Shown in pieces: positions 1 to 64,000 of a DNA stretch of 64,000 nt (position 1 is its first letter; each line of letters starts with the position of its first letter). Both the position numbers and the translations under genes were made by a program. The notes beneath the pieces are model-generated. The model saw only the letters and a list, made by a program, of their open reading frames with translations, did not search any database and was not told the origin of the DNA. This DNA comes from an endosymbiont of Lamellibrachia barhami (GTDB lineage: Bacteria; Pseudomonadota; Gammaproteobacteria; Chromatiales; Chromatiaceae), in NCBI RefSeq assembly GCF_011947365.2, contig NZ_JAAVSH020000001.1, positions 3,443,382 through 3,507,381 on the forward strand, in the 5' to 3' direction.

Positions 1-67
1 GGAGGGTGGACCGCTGGCGATCAAACGCTGGTTGCTGAATCACGAAGGCTGGTCCGGTTGCAACTGA
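1..67 (+). CDS. 3' end of probable methylated-DNA-protein-cysteine methyltransferase (partial)
   Basis: Frame 2 is open from the window edge to a TGA at 65-67 and encodes about 21 residues ending GGPLAIKRWLLNHEGWSGCN. The string GG-L-KRWLL-HEG is typical of the extreme C-terminus of O6-alkylguanine-DNA alkyltransferases, which repair alkylated guanine by suicide transfer to a cysteine. The active-site region lies outside the window, so the call rests on this tail only. The stop overlaps the xerD ATG (TGATG), suggesting translational coupling. Confidence 0.5.
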   Translation, partial: EGGPLAIKRWLLNHEGWSGCN

Positions 68-972
68 TGGCGTTGCCGGCGGAGGTTCAGGGACGCATCG
101 AAAGTTTTGCCGATGCCCTTTGGATGGAGCGAGGGCTGAGCCGCAATACCCTCAGTGCCTATCAAAGCGATCTAAACAAGGTCTCGATCTGGCTGCTACA
201 GCAACGAAAAACCGATCTGCTGAATGCTGACCGCGGTGATCTGTTGCTCTATCTGGCAGAGCTTGCCCGACAGGGTCTCAAACCCCGATCGACCGCACGA
301 AGGCTCTCCTGCCTGCGCCAGTTCTATCAATATGCCCTGCGTGAAGGCTGGATCGAACACGATCCCAGCGCCCTCATCGACGCACCCAAGATCGGACGCT
401 CCCTGCCCGGCGCCCTGACCGAAGCGGAGGTCGAGGCTTTGCTCGAAGCTCCGGATCTGGCGGATGCACAAGGGTTTCGGGATCGCACTATGCTGGAAGT
501 CCTCTATGCCTCCGGCCTGCGGGTCTCGGAGCTGATCAGCCTGCGTCCGGAGCAGGTCAGCCTGACCCAAGGCGTGATAAGGATCATCGGCAAAGGCGGG
601 AAAGAGCGGCTGGTGCCACTGGGAGATGAGGCTCAATCCTGGCTGATACGTTTCCTGAAAGGCCCCCGACAGGAAATTCTGGGCGCCCGGCTCTGTCCCG
701 ACCTCTTCCCCACACGCCGTGGCAGCGGAATGACCCGTCAGGCCTTCTGGTATCTGATCAAAAAACATGCGATCACTGCAGGTATCAGCAAGCATCTCTC
801 CCCACACACCCTGCGACACGCCTTTGCCACCCACCTGCTGAACCATGGGGCAGACCTGCGGGTCGTACAACTGTTGCTCGGTCATAGCGACCTGTCCACC
901 ACCCAGATCTATACCCATGTGGCGAGGGAGCGGCTGAAAAGCCTGCACGCCATCCACCATCCCAGAGGTTGA
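67..972 (+). CDS. xerD: Site-specific tyrosine recombinase XerD
   Basis: Tyrosine recombinase that with XerC resolves chromosome dimers at dif. The protein is 301 aa from the ATG at 67 (E. coli XerD is 298 aa); this start overlaps the upstream stop, and an in-frame TTG at 58 is the less likely alternative. The N-terminal SAM-like DNA-binding domain spans about residues 10-95. The catalytic domain shows the Arg in LYASGLRVSEL, the Lys in GKGGKERLVP, HTLRHAFATHLL (His and Arg), LGHSDLSTTQ (His) and the nucleophile in IYTHV. Homology to XerD rather than XerC is judged from overall wording (ALREGWIEHDPSA, HHPRG ending). It is followed by about 100 bp before yajQ. Confidence 0.93.
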   Translation: MALPAEVQGRIESFADALWMERGLSRNTLSAYQSDLNKVSIWLLQQRKTDLLNADRGDLLLYLAELARQGLKPRSTARRLSCLRQFYQYALREGWIEHDPSALIDAPKIGRSLPGALTEAEVEALLEAPDLADAQGFRDRTMLEVLYASGLRVSELISLRPEQVSLTQGVIRIIGKGGKERLVPLGDEAQSWLIRFLKGPRQEILGARLCPDLFPTRRGSGMTRQAFWYLIKKHAITAGISKHLSPHTLRHAFATHLLNHGADLRVVQLLLGHSDLSTTQIYTHVARERLKSLHAIHHPRG

Positions 973-1072
973 GAATAGTTTGTCATCCCGACTTTACGAG
1001 TTATGAAGCCAACCTCACATTGTGCTACATTCCGGGCAGTTTCAGGTTGACCGGGCAAATCAGGAGTTTTCA

Positions 1073-1555
1073 ATGCCGTCATTCGATATTGTGTCAGAAG
1101 TCGACATCCAGGAGGTGCGAAACGCCGCGGATCAGGCGAACCGTGAGATCGGCACCCGCTTTGACTTCAGAGGCGTGGACGCAAAATTCGAACAGAATGA
1201 GAGCGAAATCACCCTGCGTACCGAGCAAGAGTTCCAACTGCAGCAGATGATGGATATTTTGCGGCAAAAACTTGTCAAACGAAAAGTCGATATCGCCTGT
1301 ATGGATATCAATGATCCGGAAACCACACTTAGCACCGCCCGCCAGCAGGTCATCATTAAACAGGGCATAGATACCGATACCGCCCGCAAGATAGTCAAGG
1401 CGATCAAGGCAAGCAAGATCAAGGTTCAGGCCCAGATCCAGGGTGAACAGGTTCGGGTAACCGGCAAGAAACGGGATGATCTGCAGCAGATCATCGCCAT
1501 GTTACGGGAGGCTGACTACGGCCTGCCACTGCAATATCAGAATTTTCGGGATTGA
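1073..1555 (+). CDS. yajQ: YajQ family nucleotide-binding protein
   Basis: The 160-residue protein starts [18 protein letters not shown] and ends QYQNFRD, the hallmark ends of the YajQ/DUF520 family. The family forms two ferredoxin-like folds; some members bind cyclic di-GMP or other nucleotides. The start at 1073 is set by AGGAG about 8 bases upstream and by family length (160-163 aa); the frame is open further upstream but that part is not conserved. It lies 3 bp upstream of dsbC and probably shares its transcript. The physiological role of the family is incompletely defined, so only the family call is firm. Confidence 0.92.
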
Positions 1556-1558
1556 TTA

Positions 1559-2320
1559 ATGAAGAAAAATTTTAATATCCGCCGCAAACAAGCGGGATTC
1601 GTTTCAGCGGCAACCTTGGTCGCCCTGCTCTCCTTCGGCAACATCCAGGCTGCGGACGATGCCGCAACGATCAAACGAGTCCAGGATGGGATCGCCAAGC
1701 TGATCCCCGGAGAGACACCGGACAGCATCACCGAATCGGTGATCCCTGATCTGTACGAAGTGATGATAGGGCCACGTCTGTTCTATGTCAGCGGTGATGG
1801 AAAGTATCTCTTCAACGGTAAACTTTTTGAGATCGCGACAAGAGAGGATCTCTCAACGCCTAAGATCTCCCTGGCCAAGGCGGATGCCATTACCAAGGTT
1901 GGCGAGGAGAACATGATCATCTTTGGCTCCGATGATGCCAAACACACCATCACCGTGTTCACCGATATCGACTGCGGTTATTGCCGCAAACTGCACAGTG
2001 AGATCACGCAATACAACGATCTCGGCATTCGTGTCCGCTATATGATGTTTCCCCGTGCCGGTGTAGGCAGCGCCTCCTATACAAAGGCCGTCTCTGTCTG
2101 GTGCGCCGATGACCAGAAAGCTGCAATGACCCTTTCCAAGGCCGGTAAGCCCATCGATGAAAAGCTGTGCGACAATCCAATCGTGGATCACATGAAACTG
2201 GGCGAACTGCTCGGCGTCACAGGAACCCCGGCGGTCTTTCTTTCCGATGGGGAACTTATGCCCGGTTACGTCCCGGCGGCCAAGATGTCGGCCTACCTGA
2301 ATGGACGCACAAAAAAGTAG
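1559..2320 (+). CDS. dsbC: Thiol:disulfide interchange protein DsbC
   Basis: Periplasmic disulfide isomerase/reductase of 253 aa. A signal peptide (basic MKKNFNIRRK, then a hydrophobic stretch, cleavage near residue 31 before ADD) is followed by the N-terminal dimerisation domain (about 35-110) and a thioredoxin-fold domain. The active site is CGYC at residues 139-142 (TDIDCGYCRKLH), and the cis-proline loop is TGTPAVF near residue 222. CGYC matches DsbC/DsbG rather than DsbA (CPHC). The gene starts 3 bp after the yajQ stop and is followed by a strong intrinsic terminator. Confidence 0.92.
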   Translation: MKKNFNIRRKQAGFVSAATLVALLSFGNIQAADDAATIKRVQDGIAKLIPGETPDSITESVIPDLYEVMIGPRLFYVSGDGKYLFNGKLFEIATREDLSTPKISLAKADAITKVGEENMIIFGSDDAKHTITVFTDIDCGYCRKLHSEITQYNDLGIRVRYMMFPRAGVGSASYTKAVSVWCADDQKAAMTLSKAGKPIDEKLCDNPIVDHMKLGELLGVTGTPAVFLSDGELMPGYVPAAKMSAYLNGRTKK

Positions 2321-2345
2321 TTCAGCTGTCTTGAGAGACAACTAC

Positions 2346-2370
2346 GGGGAGCTTCGGCTCCCCTTTTTTT
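2346..2370 (+). terminator. Rho-independent terminator after dsbC
   Basis: GGGGAGC (2346-2352), a TTCG tetraloop and GCTCCCC (2357-2363) form a perfect 7-bp stem followed by seven T residues. It lies 25 bp after the dsbC stop and should end the yajQ-dsbC transcript. Confidence 0.93.
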
Positions 2371-2483
2371 GCCTTGTTTTCGTGACATGACTCACAATCA
2401 GCATATTTGCGAGTTCAACGGGTCAATAAATTGGAACAACTGCCGCTAGCCTTCTCAAGCAATATTAGTCACTAGAGGAACAG

Positions 2484-3239
2484 ATGGTGCAGGCCCATAA
2501 ACTGGATCTGGCTTATCGCTCCGAAACGGGGCCCGTGCGCAAGAGCAACCAGGACACGATCGGCACAGATGAGGCTGCCGGTATCGTAATCGTTGCTGAC
2601 GGCATGGGGGGCGCAAATGGCGGTGATATCGCCAGTCAACTTGCAGTTGATCTGTTGATGCAATATTTCACTGACGATGAACGTAACCCAATCGCTGAAT
2701 CCGACCATCAACTCCAGGAAAGCCTTTCGGTTGTCAACAATGCCATCCTGGAAGCTGCAGAGCAGATGCCGGAACTACAGGGAATGGGTACCACACTGGT
2801 ATTGGGCATGTTCGATGAGAATCATCTGCGCTACGCACACGTTGGAGACTCCCGACTCTACCGTCTGCGTAACGGCAAGCTGACCCCTCTGACCCGCGAT
2901 CATAGTCTGATCGAGGATATGATCGATAAGCAAGTATTCTCCTCATCGCTGGAAGCGATTGAAGCCGGTGTTCCACGCAACATTCTTTCCAAAGCATTCG
3001 GTACTGCACCAAATGTAGAGGCTGATATCGCCAAGACCGATCTCAAGGTGGGAGATATCTATCTATTCTGCTCCGACGGCCTGACCAGCATCGTCTCCGA
3101 TGAAAAGATAGAGGATGAGCTGCTCAGCACAGACAAGAATTTGATTAAACAGGTCGATGAACTGATTGAAAACGCCTGCAACAATGGCGGCACCGATAAT
3201 GTTTCGATTGTGCTGGTAAGCATTGATGAGGCGGCTTGA
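2484..3239 (+). CDS. PP2C-family serine/threonine protein phosphatase
   Basis: A 251-aa stand-alone metal-dependent phosphatase of the bacterial Stp/PrpC type. Metal-binding motifs are visible in order: SNQD near residue 23, VADGMGG (37-43), AHVGDSRLYRLR (near 119-130), TRDHSLIED, FCSDGL (near 196), and GGTDNVS near the C-terminus. No membrane segment or extra domain is present. An FHA-domain gene follows after a 59-bp gap, a common partnership because FHA domains bind phosphothreonine. No kinase gene is adjacent; the only kinase in the window is the fusion at 27.3 kb. Confidence 0.92.
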   Translation: MVQAHKLDLAYRSETGPVRKSNQDTIGTDEAAGIVIVADGMGGANGGDIASQLAVDLLMQYFTDDERNPIAESDHQLQESLSVVNNAILEAAEQMPELQGMGTTLVLGMFDENHLRYAHVGDSRLYRLRNGKLTPLTRDHSLIEDMIDKQVFSSSLEAIEAGVPRNILSKAFGTAPNVEADIAKTDLKVGDIYLFCSDGLTSIVSDEKIEDELLSTDKNLIKQVDELIENACNNGGTDNVSIVLVSIDEAA

Positions 3240-3298
3240 GTGAAGACCCGCTGAGTTATGAATGCGAAGATTTATTACTGTATTAGGGTAGTTGAATC

Positions 3299-3958
3299 AT
3301 GGAAAAACTCGTTATTTTAAACAACAACGAAACGCTTCAGGACTTTCCTTTGGAGCAGAGACGCGTTGAACTGGGACGGGACTCAACCAACGACATCTGT
3401 CTTGGTGACCAGTCAGTCAGTCGCCATCACGCCAGTCTGGTGAGAATCTACACCGAGTACTATCTGGAAGACCATCGCAGCACCAATGGTACCCGGCTGA
3501 ATGGCCAGGATATCAAAAAGCATATGTTGAAAAACGGCGATGTCATCGAGATCGGAAAGTATCAGCTTAAATACAAGAAACAACAGGAGACGAGTGACGA
3601 GAACGACCTCGACAGGACGGTCGTCATACAGCCGTCAGTCCAAAAACGTCTATCGCGGGCAAAACCGGCCAAAAATCCGGTAACCTCCAAACCTGGCTTG
3701 GCCTTTATCCACTATTTGGCAGGACCGGAGAAAGGTCAGGAAGCAAAACTCAACCGCGCCTTCTTCACTATCGGGGAGACAGGCGGCGATCTTGCGCTGA
3801 TTACCAAACGTCATCAAGGTTACTATCTGCTGAAGCTTGGCGGACACACAATCCCTTCGGTTAACGGCAAATCTGTGCGCGCAGGAGGCGTCGAACTCAC
3901 ACATGGTGATCAAATCGTATTTGGTGAACGCCAATTGGAGTTTCTCTCAGGAAGTTGA
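3299..3958 (+). CDS. FHA domain-containing protein
   Basis: The 219-aa protein begins with a canonical forkhead-associated domain (about residues 1-94): GRD at 26-28, SVSRHHASL with the Ser/Arg/His core, and HRSTNGTRLNG. After a polar linker (about 95-135) a second, degenerate FHA-like fold follows (136-218: FTIGETGGDLAL, VNGKSVRAGGVELTHGDQI), lacking the SRxH core. The first domain should bind phosphothreonine peptides; the second probably does not. It is likely co-transcribed with the PP2C gene. The target is unknown. Confidence 0.87.
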   Translation: MEKLVILNNNETLQDFPLEQRRVELGRDSTNDICLGDQSVSRHHASLVRIYTEYYLEDHRSTNGTRLNGQDIKKHMLKNGDVIEIGKYQLKYKKQQETSDENDLDRTVVIQPSVQKRLSRAKPAKNPVTSKPGLAFIHYLAGPEKGQEAKLNRAFFTIGETGGDLALITKRHQGYYLLKLGGHTIPSVNGKSVRAGGVELTHGDQIVFGERQLEFLSGS

Positions 3959-4118
3959 ACCTTATTCGTGGGAAGCCCAAGAAAAACCACCTCGCCACGG
4001 ACGAACGGGGAATTAAACCCAAGGAGATTAAAGTTACTCCTCTCTCTGCCGCTCCAATCAATAGATTCCCGATCATTGATCGTTAAACACAAGTCCAGCC
4101 GTTAAGGAGTAACAGACC
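3959..4118. other. Intergenic region, nothing recognised
   Basis: 160 bp between the FHA gene and the next small gene. No hairpin followed by a T-run and no convincing promoter was found. The last 20 bases carry AAGGAG, the ribosome-binding site of the 4119 gene. Confidence 0.5.
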
Positions 4119-4442
4119 ATGGCAGCAGAATCACTCGATCACAACCGCATGCTGCTGGAGATCGACCGCACAATCCGCGACATCAACCGTAATATCATCA
4201 ACCCCATGATACCTGAGCTCACACTGAAGGATCTCTGTCCGGTCATGGAACTGGTCGCCCGTTCAAGGGGACTCTATCTGAAAGAGTTGTTTGAGGTAAC
4301 TGAGATTTCAGGAGACAAAATGCCCTCTCAGGATCAGATAGGACGATTGCGGAAGCTGCGGGAGAACTTCGAGGAACTGGTCAAGAGCGCACAAGCGCTG
4401 GAAACCGCCATAGAGCGTGGATATCTGGACGTCAATCGCTGA
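4119..4442 (+). CDS. Hypothetical protein, 107 aa, predicted all-helical
   Basis: The 107-residue soluble protein begins MAAESLDHNRMLLEIDRTIRDINRNIINP and is preceded by AAGGAG nine bases before the ATG. It is highly charged, lacks cysteine pairs, signal peptide or membrane segments, and its residue pattern suggests two or three amphipathic helices. I do not recognise the family. It sits between the PP2C/FHA pair and hemF on the same strand. Good codon use and a strong ribosome-binding site support a real gene. Confidence 0.72.
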   Translation: MAAESLDHNRMLLEIDRTIRDINRNIINPMIPELTLKDLCPVMELVARSRGLYLKELFEVTEISGDKMPSQDQIGRLRKLRENFEELVKSAQALETAIERGYLDVNR

Positions 4443-5528
<1,086 letters not shown>

Positions 5529-5582
5529 GATTGAATCCTTGAGGTTTTGACCTACCATCAAAGTAAACGAACGGAGGGAGTC

Positions 5583-6272
5583 ATGAGTGCTTTCAAAGGT
5601 TTTCCAGAGACCTGTCTCCCTTTTCTGGAGACCCTGTCAAACAACAATAACAGAGCCTGGTTTAGCGAAAACAAAACTGCTTACGAACAACAGATACGTG
5701 AACCGGCGCTGGCATTCATCGAGCATATGCAGCCCCGACTGCAGAAGATCTCCCCACGATTCCGCGCCATCGCAAAAAAGTCTGGCGGTTCCCTGATGCG
5801 GGTCTACCGGGACACCCGTTTCTCAAAAGACAAAACGCCCTATAAAACCAACATCGGCATTCAGTTCCGCCACGAACTGGGCAAGGATATCCATGCACCG
5901 GGTTTTTATGTTCACATAGAGCCGGAACTCTGCTTTGTCGGCGCCGGTATCTGGCATCCGGAGAACCCCCTTCTGGGGAAGATTCGTGATTTTATCGTGG
6001 ACAATCCGGCATCATGGAAAGCCGCCAGGGATGACAAAACCTTCCGCAGACATTTCACCCTTGAGGGTGATTCGCTCAAACGCCCCCCGCGGGGTTTCCC
6101 CCCCGAACATGCGTTGATGGACGATCTCAAACGCAAGGACTTCATTGCCTGTAAATACTTCGATTGCGGAAAGATAACAGCACCATCCTTTGCCCAGTTT
6201 GTTTACAACAGTTTCAAGCAGGCAGATCCGTTCATGCGCTACCTGTGCAGCGCAGTGAATGTAAACTATTAA
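5583..6272 (+). CDS. DUF2461 (TIGR02453) family protein
   Basis: The 229-aa protein starts at the ATG at 5583 behind ACGGAGGGAG; the open frame from 5547 lacks a ribosome-binding site. It opens FPETCLPFLETLSNNNNRAWFSENKTAYE and contains RDTRFSKDKTPYKTNIG and the C-terminal FDCGKITAPSF stretch, all typical of DUF2461. The biochemical function of the family is unknown. Its stop is followed immediately by a copy of the dispersed double-hairpin repeat. Confidence 0.85.
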   Translation: MSAFKGFPETCLPFLETLSNNNNRAWFSENKTAYEQQIREPALAFIEHMQPRLQKISPRFRAIAKKSGGSLMRVYRDTRFSKDKTPYKTNIGIQFRHELGKDIHAPGFYVHIEPELCFVGAGIWHPENPLLGKIRDFIVDNPASWKAARDDKTFRRHFTLEGDSLKRPPRGFPPEHALMDDLKRKDFIACKYFDCGKITAPSFAQFVYNSFKQADPFMRYLCSAVNVNY

Positions 6273-6364
6273 GCCGTAGGCCCGATCAAGCGTAGCGGAT
6301 CGGGCGTTATTGCATTGGCAGGATCAATAAGGTTGCCGGTTCCGCTGCGTTTGAACCGGCCTAC
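6273..6364 (+). repeat. Dispersed double-hairpin repeat, copy 1
   Basis: 92-bp element bounded by GTAGGC and GCCTAC. Its left hairpin is CCCGATC-loop-GATCGGG with loop AAGCGTAGCG; its right hairpin is GCCGGTTC-loop-GAACCGGC with loop CGCTGCGTTT, nearly the reverse complement of the first. Related copies lie at 17018-17106 (opposite orientation) and 54126-54219. It begins directly after the DUF2461 stop codon, as REP/BIME elements often do. Confidence 0.85.
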
Positions 6365-6549
6365 ATCTATGGAGTCATTCGGAAAGGGTGACTTCTTGCT
6401 GCGAAGTATTAACTCAGTTCAATCCAGGGTTGCACCCCCCACCCCAAGCTGTGCCATAATGCGCCGATTTTGTGCTTAACGCCTTCTCGCTCGCACTTTC
6501 TCGCCTGTCCAGTAGTCCACAAGCATCTCACTATTTTCCGGAAAATATT

Positions 6550-8055
6550 TTGATCTCAACAGCCAATATCACCATGCAGTTCGGGGCCAAGCCCCTGTTT
6601 GAAAACATCTCGGTCAAGTTCGGCAGCGGCAACCGCTACGGCCTGATCGGCGCCAACGGTTGCGGCAAGTCGACCCTGATGAAAATCCTCGGCGGAGATC
6701 TGGAACCGACTGCCGGCAACGTCACTGTCGACCCCAACGAGCGGTTAGGCAAACTGCGCCAGGACCAGTTCGCCTATGAAGAATCTACGGTACTCGACAC
6801 CGTGATCATGGGACACGCCGAGCTGTGGAAAGTGAAGCAGGAGCGTGACCGTATCTACGCACTGCCAGAGATGAGCGAAGAGGAAGGGATGCAGGTGGCC
6901 GAGCTGGAGGTGGAATTTGCCGAGTTCGACGGCTATACCGCCGAGTCGCGCGCAGGAGAACTGTTGCTGGGCCTGGATATCCCGCTGGAGCAGCACAACG
7001 GCCCGATGAGCGCAGTGGCCCCCGGCTGGAAACTGCGTGTTCTGCTGGCTCAGGCGCTGTTCGCCGAGCCAGACATCATGTTGCTCGACGAGCCCACCAA
7101 CAACCTCGACATCAACACCATCCGCTGGCTGGAGGATGTGCTCAACGAACGCAACTCCACTATGATTATCATCTCCCACGACCGTCACTTTCTGAACAGC
7201 GTCTGCACCCACATGGCCGATCTGGATTACGGCGAATTGCGGGTCTATCCGGGCAACTACGATGAGTACATGACTGCAGCCAGCCAGGTTCGCGAACGCC
7301 AGCTGGCCAACAACGCCAAGAAAAAGGCGCAGATCGCCGAACTGCAGACCTTCGTCAGCCGCTTCTCCGCCAACGCCTCAAAGGCCAGGCAGGCCACCTC
7401 ACGCGCCAGACAAATCGACAAGATCCAGCTCGATGAGATCAAGCCCTCCAGCCGTCAGAACCCCTTCATCCGCTTCGAGCAGGAGAAGAGACTCTACCGC
7501 CTCGCCCTGGAGGTTGAGGGACTCAGCAAAGGCTATGATGAAAAACCGCTGTTCAGCGGCCTGGATCTGATGGTCGAGGTTGGTGAACGCGTCGCCATCA
7601 TCGGTCCAAACGGCATAGGTAAAACCACACTACTTCGCACCCTGGTCGGCAGCGAACACCGTGGCCTGAGTCCTGACAGCGGCACGGTGAAATGGTCGGA
7701 GAATGTCACCATCGGCTACTACGCCCAGGATCATGCTGCCGATTTCGAAGAGGAGATGAACCTGCTGGAATGGATGAGTCAGTGGCAGCAGGAGGGCGAC
7801 GATGAACAGGTGGTGCGCAGCTATCTCGGCCGCATGCTCTTCTCTCAGAAGGAGATCGAAAAATCCGTAAAGGTGATCTCTGGTGGAGAGCAGGGGCGCA
7901 TGCTCTTCGGCAAGATTATGATGCACAAACCCAATGTGTTGGTGATGGACGAGCCGACCAATATACCGCCGAGTCGCACGGGAGAACTGTTACTGGGCTG
8001 GATATCCCGCTGGAGCAGCACAAGCAGCCCGATGAGCACCAGTAGCCCCGGCTGA
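6550..8055 (+). CDS. ABC-F ATPase (YbiT type), frame broken by an internal duplication
   Basis: Soluble ABC-F protein with two ATPase cassettes and no membrane domain; the family acts on ribosomes in translation. A TTG start at 6550 ([21 protein letters not shown]) matches the YbiT N-terminus. Walker [10 protein letters not shown], Walker [11 protein letters not shown] and the YbiT-like linker [11 protein letters not shown] are intact. The second cassette is read through Walker A (GPNGIGKTT) and the start of Walker B (VMDEPTN); the frame then leaves the family sequence at 7962 and stops at 8055. Deleting 7962-8972 (1011 bp) restores a 534-aa protein; E. coli YbiT has 530. Confidence 0.85.
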
Positions 8056-8972
8056 AACTGCGATGTTCCTGCTAGCTCAGGCACTTGTTCGCCGAGCAGA
8101 CATCATGTTAGCTCGACGAGCCTGTAACCTCGACATCAACACCATCCACTGGCTGGAGGATGTGCTCAACGAACGCAACTCCACTATGATTATCATCTCC
8201 CGACCATCTTTCTGAACGCGTCTGCACCCACATGGCCGATCTGGATTACGGCGAATTGCGGGTCTATCGAAGACGCTTCGATGAGTACATGACTGCAATG
8301 GCCAGGTTCACGAACACCAACTGGCCAACAACGCCAAGAAAAAGGCGCAGATCGCCGAACTGCGAAAGACTTCGTCAGCCTTCTCATAACCTCAAAGGCC
8401 AGGCAGGCCACCTCACGCTTGAACAAATCGACAAGATCAGCTCATTGAGATCAAACCCTCAACCGTCAGAACCCCTTCATCCGCTTCGAGCAGGAGAAGA
8501 GACTCTACCGCCTCGCCCTGGAGGTTGAGGGACTCAGCAAAGGCTATGATGAAAAACCGCTGTTCAACAGCCTGGATCTGATGGTCGAGGTTGGTGAACG
8601 CGTCGCCATCATCGGTCCAAACGGCATAGGTAAAACCACACTGCTTCGCACCCTGGTCGGCAGCGAACACCGTGGCCTGAGTCCCGACAGCGGCACGGTG
8701 AAATGGTCGGAGAATGTCACCATCGGCTACTACGCCCAGGATCACGCTGCCGATTTCGAAGAGGAGATGAACCTGCTGGAATGGATGAGTCAGTGGCAGC
8801 AGGAGGGCGACGATGAACAGGTGGTGCGCAGCTATCTCGGCCGCATGCTCTTCTCTCAGAAGGAGATCGAAAAATCCGTAAAGGTGATCTCTGGTGGAGA
8901 GCAGGGGCGCATGCTCTTCGGCAAGATTATGATGCACAAACCCAATGTGTTGGTGATGGACGAGCCGACCAA
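7962..8972 (+). repeat. Direct duplication inside the ABC-F gene
   Basis: The sequence jumps at 7962 back to the equivalent of 6934 and replays about 1.03 kb of the gene. From 7962 to about 8480 the copy carries many small insertions, deletions and substitutions; from about 8480 on it is nearly identical to 7456-7961. A clean duplication would be 1028 bp, so a net 17 bp is lost in the degraded part. The copy rejoins the unique 3' end at 8973. Confidence 0.9.
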
Positions 8973-9165
8973 CCACCTGGATATGGAGTCCATCGAGTCA
9001 CTCAACACGGCGCTGGAGAACTACCCCGGCACACTGATCTTCGTCAGCCACGATCGGGAGATCGTCTCCTCACTGGCCACCCGCATTATCGAACTCACCC
9101 CCGAGGGGGTGGTCACCTTCAAGGGCAATTACGAGGAGTATCTGCGCGGCCAGGATTTGGTTTGA
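8581..9165 (+). CDS. C-terminal cassette of the ABC-F ATPase (second copy, intact 3' end)
   Basis: 194-aa open frame covering the second ATPase cassette: Walker [10 protein letters not shown], signature ISGGEQGRM, Walker [13 protein letters not shown], switch VSHDRE, ending [13 protein letters not shown]. This is the genuine C-terminus of the gene begun at 6550, separated from it by the 1011-bp duplication. As printed it would need its own start (ATG at 8581), which is not conserved, so it is best read as part of one interrupted gene. It converges on jetD with a 6-bp gap. Confidence 0.8.
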
Positions 9166-9171
9166 TGTCTC

Positions 9172-10320
9172 TCAGGCAAGTGCATGCCAACGGGTAATCT
9201 CATTTTTCACCAAATCATCAGGAATAAACTCCTGCTCCAGCCGACCTTTCTCTGATCGACAGAGTCTGAGATACAGCGCCTTCTCCTGTTCGGTGAGTTG
9301 GGAAGGCGTGGATTCACCTGCCGTTACGGGTTCGGCAACAGCCTTCTCTTTGTTACAGCATTCGAAGGTCTCCTCGTCCATCAATATCGGCGTCAGGGCC
9401 GGCTGGTATGAACGGGCCGTGGCAAGCATGGAGAGACCCCAGGTGTCGATGTCTCCCCAATAGGCGATATTTTTATTGCGGATCCAGGCGGCTTGCATCC
9501 AGCTTAGATTAAGCCCCGCCCCAAGTATGGCGATGGTGTCGCGCAGTGACGGCAGTTGATAGAGGGAACGCTCGTTCTCGACAATCAGCAGATGAGTGCC
9601 GGGCAGTGGTGTTTGCGCGAACTCACTGCTTCTCACTCTGAGTTGCCTGAAAGGGAGAAGCCCTGCCTCCAGAGGGGCAATCAGCAGCCAGTGCTCGCTC
9701 TCATCGAGCGCCCCGAGGAAAAACTCAAGACCCCGATCTATAACCTGCTGGCCGAATCGCAACTCAAGCAGCTTGCCCACCAGGGTGCGATTACGCTCGA
9801 AAAACTTGCTGTCGCAACCGGCGACAGAGAGCGCCCGCAAGGGTTTGCCTTCGGCGCATCCGGATTCAAGTTGCAGCGCTACCTCACAGGCCTTGATGGT
9901 CTCTTCAACACTTCTGGACAACAGCTGCTGCCGCTGGCGAATCAGAAGGGGGTGAAACAGCGGGTCGACGTCAGCCAAGATTGTGGATAACAACAGATAC
10001 TCCTGCCGGATCGTCGCATCGGCCATCGCCTCTATCCACTCGTCAGCCGATTGCAGTACCCAGTTCAGTGGGAGTTGAACCGCTTCCGCCGTGCTGCGGT
10101 AGTTGACCGGCTGCCAGTCGATTTCTCCTGTTGTTACTTTGCGCCAGAGCTCTATGTGTTTTCTGACGGCAGATATTTCATTGTTGATTTGTGCAGGAGA
10201 GGGCTTTCCGATAGGCAGCGTCAAAGGCCAGGCGCTATGATCCAACAGCCGTTGTTCGCGCAACTTGCCGTTTTGCCATTGACGCCGAAGTTTGTGACGT
10301 AACTCCTCAGGCGTTTTCAT
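9172..10320 (-). CDS. jetD: Wadjet system protein JetD (MksG), nuclease subunit
   Basis: 382-aa final gene of a type I Wadjet/MksBEFG operon. JetD cleaves plasmid DNA after the SMC complex has extruded it. The N-terminal part matches DUF3322 (starts MKTPEELRHKL) and the C-terminal part is a topoisomerase VI-like Toprim domain (DUF2220) with IVENE (Glu248, Glu250) and WGDIDTWG (Asp290, Asp292). The start at 10320 overlaps the jetC stop at 10307 by 14 bp; the open frame extending to 10602 is only jetC read out of frame. This copy is intact. A degraded second copy of its 5' end lies at 11041-11420. Confidence 0.9.
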   Translation of the reverse strand: MKTPEELRHKLRRQWQNGKLREQRLLDHSAWPLTLPIGKPSPAQINNEISAVRKHIELWRKVTTGEIDWQPVNYRSTAEAVQLPLNWVLQSADEWIEAMADATIRQEYLLLSTILADVDPLFHPLLIRQRQQLLSRSVEETIKACEVALQLESGCAEGKPLRALSVAGCDSKFFERNRTLVGKLLELRFGQQVIDRGLEFFLGALDESEHWLLIAPLEAGLLPFRQLRVRSSEFAQTPLPGTHLLIVENERSLYQLPSLRDTIAILGAGLNLSWMQAAWIRNKNIAYWGDIDTWGLSMLATARSYQPALTPILMDEETFECCNKEKAVAEPVTAGESTPSQLTEQEKALYLRLCRSEKGRLEQEFIPDDLVKNEITRWHALA

Positions 10321-11036
10321 TGGAACGTTCCAGCCGCTTTTTTGCTTGCTGATCCAGCTCTTCCCAACTGAGAGATGTGGTGGTGGCGCGCTGTCCACGC
10401 CTGTGTACCAAAATCGCCGAGCGGGTGTGTGAACGCAGCAGCCGCATCTCTTTGTTGGGAGTGATGAACAGGGGATGCAGCCCGAACTGGCGCAATGCCC
10501 CGATGATGCGTGCGGCGACGGACTGAGAACTCTTGGAGAAGGCCTCGTCGAGTACCACCGTGCCGAACAGGGGATGACCCATGCCGTCAGGGCAGAGTGC
10601 ATAACTCAATGAGGCGGTGAGGATATAGCTGGTGATGATCTCCTTTTCGCCACCACTGCCCCCTTGCGATCCGGTACGAACCTCGATTACCCGCTCACCG
10701 TCGCGCTCAATTACCGCTACGTAGAATTGCAGGCGGTAACGCGGATCGAGCAGTGCCTTGGCGCCCACGGTCTTGTGGCGTTCCACCGCATCGCGTAACA
10801 GGCGAACCACCTCCACCAGGGCGCGATAGTGGGACTCCCCCTGATCCTCTTTCAACGCGGCGCTACGCAGATGGCGTTGTGCCTTTTGGATGGCTGTCAG
10901 AGTCTCATGGATCACCCGCCGCGGTTGCAGTTGCAGGTAGCATCCGGGCTGGAAATCGACTTTGACCATGGTCTGGTTGAGCTCATCGATCCGCTCCTCG
11001 ATGACCGATGTCTCGTTGTCGATATAGGCCAGTAGT
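10307..11036 (-). pseudogene. jetC: jetC 3' end, copy adjacent to jetD
   Basis: Encodes the last 240 or so residues of JetC with the ABC signature GGSGGEKE, Walker B VVLDEAFSKS and the complete tail ending EELDQQAKKRLERSNENA. It lacks a start because it is cut off from the body of the gene at 11036. Deleting 11037-12129 (1093 bp) joins it in frame to the upstream part and gives a 1109-aa JetC that overlaps jetD normally, so this is probably the true 3' end. It has KEMRLLRSH where the other copy has KEMLRSH. Confidence 0.8.
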
Positions 11037-12129
11037 GGCAGAATCAGAAGGGGTGAAACAGCAGGTCGACATCAGCCAAGGTGTGGATAACAACAGATAC
11101 TCCTGCGGATCGTCGCATCGGCCATCGCCTCCTATCACTCATCCAGCCGATTGCAGTACCGGTTCAGTGGGAGTTGAACCGCTTCCGCCGTGCTGCAGTA
11201 GTTGACCGAAGCTGCCAGTCGATTCTCCTCGTGGTACTTTGCGCCAGAGCTCTATGTGTTTTCTGACGGCAGATATTTCATTGGTTGGTTGTGCAGGAGG
11301 GGCTTTCCGATGAGCGGCGTCAAAGGCCAGGCATATGATCCAACAGCCGTTGTTGCGCGCAACTTGCCGTTTTGCCACCGTGACATGAAGTTTGTGACGT
11401 AACTCCTCAGGCGTTTTCATTTGGAACGTTCCAGCCGCTTTTTGCTTTGCTGATCCAGCTCTTTAACTGAGAGATGTGGTGGTGGCGCGCTGTCCACGCC
11501 TGTGTACCAAAATCGCCGAGCGGGTGTGTGAACGCAGCATCTCTTTGTTGGGAGTGATGAACAGGGGATGCAGCCCGAACTGGCGCAATGCCCCGATGAT
11601 ACGTGCGGCGACGGACTGAGAACTTTTGGAGAAGGCCTCGTCGAGCACCACCGTGCCGAACAGGGGATGACCCATGCCGTCAGGGCAGAGTGCATAACTC
11701 AATGAGGCGGTGAGGATATAGCTGGTGATGATCTCCTTTTCGCCACCACTGCCTCCCTGTGATCCGGTGCGAACTTCGATCACCCGCTCACCATCACGCT
11801 CAATTACCGCTACGTAGAATTGCAGGCGGTAACGCGGGTCGAGCAGTGCCTTGGCGCCCACGGTCTTGTGGCGTTCCACCGCATCGCGTAACAGGCGAAC
11901 CACCTCCACCAGCGCGCGATAGTGGGACTCCCCCTGATCCTCTTTCAACGCGGCGCTACGCAGATGGCGTTGTGCCTTTTGGATGGCTGTCAGAGTCTCA
12001 TGGATCACCCGCCGCGGTTGCAGTTGCAGGTAGCATCCGGGCTGGAAATCGACTTTGACCATGGTCTGGTTGAGCTCATCGATCCGCTCCTCGATGACCG
12101 ATGTCTCGTTGTCGATATAGGCCAGTAGT
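11037..12129. repeat. Direct duplication spanning the jetC/jetD junction
   Basis: About 1.09 kb replaying 9938-11036. The left third (about 11041-11465, the start of jetD) carries numerous indels. The right part (about 11466-12129) aligns cleanly with 10370-11036 and differs by roughly a dozen substitutions, mostly synonymous, plus a 6-bp in-frame gap. Geometry and size mirror the duplication in the ABC-F gene 3 kb away. Confidence 0.9.
11041..11420 (-). pseudogene. Degraded copy of the jetD 5' end
   Basis: Starts MKTPEELRHKL at 11420 like jetD but loses frame within about 20 codons and again repeatedly. It is part of the 11037-12129 duplication and is not expected to make a product. Confidence 0.8.
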
Positions 12130-14729
12130 TGGGTCACCCCCTCATCTGAGGATTTATTGAGGTACCCCAGAAAGCGTTCTACTTTTTCCGGCAGCGCCTC
12201 TTTGGTCAGCAGCTCCAACCGTTGAAGATAGCTGGGGGTATCACGAATCTCTGTCCCTGCCTCTGCAAGTGCGCCGGTATCCTTGGTCTTCGCATTTCCC
12301 ATCAATGAAATCAGTCTTTTTTCTGTGGCTGAGAGTGTACTTTCAGCCTTGGTCAACTGCTTCTGGGAGTTATCGCTCGCTTCACGCTCTTTCTCATCCA
12401 GGTGTTCAACCTCTTCAATCGCTATTTTTCCAAATTGGCTGTCTCCTATTGCCTGTTGTTCTGCTGACAGCACAGTGCTCATCCGTTTGGCAAGTTGTCT
12501 GATTCTATCCTTCGCCCGTTTTATCTCTGCCTGAAATATTTTTTTCTGCTGCTCGTTTTCCAACAGTTTCTGTTGGCACTGGTGCAGTTTCTGTTTTGCC
12601 TGCTGCCACTGCTCTCTGGCGCGTGTGGTGTCGGAATCGGGATCCTGTAACTGCTCAAGCTGTTGCCGCAGGCGTAGCAACAGCGTCTCGGCGGATGCTA
12701 TATCGATCTCACTGAATTGCAGCTCTTCCAATCTGGAAAGCAGTTGAATCTGTCGACCAAGCTGTTCATGTCGTTCTTTTGTCCGGGTAAACAGCTTCTC
12801 TTTCTCTATGACTTCATGGCCCGCTTGAGACAGTTCATGCTCCAGTTCGCGCAGCCGGTCACGGTTACTGAAACCTGTCATCCAGTCGGCATCGAGAGGT
12901 CGCTGATCCTGCTTGTCGAACTGGCCATGTTTACCCGACATCATCCCCTTAACGGTCATTGCGTGTGGGGTTCTATGCAGCATCTCACTGCTATCGACGC
13001 AGTGGCGGTCTATATCGGCGAGGAAGGTTTTTATCGCTTCACGCAGCGGGTGTTGCCCAAAGTTGAGTTTGTGGGTGAAACCGTCATTGAGAAAACTGGC
13101 CCGGCCGGAATACTCTGCCGCATCGAGCAGACGCACATGCAGGCGATTGTCGCGTTGGTTGACCCATGCAAGGGCCTGCTGCATCTGTTCGCCCGGCACG
13201 ATCAGGCGCAGGCGGTGACTGCCGATGGCGCGTTCGATTGCACCTCGCCACGCCTTCTCCTCCTCTTTGATCTCGACCAGCTCGGCGACATAAGCCAGAT
13301 CACTGTGAGGAATGTTGAGGATCTCGGCCAAGTCATGTTTGAAGTTGAGGTAGCGACTGTCGATGTTGGAGCCGCTATGACTGCGCGCCTCCTGTAACGC
13401 TGTTTTTAAACTCGCTTCACGCCCTCTCGTGGAGAAGAGTGACCCACCCTGTTGATCCCGCTGCTGATCCAGTTCGGCCAGCTTGGGTTCGTTCTCTCTA
13501 CGCACAGCCTCACTGCGTTGCCGGTTATCGGCAAGTGCGGCCTCCGATAGGGTTGCATCGAGATCAAGCGCCTTCGCCAGTTGCAGATAGTCGTGAGCCT
13601 CACGTTGACAGTTACGAAGATTGCTCTCCTGGATCGTGATCTGCTGTTCCAGCTGCTCAATGTTGCCGCCGCCTTGTTCGATATAGAGACGATGCAGATC
13701 TTCAGTCTCCTGTTCCTGTTTGTGCTGGCGGTTTGTCAGGTCAGCCGAGAGGTGTTCACTCTGTGCAAGATCATCTTTAAGACTGGCGTGTTTCTGCTGC
13801 CATAATCTGTGTCCCTGGGTAGCGAACCAGAGCGGCAGAATCTGTTTCAAACGGGAAAGCCGCTCGACCTCTTCACTCTTGCGCAAGCGAACCCGCTCTT
13901 CCGCTTCGATCGGCAATAGGGATTGTTGCTGGGTGCGGGCGATCTCCAGTTCGCTGTGGATCTCCTTGAGTACATCAAATCCATCCACCACTTCGGCAGC
14001 GCGTTTGAAAGCCGACTTATCATCCAGAACCAGTTCGCGAAACAGCGCGTCGATGCTGTTGAGCTGTTTGAGTCCGGCGGCGCGATTGAGCAGGGAGAAG
14101 GCATTCTCGCCCACCTCGAAAAATCGCCGCAGTTGGGCCAGATAGGCTTTTTTACTGTCGTGGGTATGGAGGTTGCTCTGTTCCCTGCCAAACCGTTTTA
14201 CCGCCCTGGCGCCACCCTCGCGATGCAGTTCCAGCCAGTCGCCAATACCCAGCTCACTGTTACGACTGAATATCCAGAGCCGTTTGAGGTCACTCATGGA
14301 TGAACTGCTGCCGTCGAGCCAGAAGAGTCCGGTAAGCGAGACGTACTGCTCCCCGTCTGTAAAACGGGCGCCGACGGCAGTGACCGTGGAGCCGCTTCTG
14401 GCAATATGCGCATTGTCGCCGCTCTCGTTGCCTTCGCCGGAGACTCCGCGAATATAGGAGATCAGGTCACGATCACTCTCGTGCCCTCCGGTGGAGGCGA
14501 GATTGTAGAGCGGGCGGGCGGCGACCAGGGTCATCAAGGCATCTACCAGGGTGGTCTTGCCGCTGCCTGTCTGACCGATAATGGCGCTGCCGTGCGGGTC
14601 GATCTCGGCCCGGTGAAGGCCACTGAACGGACCCCAGTTATAGACCTCCAGTTGTTCGATGATGTAAGGGGCACGGCTCTGCAGCTCCTCAAACATCAGC
14701 CCTTGCCCGGACTGTTTGGCACGGCTCAT
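11463..14729 (-). CDS. jetC: Wadjet system SMC-like ATPase JetC (MksB), C-terminus altered
   Basis: SMC-family ATPase that forms the loop-extruding motor of the Wadjet complex. The N-terminus holds Walker A GQTGSGKT (residues 52-59) and the C-terminus GGSGGEKE plus VVLDEAFSKS; the long middle is rich in Glu, Gln and Leu and predicted coiled coil around a hinge. It starts with an ATGA overlap with the jetB stop. The printed frame is 1088 aa and stops after TTTSLS because the sequence enters the degraded duplication; the expected last 18 or so residues are present only at 10307-10370. Excising the 1093-bp duplication would give 1109 aa. Confidence 0.9.
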   Translation of the reverse strand: MSRAKQSGQGLMFEELQSRAPYIIEQLEVYNWGPFSGLHRAEIDPHGSAIIGQTGSGKTTLVDALMTLVAARPLYNLASTGGHESDRDLISYIRGVSGEGNESGDNAHIARSGSTVTAVGARFTDGEQYVSLTGLFWLDGSSSSMSDLKRLWIFSRNSELGIGDWLELHREGGARAVKRFGREQSNLHTHDSKKAYLAQLRRFFEVGENAFSLLNRAAGLKQLNSIDALFRELVLDDKSAFKRAAEVVDGFDVLKEIHSELEIARTQQQSLLPIEAEERVRLRKSEEVERLSRLKQILPLWFATQGHRLWQQKHASLKDDLAQSEHLSADLTNRQHKQEQETEDLHRLYIEQGGGNIEQLEQQITIQESNLRNCQREAHDYLQLAKALDLDATLSEAALADNRQRSEAVRRENEPKLAELDQQRDQQGGSLFSTRGREASLKTALQEARSHSGSNIDSRYLNFKHDLAEILNIPHSDLAYVAELVEIKEEEKAWRGAIERAIGSHRLRLIVPGEQMQQALAWVNQRDNRLHVRLLDAAEYSGRASFLNDGFTHKLNFGQHPLREAIKTFLADIDRHCVDSSEMLHRTPHAMTVKGMMSGKHGQFDKQDQRPLDADWMTGFSNRDRLRELEHELSQAGHEVIEKEKLFTRTKERHEQLGRQIQLLSRLEELQFSEIDIASAETLLLRLRQQLEQLQDPDSDTTRAREQWQQAKQKLHQCQQKLLENEQQKKIFQAEIKRAKDRIRQLAKRMSTVLSAEQQAIGDSQFGKIAIEEVEHLDEKEREASDNSQKQLTKAESTLSATEKRLISLMGNAKTKDTGALAEAGTEIRDTPSYLQRLELLTKEALPEKVERFLGYLNKSSDEGVTQLLAYIDNETSVIEERIDELNQTMVKVDFQPGCYLQLQPRRVIHETLTAIQKAQRHLRSAALKEDQGESHYRALVEVVRLLRDAVERHKTVGAKALLDPRYRLQFYVAVIERDGERVIEVRTGSQGGSGGEKEIITSYILTASLSYALCPDGMGHPLFGTVVLDEAFSKSSQSVAARIIGALRQFGLHPLFITPNKEMLRSHTRSAILVHRRGQRATTTSLS

Positions 14730-15394
14730 TCAGCAGACTCCTGTTGTATCTCTGCCTGCTGTTTAAAGGCCGCCAGCAGGTTCTGCAGGTTTTCCGGATT
14801 GGCGATGTGCACGATCAGCGGCCGGATGGTGAGTTGATCGTTTTTATCTATTTCCGAAACCAGGCCATGGCCCCGTAACTGCTCCAGCAGTTGGCGTAAA
14901 CGCTTGTCATTGCGGCTGTCGCTGCCCGTTTCGCCCAGAAACTGGTTCAGCTCCGGCATCAGCTCATCGAGATGGGCCAGCGCCGATTGGGTACCGATAC
15001 CCGACTCCATCTCATGGGCGATAAAGATCCGCCGCAGGATCGCCACCAGAAGCGACTGCTCCAGATTGAGCCGTTGACGGCGCACCAGCGGATGGCTCCA
15101 CTCATCCTTTTCGCTGTCGGCATAGTCTTCGATGATAGCGAGGTATGCGATGCCGCGGATGTCATCGATCTTCAGCGCCATATCCAATGGTTCCAGAATG
15201 GTGTTGACCGCCTGAAAAGAGGTCAGCGCAATACGATAGAGATTGGGTTTGTGCTCTGCTTCCAAAACGCCATATTTGAGCAACTCCTGCACGACGCTTT
15301 TTAACGATTGCGGCGTGAGCTCCTGTGAGTCAGAGGGGGCAGGTCCGTTGTTTGTCCCTTCGTCCATGGGGGTCTGTTGCTCTTCACTCATCAC
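14726..15394 (-). CDS. jetB: Wadjet system protein JetB (MksE), DUF4194
   Basis: 222-aa MukE-like accessory subunit that binds the kleisin JetA. The DUF4194 region runs from about residue 25 to 200 and includes LNLEQSLLVAILRRIFIAHE, which is characteristic. An acidic, low-complexity N-terminus precedes it. Its start overlaps the jetA stop and its stop overlaps the jetC start, both by ATGA, so the genes are translationally coupled. No damage is seen here. Confidence 0.9.
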   Translation of the reverse strand: MMSEEQQTPMDEGTNNGPAPSDSQELTPQSLKSVVQELLKYGVLEAEHKPNLYRIALTSFQAVNTILEPLDMALKIDDIRGIAYLAIIEDYADSEKDEWSHPLVRRQRLNLEQSLLVAILRRIFIAHEMESGIGTQSALAHLDELMPELNQFLGETGSDSRNDKRLRQLLEQLRGHGLVSEIDKNDQLTIRPLIVHIANPENLQNLLAAFKQQAEIQQESAE

Positions 15395-16884
15395 AGTTCC
15401 AGTTCGATACCACTCAAGGCATCGCTGCTCAGTTCCACCTTCGGCAGGGTAAAGCGGTAGTGGATGCCGTCCGGGTTACTCAGATCGATATATTCTTGTT
15501 CATCGTCGAAGGGGATATCGGCCTCCAACGCCATAGACAGCCAAAGCGCCAGTGACTCCAGATCGTGGGTTGGCGGGATTTTCCAGGCGATTTCTCTGAT
15601 GGTCAGACCGCGACCTTCGGCAGCCAGCAGTGCCTGCGTCTCTTCCACCAAAGCCTGCCTGTCCAGGGCATCGAAGGATGACCAGAATTCATCATCCACA
15701 TCGTCCAGATCGGTGGTCTGTTCCACCAGATCAAGCATGGGTTCGATGCCTTCGGATAGATCTTTAAAGCGCAGGCGCTCCAACACCGGCAGGGTGCTGT
15801 TGGCGACCCCAATGGGCGGCAGGGGGCTGGGGGATCGCCGCAGGGCCTGACGGCTCCAGTCGATTGTGGCGGCCTGGGCAAAGATATTATTCAACAGCTG
15901 ACCGACCCTGTGGTGCTCGGAGGCGAGGCCGGTTTTGAGGAAACCTTTTACATCACGTTCACTGCGCGCCCGGGCACGGATCACGATGCCGCTCTCACCC
16001 ACCAGGCGGATGATCAGTCGACTCAGTTCAGTTTGCTGCTCCCGGGTCAGCGCTTTGTGCACCACTGGCCTCCTCACCAATGAGCGAATGCGCAGTTTCA
16101 TATTATCCAGTTCCAGTTTGCGCGCCAGTTGTCGCTGAAAGGCGTCAAATACCTTTCCCTCATCGGTTTGCAGCAACTGCTCATGGCTCTCCAGCAGACT
16201 GTCGACGATATTGCCCCGGTGGCTCTGTTCGCCGATGATCGACTGACGTAGCTGCTGATCAGCCTCCCGATATGAGTCCTCCACCCGGCGAAAATCGTTA
16301 CGCAGGCTCATCGAGAGGTTATAGACTTCGCGGATCGATTCAATGGCGGACTGCTCCGACAATACTTTAACCTCACCCTTCTGCACTGCGGCAAGTTCAG
16401 CTTCCAGGGTGGCTATTTTATGTCGTATCAGCGCCTCCCGGTTCTTCGGATCGGGATTGATGCTGGATTCGAGATTTTCGATTTCACGCTGCACGATGGA
16501 GAGGCGCGAGGCGGTGGAGGTCATGATGCGGTTATCCAGGCCATCCACGAAACGGAAGGCCGACTCCAGGGCATCGGTTGCGATCAGACGCCCTTCACGC
16601 TCCACCACCAGACCTCGCCGAATCCATTGGCGAATCTCACGTCGCGCCTCCAGCAGATAGTCGTTACTACTTTCGATCTCACCCATCTCGTGGGAGAGCT
16701 GTAGCACTTCGCTCAACACCTGAATAGCGTTATCAAGATCGATTCCGTTCAGGCTTTCATCAAAAAGTGATTTAAGCGAACTGATAACCAGTGGCCCGGT
16801 GTGGGCCACCAACAGTTGCCAGGCGGGATGGTGTTTCTTGAGGTTGAGCAGAAACCGGGCATTGGATTTTGTGTTTTCTGTCAC
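15391..16884 (-). CDS. jetA: Wadjet system protein JetA (MksF), DUF3375 kleisin
   Basis: 497-aa MukF-like kleisin of the type I Wadjet complex and first gene of the operon. The N-terminal ARFLLNLKKHHPAWQLL and the central helical region with LRNDFRRVEDSYREADQQLR are typical of DUF3375. It bridges the two JetC heads and recruits JetB. About 245 bp upstream separate it from the nitrate cluster and contain a dispersed repeat; no promoter was assigned with confidence. Confidence 0.9.
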   Translation of the reverse strand: MTENTKSNARFLLNLKKHHPAWQLLVAHTGPLVISSLKSLFDESLNGIDLDNAIQVLSEVLQLSHEMGEIESSNDYLLEARREIRQWIRRGLVVEREGRLIATDALESAFRFVDGLDNRIMTSTASRLSIVQREIENLESSINPDPKNREALIRHKIATLEAELAAVQKGEVKVLSEQSAIESIREVYNLSMSLRNDFRRVEDSYREADQQLRQSIIGEQSHRGNIVDSLLESHEQLLQTDEGKVFDAFQRQLARKLELDNMKLRIRSLVRRPVVHKALTREQQTELSRLIIRLVGESGIVIRARARSERDVKGFLKTGLASEHHRVGQLLNNIFAQAATIDWSRQALRRSPSPLPPIGVANSTLPVLERLRFKDLSEGIEPMLDLVEQTTDLDDVDDEFWSSFDALDRQALVEETQALLAAEGRGLTIREIAWKIPPTHDLESLALWLSMALEADIPFDDEQEYIDLSNPDGIHYRFTLPKVELSSDALSGIELEL

Positions 16885-17017
16885 CTGATATAGTGCCCTG
16901 AATAATATAGAGGTCTGTGGCCAGACCCTATATTAAAACAGCGCGCGCAACTATTCAGCTTGCCTTTGATTTGCGCATCACAACCTACGGGTTTTCAATC
17001 CTGAATCATTGAACTGT

Positions 17018-17106
17018 GTAGGCGGGTTCAAGCGTAGCGGAACCGGCAGCCTTATCGTTCTGCCAACTCAATCGCCCGATCCGCTACGCTTGATCGTGCC
17101 TACGGC
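17018..17106 (-). repeat. Dispersed double-hairpin repeat, copy 2 (inverted)
   Basis: Reverse-complement copy of the element at 6273-6364, bounded by GTAGGC and GCCTAC, with GGTTC-AAGCGTAGCG-GAACC on one side and GATCCGCTACGCTTGATC on the other. It lies between the 3' end of the fused ferredoxin/DmsC gene and the start of jetA. Confidence 0.85.
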
Positions 17107-17129
17107 TTGAACAGGAGCAAGCCATATTC

Positions 17130-19031
17130 TTACCCTGTCACGATACGTCGCACCTGGGCAATCTTCTCACTCAGAGACGTCGAGCGAATCGTCTCCAGCA
17201 GTTTACCGAGTTTGAATGGGTGATGGCGCTCATAGACCACGCCCATCTGCGGCATATCAGCCAGTCCCGATTCCCGGGCGTGTTCGACAAACCCTTTGTT
17301 CTTCCAGAAGAAGGCGCCAGGCATGGTGGTGGGGATCACCAGCACATAGAAGAGCGCCCGGCCTATGACTGATGCAGCCAGGGCCATTAGCGTCAGCACA
17401 ATGAATATCCAGGCACTGTTGCTGCCGATCAGCGCCACACTTACGGCCAGAGCCAGGGCAAACGCCAACAGGCCATTGCGCAGCCAATAAGGGTATCCAT
17501 ATATGGTGGTCTGCTCATAGAAGGAGGCGGTCCCCTCGCTCTCCTGGCCCTGTAGATCTTGCGCATGGAAAAGCAGGCCGATGCCTTCCAGTGCCAACCC
17601 CACGCCTGCCGTCATGGCAAGCAGTCGTCCCAGTTCCGGCGATAACTGGTTGGATGCCAGCGCAACTAACGCCAGTAACAGAGAGCCCAGGCTCAGGGCT
17701 GTGCCGGCAAATGTCGCTGCGGTATGCCAGTGATCCCAAAATGGGCGGGCGGGAATTCGGTAGAGCTTATACATGAAGTAACCACCAACCCCGACTCCCA
17801 TGAGGCCGATAATCGCAAAAACATCCTGCACGATCCCGGGAAAGCGGTTGTCGAAAAGCAGCTGGGATAAGGCAAAGAAGGTAAAACCTGTCAGCCCGGC
17901 AAAAAAGAGTGAAACACCGGCGATCTCGCGACTGACCGGTGAGAGTCGCAAATTGTAGAAACCTCTGTAGAAGCGATGCGGTTTACCCAAGTGCATGTTG
18001 AGTTTGAACAGGCCAACAGCAGTGAGTACCAGCATGGTCAGCAAGGCGGGCAGGAAAGCTTTGCCGTCAGTGAAGCCACTCACCGATTCCAGACCAAACC
18101 AGGAGCCGATCGTCAGCATCGCGAAGGCTCCCATCACGGTCTGAATACTGAGGGTAAAGGCAACGTGGGCGTTCTCGTGGGAGCCGAGCAGCTTGCCAAA
18201 ATTCCACTCCCGTTTGAATCCGTGTTTGGGGTCGAGTGCCGGGCGGAAACTGCCGTCGGCATCATCGCGGTGGTATTTCAGCGCGGTGCTATCCACACGC
18301 GCCATCTCCCGCTGGGTGGTACGGGTCTGCTGGAAGCGGATGTTGGGATGGGTAATATCGGTGCGCGGGAAGCCGGGAATCTCACTCTTCGCCTGAGTAC
18401 ATCCATCAGGGACATTCTCGATCACACCGAAGTCCAGCGCTTTGCCCAGGCAGGCAGAGACACACGCAGGCTTGAGACCTACTTCGAGCCGGTCCACGCA
18501 CATGTTGCACTTGGTTACCTGACCCTTCACCGGGTCAAGTTGGGGCGCATTGTAGGGACAGACCCAGGTGCAGTAGCCACAGCCAAAACAGATGTCCGGA
18601 TCCTGCAACACGGCACCATACTCGGTGAACTTGGTGTAAGCGCGAGTCGGACAGCCTTTGAGGCAGACCGGATCGTCGCAATGGTTGCAAGCCATGGAGA
18701 TGTTGAGGCGCTGGTAGGCGGGATAGGTCCCTCCCTCCACAAAACCTACCGAGCGGAAGGCGATGTGCGCCGGATTGTCGTTCTTCTCACTGCAAGCGGC
18801 TTCACAGGCGTGACAGGCGATACAGTTGTCGGCATTGAAATAGAAACCGTGCTGCTTGTAGCGGTTGGGGTTCTCACCGATGCTGTCGTCGTCGTTGATG
18901 TTAAGACTCACACCATGACGAGAATCGCCTTCACTTACGGTTTCAATGGACTTGCCGTAACGGTTCTGACTCTGACAGACCGGGTCGTTGAGCAGAGCAT
19001 AATCGGGTTCGTTTTCACGTACTTGAAACAT
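17130..19031 (-). CDS. Fused ferredoxin (DmsB-like) and DmsC-like membrane anchor protein
   Basis: 633-aa fusion. Residues about 60-235 carry four Cys clusters for [4Fe-4S] centres (CIACHACEAAC, CNHCDDPVCLKGC, CFGCGYCTWVC, CNMC...CVSAC) as in DmsB/NrfC electron-transfer subunits. Residues about 280-605 form a DmsC-type anchor with about eight hydrophobic helices. Such a protein would pass quinol electrons to a molybdenum enzyme. The nearest candidate is the nitrate reductase upstream on the same strand, now separated by an IS element. The start at 19031 follows AAGGTG, and the IS target duplication ends only 20 bp upstream, so the native promoter or operon link is lost. The fusion is unusual, because DmsB and DmsC are normally separate. 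Confidence 0.85.
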   Translation of the reverse strand: MFQVRENEPDYALLNDPVCQSQNRYGKSIETVSEGDSRHGVSLNINDDDSIGENPNRYKQHGFYFNADNCIACHACEAACSEKNDNPAHIAFRSVGFVEGGTYPAYQRLNISMACNHCDDPVCLKGCPTRAYTKFTEYGAVLQDPDICFGCGYCTWVCPYNAPQLDPVKGQVTKCNMCVDRLEVGLKPACVSACLGKALDFGVIENVPDGCTQAKSEIPGFPRTDITHPNIRFQQTRTTQREMARVDSTALKYHRDDADGSFRPALDPKHGFKREWNFGKLLGSHENAHVAFTLSIQTVMGAFAMLTIGSWFGLESVSGFTDGKAFLPALLTMLVLTAVGLFKLNMHLGKPHRFYRGFYNLRLSPVSREIAGVSLFFAGLTGFTFFALSQLLFDNRFPGIVQDVFAIIGLMGVGVGGYFMYKLYRIPARPFWDHWHTAATFAGTALSLGSLLLALVALASNQLSPELGRLLAMTAGVGLALEGIGLLFHAQDLQGQESEGTASFYEQTTIYGYPYWLRNGLLAFALALAVSVALIGSNSAWIFIVLTLMALAASVIGRALFYVLVIPTTMPGAFFWKNKGFVEHARESGLADMPQMGVVYERHHPFKLGKLLETIRSTSLSEKIAQVRRIVTG

Positions 19032-19060
19032 CGTGGCACCTTACTAAGGAATTGCGATTA

Positions 19061-20119
19061 AGGGGGTGGACGGTTAGCGCCACTTACCCCAATATATAGG
19101 GGTGCAGTTATCAAAAAATCAATCGGCGGAAGCTCGAAGCCCGGTAGCGGGCCAAGATTACCCACGGACGTATCGTGAGTTTGTCACGATGTTTCCAGAT
19201 GAAGAAGCGTGTATTCGTTACATAGAGGGCTTGCGCTGGTCAAAAGGGTTCATCTGTCCAACGTGTAATAACAATGAGTTTTGGCGCGCAAGCCGTGAGC
19301 GGCTGGTGTGCACTGCTTGCCGAAGGCATGTGCGTGTTGGCGCAGGCACGATCTTCGACAAGACACGTACTCCGCTGACAACATGGTTCGAGGCTGCGTG
19401 GCACGTTACCACTGCTAAGAATGGAATGTCAGCGAAGACTCTTGAACGCACACTTGGAACAAGTTATCGAGTAGCATGGGCTATGTTACAACGATACAGA
19501 ATAGCTATGGTTCGTGCTGAGCGTGGACAATTGGTTGGCAATGTAGAGGTTGATGAGGCCTTTGTTGGAGGCGTTGAACATGGTGGAAAACGAGGGCGTG
19601 GAACGAGTAAGAACATCGTGGCGATCGCTGTAGAAATAAAGCAACCGAAAGGTTTTGGACGTGTTCGAATGCGCCACATTGCTGATGCCTCAGGAACCAG
19701 CTTACTGCCTTTTGTGCGTGACGTAGTGATGCGAGGCGCATCAGTATCGACCGATGGTTGGACTGGTTATAATGGCCTCCTCACGCATGGTTACGAACAT
19801 CAGCAAACCGTGCTATCGAACTCTGGTGATCCTGCTCATGTTGCGATGCCGGGTGTGCATCGTATTGCGAGCTTGCTCAAGCGCTGGATCTTGGGAACAC
19901 ATCAGGGCTCAGTCACCCCTGAACACCTGCAATCCTATCTGGAGGAGTTCACCTTCCGGTTCAATCGCCGTACCTCGCTTAACCGCGGATTGGTATTTCG
20001 CCGCTTACTTGAGCAGGCTGTTGTTACTGATCCAGTCACTGATGCCGATGTCACTCATGGCTATCAGTGGAGATAACACAACATGTAGTATTTGGTGGCG
20101 CTAACCGGCTACCCCCCTT
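19061..20119. mobile_element. IS1595-family insertion sequence
   Basis: About 1.06 kb. Inverted ends share GGTTAGCGCCAC exactly (19072-19083 and 20095-20106) and extend outward imperfectly to runs of G/C (19062-19066 and 20112-20117). The 9-nt sequence TTGCGATTA directly flanks both sides (19052-19060 and 20120-20128), fitting the 8-bp target duplication of this family. An intact transposase and matching flanks indicate a recent, possibly active insertion. Confidence 0.9.
19102..20076 (+). CDS. IS1595-family transposase
   Basis: 324-aa transposase with an N-terminal zinc ribbon (CPTCNNNEFW...CTACRRH, about residues 53-75) and a C-terminal ISXO2-like DDE-type domain: VEVDEAFVGG (Asp near 150), STDGWTGYNGL (second Asp near 219) and the catalytic-end stretch HRIASLLKRWILGTHQGSV. 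IS1595 family members use DDNK/DDH variants; the Asn/His at the end of the triad fits this. The frame is complete and lies between well-matched inverted repeats. Its strand is opposite to the nitrate operon it interrupts. Confidence 0.93.
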   Translation: MQLSKNQSAEARSPVAGQDYPRTYREFVTMFPDEEACIRYIEGLRWSKGFICPTCNNNEFWRASRERLVCTACRRHVRVGAGTIFDKTRTPLTTWFEAAWHVTTAKNGMSAKTLERTLGTSYRVAWAMLQRYRIAMVRAERGQLVGNVEVDEAFVGGVEHGGKRGRGTSKNIVAIAVEIKQPKGFGRVRMRHIADASGTSLLPFVRDVVMRGASVSTDGWTGYNGLLTHGYEHQQTVLSNSGDPAHVAMPGVHRIASLLKRWILGTHQGSVTPEHLQSYLEEFTFRFNRRTSLNRGLVFRRLLEQAVVTDPVTDADVTHGYQWR

Positions 20120-20128
20120 TTGCGATTA

Positions 20129-20284
20129 TTCACCACGAGAAGCTCACGAAGAGCACGAAGGGTGACTGTTACCTATATTGTTATGGAATTTGTTTGTGTC
20201 CATCGGATTGATCACTGGCCGTAAGGTTGTCGATTTTATATTCATCTTTTTTGTCTTCGTGTTCTTCGTGGTCTCTGTGGTGAA
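20129..20284. repeat. Imperfect inverted repeat downstream of the nitrate reductase gene
   Basis: Arms 20129-20160 (TTCACCACGAGAAGCTCACG, continuing GAGCACGAAG) and 20255-20284 (CTTCGTGTTCTTCGTGG, continuing to GTGGTGAA) are imperfect inverse complements around about 95 bp. The IS target duplication abuts the left arm. It may be a small non-autonomous element or a transcription-attenuating structure. Confidence 0.7.
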
Positions 20285-20296
20285 CAAAATATCCAC

Positions 20297-22501
20297 CTAA
20301 AACTTGCGCATTTCCATACTCAACCGGGCCGCAGCTTCCTGGTCTTCTATACGTTCAATGCGTATGGCGGACTGCTTGTAAGCAGGCTGACGCGAGTGCG
20401 GATCCAACAATCCCAGGGTCAGACGGTTGGCGCAGTCGTGGAAATGGAACGGCAGGAAGACCATATTCTTAGGCACCCGCTGGGTAGGCTGGGCCATTAC
20501 CACCGCGTCGGAACGGCGTGATACCAGACGCACGTATTCGCCCCGCTGTATACCCATCTCTACACACAGATCCGGGCTGATCTCGATAAACGGGAGTGGA
20601 CTGTATTTGTTGTTGTTGCCGATCTTGCCGGTCTTGGTGCGACCATGCCAATGCTCGATCAGACGCCCGGTATTGAGCCAGATGGGAAACTTCCCATCCG
20701 GCACCTCGTTGTTGTCGATAAAGGGCAACGGGATCAGCTTGGCCTTGCCGTCGGCATAACGGAATGTCGTATCTTCGGTATACAGGCGCTTGCCGCCTTT
20801 GGGCGGTGCCTCACCCGTCTCCACCTGTTCCTGGGTGTAGGGCCACTGGATACCCCGGTTTTTTTCGATCAGCTCGTGAGTCATGCCGGATATGTCTGAC
20901 AAACGACCTTTGGACAGCTTACCCATCTCCAGAAAAATGTCGGGCGCACGTTCCGGAAAGTCGACTTTGCCGTCGCGATTAAAGCGTTCGGCCATGCGGT
21001 TGAAGATCCACAAATCGGGCTTGGCCTGGCCTGGCGGTCGACTGATGGGGTTGATCAGATTGATCCGCCGCTCGGTATTCGTCATCACGCCCTCCTTCTC
21101 CGCCCAAGTACCAGCGGGCAGGTAGGCGTGAGCATACTGGGCGCTCTCTGAATCTTCATAGCAGTCCTGCACCACGCAGAACTCCAGTTTCTCCATCGCC
21201 TTGCGTACCCGCGAGGTGTTGGACAGGGAGGTCAGCGGATTGGTGGCGATCAGCCACAGCCCCTTGATCTGGCCCGACTCGATGGCGTGGTAGATGTCGG
21301 TCTGGAACATGCCGCGCTTTTTGGGGAGGAATTCGGGATCGATGTTCCAGGCCCTGGCGATCTCTTCCCTGTCTTCCGGGTTCTCCAGAAAACGGTAATT
21401 GGGCAGGCCGGAGCAGGATGACCACTCGCGGGTACCCATGGCGTTGCACTGGCCGGTAATCGACAGGCTGGTGCCTCCGGGCTTGCCGATGTTGCCAGTC
21501 AGCAGTGCCAGGTTGTTGATGCCCACCACGCCATCAGAGCCGTGAGTGGACTGGTTGATGCCCATGGTCCAGATCTGCATGGCCGCACCCGCATTGGCAA
21601 ACAGTCGTGCAACGTGACGGATGGTATCTTCATCGATGCCGCAGATCCTGGCGGCGGTTACTGGATCATGGTTTGCCACTTCTGCCCGAAGCGCTTCGAT
21701 GCCGTTGGTATTGGCCTCGATATAGGCTGCATCTTCAAGACCCTCGTCGAGGATTACGTGCATCAGGGCGTTCTGCAGCACCACATCGGTGCCTGGGGTA
21801 ATCGGCAGATGCATATGCGCATTCTGTGCCAGCATGGTGACGCGGGGGTCGACCACGATGAGCGGAAAACCGCGTTTCTCCTGGGCCTCTTTCATACGCC
21901 AGTAGATAATGGGGTGCTGCTCCGGCAGGTTGGAGCCCCAGGCGATCAGACAGTCGGTATGCTCAAAATCTTCATAACAACCCGGCGGTCCGTCGGAACC
22001 AAAAGATCGTTTGTAGCCGGAGACCGCCGAGGCCATGCAGAGGGTTGTGTTGCCATCGTAGTTGTTGGTGCCGATCAAGCCACGGGTCAGCTTGCCGAGC
22101 GTGTAAAACTCCTCAGTAAGCATCTGCCCGGTGGAGATGATGGCGAAAGCGTCGCGGCCATACTTCTCCTGGATACGCCGGATTTCGTCATGCGTCTTGT
22201 CCAGGGCTGTATCCCAGTCGGTGGCCTGCCACGGCTGGTGCCAGTGGTCGCGCATCTTGGGTTCCGTGCCACGCCCGGCAGAGTCAAACAGCTCATGCTC
22301 GAAGATGCCCTTCAGGCAGAGCTTTCCCCGATTGACGTCAGCCTCGGCCACGCCACGGGACGCCACCGGCTTGCCCTGGGTATTCAGCCCCACCTCGATG
22401 GAACAGCCGGTGGAGCAGTAACCGCAGGCGGCGTACTTCCATTCGACTACACCCTTGTCGGCGATCTTTATGGGGTTCTTTTTCGAACGTCCAAATAACA
22501 T
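20297..22501 (-). CDS. nasA: Assimilatory nitrate reductase catalytic subunit (molybdopterin oxidoreductase)
   Basis: 734-aa cytoplasmic Mo-bis-MGD enzyme reducing nitrate to nitrite. The N-terminal [4Fe-4S] ligands are C26, C29, C33 and C62 (CGYCSTGC...GKLCLKG). The Mo ligand is the Cys in TTLCMASAV. The MopB cofactor-binding C-terminal domain ends GLLDPHSRQPAYKQSA. No Tat signal is seen, fitting an assimilatory enzyme. It lacks the C-terminal [2Fe-2S] domain of enteric NasA, so it needs a separate electron donor, plausibly the fused ferredoxin/DmsC protein downstream. It follows nirB-nirD on the same strand. Confidence 0.92.
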   Translation of the reverse strand: MLFGRSKKNPIKIADKGVVEWKYAACGYCSTGCSIEVGLNTQGKPVASRGVAEADVNRGKLCLKGIFEHELFDSAGRGTEPKMRDHWHQPWQATDWDTALDKTHDEIRRIQEKYGRDAFAIISTGQMLTEEFYTLGKLTRGLIGTNNYDGNTTLCMASAVSGYKRSFGSDGPPGCYEDFEHTDCLIAWGSNLPEQHPIIYWRMKEAQEKRGFPLIVVDPRVTMLAQNAHMHLPITPGTDVVLQNALMHVILDEGLEDAAYIEANTNGIEALRAEVANHDPVTAARICGIDEDTIRHVARLFANAGAAMQIWTMGINQSTHGSDGVVGINNLALLTGNIGKPGGTSLSITGQCNAMGTREWSSCSGLPNYRFLENPEDREEIARAWNIDPEFLPKKRGMFQTDIYHAIESGQIKGLWLIATNPLTSLSNTSRVRKAMEKLEFCVVQDCYEDSESAQYAHAYLPAGTWAEKEGVMTNTERRINLINPISRPPGQAKPDLWIFNRMAERFNRDGKVDFPERAPDIFLEMGKLSKGRLSDISGMTHELIEKNRGIQWPYTQEQVETGEAPPKGGKRLYTEDTTFRYADGKAKLIPLPFIDNNEVPDGKFPIWLNTGRLIEHWHGRTKTGKIGNNNKYSPLPFIEISPDLCVEMGIQRGEYVRLVSRRSDAVVMAQPTQRVPKNMVFLPFHFHDCANRLTLGLLDPHSRQPAYKQSAIRIERIEDQEAAARLSMEMRKF

Positions 22502-22521
22502 GAAGCATCTCTCAATAGTAG

Positions 22522-22631
22522 GTTGGGCTGAAGCATGAAGCCCAACAAAGTTTTTTAGCGAGGGGGCGGAGTCAAACCGCCCGCTTGTATCGCTATTAGC
22601 GCCGCTCTTTACGCGGTTTGACTCCGACCCC
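22522..22631. repeat. Two inverted repeats between nirD and the nitrate reductase gene
   Basis: GTTGGGCT (22522-22529) pairs perfectly with AGCCCAAC (22539-22546). A second, larger pair is GGGGCGGAGTCAAACCGC (22563-22580) with GCGGTTTGACTCCGACCCC (22613-22631), one mismatch. The 136-bp gap holds no gene. The structures may tune expression between nirBD and the reductase gene. Confidence 0.7.
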
Positions 22632-22637
22632 TGTGAG

Positions 22638-22967
22638 CTAAGCTACCGCTTCTGCCGATTTCAGCTGCAGATAGACCAGGCCATCCTCAACCCGTACCGG
22701 GAAAACATTGGCACAGCCCTCATCCGGCCCCAGCGCCTCACCACTGTTCAGATCAATCTTCCAGTTGTGCAGGGGACAGGTGACTGAGGTGCCGTGCATG
22801 ATGCCCTGCGACAAGGGGCCGTTCTTGTGAGGACAGGCATCCCGGATGGCGTAGACCTGATCGTCGGAACCCCGGAATAGTGCGATATCCATCTCCCGGG
22901 TCTTGATCACTCGGGAGCCGAGAACCGGAATCTGCGTCAGCTCTACCACTTCAATCCATTCACTCAT
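22638..22967 (-). CDS. nirD: Nitrite reductase small subunit NirD
   Basis: 109-aa Rieske-type partner of NirB. The [2Fe-2S] ligands are in ACPHKNGPLSQG (Cys, His) and CPLHNWKID (Cys, His). The start is set at MSEWIEVVEL (22967), 12 bp after the nirB stop; an in-frame upstream start overlapping nirB is possible. It works in NADH-dependent reduction of nitrite to ammonium. Confidence 0.93.
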   Translation of the reverse strand: MSEWIEVVELTQIPVLGSRVIKTREMDIALFRGSDDQVYAIRDACPHKNGPLSQGIMHGTSVTCPLHNWKIDLNSGEALGPDEGCANVFPVRVEDGLVYLQLKSAEAVA

Positions 22968-22978
22968 TGTCTTACTCC

Positions 22979-25417
22979 TCACACTGCCAGTTCGATAGGG
23001 GTGAATTCATTCGCTTGCGCACCGTCGGCCCGCGCTTTCCAAGGGTCGATCTGGGCGTACTGCTGACCTATTTTGAAGCGCTCATTAAGCGCCTTGCGTC
23101 CGGCCTCATCATCGAGGATGCACTGCTTGATATGGCTCAGTCCCACGCGCTCGACCCAAGGGGCGGTACGCTCCAGGTAGTGGGCCTCTTCACGATAGAG
23201 TTGGGTAAAGGCAGCGCAATATTCCAGCACCTCTTCTTCGGTCTCGACTCTGCAGAGCAGGTCGGTAACACGCACCTTGATACCCCCGTTGCCGCCGACA
23301 TGTAGTTCATAACCCGAGTCGACACAGACCACGCCGAAGTCCTTGATGGTCGCCTCGGCGCAGTTACGCGGACAACCGGAGACCGCCAGCTTGAACTTGT
23401 GCGGCATCCAGGAGCCCCAGGTAAGTTCCTCAAGTTTCACCCCCAGACCGGTGGAGTTCTGGGTGCCGAAGCGGCACCAGGTCTTGCCGGCACAGGTCTT
23501 TACGGTACGCATCGCTTTGCCATAAGCGTGGCCGGAGACAAAACCTGCATCAGAGAGATCCTTCCACATCGCCGGCAGGTCTTCTTTCTTGATGCCGAAT
23601 AGGTCAATACGCTGACCGCCGGTGACCTTCATCTCCGGCACGTCGAACTTGTCGCAAACATCGGCGATGGCACGCAGATCCTTTGGGGTGCAGAGGCCGC
23701 CAAACATGCGCGGGACTACGGAATAGGTACCATCCTTCTGGATATTTCCGTGAGCGCGCTCGTTGATGAAGCGCGACTGGGCATCATCCTGGTACTCCTC
23801 CGGCCAACGCGCCAGCATATAGTAGTTCAGGGCCGGGCGGCAGCTGGCACAGCCATCCGGGGTCTTCCAGTTGAGGTATTCGAACAACTCCCGCATCGAT
23901 TTGAGTTCTTCTTTTTTTATCGCCTCGATCACCACATCGTGGCTGTGTTCGGTACAGCCGCACATTGCCTGTTTGTTTGGTGAGGCGGCGTAACCCTCGC
24001 CCACGGTACTTGCCAGCAGGGCCTCCACCAAGCCGGTACAGGAGCCACAGGAGGCGGAGGCCTTGGTGTGGATCCGCACATCTTCGAGTGTAAAAAGTCC
24101 CTTGGTGGTTATGGCATTGACGATTTCGCCCTTGCAGACGCCGTTACAGCCGCAGATCTCGGCATCATCTGAGAGATTGGCAACCCGCGCCTCGTCACCG
24201 TGACCGGCGTCGCCGAGATCGTGCTGACCAAAAAGAATCGTACTGCGGAAACCGGAGATATCGGTGCCTTCGCGCAGCAGCTGAAAGTACCAGGTGCCAT
24301 CCATGGTGTCGCCATACATCACCGCACCTTTGATTTGGTTATCACGGATCACCAGTTTTTTATAGACACCCTGTGCCGGATCCTGCATCACCAGGGTCTC
24401 GTCACCCTCCCCCTCATTAAATTCACCGGCGGAGAAGAGATCGATGCCGGTCACCTTCAGCTTGGTTGATGTGACTGAGCCTTCATAACGGCCATAACCG
24501 AGATGGGCCAGGTGGTTGGCGCAGACCTTGGCCTGCTCGAATAGAGGCGCCACCAGACCGTAACAGTTGTTGCGGTGCTGTACACACTCGCCGACAGAGT
24601 AGATCTTCGGATCAAAGGTCTGCATGGTATCGTCGACCACTATGCCACGCTCACAATGAATGCCCGCCTTCTGGGCCAGTTCAATATTGGGGCGGATACC
24701 CACAGCCATTACCACCAGGTCGGCTTCGACCTCGGAACCGTCAGCGAACTTCACACCAGTGACGCGTTCATCCCCAAGGATCACTGCCGTCTGTGCCTCC
24801 ATCAGAAACTTCAGACCTTTCTGCTCAAGGGACTCCTTCAGCAGATTGGCCGCCGGCTTGTCGAGCTGGCGCTCCATGAGAATATCCATCAGATGCACCA
24901 CAGTGACATCCATGCCACTCTTCATCAGGCCGTTGGCCGCCTCCAGGCCAAGCAGGCCGCCACCAATCACTACCGCTTTTTTGCGGGTGGCAGCGGCTTC
25001 CAACATGGTCTCTACGTCTTTAATATCGCGGAAACCAATGACGCCGCCCAGATCAGCACCAGGTATCGGAATGATGAAAGGGCTGGAACCAGTGGCGATC
25101 AGTAACCGATCATAGGCAATCGACTTGCCCGATTTGCTCTTCACCTGACGCCCGATCCGGTCAATCTCCACTACCGGGTCGCCGGTGTGCAGGGTGATGC
25201 CGTTATCGGCGTACCACTCATGGCTATTGAGGATGATATCGTCGATTGTCTTCTCGCCAGCCAACACCGGTGAAAGCATGATCCGGTTGTAATTGGGGTG
25301 GGGCTCGTCGCCGAAAACGGTGATTGCGTATTTGTCCGCCTCTTCGAGCTTGAACAGCTCCTCCAGAGTACGGATACCAGCCATGCCGTTACCAATTAAC
25401 ACCAACTTCTCTTTCAT
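22979..25417 (-). CDS. nirB: NADH-dependent nitrite reductase large subunit NirB
   Basis: 812-aa cytoplasmic enzyme reducing nitrite to ammonium. Domains in order: FAD-binding (GNGMAGIRTLEEL, residues 8-20) and NAD-binding (GGGLLGLEAANGL) modules, BFD-type [2Fe-2S] domain (CGCNGVCKGEIV...CGSCTGL), a second BFD-like stretch (CGCTEHS...CASCRPAL), then the sirohaem/[4Fe-4S] core with TCAGKTWCRFGTQ and SGCPRNCAEATIKDFGV. It is the first gene of the minus-strand nitrate operon and is preceded by a sigma-54-type promoter match at 25477-25493. Confidence 0.95.
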   Translation of the reverse strand: MKEKLVLIGNGMAGIRTLEELFKLEEADKYAITVFGDEPHPNYNRIMLSPVLAGEKTIDDIILNSHEWYADNGITLHTGDPVVEIDRIGRQVKSKSGKSIAYDRLLIATGSSPFIIPIPGADLGGVIGFRDIKDVETMLEAAATRKKAVVIGGGLLGLEAANGLMKSGMDVTVVHLMDILMERQLDKPAANLLKESLEQKGLKFLMEAQTAVILGDERVTGVKFADGSEVEADLVVMAVGIRPNIELAQKAGIHCERGIVVDDTMQTFDPKIYSVGECVQHRNNCYGLVAPLFEQAKVCANHLAHLGYGRYEGSVTSTKLKVTGIDLFSAGEFNEGEGDETLVMQDPAQGVYKKLVIRDNQIKGAVMYGDTMDGTWYFQLLREGTDISGFRSTILFGQHDLGDAGHGDEARVANLSDDAEICGCNGVCKGEIVNAITTKGLFTLEDVRIHTKASASCGSCTGLVEALLASTVGEGYAASPNKQAMCGCTEHSHDVVIEAIKKEELKSMRELFEYLNWKTPDGCASCRPALNYYMLARWPEEYQDDAQSRFINERAHGNIQKDGTYSVVPRMFGGLCTPKDLRAIADVCDKFDVPEMKVTGGQRIDLFGIKKEDLPAMWKDLSDAGFVSGHAYGKAMRTVKTCAGKTWCRFGTQNSTGLGVKLEELTWGSWMPHKFKLAVSGCPRNCAEATIKDFGVVCVDSGYELHVGGNGGIKVRVTDLLCRVETEEEVLEYCAAFTQLYREEAHYLERTAPWVERVGLSHIKQCILDDEAGRKALNERFKIGQQYAQIDPWKARADGAQANEFTPIELAV

Positions 25418-25476
25418 GGTTACCCTCTACATCTGATCCTGCGGCGGAGTTACTCCACCCTGTTCCGGCTCTTTAA

Positions 25477-25493
25477 TGCAAAGGGTATGCCAG
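25477..25493 (-). promoter_or_regulatory. Candidate sigma-54 promoter for nirB
   Basis: Minus strand reads CTGGCATACCCTTTGCA. The invariant GG (25491-25490) and GC (25479-25478) are exactly ten bases apart, as sigma-54 requires. It lies about 60 bp upstream of the nirB ATG. Confidence 0.75.
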
Positions 25494-25843
25494 AAACAAA
25501 AAAGCCAGGCTATCCTCTTGTTTATGGGTGATCCCTATTTCATAGAGTTGGCTGGCCGGAAGCTATTCCGCGCTATCACGCTCTTTTTTGGTGCGCCCAT
25601 CCACTCGCTGCCCCTCAATAAACCCTACTCGATATATGGGTCGAGTCTCCTGCCCATCCGTCTCCCTAATAGTGCTTTGAGAACCTGTTGGGTCACTTAA
25701 AACACGCTCCCGAAACCGAGAATTGCGCACTGCTCCAAAATCGAACGAAGCTGGCCCTGCGACGCACCGACTTTGGGCCATTTCATGATGTTTGAATAGG
25801 TTTGAATAGCATATTCATTAGTAAAAACAATAGGATATAGTTT

Positions 25844-25859
25844 TGGCACGAATATCGCT
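25844..25859 (+). promoter_or_regulatory. Candidate sigma-54 promoter for narK
   Basis: TGGCACGAATATCGCT: GG at 25845-25846 and GC at 25857-25858 are ten bases apart, and the -24 box TTGGCACG is a perfect match. The -12 box is TCGC instead of TTGC. It lies about 40 bp upstream of the narK ATG. Confidence 0.78.
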
Positions 25860-25899
25860 TATGACTTGGAAATATCTCATTTTCCACAAGGAGTAACGC

Positions 25900-27093
25900 A
25901 TGTCGGAAAACAAGCTTGGCCTTTTATCCTTCACCGGAAAGATAAAGACACTTCACCTCACCTGGTTCGCCTTTTTCCTGACCTTCCTGGTCTGGTTCAA
26001 CCATGCGCCACTGATGGCTTCTATCCAAGAAACCTTCAACCTGAGCATGCAGGAGGTGAAGGCGCTGCTGATTATCAACGTGGCGTTGACCATTCCGGCG
26101 CGTATCATCATCGGTATGTTGGTGGACCGATTCGGGCCACGGGTCACCTTTTCGACCCTGCTGTTTCTATCAAGCTTCATCTGTTTCTTCTTCGCCATTG
26201 CCGACTCCTATACCGCACTGCTTGCCAGCCGTTTTGCCCTGGGCTTCGTCGGCGCGGGTTTTGTCATCGGCATCCGCATGATTGGTGAGTGGTTCCCTGC
26301 CAAGCAGGTGGGTGTGGCCGAAGGGATCTACGGTGGCTGGGGCAACTTCGGTTCCGCTGCCGCCGCAATGAGCCTGCCCACCGCGGCCCTGATGTTCGGC
26401 GGAGATGATGGCTGGCGCTATGCTGTCGCTTCCACCGGCGTGATCACCCTGGTCTACTCCTTCATCTACTACAAACTGGCACGCAACACACCGAAGGGGT
26501 CCACCTACTTCAAGCCGAAGAAAACCGGCGCCATGGAGGTGACCAGCAAGGGCGACTTCTTCTTCTACCTGGTGATGAACATCCCCATGTATGCGGCACT
26601 GGCTGTCCTGACCTGGAAACTGGGCCCGGATAATCTGAAGATACTGGGCGCTACTGCTGCCAGCGCTATCTATATCGGCCTTGCCGTGCTCTATGCCTAT
26701 CAGACCTCACAGGTATGGCGCATCAATAAGCACGTATTCAAGGAAGAGGTACCGGAGATTCATCGTTACAAGTTCAAGCAGGTGGCGATCCTTGATCTCG
26801 CCTACTTCGTGACTTTCGGCTCAGAGTTGGCCGTGGTTTCAATGCTGCATCTCTTCTTCAAAGATACCTTCGACCTGAGTATTGTGCAGGCAGGTTTGTT
26901 GGCTTCTGGTTTCGCCTTTATGAATCTGGTGGCACGTCCCAGCGGCGGACTATTCAGCGATAAATTCGGTCGCCGCAAGATGCTCAGCCTGCTCATCGTC
27001 GGTCTGGCCATTGGTTACTTCATCCTGAGCCAGATCACCTCCGGCTGGCCGCTTGCTCTGGCTGTGATCGCCACCATGTGTGCAGGCGGGTGA
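25900..27093 (+). CDS. narK: Nitrate/nitrite transporter NarK family (frameshifted, N-terminal part)
   Basis: Major facilitator transporter of the nitrate-nitrite porter family that should import nitrate for the assimilation enzymes beside it. The first 397 residues cover helices 1-10 with the MFS loop [11 protein letters not shown] and a nitrate-signature-like stretch [31 protein letters not shown] precedes the ATG. The frame breaks at about 27078-27090: a two-base deficit (or one-base excess) in TGTGTGCAG turns the expected continuation [10 protein letters not shown] into GG-stop. The rest continues in the +1-shifted frame to 27352. Confidence 0.88.
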
Positions 27094-27352
27094 AGGCGCG
27101 GTGTTTGCCATGGTGCCTCTGGTCAAACGACGCATGACCGGTCAGGTGGCCGGCATGGCCGGTGCTTACGGCAACGTGGGCGCGGTTACCTTCCTTACCG
27201 TCTTCTCCTTTGTGTCACCTCAGATCTTCTTTCTGGTGATTGCTGGTGCGGCGATTGTCTGTCTGGTCGCTGTTCAGTTTCTGGATGAGCCCGAGGGTCA
27301 CACTGCCGAAGTGATGGAGGATGGCAGTGTGCAGATGATCGAGGTGAGTTGA
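27080..27352 (+). CDS. narK: C-terminal part of the NarK-type transporter (after frameshift)
   Basis: Continues the transporter in a different frame: [35 protein letters not shown] is the second conserved nitrate-porter signature, followed by the last two helices and an acidic tail. As an independent 90-aa protein it would make no sense. A sequencing error or a recent mutation in a GT repeat explains the split. The stop overlaps the start of the kinase/phosphatase gene. Confidence 0.85.
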
Positions 27353-29031
27353 TTGGTACTGGGGGTAATGGGGTCGGAGTCAAGGAAGAGAATGACGACA
27401 CCTGCAACGTCTGTATACCAGAAGACAACCTGCTCCTGAGCAAAGGGGTTGCTGCCGCCATCGCCGACGGGGTCAGCTCCAGCGAAGGTGGGGGACGGGC
27501 CAGTCGGATCTGTGTATCGGGGTTTCTCTCCGACTACTTCAGTACCCCTGAATCCTGGACAGTCAAGACTGCGGCCGGCAAGGTGTTGGGCGCACTGAAT
27601 CGCTGGCTCTGCGGTCAGGGACAGTCCGACTACGACTCAGCACGGGGCATGCTGACCACCTTCAGCGGTCTGATCCTCAAGTCGACCACCGCCCACATCG
27701 TGCATATCGGTGACTCCCGTATCTACCACTATCGCAATGGCAATCTGGAACAGATCACCCGCGACCATCGTGTCTGGGTTTCCAAGGAGAAGGAATTCCT
27801 CTCCCGCGCCGTCGGGGCCGATCCCCACATCGACATCGACTACCATGCGGTGGCTGCGGAAGAACACGACAGCTTTATCTTCACTACCGACGGGGTGCAC
27901 GATTTCCTTACCCGTCGTGAGTTGTTGAAAATTCTCGACAGTCATGCCGGTAACCTACAGGCCTGCGCTAATGCACTGGTGGAGACGGCACTGGAAAACG
28001 GCAGTAGCGACAATGCTTCCTGCCAGATCCTCCAGATATTAAAACTTGCTCAGGAGACTGAGGCAGATATCTTGCAACGGGTATCCGATCTGCCCTTCCC
28101 CCCCGATCTTCAACCAGGAATGAAGATTGACGGCTACGAGATCCTGCGTGAGATGCACGCCAGCAAACGTAGCGAGGTATTTCTGGCGCTGGATATCGAG
28201 TCGGGAGATAAGGTGGTGTTGAAGACCCCGTCGGTCAACTATCGGGATGATGCAGACTATCTTGAGGGCTTTCTGCACGAGGAGTGGGTGGGTCGGCGTA
28301 TCCACAATGCCCATATCCTGCGCATTCTCGAACCCAAAAAACGCCACTTTCTCTACAACATCGCCGAATACGTGGAGGGGCACAGCCTGGGCCAGTGGAT
28401 CAAGGACAATGGCCCCGCTGACCTGCATCAGACCCGCACACTGGCGGAACAGATCATCAACGGCCTGAGAGCCCTACACCGAATGGAGATGTTTCATCAG
28501 GACCTGAAACCCGACAACATACTGATAGACAACCACGGCACTGTAAAACTGATCGATTTTGGCTCAATCCGGGTTGCTGGCATGGACGAAATCGACAGTG
28601 AAATCGACCATACTGCACCCCAGGGAACCCTGGACTATGCAGCGCCGGAATGCCTCCGGGGAGAAGCCTGCACCCACGCATCAGACCTCTATTCAGTTGG
28701 CGTCATCCTCTACGAGATGCTGACAAAAAAACTCCCCTATGGAGAGAGCGATGCGCCAAACCCGAAAAAACGCCTGAACTACCGGCCTGCACGCCACTAT
28801 AATCCGGAGATTCCCACCTGGGTCGATGGAGCGCTGGAGAAAGCGGTACACCCCCAGCCCGTAAAACGCTATCAGTCTTTATCCGAGTTTCAATACGACC
28901 TGGAACACCCCAATCCGGCATTCGGAAATCTCGCTCAGCTACCTCTTCTGGAGCGAAATCCACTGCGTTTCTGGCAGATTCTCTGTGGCCTGTTGTTTCT
29001 GCTCAATCTGTTTCTGATATTCAAGACCTGA
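27349..29031 (+). CDS. Bifunctional PP2C phosphatase / serine-threonine kinase, tail-anchored
   Basis: 560-aa fusion. Residues about 10-230 are a PP2C phosphatase ([43 protein letters not shown]). Residues about 255-510 are a Hanks-type kinase (VVLKTP lysine, [12 protein letters not shown] catalytic loop, [15 protein letters not shown]). A hydrophobic C-terminal helix (about 537-558) should anchor it in the inner membrane facing the cytoplasm. The TTG start at 27349 overlaps the transporter stop. Similar fusions sit beside nasA/nirB in Pseudomonas nitrate assimilation clusters, so a role in regulating nitrate uptake or reduction is likely but unproven. Confidence 0.9.
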
Positions 29032-29292
29032 TTCTATTTCTCCTCCCAGACAGGTGGAGTGATCAGACTGGTTCGGGAGATACCCGATAATTTGGCGGGT
29101 GCCGTTTGGCTTGGAGATCAACCGTCCTGTCTCTTAAAACGATAGATTCTGTGTGCTGAATCTTAGGGACAATCAGGTAATTTGTTGAGTAAATACTTGG
29201 TGGCGCACATAAGGTCAGATTGTATGTTACGGGCTGAGCAACCCGCAGTAATAACTGAAGGGTTAAAGAATCGTTAAATGTCCAGAAGCGTT
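29032..29292. other. Intergenic region, nothing recognised
   Basis: 261 bp between the kinase gene and a convergent small gene. No stable hairpin with T-run, promoter or coding stretch was identified. Confidence 0.45.
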
Positions 29293-29613
29293 TTAGCGGT
29301 CACGTCCCTTTCCGCGACCAGTGCTCTGCTGATGCATTTGTCTGCCCTCTGATTGCTGTCTTAAGTTGGCTGCAGCACCACCTGTTTTCGAATGGGAGGC
29401 ATGTTCACGGGCTGCCCTGCGAGACTCATACCTCATACCAAACCAAGTCCATGAAGCGCCCCTCTCCGGCATTTTCAAACCCTCTTGCGCAGTCACAGCT
29501 TTGAGTGTGTCGGCCTCGTCTTCCAGCAAGACATCACCACTGTTCTGCGCATAGGCATTGGTCGCCAGCATTAGCGCCAGCATACAAACCAGTCTGTTAG
29601 TCAATCGAAGCAT
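29293..29613 (-). CDS. Small secreted hypothetical protein
   Basis: From the ATG at 29613 the protein is 106 aa: MLRLTNRLVCMLALMLATNAYAQNS is a clear Sec signal peptide cleaved after AYA. The mature part is short, starts acidic (VLLEDEADTL), contains WTWFGMRYESRRAAREHA and ends in a Gln/Arg-rich tail. An in-frame ATG 12 bp upstream is possible. I do not recognise the family. Confidence 0.6.
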   Translation of the reverse strand: MLRLTNRLVCMLALMLATNAYAQNSGDVLLEDEADTLKAVTAQEGLKMPERGASWTWFGMRYESRRAAREHASHSKTGGAAANLRQQSEGRQMHQQSTGRGKGRDR

Positions 29614-29868
29614 TGCCGAATCCATACCGCATCAGATATATCTCAAAAACCATTTTCAGGTAAACCAACCTACGCCCACAATCGAAAATGAATGCGTGTA
29701 ACCTGTGATGTTCACCTATAATTTACCACAGTAAACCTATATCTTAATGGCCTTTCTCTATTGGGTTATATTAACCAATGCTTGTATCTGCTTCATTTCT
29801 CAATGGACGAAAATTGTTACAGGTTGTTTCATTGCAATCGATCTCACAGTAGTTTCAGGAACCGCTAA

Positions 29869-30606
29869 ATGAATAATTCCGTTGAAGCCAGCCCTCGTCT
29901 GTTGGTGGTGGACGATGACCGGAAGTTAAGGGAACTTCTCATTCGTTACCTGGGACAGGAGGGTTTCGCCGTCCACGGCGTGGAGGGTAGTGTGGCGATG
30001 GATGGGTATCTTGAGAGAAGTCAGGTTGATCTGATCATTCTCGATCTGATGATGCCCGGAGAAGACGGTCTATCGATAGCACGTCGTCTGAGAAGTAACG
30101 GCGAGATCCCGATCATCATGTTGACGGCACGAGGAGAAGATATCGACAGGATCATTGGGCTGGAAATGGGTGCCGATGACTACCTGCCAAAACCTTTCAA
30201 TCCACGGGAACTGCTGGCCAGGATCCGTGCGGTTTTGAGGCGCCGGCAATTGCCTGGACAATCCGATCGAGCTGCAGAGACGAAAGAGTCGTTCAGTTTT
30301 GGGGACTTTACCCTCGATTTCCAGACCCATGTCTTTAGCAAAGGCGGAGAGGAGATACCCCTCACCGGTGGCGAGTATACGCTGCTTGAAGCGCTGGCCA
30401 GGAGTCCGAACAGGGTGCTGACACGGGACTACCTGGTGGAAACGCTGAAGGGATACGAGCGCATGCCCTATGATCGAAGTATCGATGTGCGCGTAACACG
30501 CCTGCGCAAGAAAATCGAAGCGGATCCCACCAATCCAAGATATATCCGTACCATCTGGGGTAAGGGCTATATCTTTACGCCAAAGGGTAACGTGCCAAGC
30601 TCGTGA
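29869..30606 (+). CDS. ompR: OmpR-type response regulator
   Basis: 245 aa. The receiver domain has Asp15/Asp16, phospho-acceptor Asp59 (LIILDLMMPGEDG) and Lys in YLPKPFNP. The C-terminal winged helix carries LTGGEYTLLEALARSPNRVLTRD and YDRSIDVRVTRLRKKIE. Wording such as PGEDGLSIARRLRS and PKPFNPRELLARIRAVLRR is especially close to enteric OmpR, and the partner kinase overlaps by 4 bp, so an osmo-/envelope-stress OmpR-EnvZ pair is likely. The targets are not known here. Confidence 0.92.
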   Translation: MNNSVEASPRLLVVDDDRKLRELLIRYLGQEGFAVHGVEGSVAMDGYLERSQVDLIILDLMMPGEDGLSIARRLRSNGEIPIIMLTARGEDIDRIIGLEMGADDYLPKPFNPRELLARIRAVLRRRQLPGQSDRAAETKESFSFGDFTLDFQTHVFSKGGEEIPLTGGEYTLLEALARSPNRVLTRDYLVETLKGYERMPYDRSIDVRVTRLRKKIEADPTNPRYIRTIWGKGYIFTPKGNVPSS

Positions 30607-31931
30607 GTCCGGCCAAATTCACTCAAACGCTATTTGGTCGCACCGGATTGACGATCACTTTGGCATTTCTGGTTTTTTCCCTTTTTGCCGTGCTGGTGAA
30701 TGTAACGCTGATTCTTAGACCCATCGAACGTCAGGCAGCGGATGACCTGGCTGCGCTGATCGAATTATCGACAAAAACCTGGGTTGAGCTGCCTCCGGCC
30801 ACCCGTACCGACTTTGAACGTGAGATGCGCAAGAGCCACCAGTTGCGAATCTACGAGGCCGAAAACCAGATTGCAGAATATGAAGATGACAAGGCCTATC
30901 TGATAGCGTTGGTTGATTCATTGGAGAACCGGATCGGTAAGCCGGTGCCACTGCGTAAAATGAATTTCAGCGATGATTGGCTATGGGTCGATATCCCGAT
31001 TGCAAGCCGGGTACTCAGGATTGGGTTTGAAGCAGAGAGGATGGAGGTTCAGATCCCCCTGGCCCTGGTGCTGACCGTTGTCATGGGGACCTTGATCGTC
31101 ACCCTGGTTTCTCTGGTATTGGTACGGCGAATTACCAAACCCCTGGCGCGACTGGTGGAAGCAACTACGACGCTGGGGCAGGCCCAGGATCATGTGCAGG
31201 TTCCTGAAGAGGGGCCGAGCGAACTTGCCGAACTGGCAAGAGGTTTCAATCGCATGCATACACAGGTAAGGGAGCTTCTGACTAACCGCACCACACTGCT
31301 CGCCGGAGTTTCCCACGATCTGCGCACTCCCATTGCCCGTGTTCGTCTCGCGGTGGAGTTACTGCCGTCTGAGCAGAAATCGGAGCTGGAACAGGGAATT
31401 CTCGACGACTTGGAGGAGATGGACAATCTGATCGGTCAGGCGATGGAGTTTGCCCGAAGTTTAGGAGACTCCAGCAAGGTGATGACTGTCGATGTCGGCG
31501 CACTGTTATTGGAGATCGTTGAGGGGTATGCGCGGGGTGGCCATGCTGTGAGATTGACCGCCGAGTCAGGTTGTGTCGGGGAGCTGTCATCGAATGCTCT
31601 GCGCAGAGTCACCACCAACCTGCTGGATAACGCAGTCAGATACAGCCATGAACAACCGGTGGAACTGTCGTGTGAATCTGACACCGGCAGTGTAATTATC
31701 CGCATTGCCGACCGGGGGCCGGGTATACCGGAAGCATTTCGACGAGTTGCCTTCGACCCTTTCTGGCGAATGGAGTCATCCCGTAATCCGAGCACCGGGG
31801 GCAGCGGCCTGGGATTGGCGGTGGTCAAGCAGCTAAGTGATGCGAATGGTTGGGAAATCAAACTGGGTGAATCGGTAATCTACGGCGGCCTTGAAGTCAC
31901 ATTACGCCTGCCGCTCTCAACAGATGAGTAG
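30603..31931 (+). CDS. envZ: EnvZ-type sensor histidine kinase
   Basis: 442-aa inner-membrane kinase. TM1 is near residues 12-36 and TM2 near 155-180, flanking a periplasmic domain of about 115 residues. HAMP (RRITKPLARLVEA) follows, then the H-box VSHDLRTPIARVR with the phospho-His near 238, N-box TNLLDNAVRYS, G1 ADRGPGIP and G2 GSGLGLAVV. A GTG start overlaps the ompR stop. The first residues (TLFGRTGLTITLAFLVFS) resemble EnvZ. Confidence 0.9.
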   Translation: MSPAKFTQTLFGRTGLTITLAFLVFSLFAVLVNVTLILRPIERQAADDLAALIELSTKTWVELPPATRTDFEREMRKSHQLRIYEAENQIAEYEDDKAYLIALVDSLENRIGKPVPLRKMNFSDDWLWVDIPIASRVLRIGFEAERMEVQIPLALVLTVVMGTLIVTLVSLVLVRRITKPLARLVEATTTLGQAQDHVQVPEEGPSELAELARGFNRMHTQVRELLTNRTTLLAGVSHDLRTPIARVRLAVELLPSEQKSELEQGILDDLEEMDNLIGQAMEFARSLGDSSKVMTVDVGALLLEIVEGYARGGHAVRLTAESGCVGELSSNALRRVTTNLLDNAVRYSHEQPVELSCESDTGSVIIRIADRGPGIPEAFRRVAFDPFWRMESSRNPSTGGSGLGLAVVKQLSDANGWEIKLGESVIYGGLEVTLRLPLSTDE

Positions 31932-31954
31932 TCCTGTTGCATCTCTCCGAAAAA

Positions 31955-33199
31955 TCAAAGAATGATGTCAAGGCTCAGCAAAATACGCTTCATCGTATAG
32001 TCGTTGGAGCCTACTTCACCAATCGGACTCCCACCTCCGTCCGTCCGGTTCTTCGACCAGTCTGCCTGTGCGCGAAGCGAGGCGATTTCCCCAATCTGAT
32101 AGCTGGCGGCCACACCTGCCAGGTTTGTTTTATCTTTCCTGGTGGTATCGAGGTAGTCGAACAGGGCAAGCCCGGAAAACAGGGAGAGATGAGTGTTGGC
32201 AGTCAATTGATAGGAGATATCCAGGTCAAGAGCGGTTTCCAAATATCCGGAAGAGTCAATGAGGGTCGTCTCGTTGAGCGTTCTGTCACTTGAGAGTGAC
32301 AGTTGCCACTTCTCTCTGGGTTGCCAATATAAGTTGAACGCAAAATCAACGGCGCTGAGCCTGCTGAACTCCGGTTCTTTATACTCTTGTCCCAACCAAC
32401 CCAGATAGGCTTCAAGATCAAAGGTATCACCCTGTTTCAAGTGTATCCCTACCGCACTGCGGATGCCGTCGGAATCGCGTTGAAAACCCGCGTCATCAGT
32501 AGCTTGTTGATAGATCCGCTGTTCGCCGGATGCCTGGAGAAACCACGAAAGATTTTTTGTGTAGCGCCGTTCCAGTCGAAGAGCGATGCTCCTGATATCC
32601 CGATCACGATCACCATTGTAAACCGGCCCTTCCAGGCTTTCGCCATCTTCGTAGCGCCAAGCCTCCTGGGTTATGCCGGCACGCAGTGTGTAATTCCCAC
32701 GCAGGTGAAGAAGTCCAACACTTGCGTCCTGAATATCGTAGACAACGGGGCTTAAGGTTCGTCGAATGTCGTTCGGAGAAGTTCGCTCTTCGTGTTTCAA
32801 ATGGTACCCGGTTGCCAGCATGAAATGAGTGGTGCTGCCGGCAGCGACATACGCACCGAGTTTCAACCAGCCATCCGTATAGTCTTCTAGGGAATTATTT
32901 CGGTAGAAAGCCGACTCGACACCTAGATCCAGAGAGAGACGTGCGGCATCCATGTCGAATTCAACGGCGAGAGCCGGTGCGATGATGGCAGTCCAGTCGG
33001 AAACAGCGAAGGAGTCATCCGCATATATATTATCGTTATATCTTTCTTCAAGTTCGAGGGAAAAAGAGAGGTTGAGATTATCGCTTTCCTTCGGCATCGA
33101 AGGTGTTTCACTCGCATAACCACGAAAAGATAGTGTGCAGAATAATAAGATTAACCGAATCCAGGGTACCCGATTCGCGCGGAAGCGTCGTTTATTCAT
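31955..33199 (-). CDS. Outer-membrane beta-barrel protein
   Basis: 414 aa. A signal peptide (MNKRRFRANRVPWIRLILLFCTLSFRGYA) precedes a barrel of alternating amphipathic strands, e.g. LNLSFSLELEERYNDNIYADD, HFMLATGYHLKHEER and LRAQADWSKNRTD, ending in a hydrophobic terminal strand ILLSLDIIL. The NDNIYAD start resembles BBP2_2-type barrels found with exopolysaccharide/exosortase loci, but no such genes are nearby. It converges on envZ (24-bp gap). Substrate unknown. Confidence 0.75.
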   Translation of the reverse strand: MNKRRFRANRVPWIRLILLFCTLSFRGYASETPSMPKESDNLNLSFSLELEERYNDNIYADDSFAVSDWTAIIAPALAVEFDMDAARLSLDLGVESAFYRNNSLEDYTDGWLKLGAYVAAGSTTHFMLATGYHLKHEERTSPNDIRRTLSPVVYDIQDASVGLLHLRGNYTLRAGITQEAWRYEDGESLEGPVYNGDRDRDIRSIALRLERRYTKNLSWFLQASGEQRIYQQATDDAGFQRDSDGIRSAVGIHLKQGDTFDLEAYLGWLGQEYKEPEFSRLSAVDFAFNLYWQPREKWQLSLSSDRTLNETTLIDSSGYLETALDLDISYQLTANTHLSLFSGLALFDYLDTTRKDKTNLAGVAASYQIGEIASLRAQADWSKNRTDGGGSPIGEVGSNDYTMKRILLSLDIIL

Positions 33200-33536
33200 C
33201 TATATATTCAGGGGCCGCACCGAAAGGAGACATATAGAAACAAAACGCCTTATGAAAGAAACCGGCCAGAAACAACCTCCTGGTCTCGTAAACGCTACAT
33301 CCATGCAGCACTACTCAAGCATAGCGAAAAATCTCAACCATCGTAACCTATTGATAGCAAGGTGGCTTGAGATCTCTCCCTGTGGTCGAGATGACAGTAA
33401 CTCAATTAATCAGAGGTTTCTTAACGGGTCAGCTACAGTACCTGCTCTTACGCACTATTAGGCTGAGTTGCCATCGACTTGGCATGCGTCTGAGCGGACT
33501 CGACAGAGAACATCAAGTGGATTTATTTCAAAGAGA
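33200..33536. other. Intergenic region, nothing recognised
   Basis: 337 bp between the barrel gene and the TSP3-repeat gene. A 108-codon plus-strand open frame crosses it but starts inside the barrel gene and has no recognisable pattern. It should contain the promoter of the barrel gene. Confidence 0.4.
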
Positions 33537-33980
33537 TCAGGAATTCCTATTTCCCACCGGACATCCAGATGCATCGGTCTTGATACCGCGCGGGGTATTG
33601 GGGCACCTGTCACGATAATCAGGGGTACCGTCGCGGTCGCTGTGTTTCGGACAGCCGTTGGGGGCGATTCCCATGCTGAGCGTTTGGGGTGTGTCTTCCG
33701 GGCAGTAGTCCCGGCTGTTGACGATACCGTCACCGTCGTTGTCAGGCTCACAGCCATGGGCATCCACCGGATAGGCCCGTGGGCCAGATTTCAAACGTTC
33801 CTGATTGACGGCTGTGGCGTATTTGAAACCGGCCGGTATTTTTTTCAACTGGGCAGTATTTGGGCAGCGATCCAGGGCATCGACCACTCCGTCATGGTCG
33901 CTGTCGGACTCAACGGCATTAACACTTCCCGCAATGAATGCAGCAAGCAGAAACACAGTGCCAAAGGGTTTCTGACTCAT
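33537..33980 (-). CDS. Thrombospondin type 3 repeat protein
   Basis: From the ATG at 33980 the protein is 147 aa with a signal peptide (MSQKPFGTVFLLAAFIAGSVNA). The mature part is three calcium-binding TSP3 motifs: SDHDGVVDALDRCPNT, DNDGDGIVNSRDYCPEDT and SDRDGTPDYRDRCPNTP. In OmpA-like proteins these repeats precede a peptidoglycan-binding domain; here the protein ends at GCPVGNRNS and no OmpA domain follows. It may be a stand-alone calcium-binding periplasmic protein or a truncated gene. Confidence 0.75.
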   Translation of the reverse strand: MSQKPFGTVFLLAAFIAGSVNAVESDSDHDGVVDALDRCPNTAQLKKIPAGFKYATAVNQERLKSGPRAYPVDAHGCEPDNDGDGIVNSRDYCPEDTPQTLSMGIAPNGCPKHSDRDGTPDYRDRCPNTPRGIKTDASGCPVGNRNS

Positions 33981-34077
33981 ATCAGGTCTCTTTTGAAGGT
34001 AAGGACGGTCACGATGCGGAGTGCTGAAATTCCAATCCACATCGCAACCTCTTCGATAGCGTGGAGAGCGTGCTCCA

Positions 34078-34785
34078 TTATCGACTCAAGATCGCATCCA
34101 CATCTTCCTGGCTCAAGTATTGGGCCTGGTAATTGCCAACACCGATGACTGCCTCGATCTGGCCCACATAGGCGCGCAAATGGTTCTCTGAGCCGTCAGT
34201 AAGCGAGCGATAGGCATTGATCAGTCCACGTTCATCAGTGTAGTTGAGACCACAAGGGTCGTTATAACCTGCGTCCACCATCACTTGCGGGCAATTAGCG
34301 ATGTCGTGCATATCCAGTTCTTCGATAAAGGCGCCAACATAGAGCGCCTCCATCTCACTATCAGCGGCTCTAGCAGTGAGCGCCGCGAACTTCTCGTCGA
34401 AGTACCAGCCCCACTCTTCACCGGTGAACACGCCGATGCTCTCCGGCAGGTTGTTGGTATCCGGGTTGGGATCTTCCAGGTCATACTGGGCCAGCTTGTC
34501 GCGCATGGTATCGGCGTGAGTCTGCTCGGAGGTGGTGGCGATCTTGTTGAACACGCCTTGATCGGGATACCACTCCGCGAGTCTCAGGTAGACATCACGT
34601 GCCAATTTTTCCTCTTCCCGCATGAAGGTGAGATGAGAGGCTTCATTGGCGTCTAGCCCAGAGGAGCCACCACCTCTGCTGTTGCCACCGCTTCTGCCTT
34701 TGCCGCCACCCGCTGCGAGGACGCTGGTTGAGATCAGGACGACTGCGATGGAGGCAACGATAGCGGTTTTAATTTGGCTTTTCAT
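34078..34785 (-). CDS. DUF2202 ferritin-like secreted protein
   Basis: 235 aa with a signal peptide (ending VLA) and a Gly/Ser-rich linker (about 25-45). The DUF2202 domain follows: LTFMREEEKLARDVY, SEQTHADTM, EELDMHDIANC and GSENHLRAYV. The Glu and His residues spaced on these helices fit a ferritin-like four-helix bundle that may bind metal. Function unknown. The upstream 400 bp shared with tetR contain repeated GTTTCAGG-like words of unclear meaning. Confidence 0.85.
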   Translation of the reverse strand: MKSQIKTAIVASIAVVLISTSVLAAGGGKGRSGGNSRGGGSSGLDANEASHLTFMREEEKLARDVYLRLAEWYPDQGVFNKIATTSEQTHADTMRDKLAQYDLEDPNPDTNNLPESIGVFTGEEWGWYFDEKFAALTARAADSEMEALYVGAFIEELDMHDIANCPQVMVDAGYNDPCGLNYTDERGLINAYRSLTDGSENHLRAYVGQIEAVIGVGNYQAQYLSQEDVDAILSR

Positions 34786-35149
34786 AGAGTTGTTTCCTCA
34801 AAGGTCTTTATGGACCAGACTGTTTGGTGGTGAATCCAGCGTTCGCCAGAGATGCCACATAGACTAGGAAACAAAACCTGCTTCAGGGGTTTCAAGGTGT
34901 TGCACTGAGAGGAAAATGGTTTCAGGATGTTACTGCGCGGCAAATAATCTGTTGCAAATGTTTCAGGACGCCGAACGGTGAAACACAGCAGGTGGATGAG
35001 TACAACGAGGATCTTTTGCGCAATCAGGTTGTGAGGATCAGGCTCTGAGCAACAATTTACCGTCTATCGCAGACCCTTCCTGACCACAAGATACAGCCGG
35101 TATAGATGATGCCACGCCCTGCATTTTCAGCACATGATAAAAATAGCAC
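34786..35149. other. Intergenic region with short repeated words
   Basis: Divergent region between the DUF2202 gene and tetR. The word GTTTCAGGA occurs twice and GTTTCAAGG once within 34890-34970, and TGTTGCA occurs twice. These could be operator half-sites for the minus-strand gene, but spacing is irregular. No gene is seen. Confidence 0.4.
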
Positions 35150-35177
35150 TTGACTTGACCGACCGGTCTATTATACT
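35150..35177 (+). promoter_or_regulatory. tetR promoter with TetR-type operator
   Basis: TTGACT (35150-35155), a 16-bp spacer and TATACT (35172-35177) form a sigma-70 promoter just upstream of the ATG at 35185. The spacer contains TTGACCGACCGGTC (35155-35168) with the palindrome GACCGGTC. The same 14-mer recurs upstream of tusA at 35819-35832, which suggests TetR self-repression and control of tusA-dsrE2. Confidence 0.8.
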
Positions 35178-35184
35178 TCACACC

Positions 35185-35793
35185 ATGAATGCTGAGCACG
35201 ACACAAGAACCCGTATCCTCTCCACCGCCCGTGAACTTTTTCATGGCAGGAGTTATGCCGACGTGGGCATCAAAGAGATTTGCGACCTTGCGAAGGTGCA
35301 AAAGGGAAGCTTTTACCATTTTTTCCCTTCCAAGCAGGATCTGGCCATGGCGGTCATTGATGACATGGCCGATGACTGGGCACACGGTTTTGTGGCTGAG
35401 GCCTTCGACCAGAATCTTCCACCGCTTGAGCGCCTCGACTATATGATCGATGCCGCTTACTACTGGCAGAAGGCGGCCAAGGATATCGATGGCCGCATGC
35501 CAGGCTGCCTGTTCGGCAACCTGGCCCTCGAGATCAGCACCCGCGACGATGTGTTACGGGCCAAACTCAATGCGGTTTTTGATAAAGCCAGTAAACGTTT
35601 TCACGAAGCCCTCGATCAGGCAGTTGAACTGGGTGAAATCCCCCCTCTCGACAGCGAGGCCACCGCTGCAGCCATGCTCGCCTTCCTCGAAGGCATCATT
35701 CTGCTGGCAAAAACCAGGAATAACCCTGAAGTGATTCGCGACCTGGGTCCTGCCATCAAGACACTTCGCATCGAGTTGGCCCATCCAAATTAG
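35185..35793 (+). CDS. TetR/AcrR-family transcriptional regulator
   Basis: 202 aa from the ATG at 35185 (the frame opens at 35134, but the promoter and operator lie in that stretch). The N-terminal helix-turn-helix is ILSTARELFHGRSYADVGIKEICDLAKVQKGSFYHFFPSK. The C-terminal ligand domain includes GCLFGNLALEIS, typical of TetR members with an electrophile/aromatic-sensing pocket containing Cys. Identical operator-like palindromes precede this gene and tusA, so it probably represses both. The ligand is unknown; a sulfur species is a reasonable guess. Confidence 0.9.
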   Translation: MNAEHDTRTRILSTARELFHGRSYADVGIKEICDLAKVQKGSFYHFFPSKQDLAMAVIDDMADDWAHGFVAEAFDQNLPPLERLDYMIDAAYYWQKAAKDIDGRMPGCLFGNLALEISTRDDVLRAKLNAVFDKASKRFHEALDQAVELGEIPPLDSEATAAAMLAFLEGIILLAKTRNNPEVIRDLGPAIKTLRIELAHPN

Positions 35794-35818
35794 CGAACTA
35801 TATTTTTTACCCTTCACG

Positions 35819-35834
35819 TTGACCGACCGGTCAT
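35819..35834 (+). promoter_or_regulatory. TetR-type operator upstream of tusA
   Basis: TTGACCGACCGGTCAT shares its first 14 bases with the operator at 35155-35168 in the tetR promoter and centres on palindrome GACCGGTC (35825-35832). It lies 37 bp before the tusA ATG. A TTGACC -35 box would overlap it. Confidence 0.8.
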
Positions 35835-35870
35835 CTATGAAGTAATCACATCCATATTAAGGAGAAAACC

Positions 35871-36101
35871 ATGACAGGAGCAACACACACATTGGACGCA
35901 AGAGGCCTGAACTGCCCACTCCCTATTCTCAGGACAAAGAAGGCAATAGCTGCATTGGCCTCTGGAGAAATTCTGGAGGTCACTGCAACAGATCCCGGAT
36001 CAGTGAAAGACCTGGACGCATTCTGCAGCCAGACCGGCCACGAAATGGTTTCCCATGAAGAGACAGCCGATGGGTTTGTCTTCCTCATCCGCAAAGCATG
36101 A
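35871..36101 (+). CDS. tusA: TusA-family sulfur carrier protein
   Basis: 76-aa protein with the sulfur-binding motif CPLP (Cys15-Pro-Leu-Pro18) following DARGLN, and the conserved DPGSVKDLDAFC. TusA carries persulfide sulfur between donors and acceptors; in sulfur oxidisers it works with DsrE-type proteins and the Dsr/sHdr pathways. AAGGAG precedes the ATG. dsrE2 follows after 19 bp. Confidence 0.93.
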   Translation: MTGATHTLDARGLNCPLPILRTKKAIAALASGEILEVTATDPGSVKDLDAFCSQTGHEMVSHEETADGFVFLIRKA

Positions 36102-36120
36102 TTCTGCTAGGAGAAAAGCA

Positions 36121-36726
36121 ATGAACACTACCGCACCGGTTCTCGATATGCCGACGAAAGATCTCGATGCCTGGTTCAACCAGCGCTTCGACGAGAAGAT
36201 GGCTGAACGCGAAGCAGCCCACACCCCATCCATGACCATTATCGCCACCAAGGGAACCATGGACATGGCCTACCCGCCCTTCATTCTCGCATCAACGGCG
36301 GCTGCACTGGGATGGGATGTTTCAATATTCTTTACCTTTTACGGATTGAGCCTGTTGAAAAAGCAGCTGGATCTCAAGGTAAGCCCACTGGGCAATCCCG
36401 CCATGCCTATGAAATTGCCGGAGGGACCTTCATGGATAAGAGGTAAGGAGCTGCCCATCCCCACTTCCATCATGACGTTGGTCCCGGGTTTTGAAAAACT
36501 GGCAACCTCTTTGATGCAGAAGACCATGGACAAGAAAGGTATCGCACGCATTAAAGAGCTGAGAGAGTTATGCGTCGAAGCCGAAGTTAAACTTGTCGCC
36601 TGTCAAATGACCGTTGATCTTTTTGACCACGACCAAAACGATTTCATCCCGGAAATTCACGAATGGGTTGGAGCCGCCAGTTTCCTGCCTCGGGCGCTGA
36701 AGGCCGATGTGAACCTATTTGTCTGA
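36121..36726 (+). CDS. dsrE2: DsrE2-type sulfur carrier / peroxiredoxin-family protein
   Basis: 201 aa from the ATG at 36121 behind AGGAG. Domain of the DsrE/DsrF/DrsH-like fold: MTIIATKGTMDMAYPPFILASTAAALGWDVSIFFTFYGLSLL, then a C-terminal LCVEAEVKLVACQMTVDLF holding the conserved Cys pair used in sulfur transfer in DsrE2. DsrE2 proteins are membrane-associated partners of TusA; a hydrophobic stretch at about 55-85 fits. A strong terminator follows, so tusA-dsrE2 is a closed two-gene unit. Confidence 0.88.
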   Translation: MNTTAPVLDMPTKDLDAWFNQRFDEKMAEREAAHTPSMTIIATKGTMDMAYPPFILASTAAALGWDVSIFFTFYGLSLLKKQLDLKVSPLGNPAMPMKLPEGPSWIRGKELPIPTSIMTLVPGFEKLATSLMQKTMDKKGIARIKELRELCVEAEVKLVACQMTVDLFDHDQNDFIPEIHEWVGAASFLPRALKADVNLFV

Positions 36727-36732
36727 CAAGCG

Positions 36733-36751
36733 GGGGGCATTGCCCCCTTTT
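36733..36751 (+). terminator. Rho-independent terminator after dsrE2
   Basis: GGGGGC (36733-36738), loop ATT, GCCCCC (36742-36747) and TTTT. The stem begins 7 bp after the dsrE2 stop. Confidence 0.9.
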
Positions 36752-36882
36752 ATCACCCAAGTATCCGCCCTTCTCCCATTGAGCATTTCAATGATCAAAA
36801 AAGCTTGGGCACGTTGAAAATCTCGCTGCACGCTGAACTTTTTTCTCCAGACGCCACACGCCGGCCTCTTACCGTTCTCAGG

Positions 36883-36911
36883 TTGACTAACTGGGTCACA
36901 CACTCTAGATT
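36883..36911 (+). promoter_or_regulatory. Candidate sigma-70 promoter of the metal efflux operon
   Basis: TTGACT (36883-36888) and TAGATT (36906-36911) are separated by 17 bp and lie about 30 bp upstream of the first gene at 36942. Confidence 0.65.
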
Positions 36912-36941
36912 GGCCGTACAACTAGATTCCCTAAGGAACCC

Positions 36942-37256
36942 ATGCTCCGTCGTCTATTAATCACATGGCTTATCGTCTCCATCCTCGGTTACGGGATGGC
37001 GTTGGCTGCTGATGTGCACAACAAACAGTCAACGGATCAAACCCACGAGATTGGCGATAACACAACGCATCCTGCCGATATGGACGATGCGGGCGACAGC
37101 GACCACTGCTGTCACGGGGTCATCCATCTACTGGGATTAAACCAGGCTGAAGCGATCAAACTGTCAGCCGATCATGGTATTTTGCGGACTCCTTATCCTG
37201 TTTCAAGCGTCTCCTCTCCCCCTGCGTCTCTTTTCCGCCCTCCAATCTCTGCCTGA
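36942..37256 (+). CDS. CzcI-like small periplasmic protein
   Basis: 104 aa: a signal peptide (MLRRLLITWLIVSILGYGMALAA) and a short mature part with many Asp/His and HCCHGVIHLLG, followed by a proline/serine-rich tail. Small His/Cys-containing secreted proteins like this commonly precede czcCBA operons (CzcI type) and may act in metal sensing. The position supports the call; sequence similarity alone is weak. Confidence 0.6.
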   Translation: MLRRLLITWLIVSILGYGMALAADVHNKQSTDQTHEIGDNTTHPADMDDAGDSDHCCHGVIHLLGLNQAEAIKLSADHGILRTPYPVSSVSSPPASLFRPPISA

Positions 37257-37355
37257 TTTTCGTCTCACCTCACCCTGCAATAAACCTGCCTGCTGTTTGC
37301 CGGATCAGTGTTTGTAACAGGTTCTCTTTGTTAACGAATTTACGGGACTCCGGTT

Positions 37356-38621
37356 ATGTCATTCTCCATCTGCAGGCATGCAGGCCTGTTCGCCTGTTTA
37401 TTAACCTTTACTGTCTGGACACCCGCTGCGAATGCCAAGGGGCAACCACCCCAAGACGTGGAAGCTCAACAACTGTCTGCGATCGTCTACCATGCACTGG
37501 AATCAAACCCGGAGATACAGGCAGCTAAAGCCGCCGTGAACGCCGCTCAGGCAAGGCTTGCAGGCGCCGGGCTGCCGCTGAATAACCCTGAACTGGAACT
37601 GGAGGCTGAACGCACCGACATCAGTACCTACACCCTCGGCATCAGTCAGACCATTGACTGGTACAATAAACAGGATGCCATGGAGCAGGCTGTGCAGGCG
37701 GAACTGAATGTTGCCCGAACAGAGGTTACGGCCCTGAACCTGGTGAAGTCAGCGGCGCTTCTCAAGGCGATAGGCGGGATTGCCACCCACCGCGAGATCA
37801 CCACACTCTCCAGGCGCCGCACCGGGATACTGGAGCGCTTCTCTCAACTCGCCGAACAACGTCATGCGGCCGGTGACATCCCCCAGGTGGAGCTGGAACT
37901 GGCACGTCTCTCACTTGCAGAGGCTGTCATGCTACATGCCGGAACTGGCAGCGAACTCATCCAGGCAAAAAGCGACTATTTCAGCCTCAGCGGCCAGACA
38001 CTCAACGACAACATCAGGTTACCTGAGCAGCTACCAGCCAGCCTCTCCAGCACGTTGGATGAAGAGGCGCTCGTGCGGAATCATCCCCAGGTGCAAGTTG
38101 CGTTGCTGATGGCACAAGCTTCCCGGCAGCAGATTCATGCTGTGGATCAGGAGCGTAAGGCCGACCCCACATTCGGTTTGAGAGCGGGACGCGAAGAGAG
38201 TGAAAACCTGCTTGCCCTCACCTTCTCCATCCCCCTGCAGCTCAGAAACAATTTCCAAAGCAGTGTGAATGCCGCTCAGGCAGAGGCGCTGGCAGCGGAA
38301 CAGGAGGCGCGGCAGACCTACCGGAACCTGTTAATCCGTCTCAGGAGCGCACGGGAGCATTATCTGCTGGTTGCCAATGCCTGGTCCCTGTGGGTCTCCC
38401 ATGGGCGCAGCAGTCTGCACCAGCATATCGATCTGCTGGAAGCCCTGTGGCAGGCCGGAGAGATGAGCACCACCGACTACCTGTTACAGGTGCAACAGAC
38501 ACTGGATACACAGATCGCCGGGGTCAGACTCCAGGGTGATCTGTGGAGCACCTGGATCGATTGGTTGGGCGCCTCTGGCACCCTGAACGCGTGGTTGAAC
38601 AAAACATCGGAGGAGCAGTAA
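37356..38621 (+). CDS. czcC: CzcC-type outer-membrane efflux protein
   Basis: 421 aa with a signal peptide ending ANA. TolC-like outer-membrane factor: two repeats of long helices (e.g. AVNAAQARLAGAGLPLNNPELELEAER and SSVNAAQAEALAAEQEARQTYRNLLIRLRSAREHY). LPLNNPELELE is a CzcC hallmark. It forms the exit channel for the CzcBA pump. czcB starts 3 bp after the stop. Confidence 0.87.
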   Translation: MSFSICRHAGLFACLLTFTVWTPAANAKGQPPQDVEAQQLSAIVYHALESNPEIQAAKAAVNAAQARLAGAGLPLNNPELELEAERTDISTYTLGISQTIDWYNKQDAMEQAVQAELNVARTEVTALNLVKSAALLKAIGGIATHREITTLSRRRTGILERFSQLAEQRHAAGDIPQVELELARLSLAEAVMLHAGTGSELIQAKSDYFSLSGQTLNDNIRLPEQLPASLSSTLDEEALVRNHPQVQVALLMAQASRQQIHAVDQERKADPTFGLRAGREESENLLALTFSIPLQLRNNFQSSVNAAQAEALAAEQEARQTYRNLLIRLRSAREHYLLVANAWSLWVSHGRSSLHQHIDLLEALWQAGEMSTTDYLLQVQQTLDTQIAGVRLQGDLWSTWIDWLGASGTLNAWLNKTSEEQ

Positions 38622-38624
38622 AAC

Positions 38625-39788
38625 ATGTCTATTCAACAATGGATTCAATGCCTGCTTGTCCTGGTCTTTCTTTATGCCAATCCCCTCTATTCCGCAGATG
38701 AACATGACCATGACCCTGCCGAAAAGTCGACAGAAGCCGGACACAACGATGAAGATGGTCATGACGAGGAAAACCGCATTCATCTGAGTGATGAGCAGCG
38801 CCGCAGCGCCGGTATCCGCGTGGAGACCTTGACCCTTCGCCCTATTCCTACTGAAATCGAAGCCCCGGGGGAGATCCTGCTCAATGCTTACGCATCCAGT
38901 CAGGTCACGCCACGCATTAAGGCCCAGGTTATAAAGCGCCATATTCGCCTCGGGAATCCCGTTTCTGTGGGAGAACCCCTGGTTACGCTCTCCAGCGTCG
39001 CTATGGCAGAGGGCCAAGGCGCCCTGCTGGTCGCCGCCCAGGAGTGGCGAAGGGTGAAGAAACTGGGCAAGAAGGTGGTTTCAGAGAGACGCTATCTGGA
39101 GGCTCAGGTGGCTTTTCAACAGGCCCGCGCCAAACTGTTGGCCTATGGCCTGACAACCGGCCAGACCGATCGGTTGGTCACAGGAGACGCGATCCGTCAG
39201 GCAGACGGCCGCTTTACCTTGCTCTCGCCCCAGGCCGGTACAGTCATCCGGGACGATTTCATCATCGGGCAGATGATAGAACCCGGTGAACTGTTGTTCA
39301 AAATCACCGACGAATCCAGACTCTGGGTTCAGGCCAGGGTCAATCCGAAGTCAGTACCTCACATCAACATGGGTGCGCCGGCCCGTGTGCTGGCAGGAAC
39401 GGAATGGATAGAAGGCAAGGTCATCCAGGTACATCACGCACTGGATGAGACCACCCGCACCCTGGCGGTTCGTCTGGAGATCCCCAATCCGGCGGACCGG
39501 CTCCATCCCGGTCAGTTCGTGACGGCCAGGATCAAGACCGGCGAGTCGGGGCAGAACGCCCTCACCCTGCCACTGGATGCCGTAATGCGTAGTCCCGATG
39601 GGGATTGGCAGGTCTTTGTAGAAGAGGAACCCGGCGAGTTCGAACCCAAAGAGGTCGAGCTGCTCCGGCAACTGCCCGGTCTGGCTGTGATTGGTGGACT
39701 GAAACCTGGAACCCGCGTGGTCACGCAGGGCGCCTTCTTTGTGCAATCGGAACTGGCCAAGTCCGGTTTCGAAGTCCACAACCATTGA
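38625..39788 (+). CDS. czcB: CzcB-type RND periplasmic adaptor
   Basis: 387 aa with a signal peptide followed by an acidic/His-rich stretch (DEHDHDPAEKSTEAGHNDEDGHDEENRIH) that could bind divalent metals before the membrane-fusion domains. The hairpin/lipoyl (RIKAQVIKRHIRLGNPVSVGEPLVTL) and beta-barrel regions (HPGQFVTARIKTGE) follow. It connects CzcA with CzcC. Confidence 0.9.
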   Translation: MSIQQWIQCLLVLVFLYANPLYSADEHDHDPAEKSTEAGHNDEDGHDEENRIHLSDEQRRSAGIRVETLTLRPIPTEIEAPGEILLNAYASSQVTPRIKAQVIKRHIRLGNPVSVGEPLVTLSSVAMAEGQGALLVAAQEWRRVKKLGKKVVSERRYLEAQVAFQQARAKLLAYGLTTGQTDRLVTGDAIRQADGRFTLLSPQAGTVIRDDFIIGQMIEPGELLFKITDESRLWVQARVNPKSVPHINMGAPARVLAGTEWIEGKVIQVHHALDETTRTLAVRLEIPNPADRLHPGQFVTARIKTGESGQNALTLPLDAVMRSPDGDWQVFVEEEPGEFEPKEVELLRQLPGLAVIGGLKPGTRVVTQGAFFVQSELAKSGFEVHNH

Positions 39789-39798
39789 GGGCAACACC

Positions 39799-42700
39799 AT
39801 GTTGAACAGACTGATCGACTGGTCGGTGGCCAACCGCCTGCTGGTGGTGCTCGCTCTGCTGGCCGCATTGGGTGCTGCTGCCGCACTGATTCCAAAACTC
39901 AATCTCGACGCCTTCCCGGATGTCACCAATGTCCAGGTGCAGATCAACACAGAGGCCCAGGGTCTGGCCGCCGAGGAGGTGGAGCAACTCATTACCTATC
40001 CCATCGAAGCGGTGATGTACGCCCTGCCCGATGTGGAGGAGGTCCGTTCCATCTCCAAGACCGGACTCTCCGTCATTACTGTGGTCTTCAAAGAGGGCAC
40101 CGATATCTACTTCGCCCGCCAGCTCGTCTTTGAGCGGCTGCAGGATGCCAGAGAGCAGATTCCCTCAGGGGTCGGCACGCCGGAGATGGGACCCAACACC
40201 TCCGGCCTGGGACAGATTTATCAATATATCCTGCGCTCCGACGATCCGCAGAGACATGGCGCCATCGCCCTGCGCAGCCTCAACGACTGGGTGGTAAAGC
40301 TGCTGCTGTTGCCGGTAGACGGCATTACCGATGTACTCTCCTACGGTGGTGAGGTGCGGCAGTACCAGGTACAGGTCGACCCCAGAAAACAGCTCGCCTA
40401 CGGCATCAGCATCGATGAGATTGCCGCAGCCATCGAAGCCAATAACCGCAACGCCGGTGGCTGGTATATGGACCGTGGTGCGGAACAGTTGGTGATCCGC
40501 GGTGTGGGTTGGCTACGTGCAGGCAAAGAGGGTCTGCAAGACATCAGAAACATCCCGCTCAAACAGAAAAACGGCGTAGTGGTCCGGGTGGAGGATATCG
40601 CACAGGTGGAATTTGGTGGCGAGATTCGCCAGGGCGCGGTGACCATGACCCGCCGCAACACCGAAGGGGAAGCAGAACCCCTGGGCGAGGTGGTGGCCGG
40701 CATCGTGCTCAAACGATTGGGGGCAAATACCAAAGCGACCATCGATGCCGTCAAAGAGCGACTGACCGCGATCCAGCAGGCACTGCCTGAAGGCGTCACC
40801 ATCGAGCCCTTCTATGACCAGGCCGATCTGGTGGAGCAGGCGGTGGAGACTGTCAGCCGGGCCCTCACTGAGGCCTTCGTACTGATCTTGGTTGTGCTGC
40901 TGCTATTCCTGCTCAATTTCCGTGCCACCCTGCTGGTGCTGATCTCGGTGCCACTATCGGTCGGGCTGGCCCTGACTGTCATGAGCTACTGGGGACTCTC
41001 AGCCAATCTGATGTCACTGGGTGGTCTGGCCATCGCCATCGGCATGATGGTGGACGGCTCGGTGGTGATGATGGAGAACATCTTCAAACACCTCACCCAC
41101 CCGGACGAGGAACATCTGGAAAGCGTCGAAAAAACTGTCGCCCCCAACGATAGCGATCCCTATAACGCCTCCCAGGATCGCCACGGCATCCCCCTGCGCA
41201 TTCAGGAGGCCGCCCGCGAGGTGGGCAGGCCAGTCTTCTATGCGGTCATCATCATCATCGTGGTCTTCGCCCCACTATTCGCGCTGGAAGGTGTCGAGGG
41301 CAAGCTGTTTCAACCCATGGCCGTATCCATCGTGTTGGCTATGCTGACCTCCCTTGCGGTGGCGCTGGTGGTCATACCCGCACTCGCCACTTATGCCTTC
41401 CGTCGGGCTGTCAAACATCGCAACAGTCCGGTCTTCCTGCCACTGGAGTGGCTCTACCGGCACTCGCTTCGTTTCGCCCTAAAAGTGAAATGGCTGGTGG
41501 TGTTGACGGCCTTGGGCATTTTCGCCGGCACCATGACACTGCTACCCCATCTGGGCACAGAGTTCGTGCCCGAACTGGAAGAGGGCACCATCAACATCCG
41601 GGTCACCCTGGCGCCCTCAGCCAGCCTGGATACCGCACTGGGTGTGGCGGCCAAGCTTGAAGAGCGCCTCATGACCTTCCCCGAGGTGATCTATGCATCC
41701 AGCCGCATCGGCCGGCCTGAGCTCGGCGGTGACCCGGAGCCTGTCTCCAACATAGAGATCTATGTGGGATTGAAGCCGGTGGAAGAGTGGAGCAATGCCC
41801 AAGACCGTCTCGAACTGCAGAAACGGTTCGAAGAGACCCTGTCAGTGCATCCCGGCCTGCTCCTCACCTTCTCGCAACCCATCGCAACGCGAGTGGACGA
41901 GTTGCTCTCCGGCGTCAAGGCAGAGCTGGCGATCAAACTGTTCGGGCCGGATCTGAAGATACTGGCTGCAAAAGGCAAAGCCATCGAGGCATTGACCCGA
42001 AAGGTCGATGGCACCCGCGGCGTGGAGATGGAACAGATTGCCGGCGAGGCCCAGCTGACGATACGTCCCCGGCGGGATCTGTTGGCCCGTTACGGCATCC
42101 CGGTTTCGCAGGTGATGGATCTGGTGGCCGACGGCATCGGGGGTACCGAGGCGGGTCAGGTCATTCAGGGCAACGAGCGATACGATATCACCGTGCGCCT
42201 GGCAAAAAACTTCCGCCAGGATACAGAGACATTAAAGGGGTTGGTACTACAGGCCCCCGGTGGCGCCTGGGTGCGGTTGGGCGAAGTGGCCGATGTGGTC
42301 ATCGAGTCCGGTCCCCCGCAAATCCGCCGTGATGATGTGCAGCGCCGGGTAGTGATCCAGTCCAACGTGGAGGGGCGCGACATGGGCGGCCTGGTGGCAG
42401 AACTACGCCGGCGTATCGCTGATGAGATCGATCTGCCGGTGGGCTACTCGGTAGTCTTCGGTGGGCAGTTCGAAAACCAGCAGCGGGCGCAACAGCGGTT
42501 GATGATCGTGGTACCGCTCTCTCTCGGCCTGATTTTCCTGCTGCTCTACTTCGCTTTCCACTCCGTGGGACAGGCGTTACTGATCATGCTCAACGTCCCG
42601 CTGGCACTGATCGGCGGCATCGCCGCCCTCTACTGGACCGGCCAGTATCTCTCGGTACCCGGCTCCATCGGTTTTATCGCCCTGTTCGGAGTGGCGGTGC

Positions 42701-43002
42701 TCAACGGCGTGGTGATGGTCAATGCCATCAACCAGAATGTCGAGGCCGGTGGCCCCGTCTCCGAGGCGGTCTTCCAAGGCGCCCTCTCCCGTCTGCGTCC
42801 GGTACTGATGACCGCCGCCATTGCCGCATTAGGCCTGATACCGATGCTGCTCTCCTCGGGTATCGGCTCTGAAGTACAACGCCCTCTGGCCACTGTGGTG
42901 GTCGGAGGATTGGCATCGAGCACCCTGCTGACCCTATTTGTCCTACCCAGCCTCTATCGGGTATTTTCAAAGCGAAATTTGCGTAATTTGGGGTCAGAGT
43001 AA
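39799..43002 (+). CDS. czcA: CzcA-type heavy-metal efflux RND pump
   Basis: 1067-aa proton-driven inner-membrane pump of the CzcA/CusA family. The ATG at 39799 lies 10 bp after czcB (the frame opens earlier inside czcB). The N-terminal helix LVVLALLAALGAAAALIPKLNLDAFPDVTNVQVQINTEA is diagnostic of heavy-metal RND; TM4 has GMMVDGSVVMMENIF. Twelve membrane helices and two large periplasmic loops are apparent. Substrate (Zn/Co/Cd versus Cu/Ag) cannot be fixed: no Met-rich loop suggestive of CusA is obvious. The stop codon lies within an inverted repeat. Confidence 0.93.
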   Translation: MLNRLIDWSVANRLLVVLALLAALGAAAALIPKLNLDAFPDVTNVQVQINTEAQGLAAEEVEQLITYPIEAVMYALPDVEEVRSISKTGLSVITVVFKEGTDIYFARQLVFERLQDAREQIPSGVGTPEMGPNTSGLGQIYQYILRSDDPQRHGAIALRSLNDWVVKLLLLPVDGITDVLSYGGEVRQYQVQVDPRKQLAYGISIDEIAAAIEANNRNAGGWYMDRGAEQLVIRGVGWLRAGKEGLQDIRNIPLKQKNGVVVRVEDIAQVEFGGEIRQGAVTMTRRNTEGEAEPLGEVVAGIVLKRLGANTKATIDAVKERLTAIQQALPEGVTIEPFYDQADLVEQAVETVSRALTEAFVLILVVLLLFLLNFRATLLVLISVPLSVGLALTVMSYWGLSANLMSLGGLAIAIGMMVDGSVVMMENIFKHLTHPDEEHLESVEKTVAPNDSDPYNASQDRHGIPLRIQEAAREVGRPVFYAVIIIIVVFAPLFALEGVEGKLFQPMAVSIVLAMLTSLAVALVVIPALATYAFRRAVKHRNSPVFLPLEWLYRHSLRFALKVKWLVVLTALGIFAGTMTLLPHLGTEFVPELEEGTINIRVTLAPSASLDTALGVAAKLEERLMTFPEVIYASSRIGRPELGGDPEPVSNIEIYVGLKPVEEWSNAQDRLELQKRFEETLSVHPGLLLTFSQPIATRVDELLSGVKAELAIKLFGPDLKILAAKGKAIEALTRKVDGTRGVEMEQIAGEAQLTIRPRRDLLARYGIPVSQVMDLVADGIGGTEAGQVIQGNERYDITVRLAKNFRQDTETLKGLVLQAPGGAWVRLGEVADVVIESGPPQIRRDDVQRRVVIQSNVEGRDMGGLVAELRRRIADEIDLPVGYSVVFGGQFENQQRAQQRLMIVVPLSLGLIFLLLYFAFHSVGQALLIMLNVPLALIGGIAALYWTGQYLSVPGSIGFIALFGVAVLNGVVMVNAINQNVEAGGPVSEAVFQGALSRLRPVLMTAAIAALGLIPMLLSSGIGSEVQRPLATVVVGGLASSTLLTLFVLPSLYRVFSKRNLRNLGSE

Positions 43003-43048
43003 AAATTGTTAAAATTGTTGAGAAAATTTTTTACTCTGACCCCAAATT
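42985..43048. repeat. Inverted repeat at the czcA stop, probable terminator
   Basis: AATTTGGGGTCAGAGTAAAA (42985-43004) and its exact inverse complement (43029-43048) surround a 24-base loop. The czcA TAA is inside the left arm. The motif GGGGTCAGAGTAAAA resembles REP-type words; it could also end transcription. Confidence 0.85.
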
Positions 43049-43106
43049 AAACACCAAATTAAACACATCTCCGCACCTGCAAAACACCTTCCTACCGGAT
43101 GACTTG

Positions 43107-43141
43107 TTGACACAATGAATGCGAATCATTATCATTCGCAT
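43107..43141 (+). promoter_or_regulatory. Sigma-70 promoter overlapped by a Fur box
   Basis: TTGACA (43107-43112), 17-bp spacer, TATCAT (43130-43135). The -10 lies inside a palindrome with arms ATGCGAAT (43119-43126) and ATTCGCAT (43134-43141) around CATTATC, which closely matches the Fur consensus built of AATGATAAT-type units. Iron-bound Fur should block this promoter. Confidence 0.88.
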
Positions 43142-43268
43142 CTCAACTAACCCTGAGTCAATTTCTGCCGTCTGAACGGCAGGAAAGAGCGTATTTTCAG
43201 CCAGTCAACCTGGACCTCCAGATCCTGGCAGCCAGCTAGTATCGTGTTGCTGATCCTGAGAGGAAGTA

Positions 43269-44408
43269 GTGAACAGAGAGAGAACGATTGCCGGTCTCCT
43301 GGCGACGATGATTGGTGCCGGCGTGCCGCTATCCACTCCCCTGGCTGATGAGGACGAACTGCGGCGGGAGATCCTGAATCTCAAACACAAGGTCGAGCGT
43401 CTGGAGAAGAGCCGCAGGACGGTTGATAGTTCCAAGCCAACAGAGTCGGACTTTTCGAAGAACATTACCCTAAGCGGCCTGGTGGAGGTCGAAGTGGGCT
43501 ACAATGACGGCCCGGATGGCAGCCATAGTGATATCAGCCTGGCCACGGTGGAACTGGGGATCGACGCTCAGGTCACACCCTGGGCCAACGCCCATGTATT
43601 GATCCTTTATGAGGAGGGTGGGAGCAATTCCCCCGAGATCGACGAAGGGATCATCACTCTGCAGAACCAGGATGCGTCTCCCCTCTCCCTTGCCGTCGGC
43701 CGCATGACTCTGCCCTTTGGTAACTTCGAGAGCGCGATGGTCTCTGATCCCCTCACCCTGGAGATCGGCGAGATCCGGGGGACCGCCCTGCAGGCCGGTT
43801 ATCACTCGGGTGGTTTCTACAGTTCAGCCTTTATCTTCAATGGAGAGACAAAAACGGACGGTAGTGAGTCCATCGACCAGTACGGTTTCAACCTGGGACT
43901 GGCACAGGATGATGAAGTGGCGGATTTTGGTTACGACATCGGCCTCTCCTGGATCAATAATCTGGCCGACTCGAATAGCTTGCAGGAGATCATCACTGAT
44001 CCCATCAACCTGACCAGCAAGATATCGGGTTACAGCGTTCATGCCCTGGCCACCACCGGTCCGTTCACCCTCATCGGTGAGTATCTTGCGGCATCCAGCA
44101 CCTTCGACAGCGCCGATCTGGCTTTTAACGGCGCTGGCGCCAAACCGGTCGCACTCAACATCGAAGCGAACTACATCCTCCCGCTAGCCGGAAAAGGGAC
44201 GATCTTCGCCATCGCCTGGCAGGGAACGCGAGAGACCCTTGCACTGGCATTGCCGGAGAATCGTTATCTCGCGACCCTCTCTGTGGGAATCTACGAAAAC
44301 ACAGTCCTCTCCTTCGAGTACGCCTACGATGAGGATTACGCCGCCAGCGAAGGGGGTAGCGGCGAGGCCACCGACAGCATCACCGCCCAGCTCGCCGTGG
44401 TATTTTGA
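43269..44408 (+). CDS. LbtU-family siderophore porin
   Basis: 379 aa from a GTG behind GAGAGGAAG. A signal peptide (ending PLA) is followed by a short coiled coil (DELRREILNLKHKVERLEKSRR) and a barrel of alternating strands starting NITLSGLVEVEVGYND and ending SITAQLAVVF with the terminal Phe of outer-membrane proteins. PFGNFESAMVSDPLTLEIGEIR and the coiled-coil-plus-barrel plan match Legionella LbtU, the TonB-independent siderophore receptor. The Fur box upstream supports an iron-uptake role. Confidence 0.82.
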   Translation: MNRERTIAGLLATMIGAGVPLSTPLADEDELRREILNLKHKVERLEKSRRTVDSSKPTESDFSKNITLSGLVEVEVGYNDGPDGSHSDISLATVELGIDAQVTPWANAHVLILYEEGGSNSPEIDEGIITLQNQDASPLSLAVGRMTLPFGNFESAMVSDPLTLEIGEIRGTALQAGYHSGGFYSSAFIFNGETKTDGSESIDQYGFNLGLAQDDEVADFGYDIGLSWINNLADSNSLQEIITDPINLTSKISGYSVHALATTGPFTLIGEYLAASSTFDSADLAFNGAGAKPVALNIEANYILPLAGKGTIFAIAWQGTRETLALALPENRYLATLSVGIYENTVLSFEYAYDEDYAASEGGSGEATDSITAQLAVVF

Positions 44409-44496
44409 CAGCATGACCGATCAGCCAAACCAATTGCGAAGTGGTGAGGCGAAACTGAGTGGCTCTGCCTTCCGTGGAAGGGCACATCGAAAGAGA

Positions 44497-45993
44497 TTAC
44501 ACCTCTGGCCGCATGTGCGGGAACAACAGAACATCGCGGATGGAGGGTGAATCGGTGAGCAACATCACCAACCGGTCGATGCCGATACCCTCACCAGCCG
44601 TCGGGGGCATACCGTGTTCGAGAGCGCGCACATAGTCGTCATCAAAATGCATCGCTTCATCATCGCCCGCATCCTTCTCCGCAACCTGTTTGCGGAAACG
44701 CTCTGCCTGATCCTCCGCATCATTGAGTTCCGAAAAACCGTTGGCGATCTCACGGCCACCGACAAAAAACTCGAAACGATCGGTAACGAAAGGGTTTTCA
44801 TCGTTGCGACGGGCCAAGGGGGAAACCTCTGTAGGATAGGCGGTGATAAACGTCGGGTTCATCAGGTGATGCTCAACCGTCTTCTCAAATATTTCAATCT
44901 GCACCTTGCCCAGACCGTAGATCTCTTTCAGGGGAATCTCCAGACGCTTTGCGATTGCCCGGGCACTCTCAAGATCATCGAGCTCCGCTTCGCTGATATC
45001 AGGATTGAAGCGGAGGATTGACTCTTTAATGGTCATACGCTGAAACGGCGCACCAAAATCGTAGGACTCACCCTGATAGTCGATCTTGGTCTTGCCCAAC
45101 ACCGTTTCACACATGGCGCGCAACATATCCTCAGTGAGGTTCATCAGATCATTAAAATCTGCATACGCCTCATAAAACTCCAGCATGGTGAATTCAGGAT
45201 TATGGCGACTGGAGAGACCCTCATTGCGAAAATTGCGATTGATCTCGTAAACCCGCTCAAATCCACCCACCACCAGGCGTTTGAGATAGAGTTCCGGTGC
45301 GATACGCAGGAACAGATCCATATCCAACGCATTATGTTTGGTGGTGAAAGGACGCGCTGTTGCGCCGCCGGGGATGACCTGCATCATGGGAGTTTCCACC
45401 TCCATGAACTGCCTGCTGTTCAGATAATTGCGGATAAATTGAACCACTTGGGTACGGGTACGGAATGTCTCTCGTGTCGCCTCGTTCATGATCAGGTCGA
45501 CGTACCTTTGACGGTAACGCTGCTCCTGATTCGACAGACCGTGAAATTTTTCCGGCAAGGGACGCAGCGCCTTGGTGAGCAGACGAACACTGTCCACCTT
45601 GACCGACAGTTCACCGGTGCGGGTTTTAAACAGCACGCCTTCCGCGCCAATGATGTCGCCGATATCCCACTTCTTGAACTGGGTGTTGTAGACCCCCTCT
45701 TCCAGGGAATCCCGCTGGACGAAGAGTTGCATACGGCCTGACATATCCTGCAAATGCGCGAAGCTCGCCTTGCCCATTACCCGGCGGCTCATCATGCGTC
45801 CTGCAATGGAGACCCGCAGCCCGAGGGATTCCATCTCCTCACCCGATTTTTCATCGTACTCCGCATGCAATTCGCCGTTCATGCAGTCGCGCCGGAAATC
45901 ATTGGGGAAGGCGTTGCCGGCTTCACGCAGCTGGTTCAACTTATCGCGCCGCTGGGCGATGAGCTTGTTTTCGTCCTGTACTTGATCGTTCAT
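44497..45993 (-). CDS. lysS: Lysyl-tRNA synthetase, class II
   Basis: 498 aa from [16 protein letters not shown] (45993). OB-fold anticodon domain (about 60-140), then class II motifs: motif 1 [21 protein letters not shown], motif 2 [20 protein letters not shown] and motif 3 [13 protein letters not shown]. It charges tRNA-Lys. It lies downstream of prfB on the same strand, the same order as in E. coli, separated by a hairpin. Confidence 0.96.
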
Positions 45994-46023
45994 ATTACTC
46001 TGTTCAAAATCTGATAAATGAAG

Positions 46024-46081
46024 CCACCAAAGGCGCAAAGAATACGAAGGTTTTTTCTGCGTATTTTTGTATCTTTGGTGG
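46024..46081. repeat. Inverted repeat between prfB and lysS
   Basis: CCACCAAAGGCGCAAAG (from 46024, arm to 46046) pairs imperfectly with CTTTGGTGG-ending arm 46060-46081. On the minus strand it lies just after the prfB stop and could attenuate readthrough into lysS; the overall look resembles the repeat at 20129-20284. Confidence 0.65.
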
Positions 46082-46089
46082 TTTAGAAA

Positions 46090-47188
46090 TTACAGCCCGC
46101 TTTTCAGGCTTGCCTCGATGAACTGGTCGAGCGCACCGTCAAGCACCGCTTGGGTATTGCCCGTCTCCACCCCGGTACGCAGATCCTTGATGCGTGACTG
46201 GTCGAGCACGTAGGAACGGATCTGACTGCCCCAGCCGATATCGGACTTGGACTCCTCCACCGCCGCCTGGGTGTCGCGCTGCTTCTGGATCTCCAATTCG
46301 TAGAGCTTGGCCCGCAGCTGTTTCATCGCATGATCTTTGTTCTTGTGCTGGGAACGGTCGTTCTGACACTGCACCACCGTACCCGTGGGGTTGTGGGTGA
46401 TGCGCACTGCCGACTCGGTGCGGTTGACGTGCTGCCCCCCTGCGCCACTGGCTCTATAGACGTCGATGCGCAGGTCTGCCGGATTGATTTCCACCTCGAT
46501 GGTGTCGTCGATCTCAGGGGAGACAAATACCGCTGCGAAAGAGGTATGACGGCGGTTGCCGGAATCGAAGGGGGATTTGCGCACCAGCCGGTGCACGCCA
46601 ATCTCGGTACGCAGCCAGCCAAAGGCGTGGTCGCCTTCGAACCTGATGGTGGCCGACTTGATCCCCGCCACTTCCCCGGATGAAACTTCCATCAACTCGG
46701 TCTTGAAGCCCCGCGCCTCACCCCAACGCAGATACATGCGCAGCAACATTTCGGCCCAGTCCTGGGCCTCCGTGCCGCCGGAACCGGCCTGGATATCGAG
46801 GAATGCGTTGGAAGCGTCCATCTCGCCGGAGAACATGCGCCGGAACTCCAGTGAGGAGATCTGCTGCTCGTAAGATTCAAGATCCTCTGCCACGGAGGAG
46901 ACCGTCTCTTCGTCCTCCTCCTCCACAGCCATCTCGAGCAGATCGGCGGCATCACCGAGGCCACCTTCCAGTTCGTCGATGGTAAGCACGATGGTTTCCA
47001 GCGTCGCCCGCTCACGCCCCAGGGCCTGCGCCTTCGCAGGGTCGTTCCAGATCGCTGGGTCTTCGAGTTCCCGTAGAACCTCGGTCAGACGCTCCTGTTT
47101 CTCAGGGTAGTCAAAGATACCCCCTCAGGGACTGGGTGCGTCCCTTGAGGTCGTTGATCTTATTGGTGATCGGGTTGATATCCTGCAT
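46090..47188 (-). CDS. prfB: Peptide chain release factor 2 with programmed +1 frameshift
   Basis: RF2 (365 aa) releases peptides at UGA and UAA. The first 25 codons run from the ATG at 47188 to an in-frame TGA at 47113-47111; the context AGGGGGTATCTTTGAC is the conserved autoregulatory site: a Shine-Dalgarno-like AGGGGG, the CTT slippery codon and UGA-C. After the +1 shift the frame continues DYPEKQERL to the end at 46090. The tripeptide region and GGQ motif ([15 protein letters not shown]) are present. This is normal regulation, not an error. Confidence 0.96.
47111..47126 (-). promoter_or_regulatory. prfB programmed frameshift site
   Basis: Minus strand AGGGGGTATCTTTGA: the anti-SD-binding AGGGGG stimulates slippage of the CTT-decoding tRNA onto TTT at the in-frame TGA, so RF2 level controls its own synthesis. 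Confidence 0.95.
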
Positions 47189-47276
47189 GGTTCATCCGGC
47201 TGGGTAAAACGGGGAATTCTACACCAGCCGGGCGGCACTCGTCACATTTTTGGCAACACCAGGCAAGCCACTGCAA

Positions 47277-48086
47277 CTACTGGCTGGTCGCAGGCAGGGT
47301 CGTATCCGCGCCAGTCGGGGCCGCTCTCTGCCGGAAACCTCTCCGAAATACTCCGGTTCCCGATCTTATTCCGCAAACCACTGCATTGACTCCTCGCGAC
47401 AGCAGGCCGGGCTGTGTCCCTGTCTCATCATTTTTCTCTATCAGCGATTTTTCTTCCAGCCACTGGGGTAACGCCTGAAGAATATCCCTATCCCAGGTGA
47501 CGGGCGGCTTTACCCTTCGGGTTTCGCTGTAGTAAGACTTCAGCGCCTCCCTTGTCGTATCTGCACAGCCCGCGGCCGCCAATCGCACCGCAAGTTCCTG
47601 TTCTGCAGAGTAGATACGCTCTTCAATGGTAAAACCAGACTCTCCCAACACCAACGCGATCGCCGAGTAGCTCAGTCCTATTTCGTACCGATAGAGAAAT
47701 GACTCCCGCTGCCGGTATGGCAGTGTGCGCACCAGATCGACCAGCAGTATTCCCCACTGCACGCCATCATTCCCATCGACCAGATCACCAATTGGGTGGG
47801 CCGTTGTTTCCCCACTCCTCTGACAGAAACTGCGCAGTTGTCGATGCAACATCTTGTAGAGCTGAGTCTTGAGACGCCTTGGAGTGGATGCACGGGAGCG
47901 TGCATCGACAAAACCCGCCCATACCTTTCGGTAGAGTGACCTGCCCTGCTCACCAGTACCGCAATGCCGCGCGACATACCGATAGATCCTGCCCTTGTAG
48001 CGCTCATAGAGGCTTTCAAACGCGCCTGCATCACCTTCCATGAAATTCGCCATCAAGTCTTCAATATCGAATCTTCGTTTGCCCAC
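47277..48086 (-). CDS. Sigma-70-family (ECF-like) factor with C-terminal extension, paralogue 1
   Basis: 269 aa from a GTG at 48086 behind GTGGGGG; this start gives exactly the same length as the neighbouring paralogue. Region 2 is FESLYERYKGRIYRYVARH and region 4 is LPYRQRESFLYRYEIGLSYSAIALVLGESGFTIEERIYSAEQEL. A 100-residue C-terminal extension follows (TREALKSYYSETRRVKPPVTW, PQWLEEK) that is absent from ordinary ECF factors and may bind a regulator. No anti-sigma gene is adjacent. Confidence 0.75.
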   Translation of the reverse strand: MGKRRFDIEDLMANFMEGDAGAFESLYERYKGRIYRYVARHCGTGEQGRSLYRKVWAGFVDARSRASTPRRLKTQLYKMLHRQLRSFCQRSGETTAHPIGDLVDGNDGVQWGILLVDLVRTLPYRQRESFLYRYEIGLSYSAIALVLGESGFTIEERIYSAEQELAVRLAAAGCADTTREALKSYYSETRRVKPPVTWDRDILQALPQWLEEKSLIEKNDETGTQPGLLSRGVNAVVCGIRSGTGVFRRGFRQRAAPTGADTTLPATSQ

Positions 48087-48378
48087 ATTTACCCCCACTT
48101 GCACTGTAGCAACGGCAAATTCCGTCGCTTCAAGCCATGACATCTATCGTGTGTAAAGTCTTACATGGCATGTCAGGCATCATTGGGCAGTCCTTCTCAT
48201 TTCGTTCACATCACACCACCGGGTTTCGCGACCCATTTCGCAAAAAACAGGGGGATTTCGTAAACACTTTTCGATTTCACCCGACGACACCTATTTTCTG
48301 ACAAACGGTCACTAAGGAGTGAAGCAGTGCATATATAGAGGATTGGAGCATCAAATGCATAGAGAGGGTGGACGGCAG
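48087..48378. promoter_or_regulatory. Upstream region of sigma-like paralogue 1
   Basis: 292 bp between the two paralogues. It resembles, in diverged form, the region upstream of paralogue 2 (shared TTGGG-N-CCTTCTCATTT near 48183 and 49288, and CACTAAGGAGTGAAGC versus CGCTAAGAGGTGGAGC), so the duplication included the 5' region. No clear -35/-10 assignment. Confidence 0.55.
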
Positions 48379-49188
48379 CTACTGGTTGGTTGCAGGTAAG
48401 GGCATCTTCGCCCCAGCAGGCTCCACACTCTGACGAAGACCCTTTTTTAGGGCGCCAGACCCCGATTTCAATCTTCGAAGCGCAGCATTGAATCCGCGGA
48501 CCAACAGACCGGCCTGCATCCCTGCCTCATTGCTTTCTTCTTGTGGCGCCTTCTCTCCCAGCCACTGGGGTAGCACCTGAAGAATATCCCTCTCCCAGGT
48601 AACTGGCGGTTTCACCCTTCGGGTTTCGCTGTAGTAAGACTTCAGCGCCTCCCTTGTCGTATCTGCACAGCCCGCAGCCGCCAATCGCACTGCGAGTTCC
48701 TGCTCAGCCGACCGGATACGCTCTTCAATGGTAAAACCGGACTCTCCGAGCACCAGCGCGATTGCCGCGCAGTTCAGCCCTATTTCATATCGAAAGAGAA
48801 AAGACTCCCGTTGCCGGTATGGCAACGCACGTACCAGATCAATCAGTAGCACGCCCCACTGTACGCCATCTTCCCCAGCAACCAGCTCTCCAACTGGATA
48901 GGCTGTTGCTTCCCCACTCTCCTGACAGAAGCTACGCATTTGTCGATGCAATATCCTGTAGAGACTGGTCTTGAGATGTCTCGGGGTGGGTGAGAGCGCG
49001 CGGGCCTCGACAAAGTCTGTCCAGAACTTTTGGTAGAGCAACCTACCCTGTTCACCAGTACCGCAATGTCGCACGACATACCGATAGATTCTGCCCTTGT
49101 ACCGCTCATAGAGACTTTCAAACGCGTCTGTGTCGCCTTCCATGAAATTCGCCATCAAGGCTTCAACATCGAACCTCCGTTTACTCAC
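48379..49188 (-). CDS. Sigma-70-family (ECF-like) factor with C-terminal extension, paralogue 2
   Basis: 269 aa from a GTG at 49188 behind GGAGGGG. It aligns without gaps to paralogue 1 over its full length, including region 2 (FESLYERYKGRIYRYVVRH), region 4 (LPYRQRESFLFRYEIGLNCAAIALVLGESG) and the final LPATNQ versus LPATSQ. The residues after about 215 differ most. The two genes share a perfectly identical 62-nt tract, suggesting local gene conversion. A large hybrid histidine kinase begins 375 bp away on the other strand. Confidence 0.75.
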   Translation of the reverse strand: MSKRRFDVEALMANFMEGDTDAFESLYERYKGRIYRYVVRHCGTGEQGRLLYQKFWTDFVEARALSPTPRHLKTSLYRILHRQMRSFCQESGEATAYPVGELVAGEDGVQWGVLLIDLVRALPYRQRESFLFRYEIGLNCAAIALVLGESGFTIEERIRSAEQELAVRLAAAGCADTTREALKSYYSETRRVKPPVTWERDILQVLPQWLGEKAPQEESNEAGMQAGLLVRGFNAALRRLKSGSGALKKGLRQSVEPAGAKMPLPATNQ

Positions 49189-49563
49189 GCTCCCCTCCAC
49201 TTGGTTTGTAGCCGCTGCAAAGTCAGTCGTTTAAATCCACGATTTCTGTTGAATGTGGAGTTTTACACGACCTCTCAGTCATCAATTGGGTAACCCTTCT
49301 CATTTTGCCCACTCCAGACCATTGATTTTCGCGAACCACTTCACAGAATTAAATGACTAATGCAAACAAATGTAAACACGCTCCAAATATTTCCTGAGAC
49401 CTCAATATTTCCAACAATCATCCGCTAAGAGGTGGAGCGGCACATGACATTGTTAATATTGGAGAAAAAAATGCGTACTGAAACAGGGATTGTCACCGCG
49501 CCACATCGAGTCTTTGGATTCACCTGACTCTATGCGTCAGTACCATCGACAAACCCTGAGTCT
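49189..49563. promoter_or_regulatory. Divergent region between sigma-like gene and hybrid kinase
   Basis: 375 bp. The left half is homologous to the upstream region of paralogue 1. A 27-codon open frame (49444-49527, inner ATG at 49471 behind GGAGAAAAAA) precedes the kinase gene and could be a leader or chance. Confidence 0.5.
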
Positions 49564-52500
49564 ATGCACCCGCTTCTGACACGCCAGTTAAAACGGCTTT
49601 TCGGTATCTCTGATGAGCCGAAGTTGGCTGCTGCGCTGCTGGAACTCAGGCAACTTGCAAATTCCGACGGACTGCAGGAGGAGAGCCGCAATCTTCTGGA
49701 GGGTCTCGATCGCCTGCTCGGCCAGATAGATAATACCTATCAACAGCACGAAGCCGATATCATACTGCGCGACCAAAGCCTGGAGATCAGCAACGGGGAG
49801 ATCCTTCAGGCCAACGAGAAGTTGCGTCGTAAGGAACGGCGGCAACACGCCATAATAGAGTCCCTGCGCCGCACGGCCAACGAGCTGCTCAGATCCACCC
49901 ATCTCCCCGAGCTGTCTGACGATGAGACAAGTCTCGAAAAACTCTCTCTGCTGATGAGCGACCTGGTCAAAGAACGGCAGCAGGTGCAAAGCAAACTCGA
50001 ACGCACACTCAGTGAACTCGAAAGGCAAAAATCCGCTATCGACCAACACGCTATCGTCAGCATCACCGATACCAACGGCAAGGTCACCTACGCCAACGAA
50101 GGATTCTGCCGCGTCAGTGGTTACCAACGATACGAATTAATCGGCAAAAAACACCCTCAGTTTAATCAAACTGATCGGTCAGCTGCCATCATCAAAAAGA
50201 TTTGGTCCACCATCCGCCATGGACATACATGGAAGGGTGAATTTGCCAACAGAAACAAAACGGGGACCCTTTACTGGCTCGATGCAACCATTGTCCCTTT
50301 CCTGGACAACCAGGGAGAACCCTTCCAGTACATCAGCATCTGCACAGATATCACAGAGCGCAGAATATTCCAGGAGCAGCTCAAGGACGCTATTCATCGA
50401 GCCGAATCCGCCAATCAGGCAAAGAGCGAATTTCTTGCCAATATGAGCCATGAAATCCGCACCCCGATGAACGCAATCATCGGGCTGAGTCATCTGGCAA
50501 TCGAGGGGAAAACTGACCAGCGTCAGCATGAATATCTGAGCAAGATTCAATCATCCGCCAAAACCCTGCTCAGCATAATCAACGACATCCTCGATTTCTC
50601 CAAGATCGAGGCCGGCGAGATGACTCTGGAGACCGTGGCTTTTTCCCTGAGTGAACTATTGGAGCAGGTTTGCACCATCTTCTGTTTTAGTGCAGAGAAA
50701 AAATCTCTGGAAGTAGTCTACTCAGTTGCCCCCGATCTGCCGGACAGATATATCGGTGATCCATTGCGATTGGGACAGGTGCTCACCAATCTTGCCAGCA
50801 ACGCCGTCAAATTCACGGAACAGGGCGAGATTGTCATCTCGGTTAGCGCCGAAGAGTCACAACAGGGGAAAATCCAACTGCGGTTCGATGTCAATGATAC
50901 CGGCATTGGACTCTCCAAAGATAAACTCGCCGTGCTGTTCGACTCCTTTTCACAGGCCGATTCATCCACTACCCGGAAGTTTGGGGGAACCGGCTTGGGA
51001 CTGGCGATCAGTAAAAGCCTCATCAGCATAATGGAGGGTGAAATTGGTGTCGAGAGCACAGAGGGAGAGGGCAGCAACTTCTATTTCACCCTGCCTCTGC
51101 AGATTGATCCCAAACGGAAATCCCCGAAAAATCTACAACTGCATGGGGTTCGCACAATGGTCGTGGATGATCTCGTGAAGTCACGGGATACAATATTGAA
51201 GACATTACGCTTCCACGGCGCCAATGCCATCGGAAAAGCGCGCGGCGAAACCTGTATAGAAGAACTGCAGCGCTGCTGCCGTGAGGAGCCTACCCGGCCC
51301 TATCAACTCACACTTATCGATTGGTCCATGCCCGGCATGGATGGCCTGCAACTGCTGAGGACAATACAGAGTGATCCACTGATCGACCCCAAACCTCGCA
51401 TTATACTGATGAGTAAATACAACAATGATCAGGCCATCCTCCAAACTGAAACCCGTAACACAACCCTACTGACCAAACCCATCATACCGACGGCGTTTCT
51501 CAATGCCGTACTGAAGGCATTGGGGCGCCCCACCCTGCGCATAAAGCACGAAGCCACGTCCGTCAGCGGCAGGGATGTGGAAAATATCCAGGGCATCCTG
51601 GGAGCCCATATATTAGTTGCAGAAGACAACCCTGTTAATCAGCAAGTTACCAAAGCACTGCTGGAACATTACGGACTTAAAGTCAAGATAGCGGAAGATG
51701 GACGTGCCGCCATTGAAGCATTGGCAAAGACTCGCTTTGACTTGGTGCTTATGGATGTACAGATGCCGGATATCGATGGTTACGAAGCAAGCCGCATCAT
51801 CCGCCAGGATGCCACCTACGACGAAATCCCGATCATCGCCCTGACTGCAAATGCCATGTCCGGCGACCGGGAAGAGAGTCTCGCGGCCGGCATGGATGAT
51901 TATCTGCCGAAGCCGATTGAACCCGATGCGCTCTATGCGATGCTGATCAAGTGGATCCACTCAGGCCAGACAGGCCGCGTCTTCAGTGACGAATACACAT
52001 CGTCAGCGATTCTTCTGCCTGAACATCTGCCCGGCATCGACATCGAAGCAGGTCTGAAAAGGATGCGAGGAAACCAGGCTCTGTTCCGGGATCTGTTACT
52101 GCGATTCCGCGCTGATTATGAGCACTGGAACGGTCGCATCAGCATTGCAATTCTGGAGAACAACAGGGAAGAGGCCCTCCACCTCGCACACGCGCTGAAA
52201 GGCGTTGCCGCTACGATCGGTGCCATGGATCTCTCCACTGCAGCGGCCAGCCTGGAAAAACAGCTGAAGGAAGATATGGAAGATCTGACAGAAATCCACA
52301 ACCGGGTCACTGACCAGCTCTATCAGGTACTTGACGGCCTTAAATCACTGGACAAACCGCCTGAATCCACAACCAGCCGACCAGTCAGCACATTGGATCA
52401 ACAGACCCTTCAGACACTACTTTCCAGTATGAAACCACTACTGATCAACGGCGATCTGCAAGCACTGCAACTGGTCGAGCAACTGCATGAAATGGTTCGT

Positions 52501-52608
52501 GGCACCGAGATGGTGAGTACTGCGCTCGAACTGAAAAAACATGTCGACGCATTCGACTTCGAAAAAGCCCTCAGCACACTGGAATCACACTCTCCTTCCA
52601 CGCAGTAA
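49564..52608 (+). CDS. Hybrid sensor histidine kinase (PAS-HisKA-HATPase-REC-REC-Hpt)
   Basis: 1014-aa soluble phosphorelay protein without membrane segments. N-terminal coiled coil (about 60-160), PAS (about 160-285, [19 protein letters not shown]), HisKA H-box [17 protein letters not shown] (His near 296), HATPase with N-box LASNAVKF and [10 protein letters not shown]. Receiver 1 (about 530-655) has [12 protein letters not shown]; receiver 2 (about 680-800) has VAEDNPVN and [16 protein letters not shown]-terminal Hpt domain shows [13 protein letters not shown] (His near 874). This BarA-like plan needs a separate output regulator, which is not adjacent. The sigma-like genes opposite are possible partners. 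Confidence 0.92.
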
Positions 52609-52679
52609 TCGCGGCGGAGGATTAGGCCAAAAGAGATTGAACTCTCCCGCCAGGGAGCAGAAAAAGGTATGCTCCGGAA

Positions 52680-53519
52680 ATGCAGATTTCCGTCATTATT
52701 CCCACCTACAACCGTGTTGGCACGCTACCAAGGGCGCTGGATTCAGTCCTCTCCCAGCATCTTGCACCCGATGAAGTGATTGTGGTCGATGACGGCTCTA
52801 CCGATAAAACAGCCGAACTGATCAACCGTCGCTACCCGCAATGCCGTTACCTCCACCAGTCCAACCAGGGCGTCAGCAGCGCACGCAACCGGGGAATTCG
52901 CGAGGCGCAAGGGGAATGGATCGCACTGCTCGATTCAGATGATGCCTGGCTGCCGCAGAAACTCCAGTTGCAATCTGACGCACTGAAGGCCAAACCAGGC
53001 CACCTTATCTGCCACACAGAGGAGATATGGATCAGGAACGGAGTCAGAGTCAATGCAATGCACAAACACGCCAAGAGTGGCGGTTTCATCTTCGATCGCT
53101 GTCTGCCGCTCTGTGCCATTTCCCCCTCCTCCGTCATTCTGCACAGGTCTCTGTTCGATAGCGTGGGGCTGTTCGACGAGAGACTTCCAGCCTGCGAGGA
53201 TTACGACCTCTGGCTGCGTATCTGTGCCACCGAGCCGGTACTGTTTCTGCCGGAGCCGCTCATCACCAAATATGGCGGACACGCCGATCAACTGTCGCAC
53301 AAACATTGGGGCATGGACCGTTTTCGTATTCAGGCACTGGAAAAGATCATTCAGGACAAAAGGTTGCAGGAGAACGATCGCTGCGCCGCGATAGAGATGC
53401 TGCTAAAAAAGGCGGAAATAATGGCCAAAGGCGCCGAGAAACGAGGCAAACAGGCAAGGGCTGACTTCTACCGTGAGTTACAGACACGTTATCGTTCGCA
53501 GTACACCTGCCAGCCATGA
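52680..53519 (+). CDS. Family 2 glycosyltransferase
   Basis: 279 aa, GT-A fold: VSVIIPTYNR-type start (ISVIIPTYNRVGTLPRALDSVLSQ), VVDDGSTDKT and the DxD LDSDDAW near residue 83, with ARNRGIREAQG. It transfers a sugar from a nucleotide donor; acceptor unknown. The stop overlaps the next start by 4 bp. No other polysaccharide genes are near, which leaves the target open. Confidence 0.9.
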   Translation: MQISVIIPTYNRVGTLPRALDSVLSQHLAPDEVIVVDDGSTDKTAELINRRYPQCRYLHQSNQGVSSARNRGIREAQGEWIALLDSDDAWLPQKLQLQSDALKAKPGHLICHTEEIWIRNGVRVNAMHKHAKSGGFIFDRCLPLCAISPSSVILHRSLFDSVGLFDERLPACEDYDLWLRICATEPVLFLPEPLITKYGGHADQLSHKHWGMDRFRIQALEKIIQDKRLQENDRCAAIEMLLKKAEIMAKGAEKRGKQARADFYRELQTRYRSQYTCQP

Positions 53520-54106
53520 TCTCTGCCGGCCGTAACATCGTGATTGCCCTGCCGCCGGAGGCCAAACCCTTGATCCGTACGTTTAAACTTGAGCGTCTGC
53601 AACCCGTCACCAGGCCTCCAGTTTACACTGGCCGGGATCTGGCGCTGGTAGTCTCTGGGGCAGGAGAAAAGGCCGTTCACCAAAGCGTAAACCTGTTACA
53701 TAATCTGAATCGCCACCCCAATCCCTACTGGTACAATTTGGGCATCGCCGGTCATGCAGACCTGCCACTCGGCGCCCTTCTGACAATCAACCAGGTAACA
53801 GACCAAAAAACAAAAAAGACCTGGGTATTACCCATCCAACCCGTTGCAACGATCCCCGGCTGCAATCTGATGACAGTGGAAACCGCAGTGGATGACTATC
53901 CGGGTTCTGCCGCCTATGATATGGAAGCGGCTGGATTTTGCAGTGCCGTCATCCAGTTTACCGGGTTGGAACAGATACGGATAATAAAAATAATCTCCGA
54001 CAATCAAACCAACTCACATCGCCGAATCAGCGGGAAGATGGTCTCCGCCTTAATTCAGGCGAAGATAGATACTATTGAACAGCTTCTTTCCGGCCCGGTT
54101 AAATAG
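53516..54106 (+). CDS. Nucleoside phosphorylase / nucleosidase-like protein
   Basis: 196 aa with MTAN-like wording: IVIALPPEAKPLIRTF, VVSGAGEKAVHQSVN, LGIAGHADLPLGALL, and AYDMEAAGF containing the Met-Glu that binds ribose hydroxyls. The catalytic Asp expected in SDNQTN is present. It overlaps the glycosyltransferase gene, so the two are probably co-translated. Related short phosphorylase-like proteins act on adenosylhopane (HpnG); whether that applies is unclear. Confidence 0.7.
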   Translation: MISAGRNIVIALPPEAKPLIRTFKLERLQPVTRPPVYTGRDLALVVSGAGEKAVHQSVNLLHNLNRHPNPYWYNLGIAGHADLPLGALLTINQVTDQKTKKTWVLPIQPVATIPGCNLMTVETAVDDYPGSAAYDMEAAGFCSAVIQFTGLEQIRIIKIISDNQTNSHRRISGKMVSALIQAKIDTIEQLLSGPVK

Positions 54107-54125
54107 TCGAATTGTAACTATTCAA

Positions 54126-54219
54126 GGCGTAGGCACGATCAAGCGTAGCGGATCAGGCAATCCAGGCTTGATATATCTCAATGGATGTTGCCGGTTCCGC
54201 CACACTTGAACCGACCTAC
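54126..54219 (+). repeat. Dispersed double-hairpin repeat, copy 3
   Basis: Same orientation as copy 1: GTAGGC-ACGATC-AAGCGTAGCG-GATC on the left and GCCGGTTC-CGCCACACTT-GAACC on the right, ending CCTAC. The right-hand loop has drifted. It sits between the nucleosidase-like gene and the SDR gene. Confidence 0.8.
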
Positions 54220-54269
54220 TCCACTATTTTCGATAACCAACCGGCAAGTTCGTCCACAAGGGGAACCCA

Positions 54270-54983
54270 GTGACAGAATCACGCACAATTCTTATAACCG
54301 GTGCCAGCCGCGGCATTGGGGCGACGATTGCCCGGCGTCTGCTGGCCACCGATACAGAGGTGATTGGCGTTGGCCGGGATTTTTCCGAGTGGGAGACGGT
54401 ACCGAAGAATTTCACACCGGTCGAACTCGACCTTGCCGATCTTGAGGGACTGCCGCACCGCCTCGGAGAGATTGCCCGTGCCCATCCTGATATCGACGGA
54501 CTGATATTGAATGCCGGTTACGGACGCTTCGGTTCTTTGGAAGAGTTCTCCTACCGGCAGATTCAGGAGATGGTGGAGGTAAATCTGATCCAACACATCT
54601 TCGTTGCGCGGGCATTCATTCCAAGGATCAAGAAACAGGGTTTTGGCGACCTGATCGTCCTCGGTTCCGAAGCTGCCTTGAGCGGCGGTCCCAAAGGCGC
54701 AGTCTACTCCGCATGTAAATTCGCACTGCGGGGTCTGACCCAATCGCTGCGGCAGGAGTGCGCAGCGGGCGGGATGCGGGTCAGTCTGATCAATCCCGGC
54801 ATGGTGAAAACCGGTTTTTTCCAGGATCTGGATTTTGCCCCAGGCCAGGCCCCGGAAAATCACATCCGCCCCGAGGACATCGCAGAGGCCGTTGTCATGA
54901 TCATTCAGGCCCATCCTGGTACTGTGTTCGATGAAATCAATCTCAGTCCACTGAAGAAGGTCGTGGATTTCAGCAAAAAATAA
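54270..54983 (+). CDS. Short-chain dehydrogenase/reductase
   Basis: 237-aa Rossmann oxidoreductase. The cofactor site is TGASRGIGATIA (residues 10-21), NAG appears as LNAGYGRFG, the catalytic Ser is in VLGSEAALSG and the Tyr/Lys pair in YSACKFALRG. Substrate unknown. The gene is followed by trmO after 5 bp. Confidence 0.9.
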   Translation: MTESRTILITGASRGIGATIARRLLATDTEVIGVGRDFSEWETVPKNFTPVELDLADLEGLPHRLGEIARAHPDIDGLILNAGYGRFGSLEEFSYRQIQEMVEVNLIQHIFVARAFIPRIKKQGFGDLIVLGSEAALSGGPKGAVYSACKFALRGLTQSLRQECAAGGMRVSLINPGMVKTGFFQDLDFAPGQAPENHIRPEDIAEAVVMIIQAHPGTVFDEINLSPLKKVVDFSKK

Positions 54984-54988
54984 TTTAG

Positions 54989-55723
54989 ATGATTTCATCC
55001 AACCAAATGAAGTATGAATTCACGCCCATTGGCATCATACACTCCTGTTTCAAAGAGAAATTCGGCATCCCCCGCCAACCGGGATTGATTCCCGAGGCCC
55101 TGGCCACGCTGGAGATAGTTCCGCCTTTCAACCGGCCGGAAGCCTTCAAAGCGCTTGAGGGCTACTCCCATATCTGGATCAACTTCGTCTTCCACGCGGC
55201 GCTAAGGGAGCAGTGGAAGCCCATGGTACGTCCACCACGGCTCGGCGGAAATCAGCGAGTCGGGGTATTCGCCTCACGCAGCCCGTTTCGGCCCAACCCC
55301 ATCGGTCTTTCGGTGGTTCGACTCAACGAGGTCAAATGCAATGATAAAGGCGTCGAACTGCACTTGAGCGGCATTGACCTGCTGGACGGCACGCCGGTAC
55401 TCGACATCAAACCCTACCTCCCTTACACCGACGCCATACCTGACGCACATTCCGGTTATGCACCGGGGCCGCCGGGCCAATCAATCGCACTGTCCTACTC
55501 AAACCAGGCTGAAGCCTGGCTGGAAAATGTAGCGGCAAAGCAGGCCGATCATATCCGCAGACTGCTACGGCAGATATTCGAAAACGACCCACGCCCAGCC
55601 TATCTCAGAGCGGACAGCGCCGAGCGAAAATTCGGCATGACTCTCTACGACTTCAATGTAAGCTGGACGGTTGAAAATAACCAGGTAAACATAACGGAGA
55701 TAAAACACCTTTCAGCCCCCTGA
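54989..55723 (+). CDS. trmO: tRNA (t6A37)-N6-methyltransferase TrmO
   Basis: 244 aa; SAM-dependent enzyme of the TsaA/YaeB family that methylates t6A37 in tRNA-Thr. Characteristic stretches are FTPIGIIHSCFKEKFGIPRQPGL, LEGYSHIWINFVFH, VGVFASRSPFRPNPIGLSVV and LDIKPYLPYTD. An alternative start is the ATG at 55007; neither has a strong ribosome-binding site. Confidence 0.92.
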   Translation: MISSNQMKYEFTPIGIIHSCFKEKFGIPRQPGLIPEALATLEIVPPFNRPEAFKALEGYSHIWINFVFHAALREQWKPMVRPPRLGGNQRVGVFASRSPFRPNPIGLSVVRLNEVKCNDKGVELHLSGIDLLDGTPVLDIKPYLPYTDAIPDAHSGYAPGPPGQSIALSYSNQAEAWLENVAAKQADHIRRLLRQIFENDPRPAYLRADSAERKFGMTLYDFNVSWTVENNQVNITEIKHLSAP

Positions 55724-55806
55724 AGATTGACATTAAGCAATGCGACTTTGAACTGCATACTTCAGTCTGACTTATTTATCGGACCAAGCAAACGACTCCC
55801 CCCGAG

Positions 55807-56220
55807 ATGACAGAACTCTACCCCTGGATCAAATACCTTCACGTCACGACGGTCGTTATTACAGGCATGATGTTTGTGCAACGCTATCTCTGGATGTTAT
55901 CGAATACGCTGCAGGAGAAAGGGGGCTGGATCAGAGTCGTCCCGCATGTCAACGACACTCTCCTGCTCTTCAGTGGACTGGCCATGGCTCTGATGATCCA
56001 GCAATATCCATTGGTGACCGGCTGGCTCACCGCGAAGTTGGTCGCGCTGCTGGCCTATATCATCATCGGCAGCATCGCGCTCAAGCGGGGACGCAGCCGA
56101 CGGATCCGCACTTGGGCCGGCCTGCTGGCATTAACCTGTTACTTCTACATCATCGGCACCGCCCTGAGCCGCAGCCCGATTCCGCAGCCTGAACTTATTC
56201 TCCACAATCTTCTGCACTGA
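55807..56220 (+). CDS. SirB2 family membrane protein
   Basis: 137 aa with four hydrophobic helices (about 8-25, 46-66, 72-92, 103-122). KYLHVTTVVITGMMFVQRYLWML and ARSPIPQP-like end (SRSPIPQPE) match the SirB2/invasion-associated family, of unknown function. The name reflects early Salmonella work, not virulence here. Confidence 0.85.
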   Translation: MTELYPWIKYLHVTTVVITGMMFVQRYLWMLSNTLQEKGGWIRVVPHVNDTLLLFSGLAMALMIQQYPLVTGWLTAKLVALLAYIIIGSIALKRGRSRRIRTWAGLLALTCYFYIIGTALSRSPIPQPELILHNLLH

Positions 56221-56434
56221 CTGTGCTGACCATTAAACAACCCTATAGAAGACGGGGTGTTGAATTGTAGGAGCGACGGGGTGCCGTCCCTACTCACTCT
56301 TCGCAGCAAGCTACGGAAAACCAAACCTAAAGAGACTAAATAATGATCTGGCTCAACGCAGTTTGATCAATGCAATCACAAGTGCTCTATATTTGGCTAC
56401 ACTTGGGTAAACCTAACAAGAACTGCCGAAGGCA
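56221..56434. other. Intergenic region with a hairpin, upstream of the V-ATPase operon
   Basis: 214 bp. GTAGGAGCGACGG (56267-56279) pairs with CCGTCCCTAC (56284-56293), a short REP-like hairpin. The remainder should hold the V-ATPase promoter; no -35/-10 pair was convincing. Confidence 0.5.
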
Positions 56435-56758
56435 ATGGACGAAAATCTACAGCGACTGCTCGACGCCGAGATGCAGGCAGAGCAGCTCCACCAGCAAGCC
56501 AACGAGGAACGGGAGCGGATCATCCACGATGCACTGCAGGAAGTCCGTGCGCAGGAGACTCGGTTTGAAACCCGGATTCCTGAACTGCATGCATCATTTC
56601 TCGACAAAGCCAATAGCCGGTCCGACCAGACGATCGCCGAGCTAAAACGGCGTTTCGACGAGCACCACACTCAACTAAGAGAGTATGCCGAGACAAGGGA
56701 GGATGATGCGCTGGATGCCGCATTCCAGCTATTGACGGATCCGGCTGCTGACGACTGA
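56435..56758 (+). CDS. V-type ATPase peripheral stalk subunit (G/H type)
   Basis: 107 aa, almost wholly predicted coiled coil (LLDAEMQAEQLHQQANEERERIIHDALQEVRAQE...). Position at the head of the V-type ATPase operon and the AEEL-rich pattern match the NtpF/AhaH peripheral stalk subunit that pairs with subunit E. The low-complexity helical sequence makes the exact family less certain than the role. Confidence 0.75.
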   Translation: MDENLQRLLDAEMQAEQLHQQANEERERIIHDALQEVRAQETRFETRIPELHASFLDKANSRSDQTIAELKRRFDEHHTQLREYAETREDDALDAAFQLLTDPAADD

Positions 56759-56765
56759 TCAAACA

Positions 56766-57809
56766 ATGAACAGCAGCGCATCCCAAACCTATCTCAAAAC
56801 CCGGGTCAATATCTTCGCCACGCAGCTATTCACAGACGACCGAATTCTTGAACTGTTGGACATGCCTCTGGAAGAGCTGAGTGGCACATTTGGCCTGACT
56901 GGAATCATTGAATCCCACCTCGCACCCCAACAACTGAATCATGCACTGGAACAGTCACTGCTTCACTCCCTGATGTCAGACCTCTCGGTACTCCTGCGTC
57001 CTTTGGACGGCACTTCCCGGGTACTGCTGGTCTACTGGTCCCGCAAATTCGCCCTTTTCAACCTAAAGACCCTGATCCGCTGCAAGCTGAATGAACTCAG
57101 TCTTGAAGAGGTCAGTGGCTATCTACACCATCTGCCGGACATCATCCGGCTTCCCCATGAAAAACTGCTGCAGGCGGAGAACATACTGGAGATGCTACAC
57201 CTGCTCGAACATGGGCCCTATCAATCGATAGCCCGTCAGGCAAGGCAGGTCTATGAGGAGAAGAATGAACCCTTCTCCCTGGATGCCGCCATCGACCGCA
57301 GTTACTTCCAGGGCATGGTGAAATACAGCAACAGCAATAGCCAGATTGACCGGGAGGGACTGAAAGAGCTGATCGGCATGCTCACCGACCGGCAGAATCT
57401 GCTTTGGGTATTGCGCTACCGTTTCATGTACCAGCTCTCCTCCGGTGAGACCTACTATCTGCTCGTTCCATTCGGAAAATATCTCGATCGCAACCGGTTG
57501 ATGGAGCTTGTCAATCTCGACAGTTTCCAGTCCGTACTCGAAAAACTGCCACCAAAGCTGAGTCGAATAGTCAGCGGCACCACAAATGCAATGCAGGCAA
57601 GACAGCGCCTGGACTTCTATCTCAGTGGTGAAATGCGGCGCCTGATCCGCTTCAGTCCATCACCGGCCACCCGTGCACTTGCCTATCTCGTTGCCCGGGA
57701 TACCGACCTGAAACGCCTTAACGCTCTGCTGCAGGGGAAACTGCTCGGTTTGGATAGTGAACTGGTTCATGAGGCACTCATGCCCCCCGCGTTCCAGGAA
57801 GCTGCATGA
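56766..57809 (+). CDS. V-type ATPase subunit C (AC39-like)
   Basis: 347 aa. Soluble subunit linking the central rotor axle to the c ring. All-helical; contains NLKTLIRCKLN, SYFQGMVKYS and RRLIRFSPSPATRALAYLVARDTDLKRLNALLQGK, the last being a recognisable C/AC39 signature. It lies 7 bp after the stalk gene. Confidence 0.85.
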   Translation: MNSSASQTYLKTRVNIFATQLFTDDRILELLDMPLEELSGTFGLTGIIESHLAPQQLNHALEQSLLHSLMSDLSVLLRPLDGTSRVLLVYWSRKFALFNLKTLIRCKLNELSLEEVSGYLHHLPDIIRLPHEKLLQAENILEMLHLLEHGPYQSIARQARQVYEEKNEPFSLDAAIDRSYFQGMVKYSNSNSQIDREGLKELIGMLTDRQNLLWVLRYRFMYQLSSGETYYLLVPFGKYLDRNRLMELVNLDSFQSVLEKLPPKLSRIVSGTTNAMQARQRLDFYLSGEMRRLIRFSPSPATRALAYLVARDTDLKRLNALLQGKLLGLDSELVHEALMPPAFQEAA

Positions 57810-57833
57810 AACAACGTCAGAGTGATCCCTATC

Positions 57834-59711
57834 ATGTTTAGCACTCTGCCGATGAAACATCTGCGGATCCAACTGCTTACCGAGGATCTTCCGGAAGCTT
57901 CACTGCTTCTTGCGGAACTGGGGGTGTTTGCACCGGACCCCCGTCCAATTCTGGAAGCGGAGCTGCCTTCGATTCCAGGGGAGGATTACCGCCATTTCTA
58001 CGCCCAGGCCCGCTCAAGATTTGACAAGATCGCCCGTCACGTCGCCTACACGGACACACTGGATAACAAGGAAGTCCACGCTGTCAGTGAGGCGGATTTG
58101 CAGCTGACCAACGACTGGCTGGGTGAGGTTTGGAGTGACTGTTCTGAATTTGAAGAGGAGCGGCACCGCCTGCGAGACCAACTCCACGCCATCGATGAAC
58201 TCGAGCAGACCCTGGATAATTTCAGTAACCTGAATATCGATCTGGGACGGCTGCAACAGAAGAGCCGTTTTCTCGAGATCCACATCGGCATGGTTGCGCG
58301 CACCCAAGTCAAGCAATTGGAAGAGGCCGTGGGGCTGGCGGGCTATCTGCTTTACCGTTTCCTTGAACGTGAGGCGCGAACCCACGTGATTATCATCGGT
58401 GCACTGGGTGGTGAGTCCGCAGAACTGAAGTCAGTGTTGGACACCGCCGGTTTCCGGCCACTGCAGGTGCCGGAAGCCCTCCACAGCGAACCGGAGAAGG
58501 CAAAAGCGAGCCTGCAGGAGCAACAGACGGATCTGCTGCAACGGCAACAACAATTGGAGTCACGCAGCGCTGCCTGGAGTACTTCAATCGCGCGACATCT
58601 CTCAAAAGCCGCCCAGACCCTGCGCCAGGCAGCTCCCTACTTCCAGGTTCAAAATGCCGCAAGAAATCAGGGCAGCCTCTCTGCGATACAGGGCTGGATA
58701 CCGGCGCGGGAGGTAGCGAAAGCCGAAACGAGATTGCGGCAGAAGTTGCACAACCCCTTTGTCCTCGAAAGCCGCAACCCCACTGCGGACGAACGGCCGA
58801 TCGTGCCATCGTTCATCAGCCGCAACCGTCTGCTCAAGCCCTTCTCTATACTGGTCAAACAATACGGTATACCCCGCTATGGGGAGGTCAACCCCACGCT
58901 GCTGTTCGCTATCAGCTATATCCTGATGTTCGGCATGATGTTCGGCGACGTGGGACACGGCGCGATGATCTTGCTCATCGGCATCCTGGCCCGGCGCAAA
59001 CTCGGCTCATTTACCCTGTTTGCGGTCGCCGCAGGCATCTCTTCCATGGTGTTCGGCCTGCTTTACGGCAGTATCTTCGGCTATGAACATGTGATCCAAG
59101 CTATCTGGATTGCGCCCATGTCGGACCCACTCTACATGCTCACCATGGCGCTCATTTGGGGCGTGGGTTTTCTGATACTCATCACCCTGATCAATATCAT
59201 CAACCATCTGCAGCAGAACGATCCCAGCGGCGCGCTGTTTGGTGATAACGGCATACTCAGCCTGTTACTCTATATTGGGCTCCTGTGGGGCAGCTTCAAT
59301 GTCTATCAGGATGGCGCCTTCGGCGTGGGAGCGGCTATCGTGAGTCTATCCACTCTACTGGCTCTCTTCGCCTACAAGCTGATGGAAACGGACGCCTCCC
59401 CGGGAGAACGGATTCTGGTCGCCGCCATCGAGACCTTTGAAACCGTTACCGGCTACGCCTCGAATACCCTCTCTTTCCTGCGTGTCGCGGCATTCAGTCT
59501 CAACCATGTGGCCCTCTCTGTCGCGGTATTTACCCTGGCGGGAATGATGGAGGAGACCGGTTACTGGATCACCGTGATACTGGGCAATCTGTTCATTCTC
59601 ATCCTGGAAGGTCTGATTGTAACCATCCAGGTTTTGAGACTGGAATACTACGAAGGCTTCTCCCGGTTCTTCGCAGGGGACGGCAAGGCCTTTAAGCCAT
59701 TGACACTGTAG
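57834..59711 (+). CDS. V-type ATPase subunit I (a-subunit)
   Basis: 625 aa from the ATG at 57834. The N-terminal half (about 1-350) is soluble and helical; the C-terminal half has about seven or eight membrane helices, e.g. TLLFAISYILMFGMMFGDVGHGAMILLIGIL, which includes the diagnostic MFGDVGHG. The late helix TLSFLRVAAFSLNHVALSVAVF holds the essential Arg that faces the rotor carboxylate. It forms the ion path with subunit K. Confidence 0.92.
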   Translation: MFSTLPMKHLRIQLLTEDLPEASLLLAELGVFAPDPRPILEAELPSIPGEDYRHFYAQARSRFDKIARHVAYTDTLDNKEVHAVSEADLQLTNDWLGEVWSDCSEFEEERHRLRDQLHAIDELEQTLDNFSNLNIDLGRLQQKSRFLEIHIGMVARTQVKQLEEAVGLAGYLLYRFLEREARTHVIIIGALGGESAELKSVLDTAGFRPLQVPEALHSEPEKAKASLQEQQTDLLQRQQQLESRSAAWSTSIARHLSKAAQTLRQAAPYFQVQNAARNQGSLSAIQGWIPAREVAKAETRLRQKLHNPFVLESRNPTADERPIVPSFISRNRLLKPFSILVKQYGIPRYGEVNPTLLFAISYILMFGMMFGDVGHGAMILLIGILARRKLGSFTLFAVAAGISSMVFGLLYGSIFGYEHVIQAIWIAPMSDPLYMLTMALIWGVGFLILITLINIINHLQQNDPSGALFGDNGILSLLLYIGLLWGSFNVYQDGAFGVGAAIVSLSTLLALFAYKLMETDASPGERILVAAIETFETVTGYASNTLSFLRVAAFSLNHVALSVAVFTLAGMMEETGYWITVILGNLFILILEGLIVTIQVLRLEYYEGFSRFFAGDGKAFKPLTL

Positions 59712-59749
59712 ACCTGCAACGCTTCCACTACTCAAACAAGGAGCATGAC

Positions 59750-60187
59750 ATGTACTGGCTGATTACCCTGATGACCATGGGCATTGTGGGCGTCATCGCC
59801 ACCGGCGTGGTGATGGAGATCAAACCCGCTGCTATCAACAGACGCTGGTTCAAGCCCACTATCGGTCTCAATCTACTGTTTTTTATCGTCGGTCAGATCA
59901 CGCTGCTCTTTTATGGCGTGCAGGAAGTTATGGCCGCTCCGGCAGTGGCTGAGAGCAGCGGCGAGATCTCTATCGGCCTCGGATTGGGCATCATCGGTGT
60001 GGGTATTCCGACCGCATTGAGTACCGTCGGCGCAGGCATCGCGGTAGGTCCCATCGGCGCTGCCTCCCTGGCGGTACTGGCGGAAAAACCCGAGATATTC
60101 GGACGTACACTAATCTATCTGGGTCTGGCCGAGGGCATCGCCATCTACGGTCTGGTCATGAGTATCCTGCTGCTGGACAAACTCTGA
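59750..60187 (+). CDS. V-type ATPase subunit K (proteolipid)
   Basis: 145 aa with four predicted helices. The C-terminal pair is typical: GLGIIGVGIPTALSTVGAGIAVGPIGAASLAVLAEKPE and YLGLAEGIAIYGLVMSILLL, with the ion-binding Glu in LAEGIAIYG. The N-terminal pair (about 4-22 and 39-60) lacks the Gly-rich proteolipid pattern and has no carboxylate. One carboxylate per four helices would be expected to lower the ion-to-ATP ratio. Confidence 0.88.
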   Translation: MYWLITLMTMGIVGVIATGVVMEIKPAAINRRWFKPTIGLNLLFFIVGQITLLFYGVQEVMAAPAVAESSGEISIGLGLGIIGVGIPTALSTVGAGIAVGPIGAASLAVLAEKPEIFGRTLIYLGLAEGIAIYGLVMSILLLDKL

Positions 60188-60194
60188 GTTATCC

Positions 60195-60548
60195 ATGTCC
60201 AACGAGACCCTGCAACAGCAACAGACCCGTCTGATATTCCTGGGCAGCACCTCAATCGCCAATGGGTTCAGACTCATCGGTTTTGAAACCCGTCCGGATC
60301 CGAGCCTGCAGGAGGTCGATCAGCTGTTCAGTGAATTACTCAACGAACGGCAACATGCCTTCATCGTCATCGATCACTCACTGGAAAAGCTCGATTCAAA
60401 ACTCATCCAGCAGATACGCAACGAGGGCGGCAGGATCGTACTTTCGGAAGTACCCTCACTGGATGATCCCAACTGTTATCAATGCAGCATCGACCGACAA
60501 CTCTCCATACTGATTGGTGAAGATGGTGACGAAGGAGCCCAATTGTGA
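60195..60548 (+). CDS. V-type ATPase subunit F
   Basis: 117 aa. Rotor-axle subunit with an alpha/beta fold. It contains LIFLGSTSIANGFRLIGFET and HAFIVIDHSLEKL, typical of subunit F. Gene start 7 bp after K. The stop overlaps the GTG of subunit E. Confidence 0.82.
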   Translation: MSNETLQQQQTRLIFLGSTSIANGFRLIGFETRPDPSLQEVDQLFSELLNERQHAFIVIDHSLEKLDSKLIQQIRNEGGRIVLSEVPSLDDPNCYQCSIDRQLSILIGEDGDEGAQL

Positions 60549-61177
60549 ATCAGGTTGACGAACTGGCTCAGACGATCCTCAAGCGCGCTGAATCGATGGC
60601 CGACGAGTGCCATGATCGCGCCCGGGTGGGTCGTGACGTGATCCTGCGTGATGCCAGTGAACGACTCCATCTGCGGGAAGAGAAGGAGACGCTGCTGGCC
60701 AAGGCGATGGCGGATCGTACCTATCGGCGCAAGGTACAGGCCGACGAACTCAAACTTCACAGCCGTATGGATCATCTGCGGTGGAATCTGGTACAGGCTG
60801 TAATCGAACGACTACCTTTCCGCATGACGGAGTTGACCCAGGATAAAAACCGCTATTTCACCCTTTTACAGGCCTACCTCAGCAGGGGCGCGGAGATGAT
60901 CGAGGCCGACACACTGGTCGTCGAGCTAAACGCAAACGATCAGCGGCGACTACAAAATAACTGGGATGAATTTGCCGGTGCCGCTGTGCCGGACAAACAA
61001 CTCCTTCTGGCCGAAGAGCCTATTCGGACCATTGGAGGACTCTGTCTTCGAACCCAGGACAATCGAATCAGATTGGATCAGACCTTCGAAGGACGTCTGG
61101 AACGGCTCGAAGATCGACTTTATCAGGCCATCGTTGAACGCCTGCTGCCCCCACCCCGTAGCGGCGCGTCGCTGTAG
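60545..61177 (+). CDS. V-type ATPase subunit E
   Basis: 210 aa peripheral stalk subunit. Helical N-terminus (residues 1-95), then a small alpha/beta domain (GGLCLRTQDNRIRLDQTFEGRLERL) as in subunit E. A GTG start overlaps subunit F by 4 bp. Confidence 0.82.
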   Translation: MNQVDELAQTILKRAESMADECHDRARVGRDVILRDASERLHLREEKETLLAKAMADRTYRRKVQADELKLHSRMDHLRWNLVQAVIERLPFRMTELTQDKNRYFTLLQAYLSRGAEMIEADTLVVELNANDQRRLQNNWDEFAGAAVPDKQLLLAEEPIRTIGGLCLRTQDNRIRLDQTFEGRLERLEDRLYQAIVERLLPPPRSGASL

Positions 61178-61204
61178 TCCCCAGGCCCATAGCGGAATAA
61201 AGAG

Positions 61205-62995
61205 ATGACAAAACAGGGCATAATCAAAGATATCAACGGTCCCATCGTGACCATCACCCTCCCCGGTGTAGCCAACGGGGAACAGGTCAAGATCGGAGAG
61301 TTGGGTCTCTATGGCGAAGTGATCTCCCTGCAGGGCAGCGAGGCTCTGGTACAGATCTATGAATCCACCGAGATGGTGCGCCCCGGCGAGCCGGTTGAGG
61401 GGCTGGGCCATCCCCTCTCGGTGGAACTCGGACCCGGTCTGATGGGTGGTATCTTTGACGGGGTGCAGCGCCCACTGGAAAAGATGTTTCTGCAGGCGGG
61501 TGATCAGATTCCAAGAGGACTGAGCCCGGACGCACTGGACCGGGAGTCTCAATGGACCTTCACACCGACGGAATCCCTGGAACCCAACACGCAAGTCAGC
61601 GGCGGCATCCAGCTGGGCAGTGTACAGGAGACCGAGTCGGTCCTGCATCGTATCCTGGTGCCGCCGGATGTCAGCGGCGAACTGATTGAGATCGCTCCTG
61701 AAGGGGACTATAGCCTCGATCAGACCATTGCCCGGGTAAAAACAGCGAATGGTGAGATACGCAGACTCAAACTCTTTCATCGCTGGCCGGTGCGCCAACC
61801 CCGTCCCTATCTGCACCGGGATCACAGCTCCGAACCCCTGATCACCGGCCAACGTGTCCTCGATACCTTCTTCCCCCTCCTGAAAGGCGGCAAGGGCGCC
61901 GTGCCCGGCCCCTTCGGCGCCGGCAAAACCATGGTGCAGCACCAAGTGGCACGCTGGTCAAACGCGGATATCGTCATCTATGTCGGCTGCGGCGAGCGTG
62001 GTAACGAGTTGGTCGATGTACTCGATAGCTTCCCCAAGCTCAAAGACCCCTACACCGGACGCTCCCTGATGGAACGCACCCTGCTGGTGGCAAATACCTC
62101 CAACATGCCGGTGGTGGCCCGCGAGGCGTCCATCTACGTCGGCATCACTATTGCAGAATACTATCGTGACCAGGGGCATGACGTGGTGATGCTGGCAGAC
62201 TCCACCAGCCGTTGGGCCGAGGCCCTGCGGGAGGTCTCTGGACGTTTGGGACAGATGCCCGTCGAAGAGGGTTATCCGGCCTATCTCGCCTCCCGTCTCT
62301 CCGCGTTCTACGAGCGGGCGGGGCGGGTCGAAACTCACGACTGCGGCAAAGGTTCTGTAAGTCTGATCGGTGCAGTATCGCCACCCGGCGGCGACTTTTC
62401 AGAACCGGTCACCAGCCACACCAAAGAGATCATCCAGACCTTCTGGGCGCTCTCCAAGGAGCTGGCGGACGCCCGCCACTATCCGGCGATCGACTGGGTC
62501 GACAGCTTCTCCGCAGATGTCTCTACCGCAGCCATTTGGTGGCACGAACAGGTCGACCGGAATTGGGAAAATCGCCGGGGGCAGGCACTGGGCATGCTCG
62601 CCAGGGATGCGGAACTCTCCCGCATCGTCAACCTGGTGGGACCGGAGGCGCTCTCTTCCGCCCAGCGCTGGATGTTGGAGGGCGCCGCCCTGATCAAAGA
62701 GGGGGTACTGCAGCAGAGCGCGCTCGATCCTGTGGATACCTTCTCCTCCCCAGAGAAACAGTTCCTCCTGCTGGATACACTGCTTACCATCTATGATCAG
62801 GGCGCCGACCTGATCGAACTGGGTGTGCCGGTGCAGGAGTTGAGCGACCTGCCGATTCTGGCCAAGTTGCGACGCTGCAAGGAGGTCTATGATTCCGACC
62901 AGCTGGGTCAGCTGCGGGAGTTCCGCGAGCAGGCCATCAAAATCTTTGAATCCATCCGGTCCGAATACGCTCAGCGTGGGGAGCAGATATCATGA
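61205..62995 (+). CDS. V-type ATPase catalytic subunit A
   Basis: 596 aa. Walker A GPFGAGKT (residues near 238-245), the family's bulge domain after the N-terminal barrel, catalytic Glu in CGERGNE, Walker [23 protein letters not shown] precedes the ATG. It hydrolyses or makes ATP with subunit B. Length is in the usual 580-600 range. Confidence 0.96.
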
Positions 62996-64000
62996 GCGCC
63001 AAGGAGTACCGCACCGTCTCCTCCGCCCGGGGAGGACTACTGACGGTCAGCCAGGTTCCGGGCATCGCCTTCGGCGACCGGGTGGAGATCCGGGACAGCC
63101 AGGGCAGGAAGCGCAATGGTCAGGTCATTCGAAGTTCGAACATAGAGGTGTTGATACAGGTTTTCGAGGGAACCGACCACCTCGATCTGGAGAACACATG
63201 GGTGCGTTTTCTGGATACCCCACTGGAGATCAGCCTCTCCCCGGAGATCCTGGGGCGCGTCTTCAACGGACTGGGGGAGCCCAAAGACGGTCGTCCACCC
63301 GTGGTCTCCCGTCTGCATCGAAGCATCAACGCCAACGCCTTCAACCCGGCAGCGCGCACCTATCCCAAAGAATTCATCCAGACCGGCATCTCCACCATCG
63401 ACGGCCTTAATTCCCTGGTGCGGGGGCAGAAACTGCCGATCTTCTCCGCCTCGGGATTGCCCCACAACAGACTTGCCGCCCAGATCGTGCGGCAGGCCAA
63501 ACTACCGGATGAAGAGAGTCACTTCTCCATCGTTTTCGCGGCGATGGGCGTCTCCTACTCCGACGCCCGTTTTTTCCAGGAGGAGTTCGCCTCCTCCGGT
63601 GTGCTCGGCAACGTGGTGATGTTCATCAATCTGGCGGACGAGCCGCCGGTGGAGCGGCTCACCCTTCCACGCATGGCGCTCACTGCCGCTGAGTACCTGG
63701 CCTTCGACCTCGACCGTCATGTGCTGGTTGTCATGACCGACATGACCCACTATGCGGAGGCGTTGCGGGAGGTGGCCACCGCCAAAGGCGACGTACCTGC
63801 GCGCAAGGGCTATCCCGGCTATCTCTATTCCGATCTGGCGGAGATCTACGAGCGTTCCGGCCGGATCAAGGACCGCCACGGATCGATCACCCTGGTGCCG
63901 GTGCTGTCGATGCCCAGCGACGACATCACCCATCCGATACCCGACCTCACCGGTTACATCACCGAAGGGCAGATCGTGTTGAGCCGGGAACTGCACAACC
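62992..64000 (+). CDS. V-type ATPase subunit B (partial, runs off window)
   Basis: Starts with an ATGA overlap with the subunit A stop and is open to the end of the window (about 336 residues). [55 protein letters not shown] and [14 protein letters not shown] are B-subunit signatures; the P-loop is replaced by SGLPHNRLA, as expected for the non-catalytic subunit. Subunit D is expected just beyond the edge. Confidence 0.95.

Follow-up and report, generated by a model that had tools for sequence, protein, structure and literature searches.

On balance, the two tandem genes described here are somewhat likely to encode degenerate look-alikes of ECF-type sigma factors, in which a soluble anti-sigma element, fused at the C-terminus, clamps the protein of which it is a part, and which act by protein binding. 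In other words, the products are probably self-locked sigma look-alikes instead of ordinary sigma factors. The genes are found in a stretch of 64,000 nucleotides (referred to as the window) from an endosymbiont of Lamellibrachia barhami, and coordinates refer to this stretch unless a locus is named.

The gene pair and its sigma part

Both genes are located on the reverse strand. Copy A (48379..49188) and copy B (47277..48086) each comprise 269 codons and a stop codon, counted from a conserved GTG; copy A could also start at an in-frame GTG at 49200, and the longest frame of copy B, 288 aa, begins at an ATG at 48143. The two proteins are 74% identical and the only alignment gaps lie 5′ of the conserved start codon, in agreement with the original prediction of two 269-aa paralogues that align without gaps. 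Their identical length, also noted there, holds in the genome of the window (G000), but not in its five relatives of the same genus, where copy A has 265-270 codons, or in the two of the six genomes (G002 and G003) in which the copy B orthologue is interrupted. Copy A is intact in all six, being 93-96% identical and uninterrupted in the other five. In copy B of two genomes (loci L033 and L034) an in-frame stop was seen after 224 and 79 codons. The presence of the pair in 6/6 genomes of the genus, together with dN/dS values of 0.17 for copy A and 0.20 for copy B (15 pairs each), confirms that the gene pair is real and not a chance product. When the genome was searched with the two proteins, they were the only strong matches (third match, E 0.01).

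The DNA upstream of copy B (48144..48378, reverse strand) can be aligned with that upstream of copy A (49201..49500, reverse strand) over about 200 nucleotides in each of the three genomes aligned. The unit of tandem duplication was therefore the gene together with its 5′ region, as had been anticipated.

Regions 2 and 4 of sigma-70 factors are present as predicted, though their recognition by Pfam is weak: Sigma70_r4_2 scores 6e-6 in copy B (just above the cut-off) and 3e-3 in copy A (below it), and region 2 scores 4e-4 in copy B and 0.018 in copy A, both below the cut-off. No receiver domain was found by Pfam in either copy. The C-terminal extension comprises the last 95 residues or so, close to the 100 extra residues first estimated. 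A known C-terminal domain had been considered as an explanation for it; at the Pfam cut-off, no SnoaL, TPR, WD40, zinc finger or other recognised domain was found there, and the only Pfam signal that touches the extension is a sub-threshold match to DUF2586 over residues 80-230 of copy A. Among 18,950 NCBIfam models, NF009166 (PRK12513) was the best for the window proteins (1e-20 and 1e-21; next, 8e-10 and 6e-7), which score 73.8 and 77.3 bits, i.e., below its cut-off of 206. The same model was best for both ordinary relatives scanned, where L040 passes (212 bits) and L043 misses the cut-off (187.5 bits).

The sigma part was compared in a joint alignment, from which the residue numbering is taken, of 53 ordinary sigmas and 31 family members (these counts, and that of 54 partners below, include close relatives, with near-copies kept). 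At 13 polymerase- or promoter-contact positions, picked for conservation in the ordinary sigmas, the 53 relatives keep 10-13 residues and the family members 0-2. The region 2.2 acids, considered at three positions, are found in 0/31 family members vs 48-53 of the 53 ordinary sigmas. Residues of regions 2.4 and 4.2 that presumably contact DNA, as chosen by reference to sigma E, are kept by 0-11 of 31 members per position, vs 50-53 of 53; replacements affect A/N/D/R in region 2.4 and the greater part of the recognition helix in region 4.2. Position 52 is K or R in 29/31 members, and K159 has become E in 28/31. An account of the region 2.2 acidic motif and of what it does is given in passages of PMC8999054.

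Other parts of the sigma core are retained. Thirty columns are at least 90% conserved in the ordinary sigmas; in the family nine of these are still at least 90% conserved and 11 have fallen to 10% or less, the kept columns including F26, Y30, W59, L126, I147 and A165. Conserved residues specific to the family are RRFD at the start (29-31 of 31), E31, R36, G46 and G177 (31/31) and W115 (29/31), and the KPP-W element of the extension is another newly conserved feature. Forty positions are invariant in 25 members, a set that excludes the genus g61 (see below). The fold core has been kept under purifying selection while the polymerase and promoter contacts were lost across the family. Because these contact residues have been replaced throughout, activity of copies A and B as working sigma factors is doubtful, as judged from their sequences; the loss of known contacts is not proof that polymerase binding is lost.

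Copy A is a constrained protein, and copy B is constrained overall though interrupted in two genomes. For the element and the tail of the extension, dN/dS is 0.05 and 0.25 in copy A and 0.28 and 0.37 in copy B, where the values for B include the two interrupted copies. Gene conversion between the two copies was considered and set aside; block identity is 0.88-0.98 over the element, but it also reaches 0.88-0.92 in an early block.

The C-terminal extension and the partner of ordinary sigma factors

In the three ordinary loci read by eye (Pfam was run on one), a YfbK-like von Willebrand gene is followed by the sigma gene. A partner with a membrane segment is encoded 3′ of the ordinary sigma gene in 54/55 loci (>105 bits; e.g., L043:6885-9852, L040 and L041); five of the 55 failed the first motif filter, four of which were re-added by eye, and at L128 no partner was recognised. 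The broken sigma gene at L134 is counted in the 54 and the 55 and left out of the 53. No such partner was found in four weaker ECF loci below the 105-bit cut (L129, L160, L161 and L162). In 50 of the ordinary loci the two genes overlap, with the partner start codon 4 to 41 bases inside the 3′ end of the sigma gene. A hydrophobic segment is present in 53/54 partners (KD 1.6 or more), and the consensus of the N-terminus is L-S-x-L-Y-x(7)-P-P-A-x-L-D-x-x-I-L-A-A-A-R. None of three partners scanned matched a Pfam family at the cut-off. Given the LY..PP..LD..IL N-terminus and the hydrophobic segment, these partners are candidates for an uncharacterised anti-sigma family. Of the six genomes of the window's genus, only two were found to have the ordinary sigma-partner system (loci L133, L134, L163 and L164); in one of these, G005, the sigma gene is interrupted and its partner open.

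The extension is composed of an ordered element of about 30 residues (Y..xR..KPP..WD..IL..W) and a disordered tail. In copy A the helix-PP-helix element ALKSYYSETRRVKPPVTWERDILQVLPQWL, a predicted cis anti-sigma element according to the partner profile and the structure model, is encoded at 48559..48648 and the tail (pLDDT under 50) at 48382..48552; in copy B the corresponding element lies at 47457..47546 and the tail, located by alignment with copy A, at 47280..47450, all on the reverse strand. The family motif of the extension is S-L-E-x-L-Y-R-E-S-R-V-V-K-P-P-x-S-W-D-x-E-I-L.

A search of 958 sequences with a profile of the 54 partner N-termini hit 29 of the 31 family members whose extension is complete (E 3e-4 to 0.025), and the matches run from model positions 12-17 to 39-40 at the same place in each family protein. 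The two members from g61 gave E 2 and 3.4, i.e., chance level. The best of 680 shuffled decoys (60 of them from three incomplete members) reached 0.22, and ordinary sigmas 3.6 or worse. When 189 frames of the window were scanned, copy B (0.0015) and copy A (0.072) were the best, followed by a match at 2.5. A profile-profile comparison of partner N-terminus and extension gave E 4.4e-6 (for a single comparison), a probability of 87% and a score of 33.4, whereas none of 200 column permutations scored above 13.5. When nine whole genomes were searched with 25 partner N-termini, the extension was the best match in 4/9 genomes (G000, G001, G003 and G012; E 0.008-0.11) and the true partners in 4/9 (G002, G005, G028 and G148); in G004 an unrelated segment came ahead of the extension (0.142 vs 0.318). 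In G000 the copy B extension is the sole match of the partner N-terminal profile genome-wide at E up to 1 (0.027). The extensions were not found as matches when the full partner protein was the query.

No anti-sigma gene adjoins the pair, which upholds the original prediction as regards the surroundings of the pair, and an overlapping downstream membrane partner was found neither beside the pair nor in the G000 genome. An orphan anti-sigma elsewhere in the genome was considered and rejected, the whole-partner query giving short matches only (at best E 8e-5), many of which fall on query residues 51-73. This part of the partner (about residues 51-73; L043:6885-7580) has numerous short matches, most of them with 50-80% identity, in all six genomes of the genus, and it resembles a small dispersed repeat read as protein. 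The highest 19-residue hydropathy of any family tail is 1.32, so that, on this simple scale, the extension has no transmembrane segment. In view of its resemblance to the partner N-terminus, and with no separate partner found in this genome, the extension has the appearance of an anti-sigma element that is soluble and fused in cis. The earlier suggestion of a regulatory role for the extension receives support from homology in respect of the ordered part, which is similar to the N-terminal end of the membrane partner found with related ECF sigmas.

The structural prediction of the extension that had been proposed as a check was obtained with AlphaFold models of copy A and of the Thiodiazotropha endolucinida member, from 25 sequences each (mean pLDDT 76 for both; pTM 0.71 and 0.69). 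High confidence is given to the sigma domains and to both helices of the element, with block pLDDT 87-95 up to residue 210, and the tail is disordered. The sigma2 and sigma4 folds match solved ECF sigmas with best Z values of 16.1 and 13.7. Both models show a closed sigma2-sigma4 arrangement, which superimposes as one body on SigW-RsiW (rmsd 2.5 over 152 and 3.2 over 152), on CnrH-CnrY (2.7 over 150 and 2.4 over 143) and on RpoE-NepR (4.0 over 154 and 2.9 over 144), while there is no superposition on sigma E in RNA polymerase (27.8 and 27.9). The RseA, MucA and RskA complexes match only in part. The closed form is shared by SigG1 and SigJ, two sigmas with a C-terminal domain of their own (3.5 over 150 and 3.6 over 127), so this form is not proof of a clamp, and AlphaFold may be biased toward it. 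The element itself would be seated on sigma2 and sigma4.

Distribution and genomic surroundings

An order-wide search (210 genomes, 61 genera; cut-off 1e-20) gave matches in 34 genomes. Those in the four genomes of genus g77 (E about 1e-22; loci L137 and L139-L141) are ordinary sigmas and were dropped, and the remaining 30 genomes represent the family in 4/61 genera: the window's genus, which we take to be Endoriftia, Thiodiazotropha (g8) and two MAG genera (g24 and g61). It occurs in 6/6 genomes of the window's genus, in 21 of at least 22 of g8 (G157 is without it), in one of g24 and in two of g61. The copies are paired in Endoriftia, and one copy per locus was seen in the other genera. A scan of named contigs gave 25 loci, i.e., 23 family members and two generic ECF sigmas. 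The hosts are Escarpia and Lamellibrachia tubeworms for the window's genus; the g8 members comprise Candidatus Thiodiazotropha and symbionts of the clams Ctena and Stewartia. L087 (g24) is from a gammaproteobacterial MAG, and L100 is from a Chromatiales MAG with a protein identical to that at the g8 genome locus L075.

In the tree, the family forms one clade (100/99) with a position among the ordinary sigmas that is not settled; its join with OUT_L161 was flagged by the program as possible long-branch attraction. A viral origin was looked for in one scan of viral contigs, which gave nothing, and a plasmid origin was rejected after seven plasmid records yielded generic ECF sigmas only (25-34% identity). 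The g61 genomes encode another sigma-like protein, some 250 aa long (L171:6987-7730 and L172:429-1178), with a milder loss of contacts and a tail that bears a faint likeness to the element (E of just 0.19 and 0.37); this protein is a possible intermediate. Within the literature covered, to which most subscription journals did not belong, nothing was recognised on the family or on a YfbK-sigma-partner operon, and the passages on sigma factors in PMC7787665 and PMC9796809, both on Endoriftia, make no mention of the genes of the pair.

The surroundings were compared using tblastn matches covering >30% of the query (L077 and L078, with flanks of 1.5 kb, were uninformative). Downstream of the pair lie a conserved neighbour at 46090..47188 and, 3′ of it, a gene at 44497-46038, both on the reverse strand, which we take from their sequences to be prfB and lysS. 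The upstream part of this presumed prfB (window 47110-47130, TATCTTTGAC) resembles the site of programmed frameshifting known from release factor 2, with an RF2-like CTTTGAC frameshift sequence near 47120. The prfB-lysS genes are found downstream on the same strand in 5/5 Endoriftia loci and in 15/16 others where the contig reaches; L090 is without them, and the contigs of L087, L100 and L101 end before that side. A divergent gene, presumably for a glycosyltransferase-like protein as read from its sequence, lies on the opposite side in 18/19 non-Endoriftia loci, all except L087. Between this gene and the sigma-like pair, in Endoriftia only, sits a hybrid histidine kinase (49564..52608, forward strand; PAS, HisKA, HATPase_c, two receivers and Hpt by Pfam), which is not counted in the system. 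In G005 (L036) the kinase appears as two tblastn pieces, and in L091 a partial kinase match (27%) lies 5 kb from the sigma-like gene.

Proposed mechanism, alternatives and known systems

It is quite possible, if tentative, that these proteins are a new family of sigma mimics, seen here mostly in chemosynthetic symbionts of animals, that arose when a sigma factor was fused with the part of its own anti-sigma that binds sigma, subsequently lost their polymerase and promoter contacts, and now work as self-locked protein-binding switches. Most likely, a sigma in an ancestor of these genera would have been fused with the binding end of its membrane anti-sigma, a simple step because ordinary sigma and partner genes overlap; the membrane part would then have been lost, and the polymerase and promoter contacts given up. 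The element would fold back on its own sigma2-sigma4 and hold it closed, by analogy with CnrY or NepR in trans. Since the extension is without a membrane segment, release would occur by a cytoplasmic signal or ligand instead of proteolysis of a membrane anti-sigma, and the protein would function as a sigma mimic or decoy through protein-protein binding and not as a promoter-specificity subunit. Several observations count against this explanation: the anti-sigma function of the partner is itself a prediction, the closed form is unspecific, the g61 members are hit by the partner profile no better than chance and other single matches are weak, and copy B is broken in 2/6 genomes with an element that is not specially constrained (0.28).

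A working ECF sigma with altered polymerase and promoter contacts, switched by the fused element in cis as in ECF41-type or IutY-type factors, is unlikely, yet it agrees with the sigma fold and partial core kept under purifying selection; moreover, passages of PMC8999054 present cis-regulatory extensions as an established kind and ECF43 sigmas as functional without the acidic DAED motif. ECF43 is, however, described in those passages as losing only the 2.2 motif, whereas here the region 2.2 acids, the region 2.4 A/N/D/R residues and most of the region 4.2 recognition helix were lost together, and the changes at positions 52 and 159 also speak against working sigma activity. The same lost contacts, and the interruption of copy B in G002 and G003, would be expected if the paralogues were functionless and decaying, a very improbable reading that is disfavoured by the dN/dS of copy A (0.17, and 0.05 over its element), by its intactness in 6/6 genomes and by the 40 invariant positions.

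PhyR provides a precedent for a sigma mimic (passages of PMC4598750), and PhyR-NepR structures are among the matches of both models (Z 10.5 and 9.3); a decoy of this kind, with a sigma-like part that titrates the trans anti-sigma of an ordinary sigma, is nevertheless rather improbable, as an ordinary sigma with its partner was not found in 4/6 genomes of a genus in which all six have the pair, and the copies contain no receiver domain. That the pair is a target of the adjacent hybrid kinase is hardly credible. The kinase is the divergent neighbour of the pair in 5/5 Endoriftia loci examined, but no full-length homologue was found near the sigma-like gene in 21 other loci (flanks up to 8 kb, several shorter), and the sigma-like proteins have no receiver domain; the kinase was rejected as partner on synteny, and the original proposal of it as a candidate controller is not supported.

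If the reading as self-locked sigma look-alikes is true, a sigma and the binding end of an anti-sigma were merged into one soluble protein that then left its promoter role, which would give sigma mimics another route of origin in addition to that of PhyR. The uncharacterised membrane partner at 54/55 ordinary loci would be predicted to be a CnrY-like anti-sigma, and the pair would mark a conserved regulator in uncultured symbionts of tubeworms and clams.

Among known systems, the NF009166 (PRK12513)-like ECF sigmas are the best family for the sigma half, and the N-terminus of their partner resembles the ordered part of the extension; in the window proteins, in contrast, the partner segment is in cis, there is neither a membrane segment nor a von Willebrand neighbour, and the contact residues are lost. 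In CnrY two helices hold sigma2 and sigma4 closed, and PhyR-NepR is alike (passages of PMC4598750). The proteins described here resemble CnrY/NepR-type anti-sigmas in two predicted ordered helices within about 30 residues and a closed sigma2-sigma4, a likeness seen in the models, and differ in that the element is fused in cis and has no membrane segment. With PhyR, the sigma mimic of the alphaproteobacterial stress response, they share a sigma-like fold, a compact form and probably the absence of sigma activity, but they have a clamp-like element of their own instead of a receiver domain. A C-terminal fused regulator replaces a separate anti-sigma also in IutY/ECF243, ECF48, ECF52 and ECF53; these have membrane-bound portions, some have zinc fingers, and the sigma is a working one (passages of PMC8999054), whereas the present extension has neither a membrane segment nor, by Pfam, a zinc-finger match. 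Finally, the acidic motif of region 2.2 is missing in ECF43 (EcfP and EcfK) as well, but ECF43 sigmas pair with a Ser/Thr kinase, while here the neighbour is an unconserved histidine kinase and the promoter contacts have been lost too.
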